Below are positions 1-64,000 of a stretch of 64,000 nt of DNA, one piece after another. The notes beneath the pieces are model-generated. The model saw only the letters and a program-made list of their open reading frames with translations, searched no databases and was not told the DNA's origin. The stretch comes from Ornithinimicrobium sufpigmenti. GTDB taxonomy: Bacteria > Actinomycetota > Actinomycetes > Actinomycetales > Dermatophilaceae. The first letter of the stretch is position 1. Each line of letters begins with the position of its first letter. A program made the position numbers and the translations under genes. The stretch covers positions 2,046,001-2,110,000 of the forward strand of contig NZ_CP036403.1 in the NCBI RefSeq assembly GCF_004322775.1, read 5' to 3'.

Positions 1-642
1 TTCGCGACGCCGTTCTGCACCCGCCCGCTGGCGCTCGGTGCTGACGTGGTCGTGGAGTCGGCCACCAAGTTCCTGGCCGGACACTCCGATGTCGTGGCGG
101 GGGCGGTGACGACGGACGACGAGGAGCTCATGGAAGAGGTGCAGCGCCGTCTCATCACCTTCGGCGGCTGCATGGACCCGCACGCGGCGTTCCTGGCGTG
201 GCGCGGGATGCGGACGTTCGGGGTGCGGCTGGCCGAGGCGTGCCAGGCGGCCGACATCATCGCCACCAAGATGGCGGACGAGCCCGGCGTCGAGCACGTG
301 CGCCATCCCAGCCGGATGGACCACCCGGACGCCGGCCCGGTCATCGATGCCGTGATGCCGCACGCCAAGGGCGCGATGCTCAGCCTCGCCCTGGAAGGCG
401 GGGACGAGCGGGCTCTTGCCGTGCTGCGCCGGCTCCGGGTGGGTGTCGAGGCGACGAGCCTGGGGGGCGTGGAGACCCTGGCGAGCGTCCCGTTCAACTC
501 CTCCCACTTCAACATGACCCCCGAGCAGCGTCTGGATGCCGGGATCCCGCCCGGGCTCCTGCGCCTGTCCGTCGGGCTCGAGGGCGCGGACGAGCTCATC
601 GAGGACCTGCGGCAGGCGATCGCGGGGACGGCGAGCGGCTGA
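1..642 (+). CDS. Cys/Met metabolism PLP-dependent lyase (cystathionine gamma-synthase/lyase type), C-terminal part
   Basis: The reading frame is open from base 1, so the gene starts upstream of the window and only about 213 C-terminal residues are visible. The fragment opens with FATPF and then SATKFLAGHSD at fragment residues 20-30; Lys23 matches the PLP-binding lysine of the Cys/Met-metabolism family. Later SLGGVETLASVP and the SVGLEGADELIEDL ending are the usual C-terminal blocks of cystathionine gamma-synthase, cystathionine gamma-lyase and methionine gamma-lyase. The family cleaves or forms C-gamma-S bonds in the cytoplasm; which of these reactions cannot be told from this part. No terminator is obvious in the 132 bases before the next gene. 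Confidence 0.9.
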   Translation, partial: FATPFCTRPLALGADVVVESATKFLAGHSDVVAGAVTTDDEELMEEVQRRLITFGGCMDPHAAFLAWRGMRTFGVRLAEACQAADIIATKMADEPGVEHVRHPSRMDHPDAGPVIDAVMPHAKGAMLSLALEGGDERALAVLRRLRVGVEATSLGGVETLASVPFNSSHFNMTPEQRLDAGIPPGLLRLSVGLEGADELIEDLRQAIAGTASG

Positions 643-774
643 CGAGGGGTGGGCTGCGCGCCGCAGGGCCAGGGTGCGGGCCGTCCGGCTCCTGAGCACG
701 ACCTCGCTGGTGGCGCTGGTTCAGGGCGAACTTCGTCATGGACCTGGGGTGAGGTCCGGAAGTACGGTCGATGT

Positions 775-1584
775 ATGGAGACGGCCCGCGTGCAGGGCCT
801 CCGCCTCGCCTACCGCAGGAGCGGTCGCGGGCGGACGGTGTTCTTCGTCCACGGCGGCGCCCAGGACGGCCGCGCCTGGACGCCGCAGCTGGAGGCACTG
901 TCCGACGAGTTCAGCGTGATCGCGTGGGACGAGCCGGGCGCCGGCGGATCCGATGATGTGCCGGACGGGTTCGGCCTGGCCGACTATGCCGACTGCCTTG
1001 CGGGCTTGATCAGGACGCTCGGCGCGTCGCCTGCGTCGATCGTCGGGCTCTCCTGGGGCACGACCGTGACCCTCGAGCTGTACCGCCGCCATCCCGAGGT
1101 GGTCCGCAGCATGGTCCTGGCTGGTGGGTATGCCGGGTGGCGGGGCTCCCTGGGGTCTGAGGAGGCAGAGGCGCGGCTCGCCGCCCTCCGCCCAGGATCG
1201 TCTCGGGCCTCGTCGGCCGCGGCGCGGCTCGATGACGCCTCCGGTGACGCCACGCCGGGGCTCTTTGCCGGGGATCCACCAGCCGACTTCGTGCCGCTCA
1301 TGCGAGCCATGGCGGCGCAGGTCCGGCCCCAGAGCGCATCGACGGCCCTCGTGGCGATGGCGCAGGCCGACCTGACCGACGTGCTGCCGACCATCCGGGT
1401 GCCCACGCAGCTGATCTGGGGCGCGCGTGATGCGCGGTCGCCGCTGTCTGTCGCGCGCGAGTTCGAACGCCGGATCGCCGACGCGCGACTCGACCTCATC
1501 CCTGGGTGCGGGCACGTCAGCAACCTGGAGGCGCCCGAGAGTTTCACCGACCTGTTGCGGGCCTTTCTTCGCGAACATGCGTGA
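775..1584 (+). CDS. alpha/beta-fold hydrolase
   Basis: A 269-residue single-domain alpha/beta hydrolase. The oxyanion-hole strand is FFVHGGAQDG. The nucleophile elbow is VGLSWG with Ser93, the acid is Asp219 in WGARDARS, and the base is His247 in GCGHVSN, so the triad is complete. The frame is open further upstream, but ATG 775 begins directly before the first beta strand (VQGLRLAYR) and the earlier codons do not look like protein. No signal peptide is seen, so it is probably cytoplasmic. The family includes esterases, haloperoxidase-like enzymes and C-C hydrolases; the substrate cannot be inferred. It converges on arr, 7 bases away. Confidence 0.8.
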   Translation: METARVQGLRLAYRRSGRGRTVFFVHGGAQDGRAWTPQLEALSDEFSVIAWDEPGAGGSDDVPDGFGLADYADCLAGLIRTLGASPASIVGLSWGTTVTLELYRRHPEVVRSMVLAGGYAGWRGSLGSEEAEARLAALRPGSSRASSAAARLDDASGDATPGLFAGDPPADFVPLMRAMAAQVRPQSASTALVAMAQADLTDVLPTIRVPTQLIWGARDARSPLSVAREFERRIADARLDLIPGCGHVSNLEAPESFTDLLRAFLREHA

Positions 1585-1591
1585 GCCACCA

Positions 1592-2026
1592 TCAGTCCTC
1601 GATGGTGGCCTCGCCACGCCGCTCCAACGCCTCCAGCCCCTCGCGCATGGCCTGCAGCTTCTCGGGCGAATGACCAACCCAGTCCGCGAGCTCGCCCACC
1701 ACGCGCAAGGGCTCGCGGGACCGGAAGGACCGCGTCGGGTTGCCGGGGAACTTCTTGTCCGTGACGTTGGGGTCGTCCTCGAACTCGCCCAGCGGCTCCA
1801 CGATGTAGATGTGGCCTCGCCCGTCACCGGCCGCCAGCTCGGCACCCCAGGTGGCCGCGTCCAGGGTCTGGGTGAAGTAGACGTAGTTCATCCTCCGACC
1901 GGCCTCGAAGTTGGACTGCCGGCCCGGCACGAGCAGGTCACCGATGGACAGGTCGGCCTTCGTGCCGTGGAGATAGACGCCTGGCTCGTGAACCTCGAAC
2001 GGGACCGGCTCCCGCGCCTCGCTCAT
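1592..2026 (-). CDS. arr: NAD+--rifampin ADP-ribosyltransferase (Arr)
   Basis: A 144-residue protein of the size of Arr enzymes, which inactivate rifamycins by ADP-ribosylating the C23 hydroxyl. Recognisable family blocks are YLHGTKADLSIGDLL (residues 18-32), SNFEAGRRMNYVYFTQTLDA, and the C-terminal GNPTRSFRSREPLRVVG. The start ATG at 2026 gives the family N-terminus; the longer open frame upstream is antisense to the neighbouring gene. It is divergent from the UPF0158 gene with 27 bases between start codons, so the promoters must overlap or lie inside the partner gene. No mobile-element signature is nearby, so this looks like a resident intrinsic resistance gene, as in mycobacteria. Confidence 0.93.
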   Translation of the reverse strand: MSEAREPVPFEVHEPGVYLHGTKADLSIGDLLVPGRQSNFEAGRRMNYVYFTQTLDAATWGAELAAGDGRGHIYIVEPLGEFEDDPNVTDKKFPGNPTRSFRSREPLRVVGELADWVGHSPEKLQAMREGLEALERRGEATIED

Positions 2027-2053
2027 GGACGCGACAATACCGCCGCCAGCACA

Positions 2054-2794
2054 ATGGAGGGCGTGCCTCTTCGTGAGTTTCGTACCGCGTTGCGCGGAGC
2101 CACCTACCGCGGCGACGTGCCGGAGATCATCCGGCTGCTGGAGGAGAGCACCTGGCCGGAGGAGGTACTGCAGCTTGTCGGTGGCGCACTTCTCGTCGCA
2201 CTGAGCTCTTCTTCGCCGGAGTGCCACGACCTGGCCCATCGCTGTGTCGCGAGGCTGCGAGATCGTGCCTGGGATGGTGACGCCGACCTGGCGGAAGCGA
2301 TGTGCGCGCGGCTCGGCGAGAGCCCTCAGCCGATGCTGCGCCCCATACCCGTCGATCTGGCAGAGCTGGCCGACGTCCGCGAGGGCGACCCCGCCCACGG
2401 CGGTGGCCGAGTCGACCTCAGGACGGGCGAGGTGTGGCCGGAGATGTCCTTCGACGACGACCTCGAGGACAGCGACGACGAAGAAGACGACGACGATGAG
2501 GACCGTGAGGACTCGAGGTGGCTGTGGGTCGACCCTGTCGGCTCGCGTCCCGGCTACCGCGACATGGAGATATTCATCGACCGGCTCGACGACGCCCACG
2601 ACGCCGAGCTCCTGACGGTCGCGATCAGCGGGCCGGGTGCGTTCCGTCGGTTCAAGCAGGTGCTCGCGTCTCGACCGGAGGCCGCGGACCGGTGGTACGC
2701 GTTCAGTGAAGACCGCACTCGCGGTCGCGCTCGCGCGTGGTTGGCTGCTCAGGGATACACGCCGGCCCCGCGACGGGCAGCGCCAGGGCACTGA
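2054..2794 (+). CDS. UPF0158 family protein
   Basis: A 246-residue protein matching the conserved C-terminal signature of UPF0158: DLRTGEVWPE, then a VGSRPGYRDMEIFI block, GPGAFRRFKQVL and RWYAFSEDRTRGRARAWLA near the C-terminus. A very acidic run (about residues 135-155, mostly D and E) separates a helical N-terminal region from the conserved part. The function of the family is not established. ATG 2054 was chosen because it gives a continuous protein and lies just downstream of the divergent arr start; GTG 2062 is out of frame. Confidence 0.75.
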   Translation: MEGVPLREFRTALRGATYRGDVPEIIRLLEESTWPEEVLQLVGGALLVALSSSSPECHDLAHRCVARLRDRAWDGDADLAEAMCARLGESPQPMLRPIPVDLAELADVREGDPAHGGGRVDLRTGEVWPEMSFDDDLEDSDDEEDDDDEDREDSRWLWVDPVGSRPGYRDMEIFIDRLDDAHDAELLTVAISGPGAFRRFKQVLASRPEAADRWYAFSEDRTRGRARAWLAAQGYTPAPRRAAPGH

Positions 2795-2842
2795 CGGTGA
2801 GGAGCCGCCGGGCGAGCCCTGGCTGCACGTCCACCGGCCAGC

Positions 2843-4204
2843 CTAGGAGTCGGCGTCTCGTTCTCGACCCGTCGACCGTGACCGTAAGCGGCGGCGCAGC
2901 ACGAGTCGGGCCGCGCGAGAGGCGTGACCAGGACGGGTCACCAGGGAGCGCAGGCGGTTGGCTCGTGAGGTGGTGATCATGTCGCGGAGGAGCACATTGC
3001 CCGGGTGGGGCAGGCGTGGCTTGCGCGACTGCTGCTGCTCGCGGAGCCGGGCGCGGTCCTCGAGCTTGAGCGGGACCAGCACATGGTCGACCGCGGTGAG
3101 GATGGATCCTCGGAGCAGCCACAGCGTGGTCTCCTGTCGCGGGTCCACCAGGAGCAGCTCGGTGAGGATGGCACGGGCCTCACCTGCGTCGTCCAGGCTT
3201 TCGGAAAGGTTTCGCTCGACCTCCGCCTCGGACTTCTGCGCCTCGGCCACCACGAGCGCCCCGAACGCGTCCAGGCTGTCCGCGACGTAGTCGAGCAGGA
3301 CAGCGAACGCGGGGCGCACCTCCTCGCCATAGCCGTCGTCGGGTGTCTCGTGGTCGGGAGCCTCCGTGAGCATGGTGGCGAAGAGGGTGCGGATCGCGAG
3401 CAAGGACCGGTCCAGGGAGGCCAGACCAGTCCGCAGAACAGGCTCCACCTCCGGAGTGCCGATCGCCCGCGGGTTGAGCCGCCGCAGGTCGGTGACGGTG
3501 CTGATCGCCTGTGCCGTGCGGTCCGCGACCTGCGCGACCGCGCGTGCCTGGTCGAGCCAGGTGCTCACCGCGTCCTTGGTGATCGGCCTTTCGGTCATCG
3601 ACGAGGCGGCTGTGCGCAGGCACTCAGCCTCGAGGCTGGCGACGGTGCGCAGATCCGCCACCGCCGCCCGGATCGGCACCGGCGGGGGGAGAAGGAAGTT
3701 GAACGCCATACCCACGCCTGCACCGATGAACGTCGTGAAGATGCGGGTCTCCGCGGCGATCTCCTGGCCGCCCGTGCCCAGGATGAGCATCGCGCTGATC
3801 GCTGCCTCCAGCCGCTGGTCGCCCAGCCGCAGGATGGCGGCGAGCAGCAGCGCCGCCGCGATCGCCGCTCCCAGGCTCCACCAGGTCAGACCGACCCATG
3901 AGGACAACGTCACCGCCACCAGCACCCCGGTCAGCACGGCGCCCACGCGGACGACGCCCATCTGCAGGCTCGCGGAGGCCGACGCCTGGACCACCAGGAG
4001 GGCGGTGAGCGCGCCCGTCAGGTCGATCGGTCCGTCGACCAGCCACACCGTCAGCAGGTAGGCCACGACAGCGGCGGTCGTCAGCCGGGCCGCCCACACC
4101 AGCAGCGGCCCCACCGGCTGAGGCAGCAACCAGGACGGCGCCACCCGCCTCAGGGCGGGACCGAACCGGCGCAGCGACATGCGCGCACGAGCAGACTCGG
4201 GCAT
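2843..4204 (-). CDS. FUSC-family (aromatic acid exporter type) membrane protein
   Basis: A 453-residue protein with a hydrophobic N-terminal half (about residues 35-185, roughly six transmembrane helices starting near LVWAARLTTAAVVAYLL) and a long charged, helical C-terminal half. That is the layout of the fusaric-acid-resistance/aromatic-acid-exporter superfamily. The LGDQRLEAAISAMLILG block in the membrane part is typical. The start at 4204 was chosen because GGGAGG precedes it by about 4 bases on the minus strand; the frame remains open for another 28 codons upstream. The substrate is unknown. It is divergent from the SRPBCC gene with a 93-base gap. Confidence 0.75.
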   Translation of the reverse strand: MPESARARMSLRRFGPALRRVAPSWLLPQPVGPLLVWAARLTTAAVVAYLLTVWLVDGPIDLTGALTALLVVQASASASLQMGVVRVGAVLTGVLVAVTLSSWVGLTWWSLGAAIAAALLLAAILRLGDQRLEAAISAMLILGTGGQEIAAETRIFTTFIGAGVGMAFNFLLPPPVPIRAAVADLRTVASLEAECLRTAASSMTERPITKDAVSTWLDQARAVAQVADRTAQAISTVTDLRRLNPRAIGTPEVEPVLRTGLASLDRSLLAIRTLFATMLTEAPDHETPDDGYGEEVRPAFAVLLDYVADSLDAFGALVVAEAQKSEAEVERNLSESLDDAGEARAILTELLLVDPRQETTLWLLRGSILTAVDHVLVPLKLEDRARLREQQQSRKPRLPHPGNVLLRDMITTSRANRLRSLVTRPGHASRAARLVLRRRLRSRSTGRERDADS

Positions 4205-4297
4205 AGGACCTCCCGACGCAGGCCGGAGACTGCCAGCGTACAAGCCGGTGTTGATCCGGCGTGGTGACTCGAGGTGCCCCTTTGTCATAGTGAACGT

Positions 4298-4867
4298 GTG
4301 GATGTGCCTGTTCGCATCGCCGACCAGGGCAGAGAAGGCCTGCCGTGGGTGTGGCGGGCCGCGCCTGACGAGGTGAGCGCACGCTACGGGTGCGACGCGG
4401 GTATGCAGCCGCGCGACGACCGGCTGGTGCGCGCCATCACCATCCAGGCCGAGCCTGAGGTCGTGTTCGCCTGGCTGGGAAACCTGCGCGTCGCGCCCTA
4501 CTCCTACGACTGGTTGGACAATCTCGGACGGCGGTCACCTCGGCAGCTCCGCGCCGACCTCGGTCCGCTGCGGCCCGGTCAACGGGTGATGTACATCTTC
4601 GAGGTCGAAGGGGTCGAGCAGGGCCGGAGCGTCACGATCCGAGCTCGCCCCGGCCTGGGACGCCGGATCTTCGGGGATGTCCGGGTCACGTATGCGGTGG
4701 CTGCAGGGGAGCCCGGCTGTGGAAGTCGTCTCGTGGCGGTGCTGAGGTTCCGGGCGACGGGAGGTACCGCGGACGCCGTGCGTCGTCGGCTGCTGGCGTG
4801 GGGTGACCTGCTGATGATGCGCAAGCAGCTGCGGACGCTCCGCGATCTGGCGCAGGCGCACCCCTGA
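4298..4867 (+). CDS. SRPBCC-family (polyketide cyclase/START-like) protein
   Basis: A 189-residue protein with an SRPBCC pattern: the first strand LVRAITIQAEPEVVFAWLGNL, then a conserved YSYDWLDNLGRRSP block, and a final long helix (LLMMRKQLRTLRDLAQ). Actinobacterial homologues with the SYDWLDN motif are uncharacterised; the fold binds hydrophobic ligands. GTG 4298 is preferred because a CATAGT -10-like hexamer ends 6 bases upstream with no Shine-Dalgarno, which suggests a leaderless mRNA. An ATG-led extension to 4274 is possible. It is followed by a 22-bp periodic repeat. Confidence 0.65.
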   Translation: MDVPVRIADQGREGLPWVWRAAPDEVSARYGCDAGMQPRDDRLVRAITIQAEPEVVFAWLGNLRVAPYSYDWLDNLGRRSPRQLRADLGPLRPGQRVMYIFEVEGVEQGRSVTIRARPGLGRRIFGDVRVTYAVAAGEPGCGSRLVAVLRFRATGGTADAVRRRLLAWGDLLMMRKQLRTLRDLAQAHP

Positions 4868-4886
4868 GGCAGGTCACCGCACAAGC

Positions 4887-4970
4887 GCGCGCCCGGTCGG
4901 TGCAGAACGTGCGCCCGGTCGGTGCAGAACGTGCGCCCGGTCGGTGCAGAACGTGTTCCCGGTCGGGGGA
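4887..4970. repeat. 22-bp period tandem array, 4 units
   Basis: Four copies of a 22-base unit, GTGCGCCCGGTCGGTGCAGA plus AC; the GGTCGG core lies at 4895, 4917, 4939 and 4961, exactly 22 bases apart. The first three units are almost identical; the fourth degenerates to GTGTTCCCGGTCGG. It begins about 20 bases after the SRPBCC stop codon. The rest of the 292-base gap before the 2-hydroxyacid dehydrogenase holds a possible -10 (TATGCT, 5016-5021) and no gene I can support. The same core and period recur near 17.3 and 52.3 kb. Confidence 0.9.
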
Positions 4971-5159
4971 GCGGCGGGGCGCTGGGTGAATGCAGGGGCA
5001 GGGCGTCCTGATAGGTATGCTCGATCACGCATGGGCATCCGGCGAGCCATGGTGAGAAAGATCTCGTTCGGCGAGCCGCCACGTCTCCGGACGCCCGTGG
5101 ATTAGCGTCTGACCCGGCCCGCCCGGTGGGGCCACGCCCGAAACCGATGGAGGTGTCTG

Positions 5160-6428
5160 ATGCCGCTGCGTCGCCGTGTCCCGACGTGGACCGAGCTGCG
5201 ACCGCTGGTGCGGCTGGAGCGACCGTCGCTGTCCGCCGAGGCGCGGCTGGGTCGCGCGTCGACCATCGAGGACCTGCGGACGAAGGCGAAGCGCCGGACC
5301 CCGAGGTCCGTCTTCGACTACGTCGACGGCGCCGCCGAGTCCGAGCTGTCGATGCTGCGGGCCCGGGACGCCTTCGACGCGGTCGAGTTCCGGCCCCGCG
5401 TCCTGCGCGACGTGGCCCACGTCGACGCCAGCATGGACCTGCTGGGGGTGACGGGCCCCATACCGCTGATCCTGTCGCCCACCGGGTTCACCCGGATGAT
5501 GCACCACGAGGGGGAGTGGGCGGTCGGTCGCGCCGCGGCGCGGGCCGGGATCCCCTACACCCTCTCCACCATGGGCACCGTCTCGGTCGAAGACCTCGCA
5601 GCCGACGTGCCGGGCCTGCAGCGGTGGTTCCAGCTCTACCTGTGGCAGGACCGCGAGGCCTCCACGGCCCTGATCCGCCGCGCCGCCGCGGCCGGCTTCG
5701 AGACGCTCGTGCTCACCGTCGACACGGCGGTCGGAGGGCAGCGGCTGCGCGACGTCCGCAACGGGCTGACCGTCCCGCCGGCGCTCACGCCGCGCACCGT
5801 GGCCGGCATGGCCCGCCACCCGCGTTGGTGGGCCAATGTGCTGACCAGCGAAGCCATCGAGTTCGCGTCGCTGCGCTCGTCCTCGGGAACGGTCGCGGAC
5901 CTGGTGGACCGGATGTTCGACCCCACCCTGCAGCTGCAGGACCTCGCCTGGCTGCGGGAGGAGTGGGCCGGACGCATCGTCGTCAAGGGCATCCAGCACC
6001 CGCAGGACGCCCGCGAGCTGGTCGACCTCGGCGTCGACGGCATCATCGTCTCCAACCACGGCGGACGTCAGCTGGACCGCGCCGCCGCCCCGCTGGAGCT
6101 GCTCCCCGAGGTCGTCGACGAAGTGGGCGGCCAGGTGCCGGTCCTCCTCGACGGCGGCGTGATGAACGGCGCGGACATCGTCGCGGCCGTCGCGCTCGGG
6201 GCCGACGCGGTGATGGCCGGCCGCGCCTACCTCTATGGCCTCATGGCCGGAGGAGAGGCCGGCGTCGACCGCGCCCTGGAGATCCTCGTCAGCCAGGTCC
6301 ACCGCACCCTGCGGCTGCTCGGCGCCCGCCGGCTCGCCGACGTCCGCGGCTCCGGCCAGGTCCGGCTCCGCCACAGCACGACCCCCGCCATCACGGCATA
6401 CCAGGCACACCAAGGAGAAACCCTGTGA
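5160..6428 (+). CDS. FMN-dependent alpha-hydroxyacid dehydrogenase/oxidase
   Basis: A 422-residue member of the LldD/glycolate oxidase/lactate monooxygenase family, which oxidises L-2-hydroxyacids to 2-oxoacids with FMN. Visible motifs are VFDYVDGAAESE (residues 50-61), SPTGFTRMMHHEGE, YLWQDRE, and the active-site SNHGGRQLD with catalytic His300 and Arg303, then LLDGGVMNGADIVAA for phosphate binding. No membrane anchor is seen. ATG 5160 has GGAGGTG about 5 bases upstream. Its stop overlaps the GTG start of the binding-protein gene by 4 bases, so it is cotranslated with a Liv-type importer. The imported compound is therefore probably a 2-hydroxyacid or a precursor of one. Confidence 0.88.
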   Translation: MPLRRRVPTWTELRPLVRLERPSLSAEARLGRASTIEDLRTKAKRRTPRSVFDYVDGAAESELSMLRARDAFDAVEFRPRVLRDVAHVDASMDLLGVTGPIPLILSPTGFTRMMHHEGEWAVGRAAARAGIPYTLSTMGTVSVEDLAADVPGLQRWFQLYLWQDREASTALIRRAAAAGFETLVLTVDTAVGGQRLRDVRNGLTVPPALTPRTVAGMARHPRWWANVLTSEAIEFASLRSSSGTVADLVDRMFDPTLQLQDLAWLREEWAGRIVVKGIQHPQDARELVDLGVDGIIVSNHGGRQLDRAAAPLELLPEVVDEVGGQVPVLLDGGVMNGADIVAAVALGADAVMAGRAYLYGLMAGGEAGVDRALEILVSQVHRTLRLLGARRLADVRGSGQVRLRHSTTPAITAYQAHQGETL

Positions 6429-7612
6429 AGACCATGAAGAACGCGACCAAGGCCCTGGCCCTGACCGGCGTGCTCGCCCTGACGCTGACCGCCTGCGGCG
6501 ACGACAGCGGCTCGGGCAGCGGCGGCGGCGACGGCGACGGTGCCCTCGCCGGCGAGGGCACCGGTGCCGACTGCACCATCGAGCAGCCCGTCCCCGTGGG
6601 AGCCGCGCTCTCCCTCACCGGCGCGGCCGCGTCCTACGGCGAGTCCCAGCAGAAGGGCCTGGAGCTGGCGGCCGAGGAGCTCGACGAGGTCGGCGGGGTC
6701 ACCTACGAGCTGACCATCGAGGACGACCAGACCGACGCCCGCCAGGGCATCTCCGTCTTCGAGACCCTGGCCGAGGACAGCAGCATCATCATCGGCCCCA
6801 CGCTGTCCAACACCGCCTTCCAGGCCCAGCCGGTCGCCCAGGAGGCCTCCGTGCCGGTCATGGCGATCTCCAACACCGCCGCCGGCATCACCGAGCAGGG
6901 CGACTACATCTTCCGCAACGCGCTCACCGAGGAGCAGGTCATCCCGCAGACCGTGCGCGCGGCCGTGGAGGCCTACGACCTGGAGAAGGTCGTGGTCATG
7001 TACTCCAACGACGACGCCTTCACCGAGGACGGCTACAAGGTCTTCGCGGCGACCCTGGAGGAGGACGGCATCGAGGTCGCCGAGACGCTGACCTTCTCCA
7101 AGGCCGACACCGACTTTCGCGCGCTGCTCACCGAGGCCGCCAACGCCGAGCCGGACGCGATCATGGTCTCCGGCCTCATCGAGGCCGCGATCCCGCTGGT
7201 CACCCAGGCGCGCGAGCTCGGCCTGGACGTGCCGATCGTCGGTGGCAACGGCTTCAACAACCCGCAGCTGATGGCCGAGGCCGGCGAGGCCGCGGAGGGC
7301 GTCGTCGTGGGTGCGGCGTGGAACTCCGCCTCCGAGGGCGAGCTCAACAACGCCTTCAAGGCCGACTTCGAGGAGAAGTACGGCCACGCCCCCGACCAGT
7401 TCGCCGCGCAGGCCCATGCCGCGATGCACATCATCGACGAGGCCGTCCGCGTCAACTGCTCCGGCGAGCGCGACGACATCAAGGACGGGCTGGGCCAGAT
7501 CAACGAGCTCGACACCGTGCTGGGCACCATCACGATCAACTCCGACCGTGACGCCGAGCACGAGGCCGTGGTCCAGGTGATCGAGGACGGCCAGTTCGCG
7601 GTCCTGGACTGA
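6425..7612 (+). CDS. Liv-type ABC transporter substrate-binding lipoprotein
   Basis: A 395-residue periplasmic-binding-type lipoprotein. The N-terminus is a basic n-region, a hydrophobic stretch and the lipobox LTAC at about residues 21-24, then a Gly/Ser/Asp-rich linker. The mature part has the type I (Leu/Ile/Val) binding fold: VPVGAALSLTGAAASYGESQ, IIGPTLSNTAFQAQPVAQ, and VVVMYSNDDAFTEDGYKVF. The GTG start at 6425 overlaps the preceding stop by 4 bases. It probably captures the substrate of the downstream LivH, LivM-LivG and LivF components. The ligand cannot be read from the sequence; the coupled hydroxyacid dehydrogenase hints at a hydroxy- or branched-chain acid. Confidence 0.88.
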   Translation: MKTMKNATKALALTGVLALTLTACGDDSGSGSGGGDGDGALAGEGTGADCTIEQPVPVGAALSLTGAAASYGESQQKGLELAAEELDEVGGVTYELTIEDDQTDARQGISVFETLAEDSSIIIGPTLSNTAFQAQPVAQEASVPVMAISNTAAGITEQGDYIFRNALTEEQVIPQTVRAAVEAYDLEKVVVMYSNDDAFTEDGYKVFAATLEEDGIEVAETLTFSKADTDFRALLTEAANAEPDAIMVSGLIEAAIPLVTQARELGLDVPIVGGNGFNNPQLMAEAGEAAEGVVVGAAWNSASEGELNNAFKADFEEKYGHAPDQFAAQAHAAMHIIDEAVRVNCSGERDDIKDGLGQINELDTVLGTITINSDRDAEHEAVVQVIEDGQFAVLD

Positions 7613-7613
7613 C

Positions 7614-8489
7614 ATGCAACAGATCCTCAACGGCGTCTTCCTCGGCTCGATCTACGCCCTCTTCGCCATCGGCTTCACGCTGGTCTTCGGCATCCTGGAC
7701 CGGCTGAACCTGGCGCACCCCGCCGTCTTCGCCGTGGCGGCCTTCGTGGGCATCGAGCTCGTCGTCTCCGGTGGGCTGTCCATCTGGGCCGCCCTGCCGC
7801 TGGCGGCGATCCTGGGCGCGCTGCTGGGGCTGGTCATCGAGCGGGTGGCGTTCCGACCCCTCAAGGGAAGACCCGACGCCCACTTCGGTGGGCTCATCGC
7901 CTCGATCGGGTTAGCCGGGATGTTCGGGGCACTCCTGTTGTGGAGATACGGCCCCGACACCCGGCGCTTCCCGCCGGACACCTTCCCGAGCACCTCCTTC
8001 GACGTCTTCGGGGCACGGGTGAGCCTGCTGCAGGTGGTGATCCTCGCCGTGGCCATCGTGCTGATGGTCGGGCTGACCTGGCTGGTCGCGAAGTCGCGCC
8101 TGGGTCGGGCGATGCGCGCCATCGCGGAGAACCCCGAGGCGGCCACCGTGCTCGGGGTCAACGTCGACCGGATCACCCAGGTCACCTTCGCGCTGTCCTC
8201 CGCGCTGGGCGCGGTGGCCGGCGTGATGTTCGCGATGTACGTCAACTCCGCACAGCTGGAGATGGGCACGGCCATCGAGCTCAAGGGTCTGGCGGTCATG
8301 ATCGTGGGCGGTATGGGGTCTCTCCCGGGCGCCCTGGTCGGTGGCCTGATCCTGGGGCTGAGCGAGGTCTTCGCGATCGCCTACATCGGCGCCAGCTGGC
8401 GGGACATGGCGGCGTTCGCGCTGATCTTCCTGCTGCTGGTGGTCCGTCCGCAGGGTCTGTTCGGCAAGAAGCGCGTGAGGGAGGTCTGA
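7614..8489 (+). CDS. Liv-type ABC transporter permease (LivH-like)
   Basis: A 291-residue integral membrane protein of the LivH family. It has about eight hydrophobic helices, the opening LNGVFLGSIYALFAIGFTLVFGILD typical of LivH, and the conserved cytoplasmic loop RAIAENPEAATVLGVNVDRI (about residues 163-182) that contacts the ATPase, followed by a GAVAGVMFAM helix. ATG 7614 lies 1 base after the binding-protein stop. It forms the membrane channel with the LivM domain of the next gene. Confidence 0.9.
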   Translation: MQQILNGVFLGSIYALFAIGFTLVFGILDRLNLAHPAVFAVAAFVGIELVVSGGLSIWAALPLAAILGALLGLVIERVAFRPLKGRPDAHFGGLIASIGLAGMFGALLLWRYGPDTRRFPPDTFPSTSFDVFGARVSLLQVVILAVAIVLMVGLTWLVAKSRLGRAMRAIAENPEAATVLGVNVDRITQVTFALSSALGAVAGVMFAMYVNSAQLEMGTAIELKGLAVMIVGGMGSLPGALVGGLILGLSEVFAIAYIGASWRDMAAFALIFLLLVVRPQGLFGKKRVREV

Positions 8490-8490
8490 G

Positions 8491-10182
8491 ATGTTCACCG
8501 AGTCAGTACTGGTCTTCATCGCGCTGAACGCCATCCTGGCCGCATCCTTCTACGCGGTCCTCGTCGCCGGGCAGCTGTCCCTGGGACAGGCCGGGTTCGC
8601 GGCGGTCGGCGGGTTCGGTGCGGCATACCTCACGCCGAGCCCCAACGACATCGGCGACCTGCCGGCGCTCCTGCTGGCCATCCTCATCGGCATGTCGTTG
8701 GGTGCCGCCGCGGCGCTGATCCTGGGTCTGCCGACGATGCACCTGCGCGGGGTCTTCCTCGCGATCGCCACCCTCGGCTTCGCCGAGGCCGTGCGCATCA
8801 CGCTCATCAACCTGGAGTGGACCGGCGGCGCCAGCGGCATGACGGTGCCCAAGGTCGTCACCCCGCTCATCGCCTGGGTCTGCTGTGCGCTGGTGCTCTA
8901 CTGGTTCTGGCGGCAGGGGCCGAGCAGCTACGGCCGGGCGCTGTCCGCCATCCGTGAGGACGAGCTGGCCGCACGGGCCATGGGCATCGACGTCGGCCGG
9001 CACCGGCTGAGCGCCTTCATCACCGCCGGTGCGGTCGCCGGGCTGTTCGGCGTGCTCTGGGCCTACTACGTGCGCCTGCTGGCTCCGGAGGACTTTGACT
9101 TCAGCGCCGCCATCGACGGCCTGGTCACGGCGGTCGTGGGTGGGTCGACGGTGTGGATCGGACCGCTGCTCGGCAGCGGCTTCCTGACCATCATCCCCGA
9201 GCTCCAGCGGGAGATCGGGATGGACGCGAACTGGATCCGTCCGTTCATCGCCAGCCTGATGCTGCTGGTGGTCATCATCTTCCTGCCCGGCGGCCTGGGC
9301 TCCCTCCTGCCTCGTTTCAAGGTGAGGTCGAAGGCCCTGGGACAGGCGGACGGCAGCGTGCTCGACAGCAGCGCCGCCGGTCTGCAGACCCGCACCCACC
9401 CCGCCCCGGGCGAGCCCGTGGTGCAGGTGAAGGGCGGAGGCAAGGACTACGGCGGTGTGCACGCGGTGCGCGGGGTCGACCTCACCATCAGCTCTGGCGA
9501 GATCGTCGGTCTCATCGGCCCCAACGGTGCCGGCAAGACCACGCTGGTCAACATGCTCAGCGGCCTCACCCCCGCGAGCAGCGGCGACTTCACCGTGCTC
9601 GGCGTGGACCCCAACAAGGCCCCGGTGCACAAGGTGGCGCAGGCCGGGGTGAGCCGCACCTTCCAGCACTCCAAGCTCTTCCCGCGCCTGTCGGTGCTGG
9701 AGAACGTGCTGGTCGGCGCGCACTCGGTGAGCCGGCCCACCTTCCTGCGGCGGCTGGTGTGGCTGCCCGGTGCCCGGCGGGACGAGGCGGCAGCCGTGCA
9801 GCACGCGGCGAACTGCCTGGCCCGCGTCGGCCTGGCCGACAAGGCCCAGGACGACGCAGGGTCGCTGTCCTACGGTGATCAGCGTCGCCTGGAGATCGGC
9901 CGAGCCCTCGCCGCGGACCCGTCGCTGCTGATCCTGGACGAGCCGGCCGCGGGCATGAACCACGTCGAGGCCGACGCGCTGTCCGACCTGATCGGCTCGC
10001 TGGCCCGGCAGGGTCTGACGATCCTGCTGATCGAGCACAACGTCGGCATGGTGCTGAAGACCTGTGACCGGGTCGTCGTGCTGGACTTCGGCCAGGTCAT
10101 CGCGACCGGGACGCCGGAGGAGATCGCCAACAACGAAGCGGTCATCGAGGTCTACCTGGGCGCCGCGGAGGAGGCCAAGTGA
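8491..10182 (+). CDS. fused Liv-type permease and ATPase (LivM-LivG)
   Basis: A 563-residue fusion. Residues 1 to about 290 are a LivM permease (multiple helices, SLGQAGFAAVGGFGAAYLT near residue 30, coupling loop ALSAIREDELAARAMGIDV). After a linker of about 25 residues rich in Ala, Ser and Gly, residues about 305-563 are a LivG ATPase: Walker A GPNGAGKTT near 342, signature LSYGDQRRLEIGRAL, Walker B LLILDEPAAGMN, and an H-loop in LLIEHNVGM. Such fusions exist in other bacteria. The start is 1 base after the LivH stop. The fusion is intact, with no internal stop or frameshift. Confidence 0.92.
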   Translation: MFTESVLVFIALNAILAASFYAVLVAGQLSLGQAGFAAVGGFGAAYLTPSPNDIGDLPALLLAILIGMSLGAAAALILGLPTMHLRGVFLAIATLGFAEAVRITLINLEWTGGASGMTVPKVVTPLIAWVCCALVLYWFWRQGPSSYGRALSAIREDELAARAMGIDVGRHRLSAFITAGAVAGLFGVLWAYYVRLLAPEDFDFSAAIDGLVTAVVGGSTVWIGPLLGSGFLTIIPELQREIGMDANWIRPFIASLMLLVVIIFLPGGLGSLLPRFKVRSKALGQADGSVLDSSAAGLQTRTHPAPGEPVVQVKGGGKDYGGVHAVRGVDLTISSGEIVGLIGPNGAGKTTLVNMLSGLTPASSGDFTVLGVDPNKAPVHKVAQAGVSRTFQHSKLFPRLSVLENVLVGAHSVSRPTFLRRLVWLPGARRDEAAAVQHAANCLARVGLADKAQDDAGSLSYGDQRRLEIGRALAADPSLLILDEPAAGMNHVEADALSDLIGSLARQGLTILLIEHNVGMVLKTCDRVVVLDFGQVIATGTPEEIANNEAVIEVYLGAAEEAK

Positions 10183-10922
10183 GCGAGCACATCCTGCAGG
10201 TCGAGGACCTGACGGTCAGCTACGGCAAGGTACGGGCCGTCCGCGGGGTCAGCTTCACCGTCCCCCGCGGTGGCCTGGTCACGCTCGTCGGTGCCAACGG
10301 CGCCGGCAAGAGCTCGATCATCAACGCCGTCAGCGGCGTCGTGAAGCCGGCGCAGGGCAAGATCACCTTCGACGGCGAGGACGTCACGCGGACGCCGGCC
10401 CACAAGCTGGTCGGCCGCGGGCTGGTGCAGGTGCCCGAGGGGCGGCAGATCCTGGCCTCCCTCAGCATCGAGGAGAACCTGCAGCTGGCGGCGTGGCACA
10501 CCAAGGGCGAGCGGATCGACGAGGTGTTCGAGCGCTTCCCGGTGCTGGCCGACCGGCGCGGCCTGCCGGCCGGCAGCCTGTCCGGTGGCGAGCAGCAGAT
10601 GCTCGCGATCGGCCGCGCCCTGGTCGCCGAGCCGTCGCTGATGCTGCTGGACGAGCCGTCCATGGGCCTGGCGCCCAAGGTCGTCGACGAGGTCTTCCGG
10701 GTGATCGCGGAGATCCGCGCCAGCGGCACCAGCGTCCTGCTCGTGGAGCAGAACGCCCGCCGCGCCCTGCGAGCCGCCGACCACGGCTACGTCCTGTCCA
10801 CCGGTGAGATCGTCCAGTCCGGCCCCGCCAAGGAGCTGCTGGAGGACCAGGGGATCGTCTCGGCGTACCTCGGGATCGAGACGGACCAGCCCGGCGCGGC
10901 GAGCGCCGAGAAAGGCCAGTAG
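10179..10922 (+). CDS. Liv-type ABC transporter ATPase (LivF-like)
   Basis: A 247-residue ABC ATPase of the LivF type. It has Walker A GANGAGKSS (about residues 39-47), LVQVPEGRQILASLSIEENL, which is the LivF hallmark, signature LSGGEQQMLAIGRAL, Walker B LMLLDEPSMGLAP, and VLLVEQNARRAL. Its GTG start overlaps the LivM-LivG stop by 4 bases. It is the last gene of the operon 5160-10922, and a short repeat follows its stop directly. Confidence 0.92.
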   Translation: MSEHILQVEDLTVSYGKVRAVRGVSFTVPRGGLVTLVGANGAGKSSIINAVSGVVKPAQGKITFDGEDVTRTPAHKLVGRGLVQVPEGRQILASLSIEENLQLAAWHTKGERIDEVFERFPVLADRRGLPAGSLSGGEQQMLAIGRALVAEPSLMLLDEPSMGLAPKVVDEVFRVIAEIRASGTSVLLVEQNARRALRAADHGYVLSTGEIVQSGPAKELLEDQGIVSAYLGIETDQPGAASAEKGQ

Positions 10923-10926
10923 CCCC

Positions 10927-10972
10927 CCGACCGGCGACACGTTCTGCCCCCGACCGGCGACACGGTTCGCCG
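10927..10972. repeat. two-unit repeat of the CGACCGG family
   Basis: Two copies of CCGACCGGCGACACG stand 23 bases apart (GACCGG at 10929 and 10952), starting a few bases after the livF stop. The core resembles that of the 22-bp arrays elsewhere in the window, in the CGACCG...CAC orientation. The period here is 23, not 22, because of an extra C. No gene lies between 10923 and 11021. Confidence 0.7.
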
Positions 10973-11021
10973 CGACAGCCCGCCCTGCGTCGGGGGCACA
11001 CTGGGTGCGGAGGTGGTCACC

Positions 11022-11444
11022 GTGCCCAAGACGAACAAGGGCGGCGAGCCCAGGCAGGACGAGCTGCCGAGCACCCTGCAGCGGTCTTCCCAGAAGACGC
11101 AACGAACGTTCACCAAGACCTACGACTCCGCGATGGAGTCCTACGGCGACGAGGAGCGGGCGCAGCGCACGGCCTACGCCTCGCTGAAGCACTCCTACGA
11201 GAGGGTCGGCGACCACTGGGAGCGCAAGGAGGAGCAGGGCCCCTCCGATCCCCAGGCCGAGGGTGGCTACGACACCGACCGGGAGACCGCCGGCGGGGTC
11301 GACGCCAACGCCTCGAAGAAGCACCTCTACGAGATCGCCCGACGGCTCGAGGTGCCGGGATGCTCCACGATGGACAAGGACGAGCTCGTCGAGGCGATCC
11401 AGAAGGCCAACGACCGCGCGACGCGCCAGGCACGTCAGGACTGA
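11022..11444 (+). CDS. ChaB-domain protein with C-terminal Rho-N/SAP-like motif
   Basis: A 140-residue protein. The N-terminal 60 residues (MPKTNKGGEPRQDELPSTLQ, then a FTKTYDSAMESYGDEERA helix and AYASLKHSYERVGDHW) match the ChaB domain. Residues about 98-135 (SKKHLYEIARRLEVPG, then MDKDELVEAIQKAN) match a Rho-N/SAP-type helix-extended-loop-helix that binds nucleic acid. The combination is common in actinobacteria and has no firm function. GTG 11022 is chosen because homologues start MPKT and GGAGG lies 8 bases upstream; GTG 11013 is an alternative. Confidence 0.75.
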   Translation: MPKTNKGGEPRQDELPSTLQRSSQKTQRTFTKTYDSAMESYGDEERAQRTAYASLKHSYERVGDHWERKEEQGPSDPQAEGGYDTDRETAGGVDANASKKHLYEIARRLEVPGCSTMDKDELVEAIQKANDRATRQARQD

Positions 11445-11521
11445 CCGCGTCGGCGTGACGCGAGGCGCGCGGACCGGTGTCCTCGTACTGAGGCGGCGCA
11501 GCGTCGTGACATCCTGAGCCG

Positions 11522-12016
11522 GTGACGAATCTCGACGGTACCGACATCTACTTCGGCGAGCGGCTGCTGGCGCAGCGCTCCGTCCTCTGGAAGCTGCTGT
11601 GCAGCTCGTGGGTGCTGCTGGTCGGGGTCGGGTTCGTGCTGCTGTCCACGCTGGGCTGGGTGCTGGGTGCTGTGCTCTCGCGGTCGAAGAAGATGTGGGT
11701 CTTCACCGTGATGTGGGGCGTCCTCTACGGGTTCGCCACCTACGCCATGGAGTACCTCAACGACGGGACGGACCTCGGCGTCGTCATCTTCCTCGTCATC
11801 TGGGTCGGCAGCATCGCGCACGCGGCATACCTGTCCCGCAGCGTGCTGCGGGCCCGCGCCGTCGCCCTGTCCCGGGACCAGGGATGGCGGAACGCGGCGG
11901 CTGAGACGGCTGAGACATCCAGGCCGGCGACGCCGCCCGCTCCGCCGCAGCCCGAGATGCCGACCATCCCGTTGCCGGACGGGGTCTCGCCCCAGCGCCG
12001 CAACCTGCGCGACTGA
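11522..12016 (+). CDS. small integral membrane protein of unknown function
   Basis: A 164-residue protein I do not recognise. Three hydrophobic segments are visible (about residues 25-50, 56-75 and 84-105: WVLLVGVGFVLLSTLGWVLG, FTVMWGVLYGFATYAM, GVVIFLVIWVGSIAHAAYL). A cytoplasmic-looking C-terminal tail follows that is rich in Pro, Ala and Glu and ends in a basic patch. There is no Shine-Dalgarno before GTG 11522. It stands alone between the ChaB protein and the convergent terC gene, 24 bases away. Confidence 0.6.
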   Translation: MTNLDGTDIYFGERLLAQRSVLWKLLCSSWVLLVGVGFVLLSTLGWVLGAVLSRSKKMWVFTVMWGVLYGFATYAMEYLNDGTDLGVVIFLVIWVGSIAHAAYLSRSVLRARAVALSRDQGWRNAAAETAETSRPATPPAPPQPEMPTIPLPDGVSPQRRNLRD

Positions 12017-12040
12017 CCGGGACCACCATCCAGCCCGCCG

Positions 12041-13084
12041 TTACAGCGGCCGGTTCAGGTCGTCCTGGTCGACCTCGCCCGCCAGCGTCATCCGCTTCGC
12101 GTCACGCTTCTCGGCCCACAGGCTGAGCACCGCGGTCATCACCAGGATGACCACGATGACGATGAGCGAGGTCGTGGTCGGGATGCCGGGGACCTCGGGC
12201 CACACGGTGTGCGCCCAGTGCAGGACCAGCTTGACGGCGATGAAGGCCAGGATCAGCGCCAGGCCGTAGCCGAGGTAGCGCAGCTTGCTCAGGGCGCCCT
12301 GGAGGACGAAGTAGAGCGCACGCAGACCCAGCAGGGCGAAGGCGTTGGTGATGAAGACCAGGTAGGGGTCGCCGGTGATGCCGTAGACCGCCGGGACCGA
12401 GTCGATCGCGAAGACGATGTCGGTGCCCAGGATGGCCAGGGCCACCAGGCCGAGCGGGGTGAGGGCACGGCGACCCTGCTGCCTGACGGTGAGCTTGGTG
12501 CCCTCGTACTCATCGGTGACCGGCCACAGCTTCTTGGCCCACTTGACCGCCTTGAGCTCCTGGACATCCACCTCGTGGTCGTCACTGAGGGCGTCCTTCA
12601 GCACACCCCACGCCGTGATCAGCAGGATGATGCCGAAGATCAGGAAGATGACCGAGAACCGCGCGATCAGGACCGCGCCGACCGCGATGAAGATCGTGCG
12701 CAGCACCAGCGCGCCGATGATCCCGATGAGCAGCACCCGCTGCTGCAGGGCACGGGGCACGGCGAAGGCCGACAGGATCAGGATGAACACGAAGAGGTTG
12801 TCGACCGACAACGACTTCTCGACCAGGTACCCCGTGTAGTACTGCAGCCCGATCTCCGAGCCGTGCGCGTTCCATACCCACAGACCGAAGGTCAGGGGGA
12901 GGGCGATGTAGAAGACCGACCAGCCGATCGCCTCCTTCATCTCCACCGCGTGCGGGCGGCGGGTGATGATGAAGTCGAGGGCGAGGAGCACCAGGATCCC
13001 GATCACCGTGATGACCCACAGCTGCAGGTCGGCGATCGTGTGGAGCACCTGGTTCTCAGGGGTGGTGGCCATGGGCGGCATCAT
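12041..13084 (-). CDS. terC: TerC-family membrane protein (Alx/MeeY-like metal exporter)
   Basis: A 347-residue TerC-family protein with about nine hydrophobic helices. It has the family blocks VEKSLSVDNLFVFILIL, with its acidic intramembrane Asp, LGTDIVFAIDSVPAVYGIT and ITNAFALLGLRALYFVL. Members export manganese or protect against metal and tellurite stress. The start is set at 13084 (MMPPMATT) because a GAGG sits 10 bases upstream on the minus strand; ATGs at 13081 and 13072 are alternatives. It is preceded by a structured leader with manganese-riboswitch features and a consensus promoter, so its expression is probably Mn2+-responsive. Confidence 0.9.
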   Translation of the reverse strand: MMPPMATTPENQVLHTIADLQLWVITVIGILVLLALDFIITRRPHAVEMKEAIGWSVFYIALPLTFGLWVWNAHGSEIGLQYYTGYLVEKSLSVDNLFVFILILSAFAVPRALQQRVLLIGIIGALVLRTIFIAVGAVLIARFSVIFLIFGIILLITAWGVLKDALSDDHEVDVQELKAVKWAKKLWPVTDEYEGTKLTVRQQGRRALTPLGLVALAILGTDIVFAIDSVPAVYGITGDPYLVFITNAFALLGLRALYFVLQGALSKLRYLGYGLALILAFIAVKLVLHWAHTVWPEVPGIPTTTSLIVIVVILVMTAVLSLWAEKRDAKRMTLAGEVDQDDLNRPL

Positions 13085-13093
13085 GATGAGCGG

Positions 13094-13211
13094 ACCTCGC
13101 ATCCGTTGCGGCGGTGCGAGGTCTCCTTCACCCCAGGTGGGGCGCGCGCCGAGCGTGACATCTGGACACGCGCATTGACCGGCAGCGACTTGGCGAAGTA
13201 CTCCCCTCGAA
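13094..13211 (-). promoter_or_regulatory. probable yybP-ykoY (manganese) riboswitch leader of terC
   Basis: Read on the minus strand from about 13211, the leader has the yybP-ykoY hallmarks in order: GGGGAGTA (13206-13199), a GGTCAATGCG segment, and near the 3' end GGGGTGAAGGAGACCTCGC. P1 can form between CGAGG (13209-13205) and CCTCG (13121-13117). The same 3' strand, ACCTCGCA (13122-13115), can instead pair with TGCGAGGT (13101-13094), which contains the terC Shine-Dalgarno. The two pairings exclude each other, which predicts that ligand-stabilised P1 frees the ribosome-binding site. Motif matches are by eye. Confidence 0.75.
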
Positions 13212-13217
13212 GCCCTG

Positions 13218-13246
13218 AATATATGGAGGGTTCTCCGACACGTCAA
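13218..13246 (-). promoter_or_regulatory. sigma-70-type promoter of terC leader
   Basis: On the minus strand, TTGACG (13246-13241) and TATATT (13223-13218) are separated by exactly 17 bases. This is the best consensus promoter I see in the window. The expected transcription start, about 13211, falls at the first bases of the riboswitch P1 strand. Confidence 0.8.
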
Positions 13247-13304
13247 TTCAGGTCGGTATGGCGTGCGCCCCGCCCGGTGCGGCGTGGGCTAGCCTGCCGT
13301 CACC

Positions 13305-14069
13305 GTGACGAAGACGACACACCACCCTGCCGGGCTGCGCGACGCCGTCGTGCTGGTGACCGGCGCTGCCGGCAGCATCGGCACCGCCCTGCGCCGCGTC
13401 CTCGCCGGCGAGGGCGCGGTGGTCGTCGGGGTGGACCTGTCTGCCGATCCGGGCGCCGGGATCCTTGCCTGTGACATCACCGACGAGGCCCAGGTCCGCG
13501 CCGTCGTCGAGCAGGTCGTCGCCGAGCACGGGCGGCTGGACGTGCTGGTCAACAACGCCGGCATCTCCGCCATCGGCACCATCGACGACCACGGCGTCGG
13601 CACCCACCGCACCGTGATGGAGGTCAACTACCTCGGCGCTCTGACGTGCATCCTCGCGGCCCTGCCGCACCTGCGCGCCAGCCGGGGGAGCGTGGTCACG
13701 CTCGGCTCGGTGGCCGGCTTCGCCCCCGTGGTCGGCCGCCCGGCCTACGTCGCCGCCAAGCACGCCGTCACCGGGCTGATGGAGGCGCTGCGTCCCGAGC
13801 TGGCGCCCGATGGCGTCCACGTCGGCATGGTCCATCCCACCTTCGTCACGAGCCGGCTCGTCACCACCGAGGGCAGTCAGGTCCGGTCGGAGACCGGTGC
13901 CCAGGTCACGCCCGAGGACGTCGCCGCCGCAGTGGTCGACGTCGTGCGGCACCGGCGCGACCGCGCGCTGGTGGGGCGCACGGCATACCTCGCCTGGCAC
14001 GCCTCCCGCCTGGCGCCGCGCACCTATGCCCGCCTGATGACCCGCCGCCTGCGACAGGAGACCCCGTAG
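13305..14069 (+). CDS. short-chain dehydrogenase/reductase
   Basis: A 254-residue classical SDR: cofactor motif TGAAGSIG (residues 20-27), NNAG, Ser in the LGSVAG strand, and the catalytic Tyr148-x3-Lys152 in YVAAK. It uses NAD(P)H to interconvert an alcohol and a carbonyl. A TAGCCT -10-like box (13290-13295) ends 9 bases before GTG 13305 and no Shine-Dalgarno is present, so the mRNA may be leaderless. It is the first gene of a tight four-gene run (next start directly after its stop) with a flavin monooxygenase, a BASS symporter and an epimerase. That context suggests uptake and oxidation of a hydrophobic alicyclic compound. Confidence 0.85.
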   Translation: MTKTTHHPAGLRDAVVLVTGAAGSIGTALRRVLAGEGAVVVGVDLSADPGAGILACDITDEAQVRAVVEQVVAEHGRLDVLVNNAGISAIGTIDDHGVGTHRTVMEVNYLGALTCILAALPHLRASRGSVVTLGSVAGFAPVVGRPAYVAAKHAVTGLMEALRPELAPDGVHVGMVHPTFVTSRLVTTEGSQVRSETGAQVTPEDVAAAVVDVVRHRRDRALVGRTAYLAWHASRLAPRTYARLMTRRLRQETP

Positions 14070-15383
14070 ATGAGCCAGCCGACCTACGCCGTCATCGGCG
14101 CCGGCCCCTCCGGGCTGGCGGCGGCGCGCAACCTGCAACGCTACGGGCTGCCGTGGACCGGCTACGAGCTGCACAGCGACGTCGGCGGGCTGTGGGACAT
14201 CGACGCCCCGCGCAGCACGGTCTACGAGTCGGCGCACCTCATCTCCTCCCGGACGACCACCGAGTTCACCGAGCACCCGATGCCGCCGGGCACCCCGGAC
14301 TACCCCTCGCACCGGCACCTGCTGGCCTACTTCCGCTCCTTCGCCGACCGCTTCGGGCTGCGGGAGGGCTACCGCTTCGGCGCCGAGGTGACCTCGGTGG
14401 AGCCGGTCGGCCAACGGTGGGTGGTGCGCTGGACGGACGCGGAGGGTATGCACCGGGAGACCGAGCACGCCGGTGTCATCGTGGCCAACGGGACCCTGTC
14501 CGAGCCGCACGTGCCGCAGCTGCGAGGGCATTTCGACGGCGAGGCCATCCACACGGCCTTCTACAAGCACCCGCGCGTCCTCGCCGGGAAGAGGGTGCTG
14601 GTCATCGGGGCCGGCAACTCCGGGTGCGACGTGGTCGTCGACGCCGTGCACCACGCGGAGAGCGTCGACATCTCGGTGCGGCGCGGCTACCACTTCGTCC
14701 CGAAGTACGTCTTTGGCCGCCCGGCCGACACCCTCAACCAGGGGCGCCCGCTGCCGGCGCGGGTCAAGCAGGCGATGGACACCCGGTTGCTGCGGATGTT
14801 CACCGGCGACCCAACACGGTTCGGCTTCCCCGAGCCCGACCACAAGCTCTACGAGTCGCACCCGATCGTCAACAGCCTCATCCTGCACCACCTGGGCCAC
14901 GGCGACACCCGCGTGCGACCCGACATCGAGCGGCTCGACGGGGCCGGGGTCGTCTTCCGCGACGGGTCCCGGCACGAGTACGACCTGCTCGTCCTGGCCA
15001 CCGGCTACCGGCTGCACTACCCCTTCCTCGACCGTTCGCTGCTGTCCTGGCCGGAGGGCGGGGGCGCACCGGATCTCTACCTGCAGATCTTCAGCCCCGC
15101 CGCCGAGGGCCTGTATGTCGTGGGCATGGTGGAGGCGGCCGGGATCGGCTGGCAGGGGCGCTACGAGCAGGCCGAGCTGGTGGCGGCATACCTCGCCGCG
15201 AGGACGCGCCGGCCCGAGGACGCCGCGGTGCTGCGCGAACGGGTCGCCGACCGTGACCAGTGGCCGGACCTCAGCGGCGGCTTCGACTACCTGCGGCTGG
15301 ACCGGATGGCCTACTACGTCAACAAGGACGCCTACCGTCGCGCCGTGCGGAGCGCGATCGCCGACCTGGGGGTGCGGGCGTGA
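14070..15383 (+). CDS. flavin-containing monooxygenase
   Basis: A 437-residue class B flavin monooxygenase. The FAD Rossmann motif is VIGAGPSGLAAARNL (residues 7-21), the FMO fingerprint FDGEAIHTAFY fits FxGxxxHxxxY (near residue 155), and the NADPH motif is VLVIGAGNSGCDVVVD (near residue 177). The late LLVLATGYRLHYPFLD matches the ATG motif of the family. Such enzymes oxygenate soft nucleophiles or perform Baeyer-Villiger reactions. ATG 14070 follows the SDR stop with no gap, and its stop overlaps the next GTG by 4 bases. Confidence 0.87.
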   Translation: MSQPTYAVIGAGPSGLAAARNLQRYGLPWTGYELHSDVGGLWDIDAPRSTVYESAHLISSRTTTEFTEHPMPPGTPDYPSHRHLLAYFRSFADRFGLREGYRFGAEVTSVEPVGQRWVVRWTDAEGMHRETEHAGVIVANGTLSEPHVPQLRGHFDGEAIHTAFYKHPRVLAGKRVLVIGAGNSGCDVVVDAVHHAESVDISVRRGYHFVPKYVFGRPADTLNQGRPLPARVKQAMDTRLLRMFTGDPTRFGFPEPDHKLYESHPIVNSLILHHLGHGDTRVRPDIERLDGAGVVFRDGSRHEYDLLVLATGYRLHYPFLDRSLLSWPEGGGAPDLYLQIFSPAAEGLYVVGMVEAAGIGWQGRYEQAELVAAYLAARTRRPEDAAVLRERVADRDQWPDLSGGFDYLRLDRMAYYVNKDAYRRAVRSAIADLGVRA

Positions 15384-16324
15384 CCGACGTCGACCAGATC
15401 CGGATCGCCTTCGACGAGGGCTCGCTGACCACCCTGCGGATCGTGCTGGCGCTGATCCTGCTCGGGGTGGCGCTGGACACCCGCGTCTCGGACTTCACGC
15501 GGGCGCTGCGGCGGCCGTGGGCGATCATCGTGGTCGTCATCGCCCAGTTCCTGGTGCTGCCCGGGATCACCCTGCTGCTGACCCTGGCGCTCGACCTGCG
15601 CGGGTCGCTGGCCCTGGGCCTGATCCTGGTCGCCTGCTGCCCACCGGGCAACGTCTCCAACATCCTGACCCACCGGGCGGGCGGGGACGTGGCGATGTCG
15701 GTGTCGATGACGGCGGTCGGCAACGTGCTGGCGATCTTCCTGATGCCGCTCAACCTGGCCTTCTGGGGCTCTCTGCACCCGACGGGCAGCGAGCTGCTGC
15801 GGGACATCTCGCTGGACCCGGTGGAGATGCTCGGCGAGATCCTGATGGTCATCGGGCTGCCGTTCGTGGTCGGGATCTCTCTGGCGCACCGGTTCCCGAC
15901 GTTCGCCGAGCGGGCGCGGAAGGTCGTCGGGCCGGTCGCGGTGGTCGGCCTGGGCGGCATCATCGTCGTGGGTGTGGCCAACAACTGGGCCTTGTTCACC
16001 GCCTACATCGGGCTGGTCGTCGTTGCCGTCTTCGTCCATGACGCGTTGGCCCTGCTGCTCGGGTATGTCATCGGCCGGACCGCCCGGTTGCCGCAGGCGT
16101 CGGTCAAGGCGTCGACCTTCGAGGTGGGCATCCGCAATAGCGGCCTGGGGCTGCTGCTGGTCTTCGCCTTCTTCGACGGGTTGGGCGGGATGGCGCTCGT
16201 GGCGGCGTGGTGGGGGATCTGGGACATGATCGCCGGCCTGGCCGTGGCCATGGTCTGGCGGCGCCGGACCGGCGTCAGCCCGCTGGAGGATCCGCGCCCG
16301 GTGGCAGTGGGAGAGAACGCGTGA
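15380..16324 (+). CDS. bile acid:sodium symporter (BASS) family transporter
   Basis: A 314-residue membrane protein with about nine to ten helices. It carries the BASS landmarks LILVACCPPGNVSNILTHRA (near residues 80-100), where the unwound helix binds sodium and substrate, and FEVGIRNSGLGLLLVFAFF in the second half. The family imports bile acids, pantoate, 2-oxoacids or other organic anions with Na+. GTG 15380 overlaps the monooxygenase stop, and the frame upstream of it is antisense-like. Its position inside a redox operon suggests it imports the substrate of the neighbouring enzymes. Confidence 0.87.
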   Translation: MTDVDQIRIAFDEGSLTTLRIVLALILLGVALDTRVSDFTRALRRPWAIIVVVIAQFLVLPGITLLLTLALDLRGSLALGLILVACCPPGNVSNILTHRAGGDVAMSVSMTAVGNVLAIFLMPLNLAFWGSLHPTGSELLRDISLDPVEMLGEILMVIGLPFVVGISLAHRFPTFAERARKVVGPVAVVGLGGIIVVGVANNWALFTAYIGLVVVAVFVHDALALLLGYVIGRTARLPQASVKASTFEVGIRNSGLGLLLVFAFFDGLGGMALVAAWWGIWDMIAGLAVAMVWRRRTGVSPLEDPRPVAVGENA

Positions 16325-17271
16325 AGATCCTGGTCACCGGCGGGTCCGGCTTCCTCGGCTCCTCCGTCGTTCCCGGTCTGGTGCGGGACGGGCACGAGGT
16401 CGTCAGCACCGATGTGCGCGAGCCGGGCGAGCCGGGCGCGGCCACCATCGGAGCGCTGCATGTGCCGATGGACGTGCGCGAACCGCATACGGTCGACCAG
16501 GTCGTCGGCGAGTACCGCCCGGAGGTGGTGGTCCACCTGGCCAGCATCGTCACGCCCGGCAAGGGCTCGGACCGAGCGCTGGAGCGGGCCGTCGACGTGG
16601 ACGGCACGCGGCACGTGCTCGACGCGTGCCGGGCGCACGGGGTGCGGCGGATCGTGGTGTCCTCCAGCGGCGCGGCCTACGGCTACCACGCCGACAACCC
16701 CGTGCCGCTGACCGAGTGCGACCCGCTGCGGGGCAACGTCGAGTTCGCCTACGCCGACCACAAACGGCAGGTGGAGGAGATGCTGGCCGCCGAGCGGCTG
16801 CGCACGCCGGAGCTGGAGCAGGTGGTGCTGCGCATCGGCACGATCCTGGGGGAGCGGGTCGACAACCAGATCACCCGGCTGTGGGCCGGACGGTTCATCC
16901 TCCGGCTGGCGGGGGCGGAGTCGCCGTTCGTGCTGGTGTGGGACAAGGACGTGGTCCGGGTCGTGGTGGCAGCGGTGACCTCGACGGTGACCGGGGTGTT
17001 CAACGTCGCGGGGGCAGGAACGGTGACGGTGCCCGAGATCGCGCGGGCACTCGGGAAGCGGACGCTCGTCGTGCCCGAGCCCGTCCTGCGCGCTGCCCTG
17101 GCCGTGGGAAAGCGTGCCCGGCTGACCGCCTACAGGCCGGAGCAGACCGTCTTCCTCGCCCACCGGCCTGTGCTCGATGCCTCCCGCCTGCGTGAGCTGG
17201 GGGTCGAGGTGCTGCCGACGCGCGAGGTGCTGCGCCGGTATGCCGCGGCCCAGGCCGGGCGCACCCCCTGA
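16321..17271 (+). CDS. NAD-dependent epimerase/dehydratase (extended SDR)
   Basis: A 316-residue extended SDR: TGGSGFLG at residues 7-14, VVVHLASIV, Ser in VVSSSGAAYG and the catalytic pair in YADHK. Sugar-nucleotide epimerases and atypical 3-beta-HSD-like or hydroxyacid reductases share this fold. The operon context (monooxygenase, symporter, SDR) argues against a cell-wall sugar role. GTG 16321 overlaps the transporter stop by 4 bases. The last codons (AQAGRTP) are already written in sequence resembling the 22-bp repeat that follows. Confidence 0.82.
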   Translation: MKILVTGGSGFLGSSVVPGLVRDGHEVVSTDVREPGEPGAATIGALHVPMDVREPHTVDQVVGEYRPEVVVHLASIVTPGKGSDRALERAVDVDGTRHVLDACRAHGVRRIVVSSSGAAYGYHADNPVPLTECDPLRGNVEFAYADHKRQVEEMLAAERLRTPELEQVVLRIGTILGERVDNQITRLWAGRFILRLAGAESPFVLVWDKDVVRVVVAAVTSTVTGVFNVAGAGTVTVPEIARALGKRTLVVPEPVLRAALAVGKRARLTAYRPEQTVFLAHRPVLDASRLRELGVEVLPTREVLRRYAAAQAGRTP

Positions 17272-17330
17272 CCGACCGGGCGCACGGTTGTCACCGACCG
17301 GGCGCACCGTTGTCACCGACCGGGCGCACG
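17255..17330. repeat. 22-bp period tandem array, 3-4 units
   Basis: CGACCGGGCGCAC starts at 17273, 17295 and 17317, exactly 22 bases apart, with the intervening text GGTTGTCAC. A fourth, partial unit (CCGGGCGCACC at 17255) lies within the end of the epimerase gene. Read on the minus strand the unit is GTGCGCCCGGTCGGTGACAA, nearly the same as the array at 4.9 kb but in the opposite orientation. The rest of the gap to 17467 holds a -10-like box and a palindrome. Confidence 0.88.
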
Positions 17331-17436
17331 CTTCGCGCCGGACTCGGGACAGTCCTCGGCGCCTCGCTGCCCAGGAACCCTCGAGCTGCTGCATACCCCG
17401 TGCAAAGAAGGGCGCCGAGCGCTACGCTGGGATAAC

Positions 17437-17452
17437 CGGACAATATTGTCCG
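17437..17452. promoter_or_regulatory. 16-bp perfect palindrome, probable operator of the KstD-like gene
   Basis: CGGACAATATTGTCCG is a perfect dyad 15 bases before ATG 17468. It lies just downstream of a TACGCT -10-like hexamer (17423-17428), so a bound repressor would block initiation. The TetR-family gene at 19131-19760 is the nearest regulator, but I see no second copy of this site at that gene's own promoter. Confidence 0.65.
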
Positions 17453-17467
17453 CAACGAGGAGTGAGG

Positions 17468-19126
17468 ATGCAGATGAGCACGTCAGAGCACACCTACGAC
17501 GTCGTCGTCGTCGGTTCGGGGTCGGCAGCGTTCGCCGCCGCGATCGGGGCACGCGAACAGGGGTTGACCGCGCTCATGCTGGAGAGCACCGACAAGTGGG
17601 GCGGGAGCTCCGCCATGTCCGGCGGCGGTCAGTGGCTGCCGAACAACCCGTTGCTGCAACGGGCCGGCGCCGGCGACTCCCGGGAGGAGGCGCTGACCTA
17701 CCTCGAGGCCACGGTGGGCGACGAGGGCCGGGCGACGTCGCGTGCCCGCAAGGAGGCGTTCGTCGACGGCGTCGCCGACTGGGTGCAGACCACCGAGCGG
17801 TATGGCGTGAAGTGGGCCCGTGGCGCGGACTACCCCGACTACTACCCCGAGCTGCCCGGCGGGAAGATCGGCCGCTCGATCGAGATCGTGCCGCCGGACA
17901 CCAAGAAGATCGGTGACTGGTGGGCCACCTGCCGCGCGATGATGCCGTTGCCGATCATGACCGACGACGTCTGGCAGATCACCCGCGCCTGGTCCACCCC
18001 GGGTGGGGTGCACCGCGGTGCCCGCGTCGTCGGGCGGATCGCCGGCGGCGTCGTGCGGGGCAAGCGTCTGGTCGGCATCGGTGCCGGTCTGATGGCCGCG
18101 CTGCTCGACGTGGCGGTGCAGCAGCTGGGCGCCGAGCTGTGGCTGGAGAGCCCGGTCACCGGACTGATCGAGGAGGACGGCCGGATCACCGGCGTGCGGG
18201 TGCGCAAGGACGGCCAGGACCTCACGGTCCACGCACGGAGCGGCGTGGTCCTCGCGGCCGGCGGCTTCGACCACAACGTCGAGATGCGCAAGGAGCGCCA
18301 CGGCATCGAGGGCGACCCGTCCGGCGCGCCCGGCAACCTGGGCCAGGTGCACCGGATGGCCGTTCAGCACGGCGCCGCCCTGGAGCTCATGGACGACGCC
18401 TGGTGGGGCGCCTCGATCGCCGGCGTCGGCGACGGGGACCCCGCATTCCTGGTGGGTGAGCGCTCCCTGCCCTACATGATGATCGTGGACGGGCAGGGAC
18501 GCCGGTTCGCCAACGAGGCCGAGTCCTACGTCGACCTCGGACACCACATGCTCGAGCACGACCCGCACGGCACCTACTGGATGGTCTCCGACGTCCGGCA
18601 CGCCCGCCGCTACCTTCGCTCCTACGCGATGGACCCGCGCAAGAACAAGGAGATGAAGGAGGCTGGTCTGCTGGTCAAGGCGAACACCCTGGCCGAGCTG
18701 GCTGCCGGCACGGGCATGGACCCTGACGTGTTCAGGGCGACCGTCCAGCGGTTCAACGGGTTCGCGCGGGCGGGCGTCGACGGCGACTTCGGCAAGGGCA
18801 ACTCCGCCTACGACCGCTACTACGGGGACCCGACGGTGCGCCCGAACCCCTGCCTGGGACCCGTGGAGAAGGGCCCCTTCACGGCATACCGCGTCGTCAT
18901 CGGCGACCTCGGCACCAAGGGTGGCGTGGTGACTGACGAGCACGCGCGGGCGCTGCGGGAGGACGGGTCGGTCATCGAGGGCCTGTATGCCGCAGGCAAC
19001 GTCAGCGCGTCGGTGATGGGCCGGACGTACCCCGGGCCGGGCTCGACGATCGGCCCGGCCGTCGTGTTCGGCCTGATCGCGGCGCGGCACATGGGTGCGG
19101 CGCAGATCCAGAGCAGGGCAGCGTGA
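17468..19126 (+). CDS. FAD-dependent dehydrogenase of the 3-ketosteroid delta-1-dehydrogenase (KstD) family
   Basis: A 552-residue flavoprotein. The N-terminal FAD motif is VVVVGSGSAAFAAAIGA, followed by KWGGSSAMSGGG. The C-terminal GLYAAGNVSASVMG and TYPGPGSTIGPA blocks are diagnostic of the KstD/3-oxosteroid dehydrogenase branch rather than of fumarate reductases. Characterised members introduce a C1-C2 double bond into 3-oxosteroids, but many relatives act on other cyclic ketones. ATG 17468 (or 17474) follows a GAGGAG-rich leader. A perfect palindrome precedes it and a TetR gene converges on it, 4 bases away. Together with the upstream monooxygenase/symporter operon it suggests degradation of a steroid- or terpenoid-like compound. 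Confidence 0.8.
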   Translation: MQMSTSEHTYDVVVVGSGSAAFAAAIGAREQGLTALMLESTDKWGGSSAMSGGGQWLPNNPLLQRAGAGDSREEALTYLEATVGDEGRATSRARKEAFVDGVADWVQTTERYGVKWARGADYPDYYPELPGGKIGRSIEIVPPDTKKIGDWWATCRAMMPLPIMTDDVWQITRAWSTPGGVHRGARVVGRIAGGVVRGKRLVGIGAGLMAALLDVAVQQLGAELWLESPVTGLIEEDGRITGVRVRKDGQDLTVHARSGVVLAAGGFDHNVEMRKERHGIEGDPSGAPGNLGQVHRMAVQHGAALELMDDAWWGASIAGVGDGDPAFLVGERSLPYMMIVDGQGRRFANEAESYVDLGHHMLEHDPHGTYWMVSDVRHARRYLRSYAMDPRKNKEMKEAGLLVKANTLAELAAGTGMDPDVFRATVQRFNGFARAGVDGDFGKGNSAYDRYYGDPTVRPNPCLGPVEKGPFTAYRVVIGDLGTKGGVVTDEHARALREDGSVIEGLYAAGNVSASVMGRTYPGPGSTIGPAVVFGLIAARHMGAAQIQSRAA

Positions 19127-19130
19127 CTCT

Positions 19131-19760
19131 TTAGCGGCTCGAGCCGGGCGCGCCGCCCGGCTCGGGCCGTGGCGTCGATGACCGGTCTGCGCTGAGGCCT
19201 TGGGTGAGCTCGAGTCCGCCGCCCACCAGCGCCAGGGCCCGGTAAGCCAGTTCCTGCCTGGTCCTCCGGTCCCCGGCGCGGTGTGCGGCGCCGTGCACCA
19301 TGGCCAGGGTGAGCAGCGCGTCGTCCAGCGTGAGGCCACGGCTGAGGAGGCCGGCTTCCTGGGCGCGGGCGAAGGGCTCGGTGAGCAGCGTGGCCAGCTC
19401 CTGCTCGGGCTGACGACCGGCCAGCTCACCGCGAGGGCCGAGCACGGCGTCCAGGAAGCCGACCGACTCCACCAGCGAGTCGACGACGTGCCGCCACAGC
19501 ACCCCGAAGGCTTCCGGCCCCTGCAGCTCCTCGGTCATCTCGACAAGGGTGTCCATCGTGCTGGCGACGACGGCCTCCGCAAGCGCCTCCCGTGAGGGAA
19601 AGTGGCGGTACAGCGTGCCCTGCCCCACCCCGGCATCCTTGGCGACCGCCGAGAGCGGCACCTCGTAGCCCTCGCGGAAGAAGAGCCGGCGGGCCGACTC
19701 GATCAGCGCGGCCCGGTTCCCGGCTGCTGCCGCGGGGCCTCGGTTGGGGGCGGGGGTCAT
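19131..19760 (-). CDS. TetR/AcrR-family transcriptional regulator
   Basis: A 209-residue TetR-type regulator. The N-terminal helix-turn-helix is seen as ALIESARRLFFREGYEVPLS, then AVAKDAGVGQGTLYRHFPSREALAEAV (about residues 18-65). The C-terminal ligand domain is helical and ends in a Pro/Ser/Arg-rich tail. It converges on the KstD-like gene, so that gene and the operon upstream are candidate targets. Its promoter region contains GGGTCTGTCAGACCC, an imperfect dyad that could be its own operator. Confidence 0.85.
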   Translation of the reverse strand: MTPAPNRGPAAAAGNRAALIESARRLFFREGYEVPLSAVAKDAGVGQGTLYRHFPSREALAEAVVASTMDTLVEMTEELQGPEAFGVLWRHVVDSLVESVGFLDAVLGPRGELAGRQPEQELATLLTEPFARAQEAGLLSRGLTLDDALLTLAMVHGAAHRAGDRRTRQELAYRALALVGGGLELTQGLSADRSSTPRPEPGGAPGSSR

Positions 19761-19817
19761 CGGCTGATCGTAGTTGGGCAGGAGGGTCTGTCAGACCCTG
19801 GTCATACATTCGTTCGT

Positions 19818-21155
19818 ATGGAGCAGGCGTGGGGCGGTGAGGTCCTCCGGACGAGCAGGGAGCAGCTCGTCCGGGAGGGCTACGTGCTGACCGTCGGTGT
19901 GCCCGGGGAGCGGGTGGCCAGGACGCTCCGGCAGACCGGGCGGGAGGCGATCGGCGCCGACCTCGCCGCCCAGGACGCGCCCCGCCTGCAGGACACCGAG
20001 GTCCGGTCCGGGTTGCGGCTGGTCGCCACAGCATCCGCCGCCCTGGTGCGGGCGCGGGTGCGGCTGGCCTGCGAGGTTCGGCAGCGCGGGTTGCACTCGG
20101 CCGAGGGGCTGACCCTCCGCGACTGGCTGGTGCTGGCCTGCCCGGACCTGGACCCGGCCACCGTGGCCAACCTCGTCCGCGTGGCGCAGGCCGCAGCCGA
20201 GCCGGTGCACGCGCCGCTGCTTGACGGGGTGCTGGCCGGGGGGATCTCACTGCCGCGGGCGGCGAACATCCACCGGGCACTGGCCCGGATCCGCAAGGCG
20301 ATCTCGGCGGAGGAGTACGGCCTGGCGGTCGAGCTGCTGACCACGGCGGGCCGCAACCCGCTCTTCGACGAGCAGGACATCGCGCGCATCATCGAGGAGC
20401 TGCTGCGGAGGTGCCTGCCGGAGGACGAGCACGAGAAGCGCAACAAGGCCCGCCGTGAACTACGGGACGTGCACGAGTCGTCCCTGGCGGACGGGACTGT
20501 GCAGCGCATCATCGTCACCTTCGGCGACGACGCCGACTACCAGGCTGTCCGCGCGATCCTCATGTCTCCGCTGGCCGCACCCGCCACCGCGGACGAGGTC
20601 GAAGCCACCGGCGAGGAGGACAGTCGCACGCCCGGCCAGCGCCGCTACGACGCGTTCATGACCGTCCTGCGCCGTGGTGTGGCCGGGACCGAAGGTCAGC
20701 CCACGACCGCCAAGGCCAAGCTCATCGTCACGATCGACTTCGAGACGCTGCGCCGGAAGCTGTCCGAGGGCGGTGGACAGTTGCCCGGTGCTGGCGCCAT
20801 CCTCGACCGGACGACGGTCAGCGCCGGGTCGGTCCGGCGGCTGGCCTGCGACGCCGACATCATCCCCATGGTCCTCGGTGGCCCCTCGGAGATCCTGGAC
20901 CAAGGCCGGGCCAAGCGCCTCGTCACTCCAGCGCAGCGGATGCGGCTGTCCGTCCGGGACAAGGGCTGCAGCATCCCGGGCTGTACCATCCCCGCGACCT
21001 GGTGCGACGCTCATCACGTCATCCCCTGGGCCCGGGGCGGACGGTCCGACCTGTCCAACTACGCCCTGCTGTGCGCCCGGCACCACACCTGGGTCCACGA
21101 GCACGAGCACACCGCCACCGTCGACGACCATGGCGTGACCTGGCATCTGCGATGA
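19818..21155 (+). CDS. DUF222/HNH endonuclease domain protein (13E12-repeat type)
   Basis: A 445-residue protein of the abundant actinobacterial DUF222-HNH family. A long helical DUF222 region (about residues 55-330) precedes a C-terminal HNH nuclease: CSIPGC, then WCDAHHVIPWARGGRSDLSN, then CARHHTWVH, with the zinc/metal ligands intact. Such proteins exist in many copies in actinobacterial genomes and relate to mycobacterial 13E12 repeats; the biological role is unclear. ATG 19818 has no Shine-Dalgarno; CATACAT 9 bases upstream may be a leaderless -10. An inverted repeat CATAC...GTATG overlaps the start. Confidence 0.85.
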   Translation: MEQAWGGEVLRTSREQLVREGYVLTVGVPGERVARTLRQTGREAIGADLAAQDAPRLQDTEVRSGLRLVATASAALVRARVRLACEVRQRGLHSAEGLTLRDWLVLACPDLDPATVANLVRVAQAAAEPVHAPLLDGVLAGGISLPRAANIHRALARIRKAISAEEYGLAVELLTTAGRNPLFDEQDIARIIEELLRRCLPEDEHEKRNKARRELRDVHESSLADGTVQRIIVTFGDDADYQAVRAILMSPLAAPATADEVEATGEEDSRTPGQRRYDAFMTVLRRGVAGTEGQPTTAKAKLIVTIDFETLRRKLSEGGGQLPGAGAILDRTTVSAGSVRRLACDADIIPMVLGGPSEILDQGRAKRLVTPAQRMRLSVRDKGCSIPGCTIPATWCDAHHVIPWARGGRSDLSNYALLCARHHTWVHEHEHTATVDDHGVTWHLR

Positions 21156-21249
21156 CCCCGTCCCGCACCCGGCCCACGTGGGGTCGGGTCGCTGGCCTGC
21201 GTGGCGGCATCGGGAGCGACCGATTTATAAGATCGCGTTGGGATCACTT

Positions 21250-22590
21250 ATGGTGCCCGTGATGGACGATCAGCTGAAGCCAAGCCGTGCGTACCTGGAC
21301 CACCTCGCGGCGGAGACGACCGCCCGGATGGAGTCGGTGACGCCCCAGACGAGCACGTTCACCGGTGCCGCCCCGGCCCTCTCCGAGCGGCTCGAGCACC
21401 TGGTGGAAGGACTGCGCGAGGACCTCGTCGACATCGTGCGCACCCTGCACGCCGACCCGGAGACCGCCTTCGAGGAGCACCGCAGCGTCGAGACCCTCGC
21501 CCGGGTCCTACGTCTGCACGGAGCCGAGGTGAGCATCGGCACGGCCGATGTGCCGACGGCCTTCCGGGCCGAGGTGGGCAACCCGGAGGGGCCGACGATC
21601 GCGGTCCTGAGCGAGTACGACGCCCTGCCCGAGGTCGGCCACGCCTGCGGCCACAACGTCATCGCGGCCACCGGGGTCGGCGCCTTCCTCGGTCTCGCGG
21701 CCCTGCTGCGCGAGCAGCCGGAGGCCTTTCCCGGCAGGGTCGTGCTCCTCGGCACCCCGGCGGAGGAGGGGCACTCCGGCAAGGAGCTGATGGCCCGCGG
21801 CGGCGCCTTCGACGACATCGACGCGGCGATCATGGTGCACCCCTACGGCTACGACGTGGCCGACCAGGTGTGGCTCGGGCGACGGCTGCTGACCTGGACC
21901 TTCCACGGCGTCCCCGCCCACGCGTCTGCCCAGCCGTTCATGGGCCGCAACGCCCTGGACGCCGCGTCCTTGGCCTACCAGGCCGTGGGGCTGCTCCGCC
22001 AGCAGCTCCCGCCAGTCGACCGGGTCCACGCGGTCATCACCAGCGGCGGCACCCGGCCCAGCGTGATCACCGAGCAGGCGGAGGTCCGCCTCTACGCCCG
22101 CTCCAAGTACCCCGACACGCTCAAGGACCTCAGCAGGCGCCTGGACGACATCGCCCGCGGTGCCGCGCTGATGACCGGCACCCGTGTCGACGTCGACTGG
22201 GACGAGCACGCCCCGTCCCTGCCGGTGCGTACCAACGGCGCACTCACCGAGCGTTGGGTCGAGGCGCAGCGTCGGCGCGGGCGGGACCCGCTGCCCGGCG
22301 GCACCGTCTCGGAGACGATCGCGGCCTCGACGGACTTCGGCAACGTCAGCTACCGCATCCCCGGCATCCACCCGCTGATCAAGATCGCGCCGCCCGAGGT
22401 GGCCCTGCACACGCGCGGGTTCGCCGAGGCGGCCGCGAGCGAGGCGGCCAGAGACGCCGCGGTCGACGGAGCGGTCGGGCTCGCGCTCACGGCCCTCGAC
22501 TACCTGTGCGACGCCGAGCTGCGGACGGCCGTCCACGAGAACTTCGAGCGCGCCGGCGGCGCCACCGACGTCGAGCACTACTTCGACTAG
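21250..22590 (+). CDS. M20-family amidohydrolase (AbgB/aminobenzoyl-glutamate hydrolase-like)
   Basis: A 446-residue (from ATG 21250) metallopeptidase of family M20D. Visible motifs are LHADPETAFEEH, the metal-binding EYDALPEVGHACGHN, PAEEG with the catalytic glutamate, MVHPYG, and FHGVPAHASAQPFMGRNALD of the dimerisation domain. It hydrolyses an amide of an N-acyl amino acid or p-aminobenzoyl-glutamate-like substrate in the cytoplasm. A TATAAG box (21226-21231) may be the -10. ATG 21262 (MDDQ) is an equally possible start. It is followed by an AbgT transporter and an ATP-grasp ligase, the context of aminoacyl-conjugate uptake. Confidence 0.85.
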   Translation: MVPVMDDQLKPSRAYLDHLAAETTARMESVTPQTSTFTGAAPALSERLEHLVEGLREDLVDIVRTLHADPETAFEEHRSVETLARVLRLHGAEVSIGTADVPTAFRAEVGNPEGPTIAVLSEYDALPEVGHACGHNVIAATGVGAFLGLAALLREQPEAFPGRVVLLGTPAEEGHSGKELMARGGAFDDIDAAIMVHPYGYDVADQVWLGRRLLTWTFHGVPAHASAQPFMGRNALDAASLAYQAVGLLRQQLPPVDRVHAVITSGGTRPSVITEQAEVRLYARSKYPDTLKDLSRRLDDIARGAALMTGTRVDVDWDEHAPSLPVRTNGALTERWVEAQRRRGRDPLPGGTVSETIAASTDFGNVSYRIPGIHPLIKIAPPEVALHTRGFAEAAASEAARDAAVDGAVGLALTALDYLCDAELRTAVHENFERAGGATDVEHYFD

Positions 22591-22680
22591 GCCCATCCGG
22601 CACCACACCGACCCACCTGCTCCACCGGCCCGCGCGGGCCGCATACCCGTCCCTGCCCCACGTGCCGAGAGGCCTGCACC

Positions 22681-24246
22681 ATGACTGCCACCACCGTCAA
22701 GACGACGCGGGCCGACCGCATCCTCAACGGGATCGAGCGGGCCGGCAACAAGCTGCCGAACCCGTTCATGCTCTTCCTCTACCTCTTCCTCATCACCGCG
22801 GTGGGGTCGAGCATCCTGGCCTGGATGGACGTCAGCGTCCAGATCCCCGGCGCCGACGAGCCCACGCAGATGCGCGGCTTCTTCACCGGCGAGGGACTGG
22901 CCTGGTTCACCGAGAACCTCGGCCCCAACTACCTCGGCTTCCCGCCGCTGGTCACCGTGCTGCCGATCATCCTGGCCGTCGGCGTGGCGGAGAAGTCCGG
23001 GCTGCTGGCCGCGTTGATCCGCAAGACCTTCGGCTCCTCGCCGCGGTGGGCGCTGCCGTATGCCGTGGGCGTGGTCGGGGTGCTCGGCTCGATCATGTCC
23101 GACGCGGCCTTCGTCGTCATCCCGCCGCTGGCCGCGCTGGTCTTCGCCGCGGCGGGTCGGCATCCCGTGGCTGGGCTCCTCGGTGGGTTCGCGGCCGCCG
23201 GCGCCGGCTACTCGACCACGATGCTCGTGACCTCCCTCGACGCGCTCTTCGCGGGCATCACCACCGCGGTCACCGCCACCTTGCCCAACCCCGGTGACCC
23301 GGTCCACCCGCTGTCGAACTACTTTTTCAACGTCGCCTCGGCCGCCGTCCTGATGTTCCTCGCGGGTCTGCTCATCGACAAGGTCCTCGAGCCCCGGCTG
23401 ATCCGCCAGAACGTGCCCCGGGAGCAGTTCTCCGAGGACGACGACACCACCTTCTCGCCGGTGCCCGACGCTGACCTGACCTCCGTGGAGCGTCGGGGCC
23501 TGGTCCTGGCCGGGATCTCCGCGCTCGTCGTCGCTGCTGTCATCCTGGCGGGGATCTTCTGGCCGGACTCGCCGTGGCGCAACGAGGAGGGCGCGTTCCT
23601 GCCGAGGTCGCCGCTGCTGAGCTCGATCGTCTTCATCGTCTTCGCGATGTTCATCGTGCCGGGGCTGGTCTACGGCCGGGTGGTGGGCGTGCTGAAGAAC
23701 AGCGAGGACATGCCGCGGATGATGGGCGATGCGATCAAGGACATGATGTCCTTCCTCGTCCTGGCCTTCGTGCTCGGCCAGTTCATCGCGCTGTTCAACT
23801 GGTCCGGCATCGGGTCCTGGATCGCCGTCGGGGGCGCAGAGACCCTGCAGTCCATCGGCCTGACCGGGTATGGCGCGATCTTCGGCTTCGTGGTGCTGGC
23901 CTCACTGCTCAACCTGTTCATCATCTCGGGCTCGTCGCTGTGGACGCTCATGGCGGCGGTCTTCGTGCCGATGTTCGCGCTGATCGGCTACGAGCCCGGC
24001 TTCATCCAGGGCGCCTTCCGCGTCGGCGACTCCGCCACGCAGATCCTGACCCCGCTCAACCCCTACATCATCGTGCTGCTCGCCATGCTGCGCCGCTACG
24101 AGCCGAACGCCGGCCTCGGGACGATCATCGCCCGGATGCTGCCGTTCTCCATCGTCTTCTGGCTGGCCTGGTTCGCGGTGCTGTCCGCGTTCTTCTTCCT
24201 CGACCTGCCCATGGGTCCGGGGAACGGCATCTTCCTGGAAGGGTGA
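22681..24246 (+). CDS. AbgT-family transporter
   Basis: A 521-residue membrane protein with the AbgT opening LNGIERAGNKLPNPFMLFLY followed by about twelve helices. Other family blocks are GVVGVLGSIMSDAAFVVIPPL, FAAAGAGYSTTMLVTSLDAL and SGSSLWTLMAAVFVPMFAL. E. coli AbgT imports p-aminobenzoyl-glutamate; other members export sulfonamides. Position between the M20 hydrolase and the ATP-grasp gene favours import of an amino-acid conjugate. ATG 22681 lies 90 bases after the hydrolase stop. Confidence 0.92.
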   Translation: MTATTVKTTRADRILNGIERAGNKLPNPFMLFLYLFLITAVGSSILAWMDVSVQIPGADEPTQMRGFFTGEGLAWFTENLGPNYLGFPPLVTVLPIILAVGVAEKSGLLAALIRKTFGSSPRWALPYAVGVVGVLGSIMSDAAFVVIPPLAALVFAAAGRHPVAGLLGGFAAAGAGYSTTMLVTSLDALFAGITTAVTATLPNPGDPVHPLSNYFFNVASAAVLMFLAGLLIDKVLEPRLIRQNVPREQFSEDDDTTFSPVPDADLTSVERRGLVLAGISALVVAAVILAGIFWPDSPWRNEEGAFLPRSPLLSSIVFIVFAMFIVPGLVYGRVVGVLKNSEDMPRMMGDAIKDMMSFLVLAFVLGQFIALFNWSGIGSWIAVGGAETLQSIGLTGYGAIFGFVVLASLLNLFIISGSSLWTLMAAVFVPMFALIGYEPGFIQGAFRVGDSATQILTPLNPYIIVLLAMLRRYEPNAGLGTIIARMLPFSIVFWLAWFAVLSAFFFLDLPMGPGNGIFLEG

Positions 24247-24254
24247 TTTTGACC

Positions 24255-25226
24255 ATGACCACCACACCCACGATCTACGCCCTGCACGAGAACCCTGAGT
24301 GGTTCCCGCCCTTCGCCAAGGCCTTCGAGGCCGAGGGCGTCCACGTCGAGGAGTGGCTGCTCACCGACGGCGTGCTCGACCTCGACGAGGCCCCGCCGGA
24401 GGGCGTCTTCTGGTCGCGGATCAGCGCCTCGGCGCACACCCGTGACCACCACCTGTCCAAGGACTACACCCGCGCGGTCCTGTCCTGGCTGGAGGCCCAC
24501 GGCCGCCGCACGGTCAACGGCCGGCGGGTGCTGGAGCTGGAGATGAGCAAGGTCGACCAGCTCACCCGGCTGCGGACGGCCGGGATCGAGACCCCTCGCA
24601 CCGTCGCCGCGATCGGCCGGCAGAACGTGGTCGAGGCGGCCCGCGCCATACCCGCCCCGTTCGTCACCAAGCACAACCAGGGCGGCAAGGGTCTGGGCGT
24701 GCGCCGCTTCGACAGCCACGACGAGCTGGCCGAGTATGTCGCTTCCGAGGAGTTCGAGGAGCCCCAGGACGGCATCACGCTGATCCAGGAGTTCATCGTG
24801 GCCGCGAGCCCGAGGATCACCAGGGTCGAGATCGTCGGTGGCGAGTTCCTCTACGCCATCGACGCGGACACCGCCCGCGGCGGCTTCCAGCTGTGCCCGG
24901 CCGACGCGTGCGAGATCGACCCCACGACCGGCCAGCCGATCATGCCGCCCGGCGCGACCCTGGCACCCGAGATCGGGCAGCAGCTGTTCTCGCTGCGCGA
25001 GGGCTTCGACGACCCGATCATCGACAAGTACCTCGCCTTCGCGAAGGCCAACGGCATCGAGGTCTGCGGCATCGAGTTCATCGAGACGCAGGACGGCCGG
25101 CTGCTGACCTACGACGTCAACACCAACACCAACTACAACTCCGCTGTCGAGGAGGTCGCCCCGCGGTCGGCTCCCCGCGAGCTGGCCCGCTACCTGCGCT
25201 CGATCGCTGAGGGGCTGTCGGCATAA
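24255..25226 (+). CDS. ATP-grasp ligase (RimK-like)
   Basis: A 323-residue protein. An N-terminal pre-ATP-grasp domain (about 1-95) is followed by the ATP-grasp core: FVTKHNQGGKGLGVRRF for nucleotide binding, ITLIQEFI, RVEIVGGEFLYAIDADT, and the C-terminal metal ligands in EFIETQDGRLLTYDVNTNTNY. This matches carboxylate-amine ligases of the RimK/glutathione-synthetase type, which form an amide from an acyl phosphate. It starts 8 bases after the AbgT stop. Its presence beside an amidohydrolase is unexpected, since it would make the kind of bond the hydrolase breaks; the substrates are unknown. Confidence 0.78.
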   Translation: MTTTPTIYALHENPEWFPPFAKAFEAEGVHVEEWLLTDGVLDLDEAPPEGVFWSRISASAHTRDHHLSKDYTRAVLSWLEAHGRRTVNGRRVLELEMSKVDQLTRLRTAGIETPRTVAAIGRQNVVEAARAIPAPFVTKHNQGGKGLGVRRFDSHDELAEYVASEEFEEPQDGITLIQEFIVAASPRITRVEIVGGEFLYAIDADTARGGFQLCPADACEIDPTTGQPIMPPGATLAPEIGQQLFSLREGFDDPIIDKYLAFAKANGIEVCGIEFIETQDGRLLTYDVNTNTNYNSAVEEVAPRSAPRELARYLRSIAEGLSA

Positions 25227-25266
25227 CCGATGCACGGGCCCGGCTGGTGTCGCTCGTCCCCCTGTT

Positions 25267-25308
25267 TCGACGGCATACCTGGTCCACCTGCGCGAGGTAT
25301 GCCGTCGA
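25267..25308. terminator. 14-bp perfect inverted repeat between the ATP-grasp and isomerase genes
   Basis: TCGACGGCATACCT (25267-25280) and AGGTATGCCGTCGA (25295-25308) are exact complements separated by 14 bases. It lies 40 bases after the ATP-grasp stop and about 20 bases before the next gene. No T-run follows, so it could be a factor-assisted terminator or an operator. Both arms carry the GGCATACC/GGTATGCC word that is frequent across the chromosomal part. Confidence 0.6.
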
Positions 25309-25326
25309 CCCGACAGAATGCGTGCC

Positions 25327-26022
25327 ATGACCAACCGCGCCGCTGAGAACCTGACCCTGCTCGACGCCGAGACCCAGCGCCTGCTGGAGACCTGCGCCCA
25401 GCTGACGCACGCCGACCGCCCGAGCCTGTGCGAGGGCTGGAGCGTCGCGCACGTGCTGACCCACGTGGCCCGCAACGCCGACGGGCTGGTCAACATGGTG
25501 CTCACGGCCGTCGACGGCCAGGAGCGGGCCGTGTACGCCTCGAACGAGAGCCGGGACGCCGACATCGAGGAGGGCGCGCGCCGCCCGCTGCCGGAGATCG
25601 TCGCCGACGTCGAGGAGAGCGCGGCCCGGTTCCGCGAGCAGGCGCAGGTGCTGACCGGGCCGGCCGGTGACAGTCTCGTGAAGACCCGCACCGGCAACAC
25701 GGTCGCCGGCCACCAGGTGGTCGCCATGCGGCTGCTGGAGGTGGTCTTCCACCACGTCGACCTCGAGGCCGGCTACACCTTCGACGACGCCGACCCCGGG
25801 TGGGTGGCCCGCACGCTGCGGCGCGGGGTGAGCCAGTGGCAGGCGACCGGCGACGCGCCGGCGCTCACGCTCCGCCCGGAGGGTATGCCGTCCCTCGAGC
25901 TGGGCGGCGGCGGCCCCGAGGTGCAGGGCACCGCCGGGCAGCTGCTGCTCTGGCTCGCCCGGGGCGACGCCGGGGGCCTGTCCTCCGCCGGGGACCTGCC
26001 GCAGCCGCCGCCCTGGGGCTGA
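25327..26022 (+). CDS. maleylpyruvate isomerase-family mycothiol-dependent protein (DinB-like)
   Basis: A 231-residue protein of the mycothiol-dependent maleylpyruvate isomerase N-terminal (DinB/MDMPI) family. The opening MTNRAAENLTLLDAETQRLL, LCEGWSVAHVLTHVARNADGL with a metal-binding His, TVAGHQVVAMRLLEVVFHHVDL with further metal-ligand His residues, and a small C-terminal domain are visible. Members transfer or isomerise using mycothiol, the actinobacterial thiol. ATG 25327 is preferred: CAGAAT (25314-25319) would be a -10 for a leaderless mRNA; ATG 25318 is an alternative. It stands alone between two clusters. Confidence 0.8.
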   Translation: MTNRAAENLTLLDAETQRLLETCAQLTHADRPSLCEGWSVAHVLTHVARNADGLVNMVLTAVDGQERAVYASNESRDADIEEGARRPLPEIVADVEESAARFREQAQVLTGPAGDSLVKTRTGNTVAGHQVVAMRLLEVVFHHVDLEAGYTFDDADPGWVARTLRRGVSQWQATGDAPALTLRPEGMPSLELGGGGPEVQGTAGQLLLWLARGDAGGLSSAGDLPQPPPWG

Positions 26023-26192
26023 CGCGCCGGGGGTCGGCAAACGCCACAGCTGGCGACCAGCGGATCCGCTGGCGCGCGGCCATCAGGACGCGCCTCGAAT
26101 TTCTGTGTCGCCATGGGGATGCTCGGTCTGCGGCTCGGGACAATCGCCGTGCTCCTCAAGCCTGGCTGGACCGGCTGCCACGGATCCGAGGT

Positions 26193-26211
26193 TGTGCAGT
26201 TACACTGCACA
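26193..26211. promoter_or_regulatory. 19-bp dyad operator over a -10 box upstream of the peptide-binding lipoprotein gene
   Basis: TGTGCAGTTACACTGCACA has perfect 8-base arms around a TAC spacer. Its centre contains TACACT (26201-26206), a good -10 hexamer, so a protein bound here would compete with RNA polymerase for the operon 26277-33987. The likeliest regulator is the XRE-cupin protein encoded convergently at the other end of that operon. The remaining bases of 26023-26276 show no gene. Confidence 0.7.
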
Positions 26212-26276
26212 TCCTCTGTCCTACCCGAGCCGCTGTGCACGTCACCTGCTGCTCGCGATCACCTGAGGAGCACGAC

Positions 26277-28145
26277 ATGAAGATCAGACGCGCCACGATG
26301 GCCGTGGTTACCGCTGGAGCCCTCGTCCTCACCGGCTGCACGTCGGACGCTGAGCCCGCGGACGACACCGCAGGGAACCAGCCGGCCGGCAGCGGCGACA
26401 GCGACGGCGGAGCAAGCGCCTCCGAAGCCCCGGCGGATCCCAGTGGCGACGACAGTGCCGCGACGCCGGAGACCACCGGCAAGGCCGACCTCGGCGAGGT
26501 GGTCACCGTCGACGACGTCGTCTCCTTCTCGGCGGGCTCGGAGCAGTACAACGCCTACAACGGCAACATGGCCGGCACCAACTCCACCTACAACGCCGTG
26601 GTCAACAACCAGCTCTTCGGTGGCTTCTGGCACTGGGGGACCGACGGGACGGTCTACCCCAACGAGTGGTTCGGCAGCTACGAGGTCGTGTCCGAGGAAC
26701 CCCTGACGATCGAGTACACCATCTCCGACGAGGCTGTCTGGTCCGACGGGGTCCCGGTCACGGCCAACGACTACCTCTTGGAGTGGGCGACGACCAACCC
26801 CGAGAAGCTGGGCGGGGCGGAGGCGCTCGGCTTCGACCCGGTGTCCGACAGCTTCGGACGCTATGTGCCGGAAGGGCCGGAGGCAGAGGTCGACGGCAAG
26901 ACCTTCTCGGTCGTCTACCCGGAGCCCTACCCGGACTGGGAGCTGGTCGTCTCCACGGCGCTGCCCTCGCACGTCGTCGCGGAGCAGTCGGGTCTGGAGC
27001 CGGCGGAGCTGGCTCAGGCCATCCTCGACGGCGACGGGGAGACCGTCGCCGGGGTGGCCGACTTCTGGAACACCGGCTGGGTGTTCGAGAACTACGAGCT
27101 CCCCGACGCGGCGCTCGTCCCCTCCAGCGGTCCCTACACCTTGGACGGAGCGAGCTGGATCTCCGGCCAGTCCCTGACCCTGGTGCCGAACGACTCCTTC
27201 TACGGTCCTGCGCCTGCGACCCACGACCTGTCCTTCGTGTTCGCTGCGCCCGAGACCCACGTCCAGGCGCTGGCCAACGGGGACATCAACGTCATCGAGC
27301 CGCAGGCCACGGTGGACACCATCGCCCAGCTCGAGGGTCTGCCCGACGTCGCCATGCAGACCGGCGACTCGCTGACCTGGGAGCACCTGGACTACAACTT
27401 CCAGGAGGGCAGCGTCTTCGCCGACGACGCCGGTGGTCTCGCCGCGCGGGAAGCTTTCGCGCTCTGCGTGCCGCGGCAGCAGATCGTCGAGACACTGATC
27501 CAGCCCATCAACCCGGACGCTCAGGTGATGAACCTGCGCGAGGTCTTCCCCTTCCAGCCGCACTACGACGAGGTGCTCTCCGCCGCCTACGACGGACGAT
27601 ACGACCAGGTCGACATCGAGGGCGCGAAGAGCAAGCTGGCCGAGGCGGAACTGGACGCACCGGTCGACATCCGGATCGGCTACTCCGCCCCCAACCAGCG
27701 TCGTACCGAGCAGGTGGCCGCGATCAAGGCCTCCTGTGACGAGGCCGGGTTCAACGTGATCGACGCCGGGGATGCCCGTTTCTTCGAGACCGGTGGCCCC
27801 CTGGAGGCCGGCGACTGGGAGGTCGCGCTCTTCGCCTGGGCGGGTTCCGGACAGGTCGCCTCCGGCCAGGCCATCTACTCCACCGGCGGTGGTCAGAACA
27901 TGGGCGGCTACTCCAACGAGATCGTCGACGAGGCGTGGAACACGCTGGCCACCTCGGCGGACCCGGAGGTGCACCGCGAGCAGGTCGAGATCATCGAACG
28001 CGAGCTCTGGGACACCCTCTACGGTCTGCCCATCTTCGCCCACCCGGATGTGACCGGCTACGACAGCACCCTGCAGAACGTGCGCACCACCGCCGTCCAG
28101 ACCGGGGTGTCGTGGAACGCCGAGCAGTGGGTCCGCGCTCAGTGA
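26277..28145 (+). CDS. ABC transporter substrate-binding lipoprotein (peptide/SBP_bac_5 type)
   Basis: A 622-residue lipoprotein. The signal peptide has basic KIRR, a hydrophobic run and the lipobox LTGC (about residues 18-21), followed by a long acidic Gly/Ser/Asp linker to residue 75. The mature domain is a family-5 (oligopeptide/opine) binding protein: IEYTISDEAVWSDGVPVTANDYLL is the family signature, with later AFALCVPRQQIVETLI and FAWAGSGQVASGQ blocks. ATG 26277 has GAGGAG 6 bases upstream. No permease or ATPase gene accompanies it, so it must use a transporter encoded elsewhere. It heads an operon of peptidase-like and amino-acid enzymes. Confidence 0.87.
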   Translation: MKIRRATMAVVTAGALVLTGCTSDAEPADDTAGNQPAGSGDSDGGASASEAPADPSGDDSAATPETTGKADLGEVVTVDDVVSFSAGSEQYNAYNGNMAGTNSTYNAVVNNQLFGGFWHWGTDGTVYPNEWFGSYEVVSEEPLTIEYTISDEAVWSDGVPVTANDYLLEWATTNPEKLGGAEALGFDPVSDSFGRYVPEGPEAEVDGKTFSVVYPEPYPDWELVVSTALPSHVVAEQSGLEPAELAQAILDGDGETVAGVADFWNTGWVFENYELPDAALVPSSGPYTLDGASWISGQSLTLVPNDSFYGPAPATHDLSFVFAAPETHVQALANGDINVIEPQATVDTIAQLEGLPDVAMQTGDSLTWEHLDYNFQEGSVFADDAGGLAAREAFALCVPRQQIVETLIQPINPDAQVMNLREVFPFQPHYDEVLSAAYDGRYDQVDIEGAKSKLAEAELDAPVDIRIGYSAPNQRRTEQVAAIKASCDEAGFNVIDAGDARFFETGGPLEAGDWEVALFAWAGSGQVASGQAIYSTGGGQNMGGYSNEIVDEAWNTLATSADPEVHREQVEIIERELWDTLYGLPIFAHPDVTGYDSTLQNVRTTAVQTGVSWNAEQWVRAQ

Positions 28146-29809
28146 CGGCCACGCCTCACGCCATCCCCAATCTGGGCCGGCCCGGACGGGTTGCAGACTC
28201 CTACGTGCACGGGCTGGCCCTGCTGGACCCGGGGGCTGCTCAGGTGACCGGACGCGAAAGCGTCCGGCCCTGGGCGGCCCTCGGGCCGCGGGCCGTGGCG
28301 GACCGTGCCGCACTGACCGCAAGCACCCTCGCTGAGGTCGACAGGCCCTCCGAGGAGCCGACGACTCGGGCCGGCGCGGTCCTGCGGCTCGCGCTGAGCG
28401 AGCGCCTGCGCAGTGATCTCGCCCTGCACGACAGCGGCTTCACGCCTGGGTTGGTCGCGCCGCTGGCGTCCCCGGCGCACGCGGTGATGATGGGCCTGGA
28501 GTCCGCACCGTCGGAGCAGCGCGTCGAGGGCCTGACGCGGGTCCCGGTAGCCCTCCGGGACTACGCGGAGCAGCTGGAGGAGACGGCGGCCCGGGGGTAT
28601 GTCGTGCCTGCCCGCCAGTCCCGTACGCTCGCCGCCCAGGTCCGGCGGTGGGCCGACCCCGAGGGCGACGACCGCCTCGGGGCACTGTTGAGCGATGCGG
28701 GGAGCGGCCCCGACCGGCCGGAGGCCGCCACGGCCCTGGCCGACGCGCGCGCGGCCTGTCGCGCGCTGGCGACCTGGCTGGAGGAGGTCCACGCACCCCG
28801 TGGGGCCACGGCCGACGCCGTGGGTCGGGACCTCTACGGGATCACCTCCCGCGCCTTCCTCGGCACGAGCGTCGACCTGGACGAGACCTACGCCTACGGC
28901 TGGGACCGGCTGCGAGAGCTCACCGCGCAGGCGCAGACCCTGGCTGCCGAGCTGGGCGCGGACAGCCTCGACGAGGCCGCTGCCCAGCTCGACGCCGACC
29001 CCACGGGCCGGGTAGCGGTGGGCCCTGACCTCGTGGACTGGGTCGAGACGCGGATGACCCAGGCAGCGACCCGGCTCCAGGGCAGCGTCTTCGACATCCC
29101 GGCCGGTTCACGCTGTGGCGCGGTGCTCGCTGCCCCCGGATCGGGCTCGATCTACTACTCCCCACCGGACCCGGCCGGGACCCGTCCCGGACGTGTGGTC
29201 TGGTCTACACCGACCGGCGCCATGGACGTGCCGGTCTGGCGCGAGGTCAGCACCGTCCACCACGAGGGGCTGCCGGGCCACCATCTGCAGCACGTGGTGA
29301 CGATGAGCACCGAGTCGCTGCATCCGTGGCAGCGCTACCTGTGCCATGTGCACGGGTATGCGGAGGGCTGGGCGCACTACACGGAGGGCCGGGCCGCCGA
29401 CTGGGGCCTGATCCAGCACCCTGGCGAGCAGCTGGGCGTCGTCCTGGCCCAGCGCTGGCGGGCCGCCCGCATCGTGATCGACATGGGCCTGCATCTGGGT
29501 TACCCGATCCCGAGCGGCAATGACTTCACGCAGGCCACCCGGTGGACCCGTGAGGTGGGCGTCGAGGTGCTGATGCAGGCCGCCGGCTGCGATGCGGAGA
29601 CCGCCCGTTTCGAGGTGGTCCGCTACCTGGGCTGGCCCGGGCAGGCCCTGGCCTTCTCGATGGGCGCACGCCTGTGGGAGCAGGCCCGCGAGGTCGCGAT
29701 GCGGCGCGGCACCCTCGACGAGCGCTCCTTCCACAGGCAGGCGCTGGCGCTGGGCCCGATGGGTATGGCGCCCCTGCAGACGACCCTGGAGGACCTGGCC
29801 CATGCATGA
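28142..29809 (+). CDS. DUF885-family metallopeptidase-like protein (first of two)
   Basis: A 555-residue DUF885 protein. The putative zinc site is HHEGLPGHHLQ near residue 378, followed by GYAEGWAHYTEGRA, which supplies the further glutamate ligands; the C-terminal LGWPGQALAFSMGARLWEQ is conserved in the family. It has no signal peptide, so it is probably cytoplasmic. DUF885 proteins resemble gluzincin peptidases, but few have a known substrate. The GTG start overlaps the binding-protein stop by 4 bases, and its own stop overlaps the second DUF885 gene by 8 bases. Confidence 0.82.
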   Translation: MTATPHAIPNLGRPGRVADSYVHGLALLDPGAAQVTGRESVRPWAALGPRAVADRAALTASTLAEVDRPSEEPTTRAGAVLRLALSERLRSDLALHDSGFTPGLVAPLASPAHAVMMGLESAPSEQRVEGLTRVPVALRDYAEQLEETAARGYVVPARQSRTLAAQVRRWADPEGDDRLGALLSDAGSGPDRPEAATALADARAACRALATWLEEVHAPRGATADAVGRDLYGITSRAFLGTSVDLDETYAYGWDRLRELTAQAQTLAAELGADSLDEAAAQLDADPTGRVAVGPDLVDWVETRMTQAATRLQGSVFDIPAGSRCGAVLAAPGSGSIYYSPPDPAGTRPGRVVWSTPTGAMDVPVWREVSTVHHEGLPGHHLQHVVTMSTESLHPWQRYLCHVHGYAEGWAHYTEGRAADWGLIQHPGEQLGVVLAQRWRAARIVIDMGLHLGYPIPSGNDFTQATRWTREVGVEVLMQAAGCDAETARFEVVRYLGWPGQALAFSMGARLWEQAREVAMRRGTLDERSFHRQALALGPMGMAPLQTTLEDLAHA

Positions 29810-31439
29810 GCTCGCTGCCGCCCTGGTGGCGGCCGACCCCGTCACCGCACGCGAGGTGGGCGCTCTCGACCCCGCCACAGGTGCGCCCTGGCTCTCGCTG
29901 CCCACGACGGACCCGGCGCACCACGCCGAGATGGAGCGGCTCCTCACGACCTGGCGAGCACCGGTCTCGGCAGCCGTCGGGAGCCGTGCGTGGCTGGAGG
30001 AGCACTGCATCCAGGCCGAGGTTGCGGTCCGCCTGCACGAGGTGCGGGTGGCGCGGCCCTGGGCACGCGCGCCCTACTGGTATGCGGAGGCCCTCGGCGG
30101 TGCGCTCACCGCCGTGGACCCCGACCGCCTGGGCCAACCGGAGTACGCGCAGGCATACCTGACCCTCCTCGAGGAGGCCGTCACCTTCCTCGCCGCCGGC
30201 CAGGAAGCTCTCGTGGCCGCAGAGGTCCCCCGTCGCTGGGCGGCGATGGCGGTGCCTGCCGTCCAGGGTCTGACCGCCCTGGTCGAGCAGGATCTCGGCC
30301 TGCTGTCTGCGTCGCTCCCGGAGCATCTGGTCCCCGACGTCGACCGACGGCGGCAGCAGCTGGCGGCAGAGATCGCGCGTTTCGCCGAACGGTGCCGTGA
30401 CCTGGCGGAGTCCGGGGAGGGACAGTGGGCCATCGGCGAGGAGAACTTCGACGGGCTGCTCCGCGACTACCACCGCCTGGGTCTGACCGCGGACGAGGTC
30501 TGGGAGTACGGCTGGCGCTGCGTCGATGACGCGGAGGAGCGGTTGGTCACCCTGGCCGGCGAGCTCGACCCGGCCCGCACCTGGACCGAGCAGATCGATG
30601 AGCTCAAGGACGAACGGACGCCAGCCGCGGAGTTCGTCACGTCGTACCGGCGGGAGACCGTAGAGACCGAGCGGATCACCCGGGAGCACGACCTGCTGAC
30701 CATCCCGCCCGATCAGGACTGCGTCGTCGCGCCGTTGCCGGAGTTCCGCCGGGCCGGCCTGCCGCTGGGTGAGATGCGGACGGTCCCGCCGTATGCGGAG
30801 CAGCTCACCAGTTTCTTCCTCATCACGGAGGCCGACGCACAGGCGTCGCCGGAGCGGCTCCGCGGGCACGAGCGCGACAACTGCCCGACCTTCATCCGTT
30901 CGATCGTGGGGCACGAGACCTACCCCGGCCACCACATCCAGTCGGTGCACCACGTACTGGGCACCGCCGAGGACTCCTTCCGGCGGTTCTTCCGCACCCC
31001 GCTCTTCGTCGAGGGGTGGGGGTTGTACGTCGAGGACATCCTGGAGGAGACCGTCTTCGGCGCGAGCGCCCAGGCCCTCTTCGCGGGGCGCAACCGGCTC
31101 TGGCGCTCGCTGCGGCTCGTCATCGACACGGGCCTGCACACCGGCCGTCTCACGCACGCCGAGGCCGTCACGCTGCTGATGGAGCGCACCGGCATGGACC
31201 GGCACATGGCCCAGGGCGAGGTCGACCGCTACACCCGCCATGACAACCCCACCTACCCCTCGACCTACGTCCTGGGGCGTGATGAGCTGCACCGCCTGCG
31301 CGCACGACTGGAGGACCGGTTCCCCAGTCTGGGCCGGTTCCACGACGCCGTCCTGGCGCACGGGTCACCACCGGTGACCCTGCTGGAGCCGGTCCTGCTC
31401 AACGAACACCGCGCATCGTCGTCCAAGGAGCACCCGTGA
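29802..31439 (+). CDS. DUF885-family metallopeptidase-like protein (second of two)
   Basis: A 545-residue DUF885 protein, clearly paralogous in fold to the previous one but diverged. Here the zinc motif is HETYPGHHIQ (near residue 371) with FVEGWGLYVEDIL following. A long helical N-terminal region precedes it and the C-terminus has HDNPTYPSTYVLGRDEL. ATG 29802 lies inside the last codons of the previous gene. Two adjacent DUF885 genes suggest either a heteromeric enzyme or two steps on related peptides delivered by the upstream binding protein. Confidence 0.82.
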   Translation: MHELAAALVAADPVTAREVGALDPATGAPWLSLPTTDPAHHAEMERLLTTWRAPVSAAVGSRAWLEEHCIQAEVAVRLHEVRVARPWARAPYWYAEALGGALTAVDPDRLGQPEYAQAYLTLLEEAVTFLAAGQEALVAAEVPRRWAAMAVPAVQGLTALVEQDLGLLSASLPEHLVPDVDRRRQQLAAEIARFAERCRDLAESGEGQWAIGEENFDGLLRDYHRLGLTADEVWEYGWRCVDDAEERLVTLAGELDPARTWTEQIDELKDERTPAAEFVTSYRRETVETERITREHDLLTIPPDQDCVVAPLPEFRRAGLPLGEMRTVPPYAEQLTSFFLITEADAQASPERLRGHERDNCPTFIRSIVGHETYPGHHIQSVHHVLGTAEDSFRRFFRTPLFVEGWGLYVEDILEETVFGASAQALFAGRNRLWRSLRLVIDTGLHTGRLTHAEAVTLLMERTGMDRHMAQGEVDRYTRHDNPTYPSTYVLGRDELHRLRARLEDRFPSLGRFHDAVLAHGSPPVTLLEPVLLNEHRASSSKEHP

Positions 31440-32686
31440 ACAGCCCGCCTGATCCCCTCCTCCTCAGCGGTGTCACCGTGGTGGACCCGGTCGCTGGGGA
31501 CCGCGAGGACGCCTCGATCCTCATCGGGACCGATGGTCGGGTCGCTGCTGTCGGCGACCGCGACGAGGTGCTGGCCCGGACGGGAGCCACCGGGTTCCGG
31601 GAGGCGCGGACCACGGGGTATGTCGTCCCTGGTCTGGTCAACATGCACGTCCACCTGGGTCTTGCCCTGCCGGGCCCGATGTCCGAAGCGGTCGACGCGG
31701 CACGTGATGCGCAGGTCGTGCTGTTGATGGCTGACGCGGCAGCGCGCACCCTGCAGTGCGGGGTGACCACGGTGCGCCTGGTCGGGGAGCGCAACTACCT
31801 CGACATGGACCTGCGCGCAGCCATCCAACGCGGCACCGTTCCCGGGCCGCGGATCTTCACGGCCGGCCATGCCCTCTGCTGCACCGGAGGTCACGGCTGG
31901 GACGCCGACGGGTTGGAGGCCGACGGTCCCGACGGCTTCGTGCGGGCCACCCGCCTGCAGATCCGGGCAGGGGCGGATGTGATCAAGGTCTGCGTCTCCG
32001 GCGGCATCGCCGGGGAGCACGAGGCGATCGACACACCGCAGCTCACCGCGGCTGAGCTGCGGGCCGTGATCGAGACCGCGCACGCCTGGGGCAAGCAGGT
32101 GACGGCGCACGCCTCGTCCTCGGCCACGGTGCGGCAGGCGGTGGAGCTGGGCCTGGACGGGGTGGAGCACGGTTACCACCTCGACGAGGAGACGGTTGCG
32201 CTGATGGCCGAGCACGGCACCTGGTACGTACCGACCATCACGGTGAGCCGGTGCAAGGAGTTCTTCGAGGCCAGCCAGGTGCCCGACTGGATGATGCAGC
32301 GCGCGCTCGCGGCGGGCCCGGACCACTGGGCCACCCTGCAGCGCGCCATCCGGGCCGGTGTGCGCATCGTGATGGGGTCGGACATGCCGCCCTACGCCCC
32401 CTTCGACGGGACCAGCGCCACCGTCCGGGAGATGGAGTTCATGCAGGAGGCCGGCATGAGTGCCGGCGAGGTGCTGGCTGCCGCGACGAGCCGGGCGGCG
32501 CAGTGGCTGGGGGCCGGGGACCTCGGCACCCTGGGCGCCGGTGCACAGGCGGACCTGCTCCTCCTGCGCGATGACCCCCGTAGGGACATCAGCGCCCTGC
32601 GGAGCCTGCGGGCGGTGGTCCAGGGCGGCCTCGTCGTGCGTGATGATCACCACGACCTGGCCCCGTGGGCGAGGGCCATCGCGTGA
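31436..32686 (+). CDS. metal-dependent amidohydrolase (imidazolonepropionase/prolidase-like)
   Basis: A 416-residue amidohydrolase. The metal site starts with the HxH motif in VPGLVNMHVHLGLALPG (near residue 67), continues with DVIKVCVSGGIAG (the lysine position), VTAHASSSATVRQAVELGLDGVEHGYHLD, and the C-terminal Asp in IVMGSDMPPYAP. Relatives hydrolyse Xaa-Pro or acyl-amino-acid dipeptides and cyclic amides. GTG 31436 overlaps the second DUF885 stop by 4 bases and its stop overlaps the aminotransferase start by 4 bases, so all are translationally coupled. Confidence 0.85.
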   Translation: MNSPPDPLLLSGVTVVDPVAGDREDASILIGTDGRVAAVGDRDEVLARTGATGFREARTTGYVVPGLVNMHVHLGLALPGPMSEAVDAARDAQVVLLMADAAARTLQCGVTTVRLVGERNYLDMDLRAAIQRGTVPGPRIFTAGHALCCTGGHGWDADGLEADGPDGFVRATRLQIRAGADVIKVCVSGGIAGEHEAIDTPQLTAAELRAVIETAHAWGKQVTAHASSSATVRQAVELGLDGVEHGYHLDEETVALMAEHGTWYVPTITVSRCKEFFEASQVPDWMMQRALAAGPDHWATLQRAIRAGVRIVMGSDMPPYAPFDGTSATVREMEFMQEAGMSAGEVLAAATSRAAQWLGAGDLGTLGAGAQADLLLLRDDPRRDISALRSLRAVVQGGLVVRDDHHDLAPWARAIA

Positions 32687-33987
32687 GCGCGGACCAGGGC
32701 CGCGCGTCCGGCGTCGGGAGTGCGGAAGCAGCGGCCGCCACCTCTGACGACGCCCGTGACGGCCTCACCGCCGGCCGCCTTCTGAACGACCGGTTCGCGC
32801 CCATGCAGGGAGGCCTGTTCGCCGACGTGACCAAGGCCGATGTCGGGGACGGTGTCGCCCGTCTGCAGGACCAGGGCTACCGGATCCTGTCGTGGGCCGA
32901 CCCGTGGTTCCCGGACCCAGCACTCGCTCCGGGCGTGCGGAAGGTGCTCCAGGACTCCGTCGACGCCCCCGGCACGGCGCACTACACCCTGCCCATCGGC
33001 GGGCTCGCCCTGCGGGAGGCGGTCGCGCAGAAGTGTCTGCGGACCAACGGGCTCGAGCTGGACCCCCGCCGTCACGTCCTGATCACCCCCGGCTCCGACT
33101 CCGGCCTCTACTTCGCCATGGCTGCCGTGCTCGACGCCGGCGACGAGGTCCTGGTGCCGGACCCGTCCTATCCGTCGAACGCCGTCAACTGCCGCCTGCT
33201 CGGAGCGGTGCCGGTGCTGGTCCCCATGGCGGCCTCCGACGGCTGGCAGCTAGACGTGGAGGCGATGCGGGCGGCGATCACCCCCCGCACCCGCATGGTC
33301 GTGCTGACGCATCCGAACAACCCGACGGGGACAGTGCTGCGCCGGGACCGGTTGGAGGCCCTGCGCGACCTCATCGTCGAGCACGACCTCGTGCTCGTCT
33401 GTGACCAGGCCTTCGAGGACTTCATCTACGACGACGTGGAGATGGTCACCCCCGCGTCGCTGCCTGGCCTGTGGGAGCGCACGCTCACCGTCTTCTCCCT
33501 CTCCAAGGGCCATGGCCTCAGCGGCATGCGGGTCGGGTATGTCGTGGGACCGGACACCATGATGGATGCGCTCTACGGCTCTGCCGTCAACGTGGTCGGC
33601 GCGACGAACACGATCGCTCAGGCGGCGGCGGTGGCCGCCCTGTCAGACACTGCCGACCTGGACGCCCGCTGGGCCGATTTCGAGGCGCGTCGGCATGACG
33701 TGCAGCGGATCCTGGGGGAGGTCCCCGGCGTGCGGGTGGAGAGGCCGGAGAGCGGGTTCCTGTCCTGGATCGAGGTGCGCGACCTGGGCACGGGGGACGA
33801 GGTCGCCGCGCACCTGCTCCGCGATGCCCAGACGTCGGTGAACTCTGGGGCTCCCTATGGCCCGTCGGGGGAAGGGCATCTGCGTCTGGTGCACGGTTGC
33901 TACCGCGACCCGGCGCAGATGGCGCAGGCACTGGAGGCCGTTGCGGCCTCCTTGACCCGGTTGGCGGCGCAGAAGGGGGTCAGCTGA
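32683..33987 (+). CDS. PLP-dependent aminotransferase (class I/II)
   Basis: A 434-residue fold-type I aminotransferase: LVPDPSYPSNAVN, HPNNPTGTVL, VCDQAFEDFIYDD (the Asp that holds the pyridine nitrogen) and SLSKGHGLSGMRVGYVVG with the Schiff-base lysine, then an Arg-containing EGHLRLVHGC. It would deaminate an amino acid released by the upstream peptidase-like enzymes. GTG 32683 overlaps the amidohydrolase stop; the first 30 residues are Ala/Gly-rich and may not be structured. It ends 5 bases from the convergent XRE-cupin regulator. Confidence 0.87.
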   Translation: MSADQGRASGVGSAEAAAATSDDARDGLTAGRLLNDRFAPMQGGLFADVTKADVGDGVARLQDQGYRILSWADPWFPDPALAPGVRKVLQDSVDAPGTAHYTLPIGGLALREAVAQKCLRTNGLELDPRRHVLITPGSDSGLYFAMAAVLDAGDEVLVPDPSYPSNAVNCRLLGAVPVLVPMAASDGWQLDVEAMRAAITPRTRMVVLTHPNNPTGTVLRRDRLEALRDLIVEHDLVLVCDQAFEDFIYDDVEMVTPASLPGLWERTLTVFSLSKGHGLSGMRVGYVVGPDTMMDALYGSAVNVVGATNTIAQAAAVAALSDTADLDARWADFEARRHDVQRILGEVPGVRVERPESGFLSWIEVRDLGTGDEVAAHLLRDAQTSVNSGAPYGPSGEGHLRLVHGCYRDPAQMAQALEAVAASLTRLAAQKGVS

Positions 33988-33992
33988 ACGGG

Positions 33993-34532
33993 TCAGGGCG
34001 TGGGAGGGGTGACCGACAAGATGAACTCGGTCCGCTCCGGGCCAACGTTGAGGTAGCGGTGCGGGGTGAGCGAGTTGATCGTGATCGCCTGCCCGGCGGT
34101 CAGCACGTAGCGATCCTCGCCCACCTCGGCCGTCACGTCGCCGGTGAGGACGTAGACGCACTCGACCGCGTCGTGTCCACGCGGCTTCGCGCTGGTGGAC
34201 TGACCCGGCAGGAGAGTCCCGTGCAGCACCTCGAGGCGACCGTTGCCGTGGGTGACCCGCTCGTAGTGGGTCTGGCCGTGACCGGATCGAAGCCGCATCC
34301 GCTCTCCCGGCCGGGTGATGTGGGGGGCATCGACATCGGGGCCGTCCTGGAAGAGCGTGGTGATCGACTGTCCGAAGTAGTCGGCCAGCAGCCTCATGGA
34401 CTTCAGGCTCGGCTCGGTGACCCCCCTCTCGATCTGGCTGAGGAGCGTGGCCGAGAGGCCGGTGGCCGAGCCGAGCGTCCGCAAGGACACGCCGCGCGAG
34501 GTGCGCAGCTCTTTCAGACGTGACCCGATCAT
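33993..34532 (-). CDS. XRE-family regulator with C-terminal cupin
   Basis: A 179-residue regulator. An N-terminal helix-turn-helix (residues about 3-60: IGSRLKELRTSRGVSLRTLG, ATGLSATLLSQIERGVTEPS) is followed by a cupin ligand domain (about 105-175: CVYVLTGDVTAEVGEDRYVL, LTPHRYLNVGPERTEFILSV). PuuR/HipB-like proteins of this plan sense small amines, amino acids or sugars. It converges on the DUF885/aminotransferase operon and is the best candidate for the 19-bp dyad at that operon's promoter. The -10 hexamer 8 bases before ATG implies a leaderless mRNA. Confidence 0.87.
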   Translation of the reverse strand: MIGSRLKELRTSRGVSLRTLGSATGLSATLLSQIERGVTEPSLKSMRLLADYFGQSITTLFQDGPDVDAPHITRPGERMRLRSGHGQTHYERVTHGNGRLEVLHGTLLPGQSTSAKPRGHDAVECVYVLTGDVTAEVGEDRYVLTAGQAITINSLTPHRYLNVGPERTEFILSVTPPTP

Positions 34533-34540
34533 GCTGGTCG

Positions 34541-34568
34541 AGCATACTGACAGCGCCGAGGGCACCAA
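34541..34568 (-). promoter_or_regulatory. leaderless promoter of the XRE-cupin regulator
   Basis: On the minus strand, TTGGTG (34568-34563) and TATGCT (34546-34541) are 16 bases apart, and the ATG starts 8 bases after the -10. That spacing places the transcription start at or next to the start codon, and no Shine-Dalgarno is present. Confidence 0.6.
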
Positions 34569-34871
34569 CCGTCGGCAAGGCGGCCTGTCCTCGCGGTCCT
34601 GGGTCATGGTCGGCGTGGCCGCGCTGGCCCTCGTGGCGCTGCCTCGACAGGGGGACGCTCGCGTCGCGGTTGGACGGCGTGGAGGCAGCCCGAGGTCGCC
34701 GACGGCCCGGCCAGATGGCTTTGCCGTGTGTTGACCGCATACCGTGGTCCTCAACACCCGGACCACGCCCACGCCACCTCGCTGCAGGTCTCAGCCACCA
34801 GCGCGCCCGCCGTGGCCCGTCCGGGCACCACAGACGACAACCTGTTTGATCACTTCTACCTGAGGAGTTTC
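34569..34871. other. intergenic stretch upstream of RNase J
   Basis: About 300 bases without a gene I can support. It holds one inverted repeat, GTGTTGA (34728-34734) with TCAACAC (34751-34757), which can form a hairpin and includes TTGACC, a -35-like hexamer. GAGGAG lies directly before the RNase J ATG. Open frames across it have no recognisable protein pattern. Confidence 0.5.
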
Positions 34872-36551
34872 ATGAGTCATCCCGAGCTGAAGGCGCCGCC
34901 TGCGCTGCCCCGCAACGGTCTGAGGGTCGTCGCCCTCGGCGGCCTGGGGGAGGTCGGCCGCAACATGGCGGTGCTGGAGCACCGCGGCAAGCTGCTCATC
35001 ATCGACTGCGGGGTGCTCTTCCCCGAGGAGCACCAGCCGGGCGTGGACGTCATCCTGCCCGACTTCTCCTTCCTGCGGGGGCGCTGGCAGGACGTGGTGG
35101 GGGTCGTGCTGACGCACGGGCACGAGGACCACATCGGCGCGGTGCCCTACCTGCTCAAGGAGCGCGGCGACATCCCCGTCATCGGCAGCCGGCTGACCCT
35201 GGCCTTCATCGAGGCCAAGCTCAAGGAGCACCGGATCAAGCCCAAGACGCGGCAGGTCAAGGAAGGGGACCGGTTGCCGCTGGGGCCGTTCGACTGCGAG
35301 TTCGTCGCGGTCAACCACTCGATCCCCGACGGGCTGGCCGTCTTCGTCCGCACCGCGGCCGGCACCGTGCTGCACACCGGCGACTTCAAGATGGACCAGT
35401 TCCCGCTGGACGACCGGATCACCGACCTGCGCGCCTTCGCCCGGCTGGGGGAGGAGGGGGTCGACCTGTTCATGACCGACTCCACCAACGCCGAGGTGCC
35501 CGGCTTCACGATCGGCGAGAAGGACCTGGCGCCCGCGATCGACACCGTCTTCCGGACGGCGCCGGGGCGCATCGTGGTCTCCAGCTTCGCCAGCCACGTA
35601 CACCGCATCCAGCAGGTGCTGGACGCCGCCGTCGCGCACAAGCGCAAGGTCGCCTTCGTCGGCCGGTCGATGGTGCGCAACATGGGGATCGCGCAGGAGC
35701 TGGGCTACCTCAAGGTGCCCAAGGGCCTCGTCGTCGAGGCGCGCGACCTGGACAGGCTGGCCCCGCATCAGGTCACGCTGGTCTGCACGGGGTCGCAGGG
35801 AGAGCCGATGGCGGCCCTGTCCCGGATGGCCAACCGCGACCACCAGATCACCATCGGCGAGGGCGACACCGTCCTGCTGGCCAGCTCGCTGATCCCCGGC
35901 AACGAGAACGCCGTCTCCCGCATCATCAACGGCCTGACCAGGTGGGGCGCGAAGGTCGTGCACCAGGGCAACGCGAAGGTGCACGTCTCCGGGCACGCCA
36001 GCGCCGGTGAGCTGGTCTACTGCTACAACATCGTCCAGCCGCGCAACGTCATGCCGGTCCACGGGGAGTGGCGCCACCTGCGCGCCAACGCCGACCTGGC
36101 GATCGCCACCGGCATCGACCCCGAGCGGGTCGTGGTGGTCGACGACGGCGTGGTGGTCGACCTCGTCGACGGCAAGATCAAGGTCACGGGCAAGGTGCGG
36201 GCCGGCTACGTCTACGTCTCCGCCGGCACCGTCGGCGACGTCACCGAGGAGTCGCTGCGCGACCGGGTGACGCTCAGCCAGGAGGGCACGGTCACCGTGG
36301 TCGCCCTGGTCGACGCCGACACGGGCAAGCTCACCGAGCAGCCGGACTTCCTGGCCCGTGGGCTGGGCACCGCCGAGACGCTCTTCGACGGCGCCGTCCC
36401 GGCGATCGAGAGCGCCCTGGCCGAGGCCGCCGCCCAGGGGGTGAGCGATCCGCAGGAGCTGGAGAAGCGGATCGGGCGGGCGGTCACCCGCTGGGCCGGC
36501 CGCAAGCACCGCCGCAACCCGCTGGTCGTGCCGGTCGTGATCGAGGCCTGA
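34872..36551 (+). CDS. rnj: ribonuclease J
   Basis: A 559-residue metallo-beta-lactamase/beta-CASP RNase. GGLGEVGRNM opens the fold; the zinc motif HGHEDHIG begins at His82; then NHSIPDGLAV, LHTGDFKMDQ, MTDSTNAEVPG, the beta-CASP blocks SSFASHVHRIQQ and GRSMVRNMGIAQELG, and the HVSGHASAGEL C-terminal motif. RNase J processes and degrades RNA with endo- and 5'-3' exonuclease activity. ATG 34872 has GAGGAG 5 bases upstream. The length and all catalytic motifs are normal, so this is a core gene. Confidence 0.96.
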   Translation: MSHPELKAPPALPRNGLRVVALGGLGEVGRNMAVLEHRGKLLIIDCGVLFPEEHQPGVDVILPDFSFLRGRWQDVVGVVLTHGHEDHIGAVPYLLKERGDIPVIGSRLTLAFIEAKLKEHRIKPKTRQVKEGDRLPLGPFDCEFVAVNHSIPDGLAVFVRTAAGTVLHTGDFKMDQFPLDDRITDLRAFARLGEEGVDLFMTDSTNAEVPGFTIGEKDLAPAIDTVFRTAPGRIVVSSFASHVHRIQQVLDAAVAHKRKVAFVGRSMVRNMGIAQELGYLKVPKGLVVEARDLDRLAPHQVTLVCTGSQGEPMAALSRMANRDHQITIGEGDTVLLASSLIPGNENAVSRIINGLTRWGAKVVHQGNAKVHVSGHASAGELVYCYNIVQPRNVMPVHGEWRHLRANADLAIATGIDPERVVVVDDGVVVDLVDGKIKVTGKVRAGYVYVSAGTVGDVTEESLRDRVTLSQEGTVTVVALVDADTGKLTEQPDFLARGLGTAETLFDGAVPAIESALAEAAAQGVSDPQELEKRIGRAVTRWAGRKHRRNPLVVPVVIEA

Positions 36552-36561
36552 GAGGTATGTC

Positions 36562-36963
36562 GTGACGCCGGCGCCCGACGCGAGGCACTCGGCCGACCTG
36601 GCTGGCTCGGCCGACGCGAGCGGCTCGACCGAGCAGGGGGGCTCGGTCGACCCGGTCGACGACGAACGGTGGCTGGTCGTCGACGGGCGGCGCTGGCGTC
36701 GCCAGGACCCGGCCCTGCCGGAGGACGTCGCGCGGCGTCTGCTGTCCCACCTGGGACGCGGTCGCTCGGGCGTGCGTGCATTGCGCGCGGCCGGTGAGGA
36801 CGCAGCACCGGCCCGCCGTCGCGTCGACCTGGCAAAGCACGGGCTCGGCGAGCGCGGGACGCCGTGGTGGGAGCAGTCGCCGGCGGAGCGGCGCGCTCGC
36901 TGGGCAGACGCACTGCAGGTGCTGGACGGACTCGACCCGCCGGACGACAAGCCGCGGGACTAG
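36562..36963 (+). CDS. conserved hypothetical protein downstream of RNase J
   Basis: A 133-residue protein, GTG start 10 bases after the RNase J stop. The first 30 residues are low-complexity (Ala, Ser, Asp, Gly). The rest is a small basic helical domain with ERWLVVDGRRWRRQDPALP and GERGTPWWEQSPAERRARWADAL. I recognise this pattern from conserved actinobacterial hypothetical proteins but know no established function. No membrane segment or catalytic motif is visible. Confidence 0.6.
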   Translation: MTPAPDARHSADLAGSADASGSTEQGGSVDPVDDERWLVVDGRRWRRQDPALPEDVARRLLSHLGRGRSGVRALRAAGEDAAPARRRVDLAKHGLGERGTPWWEQSPAERRARWADALQVLDGLDPPDDKPRD

Positions 36964-37078
36964 GGGATCCGTCCGCTCTGGCTTCCGCCCTCTGCCGGCG
37001 TTCGATCGAGCGGCAAGCGTTCTACCGCAGCCGACCCATCCGACCCATGGCGAGCGTCCCGTCTGGCATGGTGGACAG

Positions 37079-38692
37079 GTGAGCGAGGTCCCGGAGCTCC
37101 GGGCGGCGCACGAGGCGATGGCGCGCCGCGACTGGACGGCTGCCCGCGCGCTCTTCCGTCGGGCGGGGAACCTGTCCGACGTGGACCTGGCTGCCTTGGC
37201 GGACGCCTGCTGGTGGCTGGGGGAGATGGACGAGTATGCCGCTGCCAGCGCAGACCTGCACCGGCGGCTGCTCTCAGCCGGCGCCACGGCATACGCGGCA
37301 AGCGTGGCCTTCAAGCTGGGCTACACCGAGATGGTGCGAGGGCACGCGGAGGCTGGGTTCGGCTGGGCCGCCCGGGCACGGCGACTGTTCGAGGAGGCCC
37401 CGGAGGCCCCGGAACGGGGTTTCGTCCTGGCGGTCGACGCGCAGCTGGCGCTCCAGGCCGGTGATCTCGACACGGCGAGGTCGCTGGCCGACCAGGTCCT
37501 CGAGCTGGGCGAGCGGGCTGAGGACGCCACTCTGCAAGCGCTGGGCCGTCTGCTGTGCGGGACCGTCGACGTGCGGCAGGGGCAGACGAAGCAGGGCCTG
37601 CGCGAGCTGGACGAGGCGATGCTGTCCGTGCTCGCCGGCGGGGTCGTCCCGGAGTGGGCCGGCGCGGTGCTCTGCAGCGCGATCGACGTGTGCCACATCC
37701 TGGTGGACCTGTCGCGGGCGGAGCGGTGGGTGACGCTCACCGAGCGCTGGTGCGAGGGTCACGCCACGGTGCTGTTCACCGGGGTATGCCGTGTCCACCG
37801 GGCCGAGCTCCTCCTGCAGCAGGGTGCCTGGGCGCGAGCTGAGCAGGAGGTCCGGGACGCGGTCGCCGCGCTGGCCGGACTGGACGTGAGGGTGGAGGCC
37901 GCGGCCCACTACTGTCTGGCCGAGCTGTGCCGGCTGCAGGGCGATCTCGACGGGGCCGAGGGCGCCTACCGCCGCGCCCATCAGCTCGGTCGAGACCCGC
38001 TGCCTGGGCTGGCGCTGCTCCAGCTGGACCGCGGACGCGTCAGCGTCGCAGGTTCCGTCCTCGACGCGGCCCTCGCCACCTCGCACGACCCGCTCGCTCG
38101 AGCACCGCTGCTCGCGGCCCGGGTCGAGGTGAACCTGGCGGCACAGGACCCAGGCGGTGCCGGGCCCCACCTCCGGGAGCTGACCACGATCGCCGAGAAC
38201 CACCTGAGCCCAGGGTGGCTGGCCGAGGCCGCCCGGCTGAAGGGTGCGGCGCTGCTCGCCGGCGACCGGCCCGCCGAGGCGGTCGGCCTCCTACGCACGG
38301 CACTCGTGCGGTGGCAGGAGATGGCTGTGCCCTATCGCGCGGCGCAGGTGCGGTTCGACCTGGCGCGGGCCTACGAGGCGCTCGGCGACCACGACACCGC
38401 GCGCCGCGAGCACGAGGAAGGCGTGACCGTCCTCGGGCGGCTGGGCGCGAGGGCGAACGTGCTGGGGGCCGGGGGCGGCGCCCGGGCCGGTGCCTTGCTC
38501 GACGGGCTGACCCCGCGCGAGCTGGAGGTCCTCAGGGAGGTCGCCGGGGGCCGGACGAACCGGGAGGTCGCGCGATCGCTGTACATCAGCGAGCGGACGG
38601 TGGCGCGGCACCTGGCGAACATCTACCTCAAGACCGAGGTCTCGACGCGCACCGCCGCCGTGGCCTGGGCCAGGGGGCACGGGCTGGTCTGA
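37079..38692 (+). CDS. LuxR-family regulator with TPR-like N-terminal region
   Basis: A 537-residue protein. Residues 1 to about 460 are repeated helical pairs of TPR type (for example HEAMARRDWTAARALFRRAG, AQLALQAGDLDTARSLADQV, LCRLQGDLDGAEGAYRRAHQ). Residues about 475-535 are a LuxR helix-turn-helix: LTPRELEVLREVAGGRTNRE, VARSLYISERTVARHLANIY. There is no AAA+ or receiver domain, so the TPR part presumably senses a protein or ligand. GTG 37079 is chosen because the protein-like sequence starts there. It is followed by a methyltransferase gene with a palindrome between them. Confidence 0.82.
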   Translation: MSEVPELRAAHEAMARRDWTAARALFRRAGNLSDVDLAALADACWWLGEMDEYAAASADLHRRLLSAGATAYAASVAFKLGYTEMVRGHAEAGFGWAARARRLFEEAPEAPERGFVLAVDAQLALQAGDLDTARSLADQVLELGERAEDATLQALGRLLCGTVDVRQGQTKQGLRELDEAMLSVLAGGVVPEWAGAVLCSAIDVCHILVDLSRAERWVTLTERWCEGHATVLFTGVCRVHRAELLLQQGAWARAEQEVRDAVAALAGLDVRVEAAAHYCLAELCRLQGDLDGAEGAYRRAHQLGRDPLPGLALLQLDRGRVSVAGSVLDAALATSHDPLARAPLLAARVEVNLAAQDPGGAGPHLRELTTIAENHLSPGWLAEAARLKGAALLAGDRPAEAVGLLRTALVRWQEMAVPYRAAQVRFDLARAYEALGDHDTARREHEEGVTVLGRLGARANVLGAGGGARAGALLDGLTPRELEVLREVAGGRTNREVARSLYISERTVARHLANIYLKTEVSTRTAAVAWARGHGLV

Positions 38693-38753
38693 GGCCTGAC
38701 ACTCGGGCCGGCACACTGCATACCGACTGCATGATTCGACCGATGTGCGTCCG

Positions 38754-38771
38754 GGGACCGGTCCCTAGCGT
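38754..38771. promoter_or_regulatory. 12-bp palindrome abutting a -10-like box upstream of the methyltransferase
   Basis: GGGACCGGTCCC (38754-38765) is a perfect palindrome directly followed by TAGCGT (38766-38771), a possible -10. It lies between the LuxR-family gene and the methyltransferase gene, so it may be where the LuxR protein acts. Confidence 0.45.
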
Positions 38772-38812
38772 TGATGGTGTCCGCCACGACGCGAGAAGGA
38801 AGGACCGGACCG

Positions 38813-39958
38813 ATGAACACCCAGACCACGACGCCACCGAGTAGCGCGACCCCACCGAGCAGCACGAGCCACCCGAGCAGCACCACCCATCAGACCGCCG
38901 GGCCGGACCCGGCGCGGGTCCAGGAGTTCGCCGCCGGGTTGCTCGGCACCCTGACGGCCGGCTCGACGGCCCTGATGGTCAGCATCGGCCACCGGACCGG
39001 CCTGTTCGACAGCCTGGCCGGGCTCCCGCCGTCGACCAGCGCCCAGCTCGCTGCCGCGGCCGGACTGCACGAGCGCTACGTGCGGGAGTGGCTGGGTGCG
39101 ATGACGACGGCTCGGGTCGTCGTGCATGACCCGGTCGACGACAGCTACCGGCTGCCGGTCGAGCATGCCGCCGTCCTCACCCGGGCGGCCGGCGCGAACA
39201 ACCTGGCGTCCGTCATGCGCTTCCTGCCCCTGCTGGCGCAGGTCGAGGACGAGGTCGTGCGCTGCTTCGAGGCGGGCGGCGGCGTGCCGTACGCGAGCTA
39301 CCGCCAGTTCCACGACGTCATGGCCGAGCAGAGCGCCCAGACCAACGACCAGGCCCTCATCGGCCGCATCCTGCCGCTGGTGCCCGGGCTGCGCGAACGG
39401 CTCGAAGCCGGCGCGCGGGTCGCGGACATCGGTTGCGGGCAGGGTCACGCGGTCAACCTCCTCGCCCGGGCGTTCCCGGCGAGCGAGCTCGTGGGCTACG
39501 ACTTCTCCGCGGACGCCGTCGCGGTCGCCCGCGCCGAGGCACGGGAGTGGGGCCTGACGAACGCCAGGTTCGAGGTCCGCGACGTCACGAGCCTGGACGG
39601 GGCCGGGACCTTCGAGCTGATCACGGCCTTCGACGCGATCCACGACCAGGCGCACCCCGCGACCGTCCTGGAGCAGGTCGCCGCGCACCTCGTCGACGAC
39701 GGGGTCTTCCTCATGGTCGACATGCACGCCGCCAGCAACGTCGACGCCAACCTCGACCTGCCCTGGGCTCCGTACCTCTACACCGTCTCCACGATGCACT
39801 GCATGACCGTCTCGTTGTCGCTCGGTGGTGACGGTCTGGGGACCGCCTGGGGCACCGAGCTGGCGCTGCAGATGCTCGCAGAGGCCGGGTTCGGCGACGT
39901 GCGGGTCGAGCGGCTGCCGGAGGACTTCATCAACAGCTACTACGTGGCAACGAAGTGA
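38813..39958 (+). CDS. SAM-dependent methyltransferase (Rv2258c-like, winged-helix plus Rossmann)
   Basis: A 381-residue class I methyltransferase. The first 35 residues are low-complexity Thr/Ser/Pro. A winged-helix dimerisation domain follows (ALMVSIGHRTGLFDSLAGLP, AAAAGLHERYVREWLGAM). The SAM motif I is VADIGCGQGHAVNLLA near residue 203, with VGYDFSADAV (motif II) and ITAFDAIHDQAHP. The substrate is unknown; the plan matches mycobacterial Rv2258c-type enzymes. ATG 38813 has GAAGGAAGG about 10 bases upstream. Its 3' end overlaps the convergent DoxX gene by 19 bases. Confidence 0.8.
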   Translation: MNTQTTTPPSSATPPSSTSHPSSTTHQTAGPDPARVQEFAAGLLGTLTAGSTALMVSIGHRTGLFDSLAGLPPSTSAQLAAAAGLHERYVREWLGAMTTARVVVHDPVDDSYRLPVEHAAVLTRAAGANNLASVMRFLPLLAQVEDEVVRCFEAGGGVPYASYRQFHDVMAEQSAQTNDQALIGRILPLVPGLRERLEAGARVADIGCGQGHAVNLLARAFPASELVGYDFSADAVAVARAEAREWGLTNARFEVRDVTSLDGAGTFELITAFDAIHDQAHPATVLEQVAAHLVDDGVFLMVDMHAASNVDANLDLPWAPYLYTVSTMHCMTVSLSLGGDGLGTAWGTELALQMLAEAGFGDVRVERLPEDFINSYYVATK

Positions 39959-40374
39959 GAAGGGCCCCGGCCTCTGCCTCGGCCGCGACGGCGGCTCAGC
40001 CACCCGCCGCCGTAGAGGGCCCACAGCACCAGCAAGGGCTGGAAGAACAACCGGACCAGCCGCTTGCGGTCGGTGTCGAGGCCGAAGGCGTCGGTGCCCT
40101 CGACATACTGCGCGATGTTGCCGGGGAAGATCACCACGTAGAACGCCGCGAGCAGGCCACCGACCAGCCGTCGCTGGCGGGGCAGGGCGATGAACGACGC
40201 ACCGAGGGCGATCTCGGCGACGCCGGACCCCACGACGGTCAGGTCCTCGTCGATCGGGAACCAGTGGGGCACCTGGGCCTGGAACTCCTCCCGTTGGGAG
40301 GTCAGGTGCGCGATTCCCGCGCCGACCATGGCGGCTCCGAGGGTGAAGCGGGCGGCGGTGCGCAGCAAGGACAT
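39940..40374 (-). CDS. DoxX-like membrane protein
   Basis: A 144-residue protein with about four hydrophobic helices, starting FTLGAAMVGAGIAHLTS, then VVGSGVAEIALGASFIAL, VGGLLAAFYVVIFPGNIAQY and FFQPLLVLWALYGGGWL, and a basic tail. This is the DoxX/DUF4267-like layout. The pattern PGNIAQYVEGTDAFGLDTD is common in actinobacterial relatives. Function is not established. It is convergent with, and slightly overlaps, the methyltransferase gene. Confidence 0.7.
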   Translation of the reverse strand: MSLLRTAARFTLGAAMVGAGIAHLTSQREEFQAQVPHWFPIDEDLTVVGSGVAEIALGASFIALPRQRRLVGGLLAAFYVVIFPGNIAQYVEGTDAFGLDTDRKRLVRLFFQPLLVLWALYGGGWLSRRRGRGRGRGPSHFVAT

Positions 40375-40438
40375 GGTCGGAAGTGTAGGCGTGCAGCTCC
40401 GACGGGCGACTGGCTCGGCCGCTCGTTAGCGTGGCCGG

Positions 40439-40675
40439 ATGAGCGAGCAGCAGAGCACCCCCGGGTCCGAGGAAGCCGACGCCCGGCAGGAGGCCGCCGA
40501 GTACGTCGTGGACCGGGTCGAGAGCTGGGACGAGGGGTCACAGCCTGACGTCGTGCGCAAGGACCTCGAGGAGGGGATGGCCGAGGCGCAGGTCGACGTG
40601 GAGGACAGCGAGCTGGACCGGATGGCGGAGGACATCCACGACGAGGGCAGCACCGAGACCCCGGACGTGGGGTGA
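40439..40675 (+). CDS. small acidic hypothetical protein
   Basis: A 78-residue, strongly acidic and probably helical protein (EEADARQEAAEYVVDRVESW, DLEEGMAEAQVDVEDSELDR). I do not recognise it. It overlaps the phosphoesterase gene by 4 bases, which supports translation of both from one message. There is no signal peptide or membrane segment. Confidence 0.55.
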   Translation: MSEQQSTPGSEEADARQEAAEYVVDRVESWDEGSQPDVVRKDLEEGMAEAQVDVEDSELDRMAEDIHDEGSTETPDVG

Positions 40676-41172
40676 CGCAGGGACCGCGGTTGCTCCTGCT
40701 CGCAGACACGCACGTCCCGAAACGGGCGAAGGACCTCCCCGCGCGCGTCTGGGACGAGATCGAGAGGGCGGACGTCGTCATCCACGCCGGTGACTGGGTC
40801 GCACCCGACCTGCTCGACCGGCTCGAGGAGCGCTCGGCGCGCCTCGTGGGGGTATGGGGCAACAACGACGGCCCTGAGCTGCGTCGGCGGCTGCCGGAGG
40901 TGGCCCGGGTCGAGCTGGAGGGTATGCAGTGGGGCGTGGTCCACGAGACGGGCGCCAGGACCGGGCGCGAGGAGCGGATGCGAGCGGCATACCCGGACCT
41001 TGACGTCCTGGTCTTCGGGCACAGCCACATCCCGTGGGACACCGAGCACGGCGGCCTGAGGCTGCTGAACCCCGGGTCACCAACCGACCGACGCCGTCAG
41101 CCGCACTGCACCTACCTGACCTGCAGCGTCTTGGACGGGGCGCTGCACGACGTCGTCCTGCACCAGGTGTAG
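40672..41172 (+). CDS. YfcE-type metallophosphoesterase
   Basis: A 166-residue calcineurin-like phosphoesterase: LLLADTHVPK (the D-x-H motif), VVIHAGDWVA (G-D), GNNDGPELRRRLP (G-N-x-D), VHETGARTG, and FGHSHIPWDTEHGG (G-H-x-H). The metal-binding set is complete except that VHETG replaces the more usual VHG. It matches YfcE/MJ0936-type phosphodiesterases. GTG 40672 overlaps the preceding small gene. Confidence 0.85.
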   Translation: MTQGPRLLLLADTHVPKRAKDLPARVWDEIERADVVIHAGDWVAPDLLDRLEERSARLVGVWGNNDGPELRRRLPEVARVELEGMQWGVVHETGARTGREERMRAAYPDLDVLVFGHSHIPWDTEHGGLRLLNPGSPTDRRRQPHCTYLTCSVLDGALHDVVLHQV

Positions 41173-41252
41173 ACGAGGCGACGGCCCGACGGGATGAGCT
41201 GGCTGTTAGCGTGCGGCTGCAGATCATGGCACGTCAGCAAGGGGGAGCCACG

Positions 41253-41897
41253 GTGACCGACGGGCGCACGCCATACGTCGACAAGAAGGTGCCCAAGCGG
41301 CTGGGGCCGTTGGCCCGTCAGTCGCTCCGCGTCATCCTGGAGCCAGACGAGGCGGTCTTGGGGATGTTCGCGGTCACCAGGTTTCGGCGCAGCGTCTCCA
41401 TGCTCGTCATCACCGACCGCCGCCTGCTCACCCTGGGGGACGAGCACGTCGGGATGCCGCTCGTGGACGAGGTGCTGCGCGCCGAGGTGCGCGAGGTCAC
41501 CATCGAGCGGGAGAAGGTCTGGACCACGGGCCTGGTCACGGCTCGCACGGTGCACGGGGACGACCTGAACCTGGGCACGCTCACCTACGGCAACACGACG
41601 TTCCTCAAGCTGGACGAGGTGCTGGCGCGCCCGGCGGGCGGGACGATGCCGACGATCCCCACACCGGGGTTCGGGGCAAGGCCCAGCCTGGAGGACAGGC
41701 CGGACGTGCCGGGTCTCCCACGCGCAGAGGGCCCGCCCTCGGGATCGAGCGCGATGAACTCCTCCACGAGCCACCCGCTCATCGCCCATCTCACCGCGCT
41801 GGCCGACCTGCATGACCGCGGGGCGCTGACCGACGAGGAGTTTGCGGCGGCCAAGCGCCGGCTCCTGGCCGACCCCGAAGGCTCAACCTCAGGTTGA
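41253..41897 (+). CDS. PH-like and SHOCT domain protein
   Basis: A 214-residue protein. Residues about 5-130 resemble a bacterial PH-like domain (ESLRVILEPDEAVLGMFAVT-like opening and MLVITDRRLLTLGDEHVGM). A Pro/Gly linker follows, and the C-terminal 30 residues are a SHOCT motif (LTALADLHDRGALTDEEFAA, KRRLL). GTG 41253 has GGGGGAG 5 bases upstream and is preferred over ATG 41226. Such proteins are often membrane-associated or oligomeric; the function is unknown. The stop codon lies within a long hairpin. Confidence 0.68.
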   Translation: MTDGRTPYVDKKVPKRLGPLARQSLRVILEPDEAVLGMFAVTRFRRSVSMLVITDRRLLTLGDEHVGMPLVDEVLRAEVREVTIEREKVWTTGLVTARTVHGDDLNLGTLTYGNTTFLKLDEVLARPAGGTMPTIPTPGFGARPSLEDRPDVPGLPRAEGPPSGSSAMNSSTSHPLIAHLTALADLHDRGALTDEEFAAAKRRLLADPEGSTSG

Positions 41898-41912
41898 ACC
41901 TGAGGTTGAGCC
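41880..41912. terminator. 14-16 bp perfect hairpin spanning the SHOCT-gene stop codon
   Basis: GGCTCAACCTCAGGTT (41880-41895) and AACCTGAGGTTGAGCC (41897-41912) are exact complements around one base; allowing a 5-base loop the stem is 14 pairs. It includes the stop codon, is AT-richer than its surroundings, and lies between convergent genes, so it probably terminates both. No T-run follows. Confidence 0.65.
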
Positions 41913-41957
41913 CTCGGTCACGGGGCCAGTGGCGCGCATGACTCGTGAGATCGCGTA

Positions 41958-42404
41958 CTACTGAGGCATCCAGGTGAGACCGGAGATCTCCGGACCGGCA
42001 GGGACGTCGGCGTAGTCGGCGGACCAGGCGGCGTAGAGCTCCTGCTCCTGCTCCTCGGTGAGGTCGAAGGCGTCCACGAAGAGGGCCAGGGTGCTGGCCG
42101 AGACCAGGCGGCCGTTGAGCGCCCGGGACACCCGGTCCTTGAGGCTGCGCGGGAGGGTGCGCCGGCTCTCGGGGATCTCGCCGCGTTCCCAGAGGGTGAG
42201 CGCGAGTACCCAGGCGACGCCGGCCTGGTTCGGCTGGCGTCCGCCCAGGCGTTGGGTATGGCGTAGCCACCTGCGCCGGCACCGCAGGTCACCGAGCAGG
42301 ATCTCGGTGAGCACGGTGGCGGTGCGCGGACATCCCGGCTCCGTCACGGCGAGCTGGAAGTCACGTGGGGCCACGTAGGGATAGCTGGGGTTGCTGATCG
42401 ACAT
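41958..42404 (-). CDS. small protein with possible helix-turn-helix, divergent from the STAND gene
   Basis: A 148-residue protein I do not recognise as a named family. The middle (LGDLRCRRRWLRHTQRLGGR) is very basic. The second half (RTLPRSLKDRVSRALNGRLV, SASTLALFVDAFDLTEEQEQ) has the spacing of an XRE-like helix-turn-helix in which the short repressed loop is followed by a recognition helix. ATG 42404 has GGAGG 6 bases upstream. It is divergent from the 1286-residue HTH-STAND gene with a shared 220-base promoter region, so it may regulate that gene. Confidence 0.55.
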   Translation of the reverse strand: MSISNPSYPYVAPRDFQLAVTEPGCPRTATVLTEILLGDLRCRRRWLRHTQRLGGRQPNQAGVAWVLALTLWERGEIPESRRTLPRSLKDRVSRALNGRLVSASTLALFVDAFDLTEEQEQELYAAWSADYADVPAGPEISGLTWMPQ

Positions 42405-42426
42405 TGATCCTCCATCACGGGTTGGA

Positions 42427-42453
42427 GGTGCCCGGCCCCCTGCGCCGGGCACC
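42427..42453. other. 10-bp hairpin in the leader of the 148-aa gene
   Basis: GGTGCCCGGC (42427-42436) and GCCGGGCACC (42444-42453) are exact complements around 7 bases, 22 bases upstream of the minus-strand start codon. If it lies in the mRNA leader it could affect translation; otherwise it may be a protein-binding site in the divergent promoter. Confidence 0.5.
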
Positions 42454-42502
42454 GGTCTCATCAGACCTGTCCGGCCCCAGGTCCGCCAGCAACTCGCGAG
42501 GG

Positions 42503-42594
42503 TCCGTACGACTCCGTACGCCACAGGCCTCTGACCTGCGGTGGAGACACATGGGCGACGCGCCGGTGATGCACTGTCGGACCTGATCCGTACG
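42503..42594. promoter_or_regulatory. three TCCGTACG boxes in the divergent STAND promoter
   Basis: TCCGTACG occurs at 42503-42510, 42513-42520 (10 bases apart, one helical turn) and again at 42587-42594, 31 bases before the STAND-gene start. Each contains the palindromic CGTACG. Both flanking genes encode possible helix-turn-helix domains, so these are candidate operators. Confidence 0.5.
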
Positions 42595-42624
42595 CTTGGC
42601 CCAGCAGAAGCGAGGAGGTTTCCT

Positions 42625-45600
42625 GTGACCGGACCGCACGCCCGTGACACCGTCGCCCGCTTCGCCCACGACCTGACCGAGGCCAGGCGCGAGGCGGGTC
42701 GCTCGATCCGCCAGGTGCACCGCATCACCGGCATTCCGACAGCGACCCTGGGTGGCTACTTCGCCGGGCGCCACCTGCCGCCGGCCAACCGGCCCGAGGT
42801 GCTGCGTGAGGTCCTGAGCGCGTGCGGGGTCCCGTCGGCCGAGCACCAGGCGTGGCGCGAGCGGCTGCTGAAGCTCTACGCCCAGCGGCGGCAGGTCGAG
42901 GTGAGCCGCACGCCATACCCGGGCCTGCGGCCCTTCGAGGTGGCCGACCACGACCTCTTCTTCGGCCGCGAGGAGCTGGTCGAGCGGCTGCTGCAGATGA
43001 TCGAGGACGTCGTCGCCGAGCCGCACCCTGTGGTGATGGTCGTGGGGCCGTCGGGCTCGGGCAAGTCCTCGCTCCTGCGGGCCGGGCTGCAGGCCGCGCT
43101 CACCGGCGTGGCCTGTGCCGTCTGCCGACCCTCGGAGATCGGTCAGGTGCTGGCCGAGATGGCGGGGACCGTCGACGACCGGCCGGCTGGGGTGGGGCAG
43201 GTCCTGGTGGTCGACCAGTTCGAGGAGCTGTGGACGGATCCCCGGTTCAAGGTCCGCGTGGACGACCTGCTCGACCAGCTGGAGGCCTGGAGCGTCGGCG
43301 CGCCCGGCCGGGTGCTGGTGCTGGGGCTGCGTGCGGACTTCTACGGCGAGGCGATGGCGCGGCCGCAGCTCGCCGCTGCGCTGCAGCACCGGCAGCTGCT
43401 GGTCGAGCCGCCTGACCAGGAGGCGATGCGCGCCGCGATCGAGGGGCCGGCGGCCCAGGTGGGGCTCACGCTGGAGCCGGGCCTGGTCGACCTCATCCTG
43501 GCCGACGCCCGCCTGGACACCGTCGGGTCGGTGCTGCCGCACCTGGCGCACGTCCTGGACACGATGTGGAGCACCAGCGACCACGTGGGCCTGACTGTCG
43601 AGGACTACCGCAGGGCCGGCGGCTTCGCCGGGGCGATCAGGCAGTCGGCCGAGCAGGCGCTCACCACGCTGCCGGCCGAGCAGCAGGGCCTGGCGATGTC
43701 CCTGCTGCTGCGGATGGTGACGACCGCCCCGGCGCAGGGCTGGACCCGACGGCTGGCGCCCCTCGTGGAGCTGGCCGACCTGGGCGAGGACGCCTCGGAC
43801 GTGCTCAGTCATCTGGTGGCCCGTCGGCTGGTGACCGTCCGCGCCGACGATGCGACCCTGAGCCATGAGTCGCTCGTCGGCGCGTGGCCCCGGCTGCGCG
43901 ACGCGGTCGAGGCGCGGCGGGGCGACATGGCCCGCCGGGAGGCCCTCGACCGTGCGGCCACCGAGTGGGACACGCACGGCCGCGGCGAGGACCACCTGCT
44001 GCGCGGCTCCCGGCTGCAGACGGCCGCGGAGTGGGCGGCGAGCGCGGACGAGCCGCTCACCCCGCTGCAGTCGGACTACCTGGCGGCCAGCCACCAGCTG
44101 GCCGCGCGCCGGGAGGAGGCCCGCCGCCTGGCGTCGCGCCGCCGGCGGGCGGTGATCGCCGCCATGGCCGTGCTGCTCCTGCTCACGACCGGAGCCAGCC
44201 TGACCGCGATCCACTCCTACGACGAGGCCCGCACGGAGCGCAACCAGGCCCAGGGGCGGCAGATGGCGGTGGCCGCCACCAGCATGCGGGAGACCAACCC
44301 CGGCGTGTATCAGCAGCTGGCGGTGGCCGCGCACCGGACCGCCGAGACCCGCGAGACGCGGTCTGCGGTGCTGGACGCGACCACGAGCCCGGTCATCACC
44401 GCCTGGTCCCCTCCGGAGGCGGTGCTGGAGCGGACCGCCACCATGGCTGACGGGGAGCACGTCCTCTTCTCCGGACCCGAGGGAGGCGTCGTGCTGGCCA
44501 CGCCTGCCGCGACAGGGCAGAGGTGGGAGGTCGTCGGACAGGCCGCCCTCGACGACGGACCCGGGAGCCCGGTCGTGTCCCGGTTGGCCACCCACCCCCG
44601 CCTGCCCTGGGCGGCTGCCTCGGGTGTGTTCACCACCGACGACAACCCCTCCGGGGTGCCGTTGCTCGCGTTCCTCGACCTCACCACACCCGCGTCACCG
44701 GTCGTGTCCTGGCTGCAGCTGCCTGCGGCCGACCCGGAGTACGTCGCCGAGCAGGAGGACCCGGCACGACCGCCCACACCGACCGCGCTGGCGTTCGTCG
44801 ACAGCGGCTCGCTGCTGCTCGTCACGGACTCTCACGGCAGGCTGCACCGGTATGCCGTGACCGGCGGCACGGGCGGGGGCCGAGACGCTGCGGGGACCAC
44901 CACGGCACCGGACCTCGGCGACGGGGAAGCGCTGGGTTCCCCGCAGCAGGTGGCCGACGACGCCCTGGTGGAGGAGCTGTCGGCAAGTGCCGACGGCGAC
45001 GTCGTCGGGGCGGCGCTGTCATCGGGGGCCGTGCTCCTGTGGCAGGTGAGCGATGGCGAGCTGACGCTGCTGGGAGAGCACCAGACCCCGCGCGACCTGT
45101 TCGCGCTGGACATGGCAGCAGACGGCTCGGCCGTCGCAGCCGTCGGCCGCTCCGGGCGGGTGCACTGGCTGCAGGTCAGCGAGGAGGGCCTGGAGGAGAC
45201 CCAGACCATCGCCGCCTCGGACACCAACCTGTTCGCCGTGCGCATCGACCCCGCAGGGCAGTTCCTGGTCGTCTCGGGCTGGGACGGCAGGGTCTCGGTC
45301 TGGCGCCTCGGCGAGGCCGGCCCGGTGAACGAGACACCCGGCCTGGTGGTTCCCGTACCGAGGCCCGTGCTGGAGCTCGACGTCGTCGCCGGGCTGTGGA
45401 CCTTCGCCACCCTCGGCGGCACCGTCTACAGCTGGGAGAGTGAGGGTTCGGTCCTGCCCTCGCTCCCCGGCAACGTCTTCATGGTCGGCACCTCCCACGA
45501 CCCGCCGCTGTTCATGACGTCGACCGGCCCTCCCGAAGGTGCCCTCACCGTCTGGGACGCGGCAGAACCGCACTCGCCCGTGGCGCTGCATACCTTGCTG

Positions 45601-46485
45601 GCGGTCGGCGACGACGTCTCGACCGGCGCCGGGGCCATCACCACAGATGGCAGGTATGCCGCCATGGGCACCGCTGCGGGGCGGGTGGTCGTGTGGGACG
45701 TCGGCGGTGAGGAGGCCGAGCAGGTGGCCGACGTCGAGGTGTCCCCGGACGCGGTGATCACCGTCGCGTTCACCCCGGACGGAGACGGCGTGCTCAGCTT
45801 CGGGCGCTCCGGGCTGGTGCGGCTGGTCAGCCTGGAGGACGGTGACCGCGGGCAGGTCCGCGACGAGATGGCGCTCCCGGCGGGAGCGTTCGCGGTGGGC
45901 ATGGGTCCGTCGGGCGTGATGGCCGCCGCCGACGAGGCAGGGGGAGTCCACCTCGTGCACGTGGACGACCTCACCACCACGCTGGCCACGATCACGCCCG
46001 GCGCGAACGCCTACGGCCTGGAGTTCAGCGCGGACGGGCAGACGCTCGCGCTCTCCACGGCGGACAACGAGATCCAGTTCTACGACATCAGCGACCCGAC
46101 GGCACCGACCGAGGCGGGGGAGCGACTGACCGGGCCGACCTCGATCCCCAACTCGGTGAAGTTTTCACCCGACGGGCAGCGGCTAGCCGTGGCCGCCGTG
46201 GCGGGGCAGGCATGGATCTACACCCGTCAGGACGACGGCGGCTGGCAGGCCACCGAGGTGTTGCGGGCCGGGCTGGAGAACCTGCAGGACGTCACCTGGT
46301 CCCCGGATGGTTCGGTGCTGCTGGGCGGGGCGTTGTCCGGCCGGACCCGATTGTGGCTCACCGACGTGGACACCGCCGCGGAGTGGGTCTGCGCCGGCGT
46401 CGGCGAGGACGTCACCCAGGAGGAGTGGGAGGGCCTGCTGCCGGGGATCGACTACGCGCCACCGTGCACGGCCGGCACCGGGTGA
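42625..46485 (+). CDS. HTH-STAND NTPase with membrane segment and C-terminal beta-propeller
   Basis: A 1286-residue multidomain protein. Residues about 8-70 form an XRE-like helix-turn-helix (RSIRQVHRITGIPTATLGGY). PYPGLRPFEVADHDLFFGRE near residue 98 is the entry motif of novel-STAND-1 NTPases. Walker A GPSGSGKSS is near residue 141 and Walker B VLVVDQFEELW near 193; the helical STAND tail runs to about 480. One transmembrane helix (AVIAAMAVLLLLTTGASLTA, about 508-528) precedes a propeller of repeated WD40/YVTN-like blades to the C-terminus. STAND proteins are ligand-gated signalling ATPases, and some act in phage defence. GTG 42625 has GAGGAGG 6 bases upstream. No effector domain is visible. 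Confidence 0.85.
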   Translation: MTGPHARDTVARFAHDLTEARREAGRSIRQVHRITGIPTATLGGYFAGRHLPPANRPEVLREVLSACGVPSAEHQAWRERLLKLYAQRRQVEVSRTPYPGLRPFEVADHDLFFGREELVERLLQMIEDVVAEPHPVVMVVGPSGSGKSSLLRAGLQAALTGVACAVCRPSEIGQVLAEMAGTVDDRPAGVGQVLVVDQFEELWTDPRFKVRVDDLLDQLEAWSVGAPGRVLVLGLRADFYGEAMARPQLAAALQHRQLLVEPPDQEAMRAAIEGPAAQVGLTLEPGLVDLILADARLDTVGSVLPHLAHVLDTMWSTSDHVGLTVEDYRRAGGFAGAIRQSAEQALTTLPAEQQGLAMSLLLRMVTTAPAQGWTRRLAPLVELADLGEDASDVLSHLVARRLVTVRADDATLSHESLVGAWPRLRDAVEARRGDMARREALDRAATEWDTHGRGEDHLLRGSRLQTAAEWAASADEPLTPLQSDYLAASHQLAARREEARRLASRRRRAVIAAMAVLLLLTTGASLTAIHSYDEARTERNQAQGRQMAVAATSMRETNPGVYQQLAVAAHRTAETRETRSAVLDATTSPVITAWSPPEAVLERTATMADGEHVLFSGPEGGVVLATPAATGQRWEVVGQAALDDGPGSPVVSRLATHPRLPWAAASGVFTTDDNPSGVPLLAFLDLTTPASPVVSWLQLPAADPEYVAEQEDPARPPTPTALAFVDSGSLLLVTDSHGRLHRYAVTGGTGGGRDAAGTTTAPDLGDGEALGSPQQVADDALVEELSASADGDVVGAALSSGAVLLWQVSDGELTLLGEHQTPRDLFALDMAADGSAVAAVGRSGRVHWLQVSEEGLEETQTIAASDTNLFAVRIDPAGQFLVVSGWDGRVSVWRLGEAGPVNETPGLVVPVPRPVLELDVVAGLWTFATLGGTVYSWESEGSVLPSLPGNVFMVGTSHDPPLFMTSTGPPEGALTVWDAAEPHSPVALHTLLAVGDDVSTGAGAITTDGRYAAMGTAAGRVVVWDVGGEEAEQVADVEVSPDAVITVAFTPDGDGVLSFGRSGLVRLVSLEDGDRGQVRDEMALPAGAFAVGMGPSGVMAAADEAGGVHLVHVDDLTTTLATITPGANAYGLEFSADGQTLALSTADNEIQFYDISDPTAPTEAGERLTGPTSIPNSVKFSPDGQRLAVAAVAGQAWIYTRQDDGGWQATEVLRAGLENLQDVTWSPDGSVLLGGALSGRTRLWLTDVDTAAEWVCAGVGEDVTQEEWEGLLPGIDYAPPCTAGTG

Positions 46486-46612
46486 GGTCGCGCACGCTCG
46501 TCCCGCTCGGCTGGGTTCTCAGGCGCCGGGCGTGCGGGCGGCGTCCTCCGGGACCGTGCTGCCGGGTCGTTCCATCAGGAAGAGTGGTCGGCGCGCGGCA
46601 TACCGTGCCGGT

Positions 46613-46816
46613 ATGAGCGAACAGAAGCATGACCAGGAGTCCGCCGAGGAGCAGGGCGGCACCGTCTCCGAAGGTGGGTCGGGCGCCCTCAACGCCGATA
46701 CCTCCCATGGCGGGGCCGACAGCGTGCCCGACACGCCCGACGTGAACACCGACATCACCGACGACGTCGACCTCAACGAGCAGAGCCAGGAGGACGGTGG
46801 GCAGAACCCGCTGTAG
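46613..46816 (+). CDS. small acidic hypothetical protein
   Basis: A 67-residue, disordered-looking acidic protein (Glu, Asp, Gly, Ser rich; DTPDVNTDITDDVDLNEQSQ). I do not recognise it. ATG 46613 is preceded at 8 bases by CATACC, a weak -10-like box, and has no Shine-Dalgarno. The start was chosen because the protein-like codon pattern begins there. A hairpin-forming repeat follows within 20 bases of the stop. Confidence 0.5.
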   Translation: MSEQKHDQESAEEQGGTVSEGGSGALNADTSHGGADSVPDTPDVNTDITDDVDLNEQSQEDGGQNPL

Positions 46817-46829
46817 CTCGTTCTCTCAG

Positions 46830-46892
46830 TACGCTTCCGGTCATCCCGGTGGTGACACGCTTCCGGTCATCCTGGTGGTGACCGGAAGCGTG
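46830..46892. repeat. 26-bp direct repeat ending in a 14-bp hairpin
   Basis: ACGCTTCCGGTCATC occurs at 46831 and again at 46857, 26 bases apart. The second copy pairs with what follows: CACGCTTCCGGTCA (46856-46869) and TGACCGGAAGCGTG (46879-46892) are exact complements around 9 bases, then TTGTCTG. It looks like a terminator for the small acidic gene. The remainder of 46893-47173 contains a shorter hairpin (CCACCCC/GGGGTGG near 47033-47050), a candidate promoter and no gene I can support. Confidence 0.75.
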
Positions 46893-47052
46893 TTGTCTGC
46901 CTAGCGATGTGTCGGGTCCGCCTGGGGAGATGAGCGGACAGCGGGTCGAGCAGCTCGGCACGCCAGGCGCCGCGGCCTCTCACCGGGACCCTGGGGGGGG
47001 CGATCCGGAGGGCGCCGCAAGGTGATGGGGACACCACCCCCGATGGGGTGGG

Positions 47053-47081
47053 TGCACAGAAGCGCTGCTCAGGGCTATGGT
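47053..47081 (+). promoter_or_regulatory. candidate promoter of the whiB-like gene
   Basis: TGCACA (47053-47058) and TATGGT (47076-47081) are 17 bases apart, each with four of six consensus bases. The start would be about 85 bases upstream of the whiB ATG, leaving a leader with a CCCACGTGGG palindrome. Weak evidence. Confidence 0.35.
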
Positions 47082-47173
47082 GGGCATGTCTCCAGCCAGT
47101 GGGACGAGACGTCGAGGAAGACGGATCGCCCCCACGTGGGTGGTCCGGTCTCCTTGAGGCAGGGAGATTGACG

Positions 47174-47515
47174 ATGACCGCACCAAGCACCCTCAAGCGC
47201 ACATCGACGCCCGACCTTTCCGCAGGTTCCCCCCTGCAGGTCGCCGGCTCCTACCCGCAGAGCACCGGGGGCCTTGGAGAGTGGTGGCAGCGGGCCGCCT
47301 GCCGAGACCGCAACGCCGAGCTCTTCTTCCACTCCGACCATGAGCGCGGACCGTCCCGAGCGATGCGCACGGCCAAGGCCAAGGCCGTCTGCGCCACCTG
47401 TCCGGTGATGGCGCTGTGCCGGGACTACGCACTGGCACAGCCCGAGCCGTACGGCATCTGGGGCGGCCTGGACGAGCAGGAGCGAGCCCAGATCCTTCGT
47501 CAGCAGGTGTCGTGA
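47174..47515 (+). CDS. WhiB-family iron-sulfur transcriptional regulator
   Basis: A 113-residue WhiB-like protein. The four cluster cysteines are Cys43, Cys73, Cys76 and Cys82 (spacing C-x29-C-x2-C-x5-C), and the turn GIWGGLDEQER that contacts the sigma factor is at about residues 94-104. Members bind a 4Fe-4S cluster and act with the principal sigma factor; they are restricted to actinobacteria and their phages. ATG 47174 has GGGAG about 8 bases upstream. Its stop overlaps the glycosyltransferase start by 4 bases, an unusual partner for a whiB gene. Confidence 0.92.
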   Translation: MTAPSTLKRTSTPDLSAGSPLQVAGSYPQSTGGLGEWWQRAACRDRNAELFFHSDHERGPSRAMRTAKAKAVCATCPVMALCRDYALAQPEPYGIWGGLDEQERAQILRQQVS

Positions 47516-48399
47516 CCGCCCTGCCCCAACCTCCCGCCGTGGACCGCCCGGTCGTCGCGGTGATCACTGCTGGCTACCGGCAGCACGACGCCCACCTGGA
47601 CCAGATCGGTGGCCTGGCCCGCTCGGCGGTGCCCCCCGACCTGCACGTCATCATCTCGATGGGCGACCGCGACCTCACCCGCGGCCGGGTGCCGCTCCAC
47701 CATGACCGCTGGAAGACCGTCGTGCGGGCGATGCCACCCGGCCCGCAGCGTGCCCGCCGGGTGATGGCTCGCGACACCGGGGCCCGGATGGCGATCGAGG
47801 CCGGGGCAGAGCTGCTGATCTTCCTCGACGCCGACGCGCTGCCGTCCCTGCACCTCGTCGAGCGGTATGCCGATGCCCTGGCTCGGCCGTACGGGGACGG
47901 TCCCCGGGTGCTCTGCGGGAGCCTGATCGACCCCGGCCCGCGGCCCGCAGCAGGCTTCCAGTGGTCACGCCTTGACCAGCTGGTCGCCGAGGAGCTCGCG
48001 ACCGTCGGCCTGCCCGCGGGCGAGGTGATCCCCCAGCGGCAGGTGGAACGCTTCCGAGCCGCGTCTTTCGGCATCACCGCCCTGGACCTGGGGGCGATCG
48101 GCGGCATGGTCGGGCCGGAGCTGAACAGCAACGACCACGATCTCGACTTCGCGTCCCGGTTGCACGAGGCCGGCGGACACCTCGCCAGGCTGGTCGGGGT
48201 CCCGGCGCTGCGGCGTCCCCGGAGCCTGGCCGACGTGACCCCGCTCGAGCTGGACACCCTCGCCAGGGCGGCCAACCGTTTCGAGGAGCGCTGGGGCACG
48301 AGGTTGTCTGCGATGCCCGCGCTCATGGCGGCCGAGCGCGCGGGGCTGGTGCATCGCGGCAAGGACGGTCTCTGGGCCCGCGTGGAGGCGGCGGCCTGA
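47512..48399 (+). CDS. family 2-type glycosyltransferase
   Basis: A 295-residue GT-A glycosyltransferase. A Rossmann-like start (VVAVITAGYRQHDAHLDQIG) is followed by the metal-binding DxD motif in LLIFLDADALPSLHLVERY (near residue 105). Later blocks include FRAASFGITALDLGAIGGM and NSNDHDLDFASRLHEAGGHL, which has the usual ED-like acceptor base region. No membrane segment is visible. It is cotranslated with the WhiB gene by a GTGA overlap. The donor and acceptor sugars are unknown. Confidence 0.75.
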   Translation: MTALPQPPAVDRPVVAVITAGYRQHDAHLDQIGGLARSAVPPDLHVIISMGDRDLTRGRVPLHHDRWKTVVRAMPPGPQRARRVMARDTGARMAIEAGAELLIFLDADALPSLHLVERYADALARPYGDGPRVLCGSLIDPGPRPAAGFQWSRLDQLVAEELATVGLPAGEVIPQRQVERFRAASFGITALDLGAIGGMVGPELNSNDHDLDFASRLHEAGGHLARLVGVPALRRPRSLADVTPLELDTLARAANRFEERWGTRLSAMPALMAAERAGLVHRGKDGLWARVEAAA

Positions 48400-48495
48400 C
48401 CGCTGCCCGGCAAGCGGCTGCCCCCGAGCGAGCACCACCCGGCGCCACCCCACGAGCACCCGCGCGGTTGACCCGGTCCCACGAGAGCTCGTCCT

Positions 48496-48699
48496 TCAGA
48501 GCTCCGGCGGCGGCTCGAAGAGGTCGACGCGCGGCGGACGCAGGATGCTGCGGGCGACGTTCTTGAAGTCGAACCGGTCCAGGACCATCGCGGCCTCCTC
48601 GTCGCTCAACCCGTACGCGTGAGCCAGCATCCGCACGTGCTCGGTGTAGAAGGCGTGCAGCTTGTCCACGCCCCGGATGAACTCCAGTTCCTTGGCCAC
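48496..48699 (-). CDS. conserved small protein of unknown function
   Basis: A 67-residue protein (MAKELEFIRGVDKLHAFYTE, HVRMLAHAYGLSDEEAAMVL, then FDFKNVARSILRPPRVDLFE). It is probably helical with a Pro-rich tail. I do not recognise a characterised family. The even codon pattern and a GGTGGGGTGG stretch ahead of ATG 48699 on the minus strand support translation. It is divergent from the alpha-galactosidase gene. Confidence 0.5.
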   Translation of the reverse strand: MAKELEFIRGVDKLHAFYTEHVRMLAHAYGLSDEEAAMVLDRFDFKNVARSILRPPRVDLFEPPPEL

Positions 48700-48800
48700 C
48701 CCACCACCGTAGACACCGCACGGACACCCGCGCCGACACTGGGACGTGGCGACGTGGTGACGACTGCGTGAACAAGCCGTCGACCTGCCAGAGTGGGGCG

Positions 48801-50965
48801 GTGAGCACCACCGTCCACGCCGGCCCTCCGCCCACCCTGACCCACCTGCGCTCCGGGGGGGTGTCGGTCCTGCTGGAGCACGCCGACGACCTGCTGCCCG
48901 TCGTCCGGCACTGGGGCGCCGACCTCGGCGTCCTCTCGGAGGGGGACCTGCAGGCCGTCGCGCTCGCGGCCCGCGTGGCCCACGGCGACAGCCCGTTCGA
49001 CGTCGCCGACCAGGTCACCGTGCTGCCCGAGCACGCCCGAGCCTGGATCGGGCGGCCCGGCGTGGAGGGTTCCCGCCGGGGCCGGGACTGGTCGCCCGCC
49101 TTCCGCACGACCACCGGCCCCGAGCGCCACGACGGGACACACCACCAGGGGGTGGTGACGCGGGCGGCGGACGGCACGGCATACCTGTCCGTCGTGCACG
49201 AGCTGGAGCTGCACGACGGTGGGCTGCTGCGGCAACGGCTCACCCTCAGCAACGACGGGTCGGAGGGGTATGCGGTGGGCCGGGTCCGGCTGACCCTGCC
49301 GGTGCCCGAGCGGGCCGGTGAGCTGCTCGACTTCACCGGACGGCACACGATGGAGCGGATCCCGCAGCGCCAGCCGTTCAGCGCGGGCGTGCACAGCCGT
49401 GAGGTGCGCACGGGCCGGACGGGCCTGGACGCGGTGCACCTGCTCTGCGCCGGGGATCCCGGGTTCGGCTTCCGGCACGGGCAGGTCTGGGCCGTGCACC
49501 TCGGCTGGAGCGGCAACCAGGTGAGCTACGCCGAACGCCACTACAACGGGGCGCGGCTGCTGGGTGCCGGTGAGCTCCTCGAGCACGGCGAGGTCGTGCT
49601 GGGTGCGGGGGAGAGCCTCACCACCCCGTGGATGTATGCCGCCCACGGCACCGGGCTGGACGAGGTGGCTGCCCGATTCCACGCCTTCCAGCGCGCCCAG
49701 CCGCACCACCCGGCCAGGCCGCGGCCGGTCACCCTGAACAACTGGGAGGCGACCTACTTCGACCATTCGCTGCCGCGGCTGAAGGAGCTGGTCGACCGGG
49801 CTGCGAGGGTGGGTGCCGAGCGGTTCGTCCTCGATGACGGCTGGTTCGGGGGGCGACGCGACGACACGAGCAGCCTGGGGGACTGGGTGGTCTCCCCTGA
49901 CGTGTGGCCGGAGGGCCTGGGACCGCTGGTCGAGCACGTGCACGCGCGCGGGATGGAGTTCGGGCTGTGGGTGGAGCCGGAGATGGTGTCCCTGGACTCC
50001 GACCTGGCCCGGGCGCACCCGGAGTGGCTGTTCTCCGCCGGGGGCCGGGTCGGTGTGGAGTCGCGCCAGCAGCACGTGCTGGATCTGGGCCACCCCGGCG
50101 CCTATGCGCACGTCCGCGACCAGCTGCTGCGGCTGCTGCGGGACTACGACATCGCCTACCTGAAGTGGGACCACAACCGCTACCTCAACGACGCCGGCCA
50201 CACGCCGGACGGGACCCCGGGAGTGCGGGAGCACACCCTGGCGGCGTACCGGCTGATGGACGAGCTGCGCTCCGCCGCACCGGGTCTGGAGATCGAGTCG
50301 TGCGCGGGCGGCGGAGGGCGGGTCGACCTGGGGGTGCTGGAGCGCACCGTGCGGGTCTGGGCCTCGGACTGCATCGACCCGCTGGAGCGTCAGCAGATCC
50401 AGCGCGGCACCTTCCTGCTGGTGCCGCCGGAGCTGGTCGGCACGCACATCGCCTCGGGCCGGTCGCACACGACGGGACGCCGCCACGACCTCGACTTCCG
50501 GGCGGCGACCGCGCTGTGGGGCCACATGGGGATCGAGTGGGACCTGACGTCGTGCAGCGAGGAGGAGCTGGAGCAGGTGGCCGCGTGGGTGCGTCTGCAC
50601 CAGGAGCACCGTCAGCTGCTGCACTCCGGCGTCGTCGTCAACGGTGACCACCACGACGACGCGACCTGGACGCACGGCGTGGTGGCCCAGGACGCCTCCG
50701 AGGCACTCTTCCACGTCGTCTCGGTACGCCGATCCAGCACCACCGGTCCGGACCGGGTGCGGCTGCCGGGGCTGGACCCCGCGATGCGCTACTGCGTGGA
50801 GCTGCTGCGGCCCGGTCAGGAGCCGCTCGTCGCGGGCCGCGGGGTCGTCCCCTGGGCGGTCGACGGGGTCGTGCTGCCTGGTCGCGTACTGGCCGAGGTG
50901 GGGCTGCCGGTCCAGCCGATGCTGCCCGAGCACAGCCAGCTGTGGCGGGTCCGGAGGGTGGACGG

Positions 50966-50969
<4 letters not shown>
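48801..50969 (+). CDS. alpha-galactosidase, glycoside hydrolase family 36
   Basis: A 722-residue (from GTG 48801) GH36 enzyme, of normal family length. An N-terminal beta-sandwich precedes the catalytic barrel: LNNWEATYFDH, VLDDGWFGGRRDD, LWVEPEMV, YLKWDHNR with nucleophile Asp457, ESCAGGGGRVD, and WASDCIDPLERQQIQRG with acid/base Asp523. It releases terminal alpha-galactose from melibiose- or raffinose-type sugars. No signal peptide is visible, so it acts inside the cell. The start is uncertain (GTG 48768 is 11 codons earlier). Its stop overlaps galK by 4 bases, so released galactose is phosphorylated by the next enzyme. Confidence 0.93.
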
Positions 50970-52264
<1,295 letters not shown>

Positions 52265-52290
52265 CCGGGGGGCAGCTCCTGCATCATCCC

Positions 52291-52590
52291 GACAGAACAC
52301 GTGAGAAGACCCCACTGGACACGCGAAAAGGCCCCACCGAGCACGCGAAAAGACCCGACCGGACACGCGGGACGACCTGACCCGGCGCCCCGAAGGGCTC
52401 ACAGGACACGTGAAAAGGCTCGACCGAACACGGCCGGCGGCCGCACGTGTTCGGTCGAGCCCTATGGCGTGTTCGGTCGAGCCCTATGGCGTGTTCGGTC
52501 GAGCGCTTTGCCGTGTTCGGTCGCGCCTTGTGACGTGTTCTGTCGAGCACTTTGCCGGGTTCTGTGGGGGCCTATGACGTGTTCTGTTGG
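52291..52590. repeat. inverted pair of 22-bp period arrays (7 units facing 7 units)
   Basis: Left half: ACACG-type cores at 52297, 52319, 52341, 52363, 52385 (degenerate), 52406 and 52428. Right half: CGTGT-type cores at 52446, 52468, 52490, 52512, 52534, 52556 and 52578, all 22 apart. Right units read GTGTTCGGTCGAG plus a variable segment such as CCCTATGGC; left units are their reverse complement with AAAAGGCCC-like variable parts. The innermost units form a perfect 16-bp stem: GGCTCGACCGAACACG and CGTGTTCGGTCGAGCC around 13 GC-rich bases. The last right unit extends into the ackA 3' end. The gap has no gene. Confidence 0.92.
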
Positions 52591-53786
52591 TCTGCGACCA
52601 CGGCAGCGGCCTGGCGGGCGATCTCCAGCTCCTCGTCGGTCGGCACCACCCAGACCTGGACGCGGCTGTCGGCGGTGGTGATCCGGCCCTCGGCACCGCC
52701 CACGGTGGCGTCGTTCGCGGCCGGGTCCAGCTCGGCACCGAGGAAGGTCAGGCGGTCCACGACGGCGGCGCGGAGCGGGGCGACGTTCTCCCCGATGCCG
52801 GCGGTGAACACTAGGGCGTCGAGCCCGCCGAGGACGGCGGTGAAGCCGCCGACGTACCGCAGCAGCCGGTGCACGACGACCTCGAAGGCCAGCTCGGCGT
52901 CAGGGTCGCCCTCGTCGCGGCGGGCCATCACCTCGCGCATGTCCGCAGAACCGGTCAGGCCGAGCAGACCCGACTCCTTCGACAGCGCCCGGTCGTAGTC
53001 CTCCATCGACATGTTCGCCACGCGGGCCAGGTGCCCGGCCAGGCCGGGGTCGAGGTCGCCGCCACGGGTGCCCATGACCAGACCCTCCAGCGGGGTCAGC
53101 CCCATCGAGGTGTCGACCGACCGGCCGCCCTCGACGGCGGTGGCGCTCGCGCCGTTGCCGAGGTGCAGCACCACCGTGCGCAGCTCCTCGACGGGACGGC
53201 CGAGCAGCTCGGCCACGCGCCGGGAGACGTAGGCGTGCGAGGTGCCGTGGAAGCCGTAGCGGCGCACCCGGTGCTGTGCACGCCATACCTTGGGTACGGC
53301 GTAGGTGGCGGCCGCCTCCGGCATGGTCTGGTGGAAGGCGGTGTCGAAGACGGCGACCTGCGGCACGTCGGGGAAGGCCTCCTGCGCCGCGGTGATGCCG
53401 TCCAGGTTGCCGGGGTTGTGCAGCGGCGCGAGCGGCACCAGACGCTTGATGGTGGCCAGCACCGCGGGCGTGACCTCGACGGGGTCGGCGAAGTCGGCGC
53501 CGCCGTGGACGACGCGGTGGCCGACCGCGACCAGGTCGACCTGCGCGAGGTCGGGACCGTGCTCGGCGAAGGCACCGGTCAGCAGGTGCATGGCGGCCTC
53601 GTGGTCGGGCACCGGGAGCTCGCGGTCGTGCCGGACCCCGTCGACCGTATGGTGCAGGGCACCCGTGGATAACCCGATGCGCTCGATCAGGCCCTTGGCG
53701 TGCGACGCCCCGGTCTCGGGGTCGAGCAGCTGGTACTTCACCGACGAGGAGCCGGCGTTGATGACGAGGACGGCGCGCACGTTCAC
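52572..53786 (-). CDS. ackA: acetate kinase
   Basis: A 404-residue acetate kinase. VLVINAGSSSVKYQL at the N-terminus, GHRVVHGGADFADPV, VAVFDTAFHQTMPE, YGFHGTSHAYVSRR, LHLGNGASATAVEGG, DTSMGLTPLEGLVMGTRGGD and FTAGIGEN are all canonical. It interconverts acetyl phosphate and acetate with ATP. ATG 53786 overlaps the pta stop by 4 bases, so the order pta-ackA is one transcript on the minus strand. The last codons (QQNTS) fall inside the right end of the repeat array, so the array has invaded or grown from the gene's end. Confidence 0.96.
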   Translation of the reverse strand: MNVRAVLVINAGSSSVKYQLLDPETGASHAKGLIERIGLSTGALHHTVDGVRHDRELPVPDHEAAMHLLTGAFAEHGPDLAQVDLVAVGHRVVHGGADFADPVEVTPAVLATIKRLVPLAPLHNPGNLDGITAAQEAFPDVPQVAVFDTAFHQTMPEAAATYAVPKVWRAQHRVRRYGFHGTSHAYVSRRVAELLGRPVEELRTVVLHLGNGASATAVEGGRSVDTSMGLTPLEGLVMGTRGGDLDPGLAGHLARVANMSMEDYDRALSKESGLLGLTGSADMREVMARRDEGDPDAELAFEVVVHRLLRYVGGFTAVLGGLDALVFTAGIGENVAPLRAAVVDRLTFLGAELDPAANDATVGGAEGRITTADSRVQVWVVPTDEELEIARQAAAVVADQQNTS

Positions 53787-55897
53787 CCCTTGGCCTGGAT
53801 GCCGGTGATGGCCACCGTGTTGATGATGTCGCGGACGGTGGCGCCGCGGGACAGGTCGTTGACCGGGGCGTTGAGTCCCTGCAGGACGGGGCCGATGGCG
53901 ACGGCGGAAGCGCTGCGCTGGACCGCCTTGTAGGTGTTGTTGCCCGTGTTGAGGTCGGGGAAGATCAGCACGGTGGCGCGGCCGGCGACGGGGGAGTCCT
54001 TCAGCTTGGTCGCCGCGACCGCGGGGTCGACGGCCGCGTCGTACTGGATCGGCCCCTCCACCAGGAGGTGAGGCGCACGCTCGCGGACCAGCTCGGTGGC
54101 GGCCCGCACCTTCTCCACGTCGGCGCCGGAGCCGGACCCGCCGGTGGAGTAGCTGAGCATCGCCACCCGGGGCTCGACGCCGAACTGGGCGGCCGTGCGG
54201 GCGGAGGAGACCGCGATGTCCGCCAGCTGCTCGGCGGTCGGGTCGGGGTTGATGGCGCAGTCGCCGTAGACGAGCACCCGGTCGGCCAGCCCCATGAAGA
54301 AGACGCTGCTGACGACCGAGACGCCGGGGGAGGTGCGGATCACCTCCAGCGCCGGCCGGATGGTGTGCGCGGTCGTGGTGATCGAGCCCGAGACCATGCC
54401 GTCGGCCTCGCCCGCGCGCACCATGAGGGTGCCGAAGTAGGCAGGGTCGGCCACCACCTCGTAGGCGTGCTCCGGGGTGACCCCCTTGTGCGCGCGCAGC
54501 TCGGCGTATGCCGTCGCGAAGTCCTCGCGCAACGGGCTCGACTCGGGGTCGACGACCTGCGCCGCGTCCAGGTGCAGGCCGAGGGTGGTGGCGCGCTCGC
54601 GGATCTGCCCCTCGTCGCCGAGCAGGGTCAGTCGGGCGACCTTGCGGGCCAGGAGGGTGTCGGCGGCCCGCAGGATCCGGTCCTCCGCGCCCTCGGGCAG
54701 CACGATGTGCGCATCGGCAGAGCGGGCGCGGGCGACCAGCTGGTGCTCGAACATCAGCGGCGTCACGACGCGGTGGCCGTTGCTGGTGGTGGGGGCAGCA
54801 TTGTCCGCGGCCGCCGGCACGAGGGCGTCCAGGTCGAGGTGGTTGTGCACCAGAGCCCTCGCCCGCTCGATCTTCCGGGTGGAGTGCGGGGTGATCCGGC
54901 CGCGCACGGCATACATCGTCATGGCGGCGTTCATGGTGCCCAGCTCACAGGTGATGATCGGCAGCTCGACACTGATGCCCTCCACCAGCCGGGTGACCTG
55001 CTGGCTGGGCAGGAAGCCGCCGTTGAGGACGATGCCGGACAGGGAAGGGAAGGTGGAGGCGCTGTGGGCGAGGATCGCGGCGATGAGCACCTCCTCGCGG
55101 TCACCGGGGCAGATGAGGACGTTGCCCTCCCGGAGCCGGTCGAGCACGTGCGGCGTGGTCATCCCCGCCACCAGCAGCCCCGACGTCTCGCGATCCAGCA
55201 GCGCCTCGTCGCCGGCGAGCAGCGTGCCGCCGGCAGCTGTCATGAGGTCGCGCACGGTCGGGGCGGCGAGGGTGTCGTCGGCCGGCAGGGTGAAGGCCAG
55301 CGGCGCCACGACGCCACCGCCCTGCGTCTCGGCGTCCTGGCGCAGCCGGGCCTGGAGCTCCTCCTGCATCGCCTCCACCTGGTCCGCGGGGACCCGGTTG
55401 GCGATCACCGCGGCCACCTCGGCGTGCCGCGCCTGCGCCTCGTGCAGGCTGACCAGCGCAGCGGTCACGCTCTCCTCGATCTCCCGTCCCACAGCCGGCA
55501 CGATGAGGACCATGGCCGCGCCCAGGTGCGCGGCGATGGCGGCGTTGGTGGAGAACTCCGCGGGCGCGGGGACACCGGTGTAGTCGGAGCCGATCACGAG
55601 CACGGTGTCGTGCTCGGCGGCGAACGCGTGGAAGCGCTCCACGACCGTGCTGATCGCGGACTCGGTGCGCAGGTTGACCTCGTCGTAGGTGACGCCGACC
55701 GCCCGGTCGACCGAGACCTGGGAGGTGGACAGCGGGTGCAGCAGCTCGGCCAGCGTGTCGTGCCCGCCGGCCTGCACGATGGGCCGGAACACCCCCACCC
55801 GGCCCCCGCGGGCGCAGAGCTCGGCGAGGAGTCCCACGGCGATGGCGGACTTGCCCGAGACGGACTCGGCGGACGCGACATACAAGGTGCGGGTCAC
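53783..55897 (-). CDS. pta: phosphate acetyltransferase (long form)
   Basis: A 704-residue Pta. The N-terminal part (residues 1 to about 220) is a P-loop-like BioD-type domain (YVASAESVSGKSAIAVGLL). A DRTGG domain follows (about 230-340), and the catalytic PTA domain occupies about 380-704 with IVLPEGAEDRILRAAD, GMVSGSITTTAHTIRPALEV, SYSTGGSGSGADVEKVR and FPDLNTGNNTYKAVQR. It converts acetyl-CoA and phosphate to acetyl phosphate. It is divergent from the PabC-like gene with only 34 bases between starts. Confidence 0.96.
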   Translation of the reverse strand: MTRTLYVASAESVSGKSAIAVGLLAELCARGGRVGVFRPIVQAGGHDTLAELLHPLSTSQVSVDRAVGVTYDEVNLRTESAISTVVERFHAFAAEHDTVLVIGSDYTGVPAPAEFSTNAAIAAHLGAAMVLIVPAVGREIEESVTAALVSLHEAQARHAEVAAVIANRVPADQVEAMQEELQARLRQDAETQGGGVVAPLAFTLPADDTLAAPTVRDLMTAAGGTLLAGDEALLDRETSGLLVAGMTTPHVLDRLREGNVLICPGDREEVLIAAILAHSASTFPSLSGIVLNGGFLPSQQVTRLVEGISVELPIITCELGTMNAAMTMYAVRGRITPHSTRKIERARALVHNHLDLDALVPAAADNAAPTTSNGHRVVTPLMFEHQLVARARSADAHIVLPEGAEDRILRAADTLLARKVARLTLLGDEGQIRERATTLGLHLDAAQVVDPESSPLREDFATAYAELRAHKGVTPEHAYEVVADPAYFGTLMVRAGEADGMVSGSITTTAHTIRPALEVIRTSPGVSVVSSVFFMGLADRVLVYGDCAINPDPTAEQLADIAVSSARTAAQFGVEPRVAMLSYSTGGSGSGADVEKVRAATELVRERAPHLLVEGPIQYDAAVDPAVAATKLKDSPVAGRATVLIFPDLNTGNNTYKAVQRSASAVAIGPVLQGLNAPVNDLSRGATVRDIINTVAITGIQAKG

Positions 55898-55931
55898 GGT
55901 GTCCAGACTATCCAGCCCCTACCCTGGCCTG

Positions 55932-56882
55932 ATGAGCACCGTGCCACCCGCGCCCGTGTCCCTGCCCGAGCTGGAGGGGGTGCGGGTCTGGGTCGACGGC
56001 CGGCTGGGTGGTGCGGCCGAGGCGTCGGCCGGCGGCGTCGGGGTGGGCGCCCTCGACCACGGTGTGACGGTCGGCGACGGTGTCTTCGAGACGGCCAAGG
56101 TCGTCGACGGCGTGCCGTTCGCCCTGGACCGGCACCATGACCGCATGGACCGCTCGCTCGCCGGGATCGGCCTGGCCCCGCTGGACCGGGACCGCATGAA
56201 CGAGGGCATCCGGGCGGTGCTGGACATGGGGGGTATGAGGTTCGGCCGGCTGCGCTGCACCGTCACCGCCGGCGTCGGGCCGCTGGGCAGCGACCGGCTC
56301 GCCGGCGCCGCCACCTACGTGGTCTCGGCGATGGAGGTCGAGCAGCCCGGCCCGACCACGACCGTGGCGGTGGTGCCCTGGACCCGCAACGAGCGCAGCG
56401 CCCTGACCGGGGTGAAGTCGACCTCCTACGCCGACAACGTCGTGGCGCTGGCCGCGGCCAAGGGTCGCGGGCACACCGAGGCGCTGCTGGCCAACACCTC
56501 GGGGATGCTCTGCGAGGGCACGGGCAGCAACGTCTTCGTCGTGGTCGACGGCGTGGTGCGCACCCCGTCGCTGGAGTCCGGACCGCTGGCCGGCATCACC
56601 CGCGCGCTGACCCTCGAGTGGCTGCGCGAGGACGGGGTCGAGGTCGTCGAGGAGCAGCTGCCGCTGTCGGTCCTAGCCGAGGCCGACGAGGTGTGGATCA
56701 CCAGCAGCACCCGGGACGTCGCCGCGGTCACCCACGTCGACGTCGTGCCGCCCGTCACCCTGCTCAACGGCGTGCGCCTGGAGGTGCCGGAGCTGCAGCC
56801 CCGCGACCTGCCGCACGGGCCGCTCGGGCGCCGCGCGCAGGAGCTGTTCGCGCGCCGCTCCACGCAGGAGCCGAACCCGTGA
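55932..56882 (+). CDS. PLP-dependent class IV aminotransferase (aminodeoxychorismate lyase-like)
   Basis: A 316-residue fold-type IV enzyme. DHGVTVGDGVFETAKVVDGV opens it, LTGVKSTSYADNVVAL has the Schiff-base lysine, and EALLANTSGMLCEGTGSNVF, then ITRALTLEWLREDGVEVVEE follow. The pattern is that of 4-amino-4-deoxychorismate lyase (PabC, folate synthesis) as well as of branched-chain and D-amino-acid aminotransferases; the size and VGDGVFET favour PabC. ATG 55932 lacks a Shine-Dalgarno and has TACCCT 6 bases upstream, so it may be leaderless. It is the last chromosomal protein gene before tRNA-Val. Confidence 0.8.
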   Translation: MSTVPPAPVSLPELEGVRVWVDGRLGGAAEASAGGVGVGALDHGVTVGDGVFETAKVVDGVPFALDRHHDRMDRSLAGIGLAPLDRDRMNEGIRAVLDMGGMRFGRLRCTVTAGVGPLGSDRLAGAATYVVSAMEVEQPGPTTTVAVVPWTRNERSALTGVKSTSYADNVVALAAAKGRGHTEALLANTSGMLCEGTGSNVFVVVDGVVRTPSLESGPLAGITRALTLEWLREDGVEVVEEQLPLSVLAEADEVWITSSTRDVAAVTHVDVVPPVTLLNGVRLEVPELQPRDLPHGPLGRRAQELFARRSTQEPNP

Positions 56883-56952
56883 GCCCCTGGTATGGCGCGG
56901 AGCGGGTGCTCGGACGAGTGGCACCGCAGGTGGCGACACGCGCGTCCCCGGA

Positions 56953-56982
56953 TTAGGATCTGCCCCCGGCGCCACGTAAAGT
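56953..56982 (+). promoter_or_regulatory. candidate promoter of tRNA-Val
   Basis: TTAGGA (56953-56958) and TAAAGT (56977-56982) are 18 bases apart, and the tRNA starts 21 bases after the -10. The spacing suits a short 5' leader trimmed by RNase P. Confidence 0.5.
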
Positions 56983-57003
56983 AGTGCCTCGCGCGCAGCG
57001 CAC

Positions 57004-57077
57004 GGACGTGTAGCTCAGTTGGTTAGAGCGTTCGCTTCACACGCGAGAGGTCAGGGGTTCGAGTCCCTTCACGTCCA
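57004..57077 (+). tRNA. tRNA-Val (anticodon CAC)
   Basis: A complete 74-base cloverleaf. The acceptor stem is GGACGTG/CACGTCC, the D arm contains TAGCTCAGTTGGTTAGAGC, and the anticodon loop TTCACAC reads CAC between TTCGC and GCGAG. The T arm is CAGGGGTTCGAGTCCCTT (one imperfect pair) and the discriminator is A at 57077. CCA is not encoded. The integrated element starts directly after its 3' end, and the recombinase gene on the other strand uses 41 bases of this tRNA for its last codons and stop, so the tRNA is the likely integration target. Confidence 0.95.
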
Positions 57078-58731
57078 CCCAAGTGTTCTTACGGGAACAC
57101 GCGACATGCGAAGAGTCGTTGTGTTCCCGTAAGGGTTCCTCTCCGTCGTCGTCCGTCTTCGTCTCGCGGATGATGGTGGCGAACGGCTCGGCCAGTCGCG
57201 GACGTAGTTGCTCGTCATCGGTGATGTCGAGGCGGGTGTAGAACGCCTGGTTCGCCAAGCGCCGGTCAGCATCTCCTGAACGGGCGTAGGCGCGGTGGGC
57301 GTCGGTGAGCAGCCGTAGCGAGTCGTGCAGGAACGCCCGCCCGCCGGTGTGGTGCTCGTCGTGCTCGGCGAGTTTCTGGTTCACGTCGGCCAGGCCCGCC
57401 CGGATGCGGTCTTGGTGCCGCTTGAGGGTCGGGAGGTCGATGGCGTCGGCGAAGTGCGCGGCCAGCAGTTTGTCGCTCTCGGCTTCGAGCTTGGCTCGGT
57501 TCGCCATGAGGTCGGCGATCTCTTGGTCGCGGCCTGCCATGCGCTTGTCGAACGCCGCATCCACCCGCTTGGCGAGGTCGCGGTAGGTGGCATCGCTGAT
57601 CGTGATCGAGGCGTAGGAATCCGCGACGAGACGTTCAGCGACCGCGACCGGCACCGCCCGCCTCGTGCAGCCGGTTTTCTTGGCGGCGCGGCCGGAGCAG
57701 ACGAAGTAGGCGTACGTGGTGCCCCTCGGGTTGGTGGCGAAGTCGAGCAGCATCCGCGACCCGCAGGTGCCGCAGTGCAGCAGGCCTTTCAGGTGATGCG
57801 CGTGCTGGACGTGCCGGGTCTGCTTCGCCGTCCGCGCCCGCAAGAGCGACTGCACCTGATCGAACAGGGCCGGTTCCACGATGGATTCGTGCGCACCGGG
57901 ATACAGAGCACCCTTGTACCGGATCACGCCCGCGTAGTACGGGTTCGTCAGCAGCTTGTAGAGCGTGTTCTTCCCCAACGGCTTCGACGGGCGCTTCGGT
58001 GTCGGCACCGTGACCAGTCCGCGTGCGGTGAGGTCGCGCAGCAGCCCGGTCACGGAGGTCTCGCCCTCGGCGTACTGCTCGAACGCCCAGGTGATGAGCG
58101 GGGCACGTGCCGGATCGACCTCGACTGTGCGAACCTCGCGGCCGTTGTCGTCCGTCTTGCGGACGTTGAGGTAGCCGATGGGTGCACGCATCGGGGTGCC
58201 GCCCTGAGCGATCTTCTGCGACAAGCCCTTGGACACTTCCGTGGCGAGGTTCCGGGAGTAGAACTCCGCAATGGAAGACATGATGCCGTGCACCAGCATC
58301 CCCGAGGGCGTCTGGTCGATGGACTCGGTCGCCGACACGAGCGTGACACCGGCGCTGATGAGGGCCTCGTGAATCTTCACATCGTCGGCGCGGTTACGAG
58401 CGAGCCGGTCGAGCTTATGCACGATGCAGAACGTGACGCGCGTCGCGGCGATGAACGCCAACATCTCCTGCAACCCATCCCGATCCGCAGACCTGGCCGA
58501 CTCGCCCGCGTCGACGAACTCGCGCACGATGCGTGCGCCGAGTTCGTCGGCCTTGCGCTGATTGGCCTCGCGCTGGGCGGGGATCGAGAACCCCTCGTCG
58601 GTGCCGCCGCGCTCGGCCTGCTCCCTGGTGGAGACGCGCAGGTAGGACACGGCCAGCAGCACCGGCTTATCGCCCGCGTGATTGTCGGTGACGCCTACCG
58701 GGGCGAGGGTGGGAGCCGTGGTGGTGCTCAT
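57037..58731 (-). CDS. large serine recombinase (integrase) of the mobile element
   Basis: A 564-residue large serine recombinase. The resolvase domain has SYLRVSTREQ with nucleophile Ser34, and IVHKLDRLARNRADDV. The recombinase domain follows (about 190-300: APIGYLNVRKTDDNGREVRT; NTLYKLLTNPYYAGVIRYKG). A zinc ribbon (LHCGTCGSRM, CSGRAAKKTGC) and a coiled coil (about 420-490) complete it. ATG 58731 has AAGGAG 6 bases upstream and overlaps the upstream small gene by 4 bases. The last 13 residues, VDVKGLEPLTSRV, and the stop are encoded by the complement of tRNA-Val, so the C-terminus depends on the attachment site. Confidence 0.9.
   Translation of the reverse strand: MSTTTAPTLAPVGVTDNHAGDKPVLLAVSYLRVSTREQAERGGTDEGFSIPAQREANQRKADELGARIVREFVDAGESARSADRDGLQEMLAFIAATRVTFCIVHKLDRLARNRADDVKIHEALISAGVTLVSATESIDQTPSGMLVHGIMSSIAEFYSRNLATEVSKGLSQKIAQGGTPMRAPIGYLNVRKTDDNGREVRTVEVDPARAPLITWAFEQYAEGETSVTGLLRDLTARGLVTVPTPKRPSKPLGKNTLYKLLTNPYYAGVIRYKGALYPGAHESIVEPALFDQVQSLLRARTAKQTRHVQHAHHLKGLLHCGTCGSRMLLDFATNPRGTTYAYFVCSGRAAKKTGCTRRAVPVAVAERLVADSYASITISDATYRDLAKRVDAAFDKRMAGRDQEIADLMANRAKLEAESDKLLAAHFADAIDLPTLKRHQDRIRAGLADVNQKLAEHDEHHTGGRAFLHDSLRLLTDAHRAYARSGDADRRLANQAFYTRLDITDDEQLRPRLAEPFATIIRETKTDDDGEEPLREHNDSSHVACSRKNTWVDVKGLEPLTSRV
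57088..57133. repeat. 13-bp inverted repeat beside the attachment site
   Basis: CTTACGGGAACAC (57088-57100) and GTGTTCCCGTAAG (57121-57133) are exact complements separated by 20 bases, starting 10 bases after the tRNA. The left arm is also part of a shorter dyad, GTGTTC-TTACGG-GAACAC (57083-57100). These are plausible recombinase-binding arms of attL, although they also encode the recombinase's C-terminal residues. Confidence 0.6.
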
Positions 58732-59036
58732 GCGGTGCTCCTTCGTTGGTGCGCGGGTTCTTCCTCTACTCTGCCTCGTACATCTGACACCGGCCCGAGT
58801 CCGTCGGGTGCCGGGAGGTCGTAGGGGTCGGGCTCCCCGGCCAGGTGCGTGTCGTAGCGGGCCTGGGTGATGTTCAACACCCACTCCACCAACTTGCCCA
58901 CGTCCGGCTCCGCCCGCCGCACCGCCTGCAACCGTAACTGCGGCTCATCGTTCCCCGTGCTCGTTCCGCGCGCACGCCTGCCCCGCGCCGCGCGTCGCGG
59001 CGACTCGTCGGTTCTGCGTCGGGGCCGGTCACTCAT
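58728..59036 (-). CDS. small hypothetical protein coupled to the recombinase
   Basis: A 102-residue protein. The first 30 residues are Arg-rich (PRRAARGRRARG), then QAVRRAEPDVGKLVEWVLNI and YDTHLAGEPDPYDLPAPDGL. I do not recognise it. Its stop overlaps the recombinase start by 4 bases, so both are translated from one message on the minus strand. It could be a DNA-binding accessory factor, but that is only inferred from charge and position. Confidence 0.6.
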   Translation of the reverse strand: MSDRPRRRTDESPRRAARGRRARGTSTGNDEPQLRLQAVRRAEPDVGKLVEWVLNITQARYDTHLAGEPDPYDLPAPDGLGPVSDVRGRVEEEPAHQRRSTA

Positions 59037-59127
59037 CTCTATCTCACGTCATGGCAGATACGTGAGTTCAAGAGTAGCACACATATGGCGTAGCGGCCAT
59101 TGCATGAGGTGAGGTAGGATCGGGAAC

Positions 59128-59829
59128 ATGGTCGAGGAGTTGGAGAGCGTGCCGCTGCTGGTGCCGGAGGACTTGCCGGCGGGCTGGCAGATGCCCGATG
59201 CTTCGCCGATCGACCCCGACCAGGACAGCGCCCAGCTCGACGCGGCGCTCAAGTACGAGCAGTGGGTCGATCCCGCGCCGGGACTGGATCGCAGGCTCCA
59301 GTCAGGCCACCACAACAACAATGATTCCGGGCGCTGGTTCCTGATCCAGCACGTCGACTCGTCCACCCGTGTGCTGCTGCGCTTGCAACGGCAGTACGTG
59401 ATGGGTGAGGAGCCCAAGGGCGAGGTGCGGATCACGGGCATCGTGTATCTGCCCGAGTGGGCGGGCGATCCGGTGGCGAGCCCGATGCTGCGCAACCTGC
59501 CCACGTCTCGGATCGAGGCGGCGATCAACCGTCGCCAGTTCGCCGTCACCGGAGCCACCCGTTTTGAGGGCGGCAAGATCACCCTGCCGTCCGGTCGCGT
59601 GCTGCGTTCTGAGGATGTGATGAAGCCGCTCGGGAACCCGAAGCGCACCCCGGACTTCTACGAGGTCGTCGCCCTCCAGCACACCCGCCTCGTAGACGAC
59701 GGCGAACCGAATCCGACCGCACGCATGGCCGAACTCAGCCGCGTGCCGCTGTCGACCGCACAGGGCTGGGTCGCCCGCGCCCGCCGCAAAGGACTCCTCC
59801 CACCCGGCAGGAGGGGCCGCGCCGGATAG
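59128..59829 (+). CDS. mobile-element protein with C-terminal helix-turn-helix
   Basis: A 233-residue protein. The body (about 1-190) is not recognised; it includes FLIQHVDSSTRVLLRLQRQY and GEVRITGIVYLPEWAGDPVA. The C-terminus (NPTARMAELSRVPLSTAQGW, VARARRKGLLPPGRRGRAG) is a helix-turn-helix of the type seen in actinobacterial mobile-element regulators. TAGGAT ends 9 bases before ATG 59128 with no clear Shine-Dalgarno, which suggests a leaderless mRNA. It is divergent from the recombinase pair and may control it or excision. Confidence 0.6.
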   Translation: MVEELESVPLLVPEDLPAGWQMPDASPIDPDQDSAQLDAALKYEQWVDPAPGLDRRLQSGHHNNNDSGRWFLIQHVDSSTRVLLRLQRQYVMGEEPKGEVRITGIVYLPEWAGDPVASPMLRNLPTSRIEAAINRRQFAVTGATRFEGGKITLPSGRVLRSEDVMKPLGNPKRTPDFYEVVALQHTRLVDDGEPNPTARMAELSRVPLSTAQGWVARARRKGLLPPGRRGRAG

Positions 59830-59905
59830 CCAGGCTGACGAGGGCGCGTTTGGCGCGCCTGTCAGACGGTGGCCCGATCTGTGTCATCGGCGCTTGTGGA
59901 GTTGG

Positions 59906-60709
59906 TCAGGCTGAGCGGAGCACGAGGATCGTCCGCATTTCGGCTTCGACTCGCTCGTGATCGAAGTGTGAGAGGTCGAGCGCGGCAGCAGTGCGCTCGG
60001 CGAGGGTGCGGTACAGCGCGGTGGTCGCCAGGAGCGCCCGCGACGAGTCGTCACCGTCGAAGCTGCCCCAGCAGTGTTCGAGCGCGTGCTGGACATCGGT
60101 GTCCATCCACTGCCGCATACGCGTGCCCAGGTAGCGGGTATCGAGCCCCGCACCATGCCGGACCAGGTGATCCCATTCGATCATCCGCAGCAGTTCGCCC
60201 TTGAGGTCTTGGTCGCGCAGTTTCGCTGACCACGGCTCGTCGCGCACAATGGCCTTGGCCTGCATCAGCGCAGCCGCCCACGCCCAGTTGACCGACTCTT
60301 CGAACTCCGCCGCCGAGGGCAGCTCTGCGGAGGACGCAGATAGTGAGGCGGTCGCGGCGGTGCCGTCCTTGTCGAGCAGCACCCGGAACGGACGCGCATA
60401 GCCTCGACCGGCTAGGCGCTCGGCGGGCAGTAGGGTGAAGTCGATCTTGCCGCCCGCGTAGTAGATCAAGCGGGTCGGATTACCGTCGCCGTCTTCGAGC
60501 CGTTCGACGACAAGCACGTCGCCGAGGTCGCTCCACCACGACTCGTCTGTCAGAAGCGCGTCGATGTCCGTGGTGAATACTTCAATATCTCGGTCGGAGA
60601 GCGGATGCGCGGCTTCGGCGGCCGCCGATCCGGTCAGCACGAGCGCCCGAACGTCGGCGCGATCCTGCGCCCACCGGATCAAGGCGTCCAATGCACGCGA
60701 GTAATCCAT
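59906..60709 (-). CDS. aminoglycoside 6-adenylyltransferase-like (ANT(6)) enzyme
   Basis: A 267-residue nucleotidyltransferase. ALVLTGSAAAEAAHPLSDRDIEVFT (about 23-47) has the GS-x-D-x-E nucleotidyltransferase pattern with the metal-binding Asp residues. DGNPTRLIYYAGGKIDFTLLP carries the third acidic residue, and MQAKAIVRDEPWSAKLRDQD and LGTRMRQWMD follow as in the AadK/ANT(6) family. ANT(6) enzymes adenylate streptomycin at the 6-hydroxyl. The gene lies on the mobile element near an APH(3'')-like gene that also targets streptomycin. Substrate specificity is inferred from the family only. Confidence 0.75.
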   Translation of the reverse strand: MDYSRALDALIRWAQDRADVRALVLTGSAAAEAAHPLSDRDIEVFTTDIDALLTDESWWSDLGDVLVVERLEDGDGNPTRLIYYAGGKIDFTLLPAERLAGRGYARPFRVLLDKDGTAATASLSASSAELPSAAEFEESVNWAWAAALMQAKAIVRDEPWSAKLRDQDLKGELLRMIEWDHLVRHGAGLDTRYLGTRMRQWMDTDVQHALEHCWGSFDGDDSSRALLATTALYRTLAERTAAALDLSHFDHERVEAEMRTILVLRSA

Positions 60710-60832
60710 CCCTCGATTCTCTCATCCCGCCTAGGCTCGGCCAGAAGCCCACGCACGTTCAGACCGCGCGGGCATCAGGGACGTGTACGTGAGTCGTCAG
60801 TGCTCCGGCGCGGCGTGAGGGGGGCTTGCCGG

Positions 60833-61261
60833 TCATGTCGGCAGTCGGGCCACCGCGATGGCATCGAACCGATCAGGTGGCAGGATCCGCACGTCCATGT
60901 GCGGCCGTTGGAGGAGAAATGCCTTGAGGAGCCGGTGGATGCCGTCGAGGATGACGACCCGGCCGTCTCCGCGTAGGTAGGCGTCGAGCGGGTGGCGGAG
61001 GTCTGCGGCGTGGGTGCGGTGCCACTGCTGCGGGTGCTTCGCGGGGTCTGACGCGACCTCGTTGGGCGAAATCTGGAAGGGCGATCCGTCCGCTGACCAG
61101 AACGGCAGGTTCAGGTGCCACGTCAGCTCGGAGGTCGCAACGAAGCGCACGGGCAGGTCGAGCGCGTGCAGCGACTCTGCGTCCCAGTGGAAGTCCAGAA
61201 GCACATCACGCAGGGCCGGCGGGACTTGGTCCTGGAGCGGGAACGGCACTCGGCGAGGCAT
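60833..61261 (-). CDS. ParB/sulfiredoxin-like small protein
   Basis: A 142-residue protein. VVILDGIHRLLKAFLLQRPH (about residues 102-121) resembles the D-G-x-H-R-x-x-A box of ParB/sulfiredoxin-fold proteins. The N-terminal half (LDLPVRFVATSELTWHLNLP, FWSADGSPFQISPNEV) would be the beta part of that fold. There is no partner ParA or helix-turn-helix, so a partition role is not supported; a nucleotide-dependent enzyme or an antibiotic-related function is equally possible. It lies alone between the two streptomycin-modifying enzyme genes. Confidence 0.5.
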   Translation of the reverse strand: MPRRVPFPLQDQVPPALRDVLLDFHWDAESLHALDLPVRFVATSELTWHLNLPFWSADGSPFQISPNEVASDPAKHPQQWHRTHAADLRHPLDAYLRGDGRVVILDGIHRLLKAFLLQRPHMDVRILPPDRFDAIAVARLPT

Positions 61262-61532
61262 GTCCCTATTCTCGCGTCAAAGGACGAGAACGCGAAGTGA
61301 GCAGTGTCCAGCGCCGACAGTTCCACGCCACCGAACCACTACCTCGCTGACATCGTGGTCTCGATGCGCGTGCTGGGTGTCGGTGACGGCGTGCTCTACT
61401 TCCTACGGTCCGTTGCTGCAACCGAGACCCACCCACACGTCACTACTCGGAGGCTGGAACGTCGTAGCGCAGTACAAGTAGTCGCGTCTTGATCGGCTTG
61501 TCCCTGCGAATTCAACGTACGCCGATCGCGGT

Positions 61533-62339
61533 CTACCAGGTCAGCGGATCGAGTCGGAGGTAGAAGTCCAGACGCTCGGGATCAAGGGCGGTGCCGTAGC
61601 TGGAGGCGAAGTCTTGATCGGCTCGGCGAGCGGTGTCTTCGTCGGGCCAGGTCTCGCGGGCGTTTGCAAGCAGGAGAGCGATGTCGGCGTAGGGGTCTGC
61701 GTATCCGAGCCGTCCGAGGTCGATAAGCCCAGTCACGAGCGAGGTATCGGGGTCGATGAGGATGTTGGGGAGGCAGAGGTCTCCATGGCAGACCACGGCG
61801 TCGGCGTCCTCTTGTTCCTGGCGTGGTGGGAGGTCGTGCTCCAGGCTTTTGAGGATCACCGTGGCCGGGGTGTCGATGAGGTGCTGGGGCAGGAACTCGG
61901 GGTGGACGCGGTCCTCGGCGACGGTCGCGCGGGCCAGCGCCATCATCTCGCCCAATGTCCTCGTGTGCGGGCAGGTGCTGGCGGGGATGCTGTGCAGTCG
62001 ATGCAGGGTATCGGTGATCGACGGCCACGCCTGCGCGAGCTGGGCCGGATCGAGCCGGTCAGCCGAAACGCCCGCGACTGCACTGGTGACAAGGCAGGCT
62101 CCGTGTTCGGTGGTGCGCCAGTCGAGCACCCTGGGGCCGGGGATTGCGGTGCCCGAGAGCCAATCGATCCGATCACGCTCAGCCTCTAGCGTGCTCGAAT
62201 CGGCAACGGAGACCGCCTTGGCAAACCTTTCCCGCGACACATCACGCAACACGATCGCGCCTGACTCCCCGACTGTCACGGGCTTCCACACCGAGTCATC
62301 GGAGAGCAATCCGGTCAGCGGGAGCGACGGAGAGGACAT
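61533..62339 (-). CDS. aph(3''): aminoglycoside 3''-phosphotransferase, APH(3'')-I-like
   Basis: A 268-residue (from ATG 62339) phosphotransferase very like StrA/APH(3'')-Ib in plan and length. WKPVTVGESGAIVLRD is the glycine loop; GACLVTSAVAGVSADRLDPA and LAQAWPSITDTLHRLHSIP follow. The catalytic loop is VVCHGDLCLPNILIDP and the metal site is GLIDLGRLGYADPYADIALL, ending in FYLRLDPLTW. It phosphorylates streptomycin at the 3''-hydroxyl. GATGGAGA lies just before ATG 62339; an ATG at 62414 would add 25 residues. The 61262-61532 gap after it shows no convincing gene. Confidence 0.85.
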   Translation of the reverse strand: MSSPSLPLTGLLSDDSVWKPVTVGESGAIVLRDVSRERFAKAVSVADSSTLEAERDRIDWLSGTAIPGPRVLDWRTTEHGACLVTSAVAGVSADRLDPAQLAQAWPSITDTLHRLHSIPASTCPHTRTLGEMMALARATVAEDRVHPEFLPQHLIDTPATVILKSLEHDLPPRQEQEDADAVVCHGDLCLPNILIDPDTSLVTGLIDLGRLGYADPYADIALLLANARETWPDEDTARRADQDFASSYGTALDPERLDFYLRLDPLTW

Positions 62340-62414
62340 GTCTCCATCATCTCGCACCCGGATGTGTGGGTGCGAGCGAACCACGACCCCCGCGCCGTCG
62401 AGACTCGCCACCAA

Positions 62415-62637
62415 CGCGCCTGGATCGTCTCTGTCGCATCCTCACTCTCCTGACACCATGCCCTCGCCTCTCGCCGCACTCTCCCGAGCGCACCCGCTCG
62501 CCACGCCGCTGCGCTCCTAACCGCTCGCAGCATCCTCCCCGGTTCTCGCCTCTTTCTCAGTGAATGGACGTATCCTAAGTGCCGTAGTTGCTGATACGCT
62601 AGATAGCCAGCGATGCAGCGGAAGGACGGTGGTCGAG
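62415..62637. other. region upstream of the relaxase; possible oriT
   Basis: About 220 bases without a gene I can support, less GC-rich than the surroundings. It contains CGTATC (62569-62574) and GATACG (62593-62598) as an inverted repeat, the latter overlapping TACGCT, a possible -10. A nick site for a MobF relaxase is often just upstream of its gene; I see nothing sequence-specific enough to place it. Confidence 0.3.
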
Positions 62638-64000
62638 ATGCGCGGCGGGGTGATCCCGTTCCGGGGCACCGGAGCCGACGCGCTGCGCTATGTCGAGGCC
62701 GACCGCTCCCGCGCCGACGACTACTACCTGGGGGCCGAGGCGACCGTGGCGCAGTTCGCGGCGCTCGACGGATCGGGCACGGTGACCGCTGAACTGTCCC
62801 TTGACCCTGCGGCATACGCCGGATGGGTGGACTGGGAGAACCCGCTCACGGGGGAGTCGATGGGCAGGCCCCGCCGGGCGGGGTCGGATCGGCGGGGGTC
62901 GCCGCGGTTCATGGAGATGGTCGTCAACACGCCCAAGTCGCTGTCGATCGCCGCCGCGCTGCACCCGGAGGTCTCCGAAGCCTTGGACGCTGCCCAGCAG
63001 GACGCGCTCTCGGAGATTCGGCGGTGGCTCGCCCAGCATTCCGTGACTCGTGTGGGGTCGTTGGGGGCGCAGGAGGTCGTGCCCATCGAGCAGATGCAGG
63101 TCGTGGGCATCACGCACCGCACATCGCGGGCGGGTGATCCGCACCGGCACATTCACATGCAGATCGGCACTCGCGTGTTCGCGGCTGGGAAGTGGCGCGG
63201 CCTGTTCACCGCCGCCCTGTTCAAACAGCAAGGCACAATCCGAGCACTCGGAACTGCCGTGATCGCCGCCAGCCCCGAGCTGGCCGAAGTGCTCGACCGG
63301 CATGGCCTGACCCTCGACCCCGTGACCGGCGAAGTTGCCGAGTTGCAGCCCTACAACGCCGTGATGAGCAAGCGGGGGGAGCAGGTGCGCCGCAACCTCG
63401 AAAGCCTTGAAGCCGCCTGGGATCAGGCGCACCCCGGCGAGAGCATGGGGCCGGTCGTCGCCACCCGCCTGAGAGCCGAGGCATGGGCGCATGAACGCCC
63501 CGCAAAGAAGCCCACCACCTTGCGAGAGGAAACCGGCTGGGTGACGGAGCTGCGCGAGGCCGGATACGACCCCGACAACCTCCACCGACGCCCTGTGCAA
63601 CCCCCAGTGTCGCTGGATGATCTGAGTGTGCAGGAGCTCGCCTCCCGCACGCTGGATCGTTGCGCCGCAGGGAGCTCGGCGTGGACGGCGCACACGGTGA
63701 CCGAGCACGCGACTCGGATCATGGCCGAGTACGGTGTGCGAGCGACACCTGCCGAGGTACGTGACTTCATCGCGGTTGCGGCCCGGTTGGCGGTGGAGGA
63801 CTGCTTCACGATCATCCCATCCGGCAAGCCTGCACCTGAGCATGTGGCGCATCTGACGAGTCTGCGCGTGATGCAGGCTGAGACCGAGTTGCGCGACCTC
63901 CTCACCGCACGAGTGCCGGCGCGGGAGACGGTGTTGCCGGGCGTGCAACACCTGGCGCAGGCCGCCGGTCTCGATGTCGGGCAGGCCGAGGCCGCCGCAG
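62638..64000 (+). CDS. MobF-family (TrwC/TraA-like) conjugative relaxase, N-terminal part
   Basis: The frame is open to the window end, giving 454 residues of a longer protein. YVEADRSRADDYYLGAEATV near residue 20 has the tyrosines expected for DNA cleavage. VVNTPKSLSIAAALHPEV and HRTSRAGDPHRHIHMQIG contain the three-histidine metal motif HxHxH of TrwC/TraI relaxases. WRGLFTAALFKQQGTIRALG and ETGWVTELREAGYDP continue the family pattern; a helicase part should follow beyond the window. It nicks oriT and pilots the strand during transfer. ATG 62638 is chosen (GAAGGA 11 bases upstream); GTG 62629 is possible. Confidence 0.87.
   Translation, partial: MRGGVIPFRGTGADALRYVEADRSRADDYYLGAEATVAQFAALDGSGTVTAELSLDPAAYAGWVDWENPLTGESMGRPRRAGSDRRGSPRFMEMVVNTPKSLSIAAALHPEVSEALDAAQQDALSEIRRWLAQHSVTRVGSLGAQEVVPIEQMQVVGITHRTSRAGDPHRHIHMQIGTRVFAAGKWRGLFTAALFKQQGTIRALGTAVIAASPELAEVLDRHGLTLDPVTGEVAELQPYNAVMSKRGEQVRRNLESLEAAWDQAHPGESMGPVVATRLRAEAWAHERPAKKPTTLREETGWVTELREAGYDPDNLHRRPVQPPVSLDDLSVQELASRTLDRCAAGSSAWTAHTVTEHATRIMAEYGVRATPAEVRDFIAVAARLAVEDCFTIIPSGKPAPEHVAHLTSLRVMQAETELRDLLTARVPARETVLPGVQHLAQAAGLDVGQAEAAA

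Follow-up and report, generated by a model that had tools for sequence, protein, structure and literature searches.

The MIRU unit measures roughly 50–100 nt and is oriented with transcription, overlapping stop codons; REP and BIME elements are dispersed extragenic repeats that often lie at 3′ ends. Dispersed repeats in bacteria are often classed, from their likeness to known elements, as terminators, as binding sites or simply as junk. MIRU are mostly intergenic, and it has been hypothesised that they are transcribed as part of polycistronic operons (PMC3635867). The TAACTGA repeats of Beggiatoaceae have a 7-nt unit, lie mostly just upstream of start codons and have a proposed role at the RNA level (PMC4679880), and overlapping 3′ UTRs are described for convergent genes (PMC7821165).

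In general description, the arrays reported here resemble the MIRU and MIRU-VNTR of Mycobacterium tuberculosis (PMC3635867), being an actinobacterial minisatellite with many loci and a variable copy number. Tandem copies, many intergenic loci and a copy number that varies (here between two species) are all present, and fixed orientation is found as a preference that is not absolute (27 vs 6 and 20 vs 0, below). They differ from MIRU in a unit of 22 or 32 nt, in facing pairs at convergent genes and in having several related families per genus. Unlike REP/BIME with their palindromic unit, one-sided arrays here folded no better than shuffles, and a REP/RAYT system was rejected, with Y1_Tnp (PF01797) found in 0 of 31 genus genomes. 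Like the Beggiatoaceae repeats (PMC4679880), these are short direct repeats in sets, intergenic and confined to some lineages; unlike them, the units are 22/32 nt long and lie downstream of stop codons. The location at convergent genes is shared with bidirectional intrinsic terminators and overlapping 3′ UTRs (PMC7821165), whereas 66 of 106 arrays here are one-sided and fold like shuffles. A literature search, including this group of Actinobacteria, found no paper on these repeats, and a phage or plasmid origin gave no match in two collections.

The galK–ackA junction

Within the window (the whole 64-kb stretch of DNA analysed), the gap between galK (galactokinase, 50966–52264, + strand; Pfam GalKase/GHMP) and ackA (acetate kinase, 52572–53786, − strand; Pfam Acetate_kinase) carries 7 + 7 repeat units of 22 nt in two arms of opposite orientation. 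Pfam thereby confirmed the convergent neighbours named in an earlier note, and the coordinates confirmed its description of facing sets of seven units with one 21-base join and one degenerate left unit. The left arm, at the galK 3′ end (52288–52432, sense on the + strand, also placed by the PWM map), consists of seven tandem units starting at 52288, 52310, 52332, 52354, 52375, 52397 and 52419, of which the fifth, at 52375, is degenerate with 8/16 mismatches. The right arm, at the ackA 3′ end (52446–52593, sense on the − strand), also has seven tandem units, starting at 52446, 52468, 52490, 52512, 52534, 52556 and 52578. Spacing is 22 throughout, the single exception being the 21 join in the left arm. 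The innermost inverted pair (52417–52461) forms a perfect 16-bp stem (52417–52432 with 52446–52461) around a 13-base centre at approximately 52439, as had been noticed before.

The earlier claim that the units occupy the gap held for the array, which does lie there, and failed for the outermost right unit (52578–52593), which reaches into the coding end of ackA. On the other side, the galK stop (52264) and the first left unit have 23 bases between them. The final codons of ackA read CAG AAC ACG TCA TAG (protein end ...VVADQQNTS), and this TAG falls in the spacer following a repeat unit. In the closest relative the same ackA DNA reads ...VVEA and then a stop; together with the unit inside ackA, this indicates that the repeat now provides the end of the gene.

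With up to 3 mismatches allowed, the 16-mer core had 11 matches in the window; shuffles averaged 2.35, and 0 of 100 reached 11. The spacers, 10–11 nt long and semi-conserved, agree with the previous exclusion of a CRISPR. An Rfam scan of the window at the gathering score returned no match except a tRNA.

Polar arrays at gene 3′ ends

The family 1 unit is YGACMGRACACG, whose reading defines the sense strand, plus a variable half, 22 nt in all, and it recurs across the organism's own genome (G000). Matches to the 16-mer with up to 2 mismatches numbered 57 vs 4 for the reversed pattern, and exact tandem pairs at 22 nt numbered 129 vs 5. Finding no other arrays in the genome was to have argued against a general functional element; others were found, which favours a general one. 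The mirror image at galK–ackA is two separate arrays of a dispersed polar repeat, one per gene 3′ end, and arises because both gene ends at a convergent junction can carry an array; the galK–ackA repeats are no special bidirectional element.

We mapped arrays in 40 stretches of G000 (5–10 kb around matches, drawn from among the pattern matches listed; those at 2341135 and 2520503, for example, were left out), 20 of the closest congener G019 and 20 of the congener G004. An array was defined as two or more units, one-unit arrays being dropped from array counts, and genes were taken from our own codon-usage caller, which missed some, such as an aroQ-like ORF in L048. The sampled stretches contained at least 57 arrays in G000, 23 in G019 and 26 in G004 (106 in total). 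Steps between units were 22 nt in 170/181 cases in G000 and 32 nt in 66/79 cases in G004. Since the PWM seeds had been chosen by a fixed regular expression, core conservation was measured in another, unit-based comparison: in the 127 internal units from G000, conservation stood at 0.94–0.99 for most core columns and at 0.83–0.86 for a few, in addition to M and R positions. Arrays open and close with the core (YGACMGRACACG), the spacer is variable and reads CYTTTS on the antisense strand, and identical adjacent units occur.

Orientation followed transcription. In all 20 facing pairs the sense arrays pointed toward each other, with 0 reversed; unpaired arrays in codirectional gaps ran along the upstream gene's direction in 27 cases vs 6 opposed (p = 0.0003); and 15 of 19 single arrays in convergent gaps lay closer to the sense-upstream gene (15 vs 4). 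Among 76 co-oriented arrays outside genes, 56 began within 20 nt of a stop codon and 15 overlapped the stop by exactly 7 nt, the unit's YGA being the TGA stop itself. Within the G000 and G019 stretches, which had been chosen for arrays, arrays occupied 22/43 convergent, 28/128 codirectional and 4/67 divergent gaps. Of all 106 mapped arrays, 6 lay in divergent gaps, 9 were called inside genes and 66 had no facing partner within 250 nt. Such polarity relative to stop codons suggests either action in the transcript or an insertion process aimed at TGA.

In an array-blind survey, Tandem Repeats Finder was applied to a total of 400 kb taken at fixed positions from five congeners. Arrays were present in 8/34 convergent, 10/109 codirectional and 2/43 divergent gaps (convergent vs divergent, p = 0.02), and 8 of the 10 codirectional arrays were nearer a 3′ end; the survey was uneven, since 12 of its 20 array gaps came from G005, 4 from G007 and 4 from the other three congeners. 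In the control, 320 kb with one genome from each of four other genera, the corresponding figures were 3/31, 8/94 and 3/40, with no 3′ bias; codirectional arrays there were nearer a 3′ end in 3/8 cases (p = 1). The 80 kb of G005 (L211–L214) contained 12 intergenic gaps with tandem arrays of many differing periods, or 15 per 100 kb, and 7 of 8 codirectional arrays in that genome were nearer a 3′ end.

Some arrays lie elsewhere. In-frame arrays were found in the coding sequences of an MFS transporter, of TilS, of a DEAD helicase and of an ABC ATPase (L033, L036, L049 and L054; Pfam), the first two also being present in G019; the family 1 sense strand is only 4% T and therefore holds few stop codons. 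The array of L057 is close to where the start of a solute-binding protein gene was called, so it may be outside the translated part. One G000 array is situated between ilvN and ilvC and another after an aminotransferase gene (by eye, hisC) and before a GNAT gene, each with the next start 45–47 nt away. We also considered a replication-polarity signal and rejected it (arrays 30 vs 27, genes 206 vs 151).

Unit families among congeners

We compared the ackA 3′ flank by eye at 28 loci, our own and 27 congeners. In G019 there are three degenerate units of 22 nt; G004, G016, G021, G028 and G029 have facing arrays of a 32-nt unit; G012, G013 and G020 have relatives of that unit; and several congeners, such as G001, G003, G008, G014, G018 and G030, have no array discernible by eye. 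Related unit families thus occupy the same place in congeners. The 32-nt pattern gave 88–308 matches in each of G004, G013, G016, G020, G021, G028 and G029, 28 in G003, 11 in G012, 7 in G008 and a single match in each of three further genomes, and all reversed controls gave zero. A stricter version retained nine genus genomes, with one stray match among the family's 155 other genomes.

Family 1 itself also occurs in G019, and many arrays are kept at the same gene ends between these two species, which are approximately 88% identical: 14 of the 20 G019 array stretches matched G000 array stretches, with mapped arrays on both sides in 13, the exception being L171 of G019, where no array of at least two units was mapped. 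Unit numbers differed between orthologous loci. Over the 11 pairs tried, identity between G000 and G019 was 340/424 (80%) in the core vs 300/440 in the spacer, and 525/684 (77%) in 80 nt of partly coding downstream flank, so that the core was just slightly higher than the flank.

A second 22-nt family (family 2, sense YGACCGRGCGCACG) matched the own genome 37 times vs 0 in the control. In the window it forms arrays at 4883–4968 (− strand, 4 units of 22 nt, polarity opposite to the adjoining genes), 10925–10967 (+ strand, 2 units at spacing 23, beginning 2 nt past a stop codon) and 17270–17333 (+ strand, 3 units of 22 nt, beginning at the upstream gene's TGA stop). Family 2 arrays often begin at stop codons, the unit's YGA being the stop in several, and their codirectional polarity (7 vs 3) was not significant alone. 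Spacings were mixed (22, 32, 36, 42, 45, 53 and 54). Two stretches, L233 (3104–3187) and L239 (2831–2994), carry the family 2 core at 32- and 36-nt periods in a genome that mostly uses 22. By eye, family 1, family 2 and the 32-nt family look related through an ACCGRRCRC-like core.

These spacings bear on the suggestion that the units form a DNA-binding array, in which a candidate protein would sit on the cores at helical-turn spacing, the array being a polar roadblock or a site that organises the chromosome. Core columns conserved mostly at 0.94–0.99 beside a variable spacer, and periods of 22 and 32 that differ by about one helical turn, would suit such a protein, but family 2 is also found at 36, 42, 45, 53 and 54, the arrays of other congeners have many periods, a replication-strand bias is absent (30 vs 27) and array polarity tracks transcription. 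We regard this explanation as highly improbable, and strict helical phasing is contradicted by the other spacings; as to the two-turn spacing of the earlier note, related units occur at periods of 22, 32 and 36.

Turnover also bears on the main rival of the reading preferred below, a MIRU-type minisatellite, neutral or selfish, which would be seeded at TGA stops, expanded by slippage and tolerated where harmless, its polarity reflecting the stop-codon target. The YGA that serves as stop codon in 15/76 arrays and in several family 2 arrays, the in-frame arrays within MFS, TilS, helicase and ABC genes, the differing copy number of orthologues and the lineage-specific families all accord with such an origin, and promoter intolerance alone could explain the depletion from divergent gaps. 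Against it, most polar arrays leave the stop codon untouched, core conservation between species exceeds that of the spacer (but hardly that of the flank downstream), the 3′ bias is missing from the tandem repeats of the four other genera sampled, and the candidate helpers, RAYT in the 31 genus genomes and the IS21 protein istB in the own genome, were not found. We consider a purely neutral repeat possible, though rather on the unlikely side.

The core resembles GTGTCCGGT repeats among distant pattern matches, which we take to resemble IS21 ends. The istB (PF01695) search gave 3 matches in the own genome, two below the cut-off, and the sole one above it was DnaA (Bac_DnaA 248 bits); IS21 ends were rejected. 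The distant matches comprised 63 stretches: 37 from one Lentisphaeria MAG, two from Serinicoccus and 24 others, which by eye are unrelated tandem repeats caught by the pattern. Named matches (L085, L102) suggest that the genus belongs to the Serinicoccus group. Many contigs of Lentisphaeria bacterium STF1_46 (37 loci between L072 and L133) contain an 11-nt tandem unit, CGTGTYCCGTC.

Folding and a possible role in the transcript tail

The earlier note had offered a multi-hairpin bidirectional terminator, in which the facing arms would fold into nested stems with T-rich spacers serving as U tracts. The whole 336-nt galK–ackA element folded much more stably than shuffles (z −7.8 and −7.4), its inner stem is a perfect 16 bp and the antisense strand of the family 1 spacer reads CYTTTS, all of which would be in keeping with an intrinsic terminator. 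A strong fold is to be expected wherever two arrays of the same unit stand in opposite orientation. At 13 loci, own arms folded at −72.9 kcal/mol vs −72.0 kcal/mol for swapped arms (p = 0.35; galK–ackA ranked 2/13), and pairing between arms looks incidental. Furthermore, 66/106 arrays have no facing partner, one-sided arrays of at least 3 units folded like shuffles (mean z −0.68, n = 29; 0.25, n = 10; 0.06, n = 19), and the 32-nt consensus has no T tract. A GC-rich stem followed by a U tract is thus not found in the family at large, with the stem present at galK–ackA. As a general function the multi-hairpin terminator is not supported, in view of these unpaired arrays, shuffle-like folds and unmatched arms, as well as of the arrays between ilvN and ilvC and within genes, and we judge an intrinsic terminator very unlikely. 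The galK–ackA locus may yet fold, and folding there would be a by-product.

Another strong stem was present in 3/22 convergent gaps with arrays vs 8/21 without (G000 and G019, p = 0.09), and arrays may substitute for terminators, although this difference is not firm; an earlier count that suggested a stronger exclusion between arrays and hairpins had been made without the shuffle control, and with the control it is a trend. Gene ends of G004 without arrays showed no hairpin excess. An array acting as a site just 5′ of a hairpin terminator was also rejected, a strong hairpin following within 80 nt after 5/19 single convergent arrays vs 8/42 array-free ends.

The remaining suggestion of the earlier note, a replication-slippage element growing outward from gene ends, gave the best fit, in view of the starts at stop codons, the copy-number differences between orthologues and the identical neighbouring units; arrays would grow through slippage or when cores recombine unequally. 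Our preferred reading, held tentatively and at somewhat less than even confidence, is a dispersed minisatellite anchored at gene ends that probably acts in the 3′ tail of the transcript. The attachment of the arrays to gene ends we regard as shown; the role in the tail, our best single guess, we infer from polarity, position and turnover. The effect of the arrays would lie in the sense transcript, where they would make up a G-poor, weakly structured untranslated tail right after the stop codon. In all three families the sense strand contains little G and has, per base, less structure than ordinary 3′ flanks; this low structure is largely a matter of composition, with z against shuffles near 0.

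The most concrete form of a role in the tail would be a Rho-loading tract, with which every gene end would need its own sense copy, the sequence would be free to drift and added copies would lengthen the tract. Rho is present in the genome. An excess of C over G, as expected of a rut site, speaks for Rho in families 1 and 2, although in family 1 the excess is slight (p = 0.04 and 0.007); in family 3 it is not significant, and the 3′-end arrays of five congeners gave no support to a general C > G rule (9/16). YC dinucleotides in family 1 are rarer than background (0.13 vs 0.19). Moreover, the arrays 45–47 nt before the next start, at ilvC and at the gene after the hisC-like one, are hard to reconcile with strong termination. 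We consider Rho unlikely as the specific mechanism.

More broadly, and doubtfully, the genus might possess a replaceable gene-end code, in which polar tandem cores right after stop codons would be recognised in the transcript by conserved machinery, either Rho or an RNA-binding protein of their own, while whole unit families would have been swapped at the same gene ends with position, polarity and array form kept. If they are functional, the arrays would give this group of Actinobacteria a 3′-end signal set by array form and not by the exact sequence. Dozens of arrays in at least two unit families, and orthologous loci that have or lack them, allow function and targeting at stop codons to be tested against each other.

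Two other features of the window were observed. At 46831–46882, after a + strand gene, lies a 26-nt tandem repeat in 2 copies, followed by an inverted copy of the repeat start (ACGCTTCCGGTCA...TGACCGGAAGCGT); this is another gene-end repeat, of different sequence. At 57004–58731, a large serine recombinase with Resolvase, Recombinase and Zn_ribbon domains comes after a tRNA gene, which looks like an integrated element at a tRNA.
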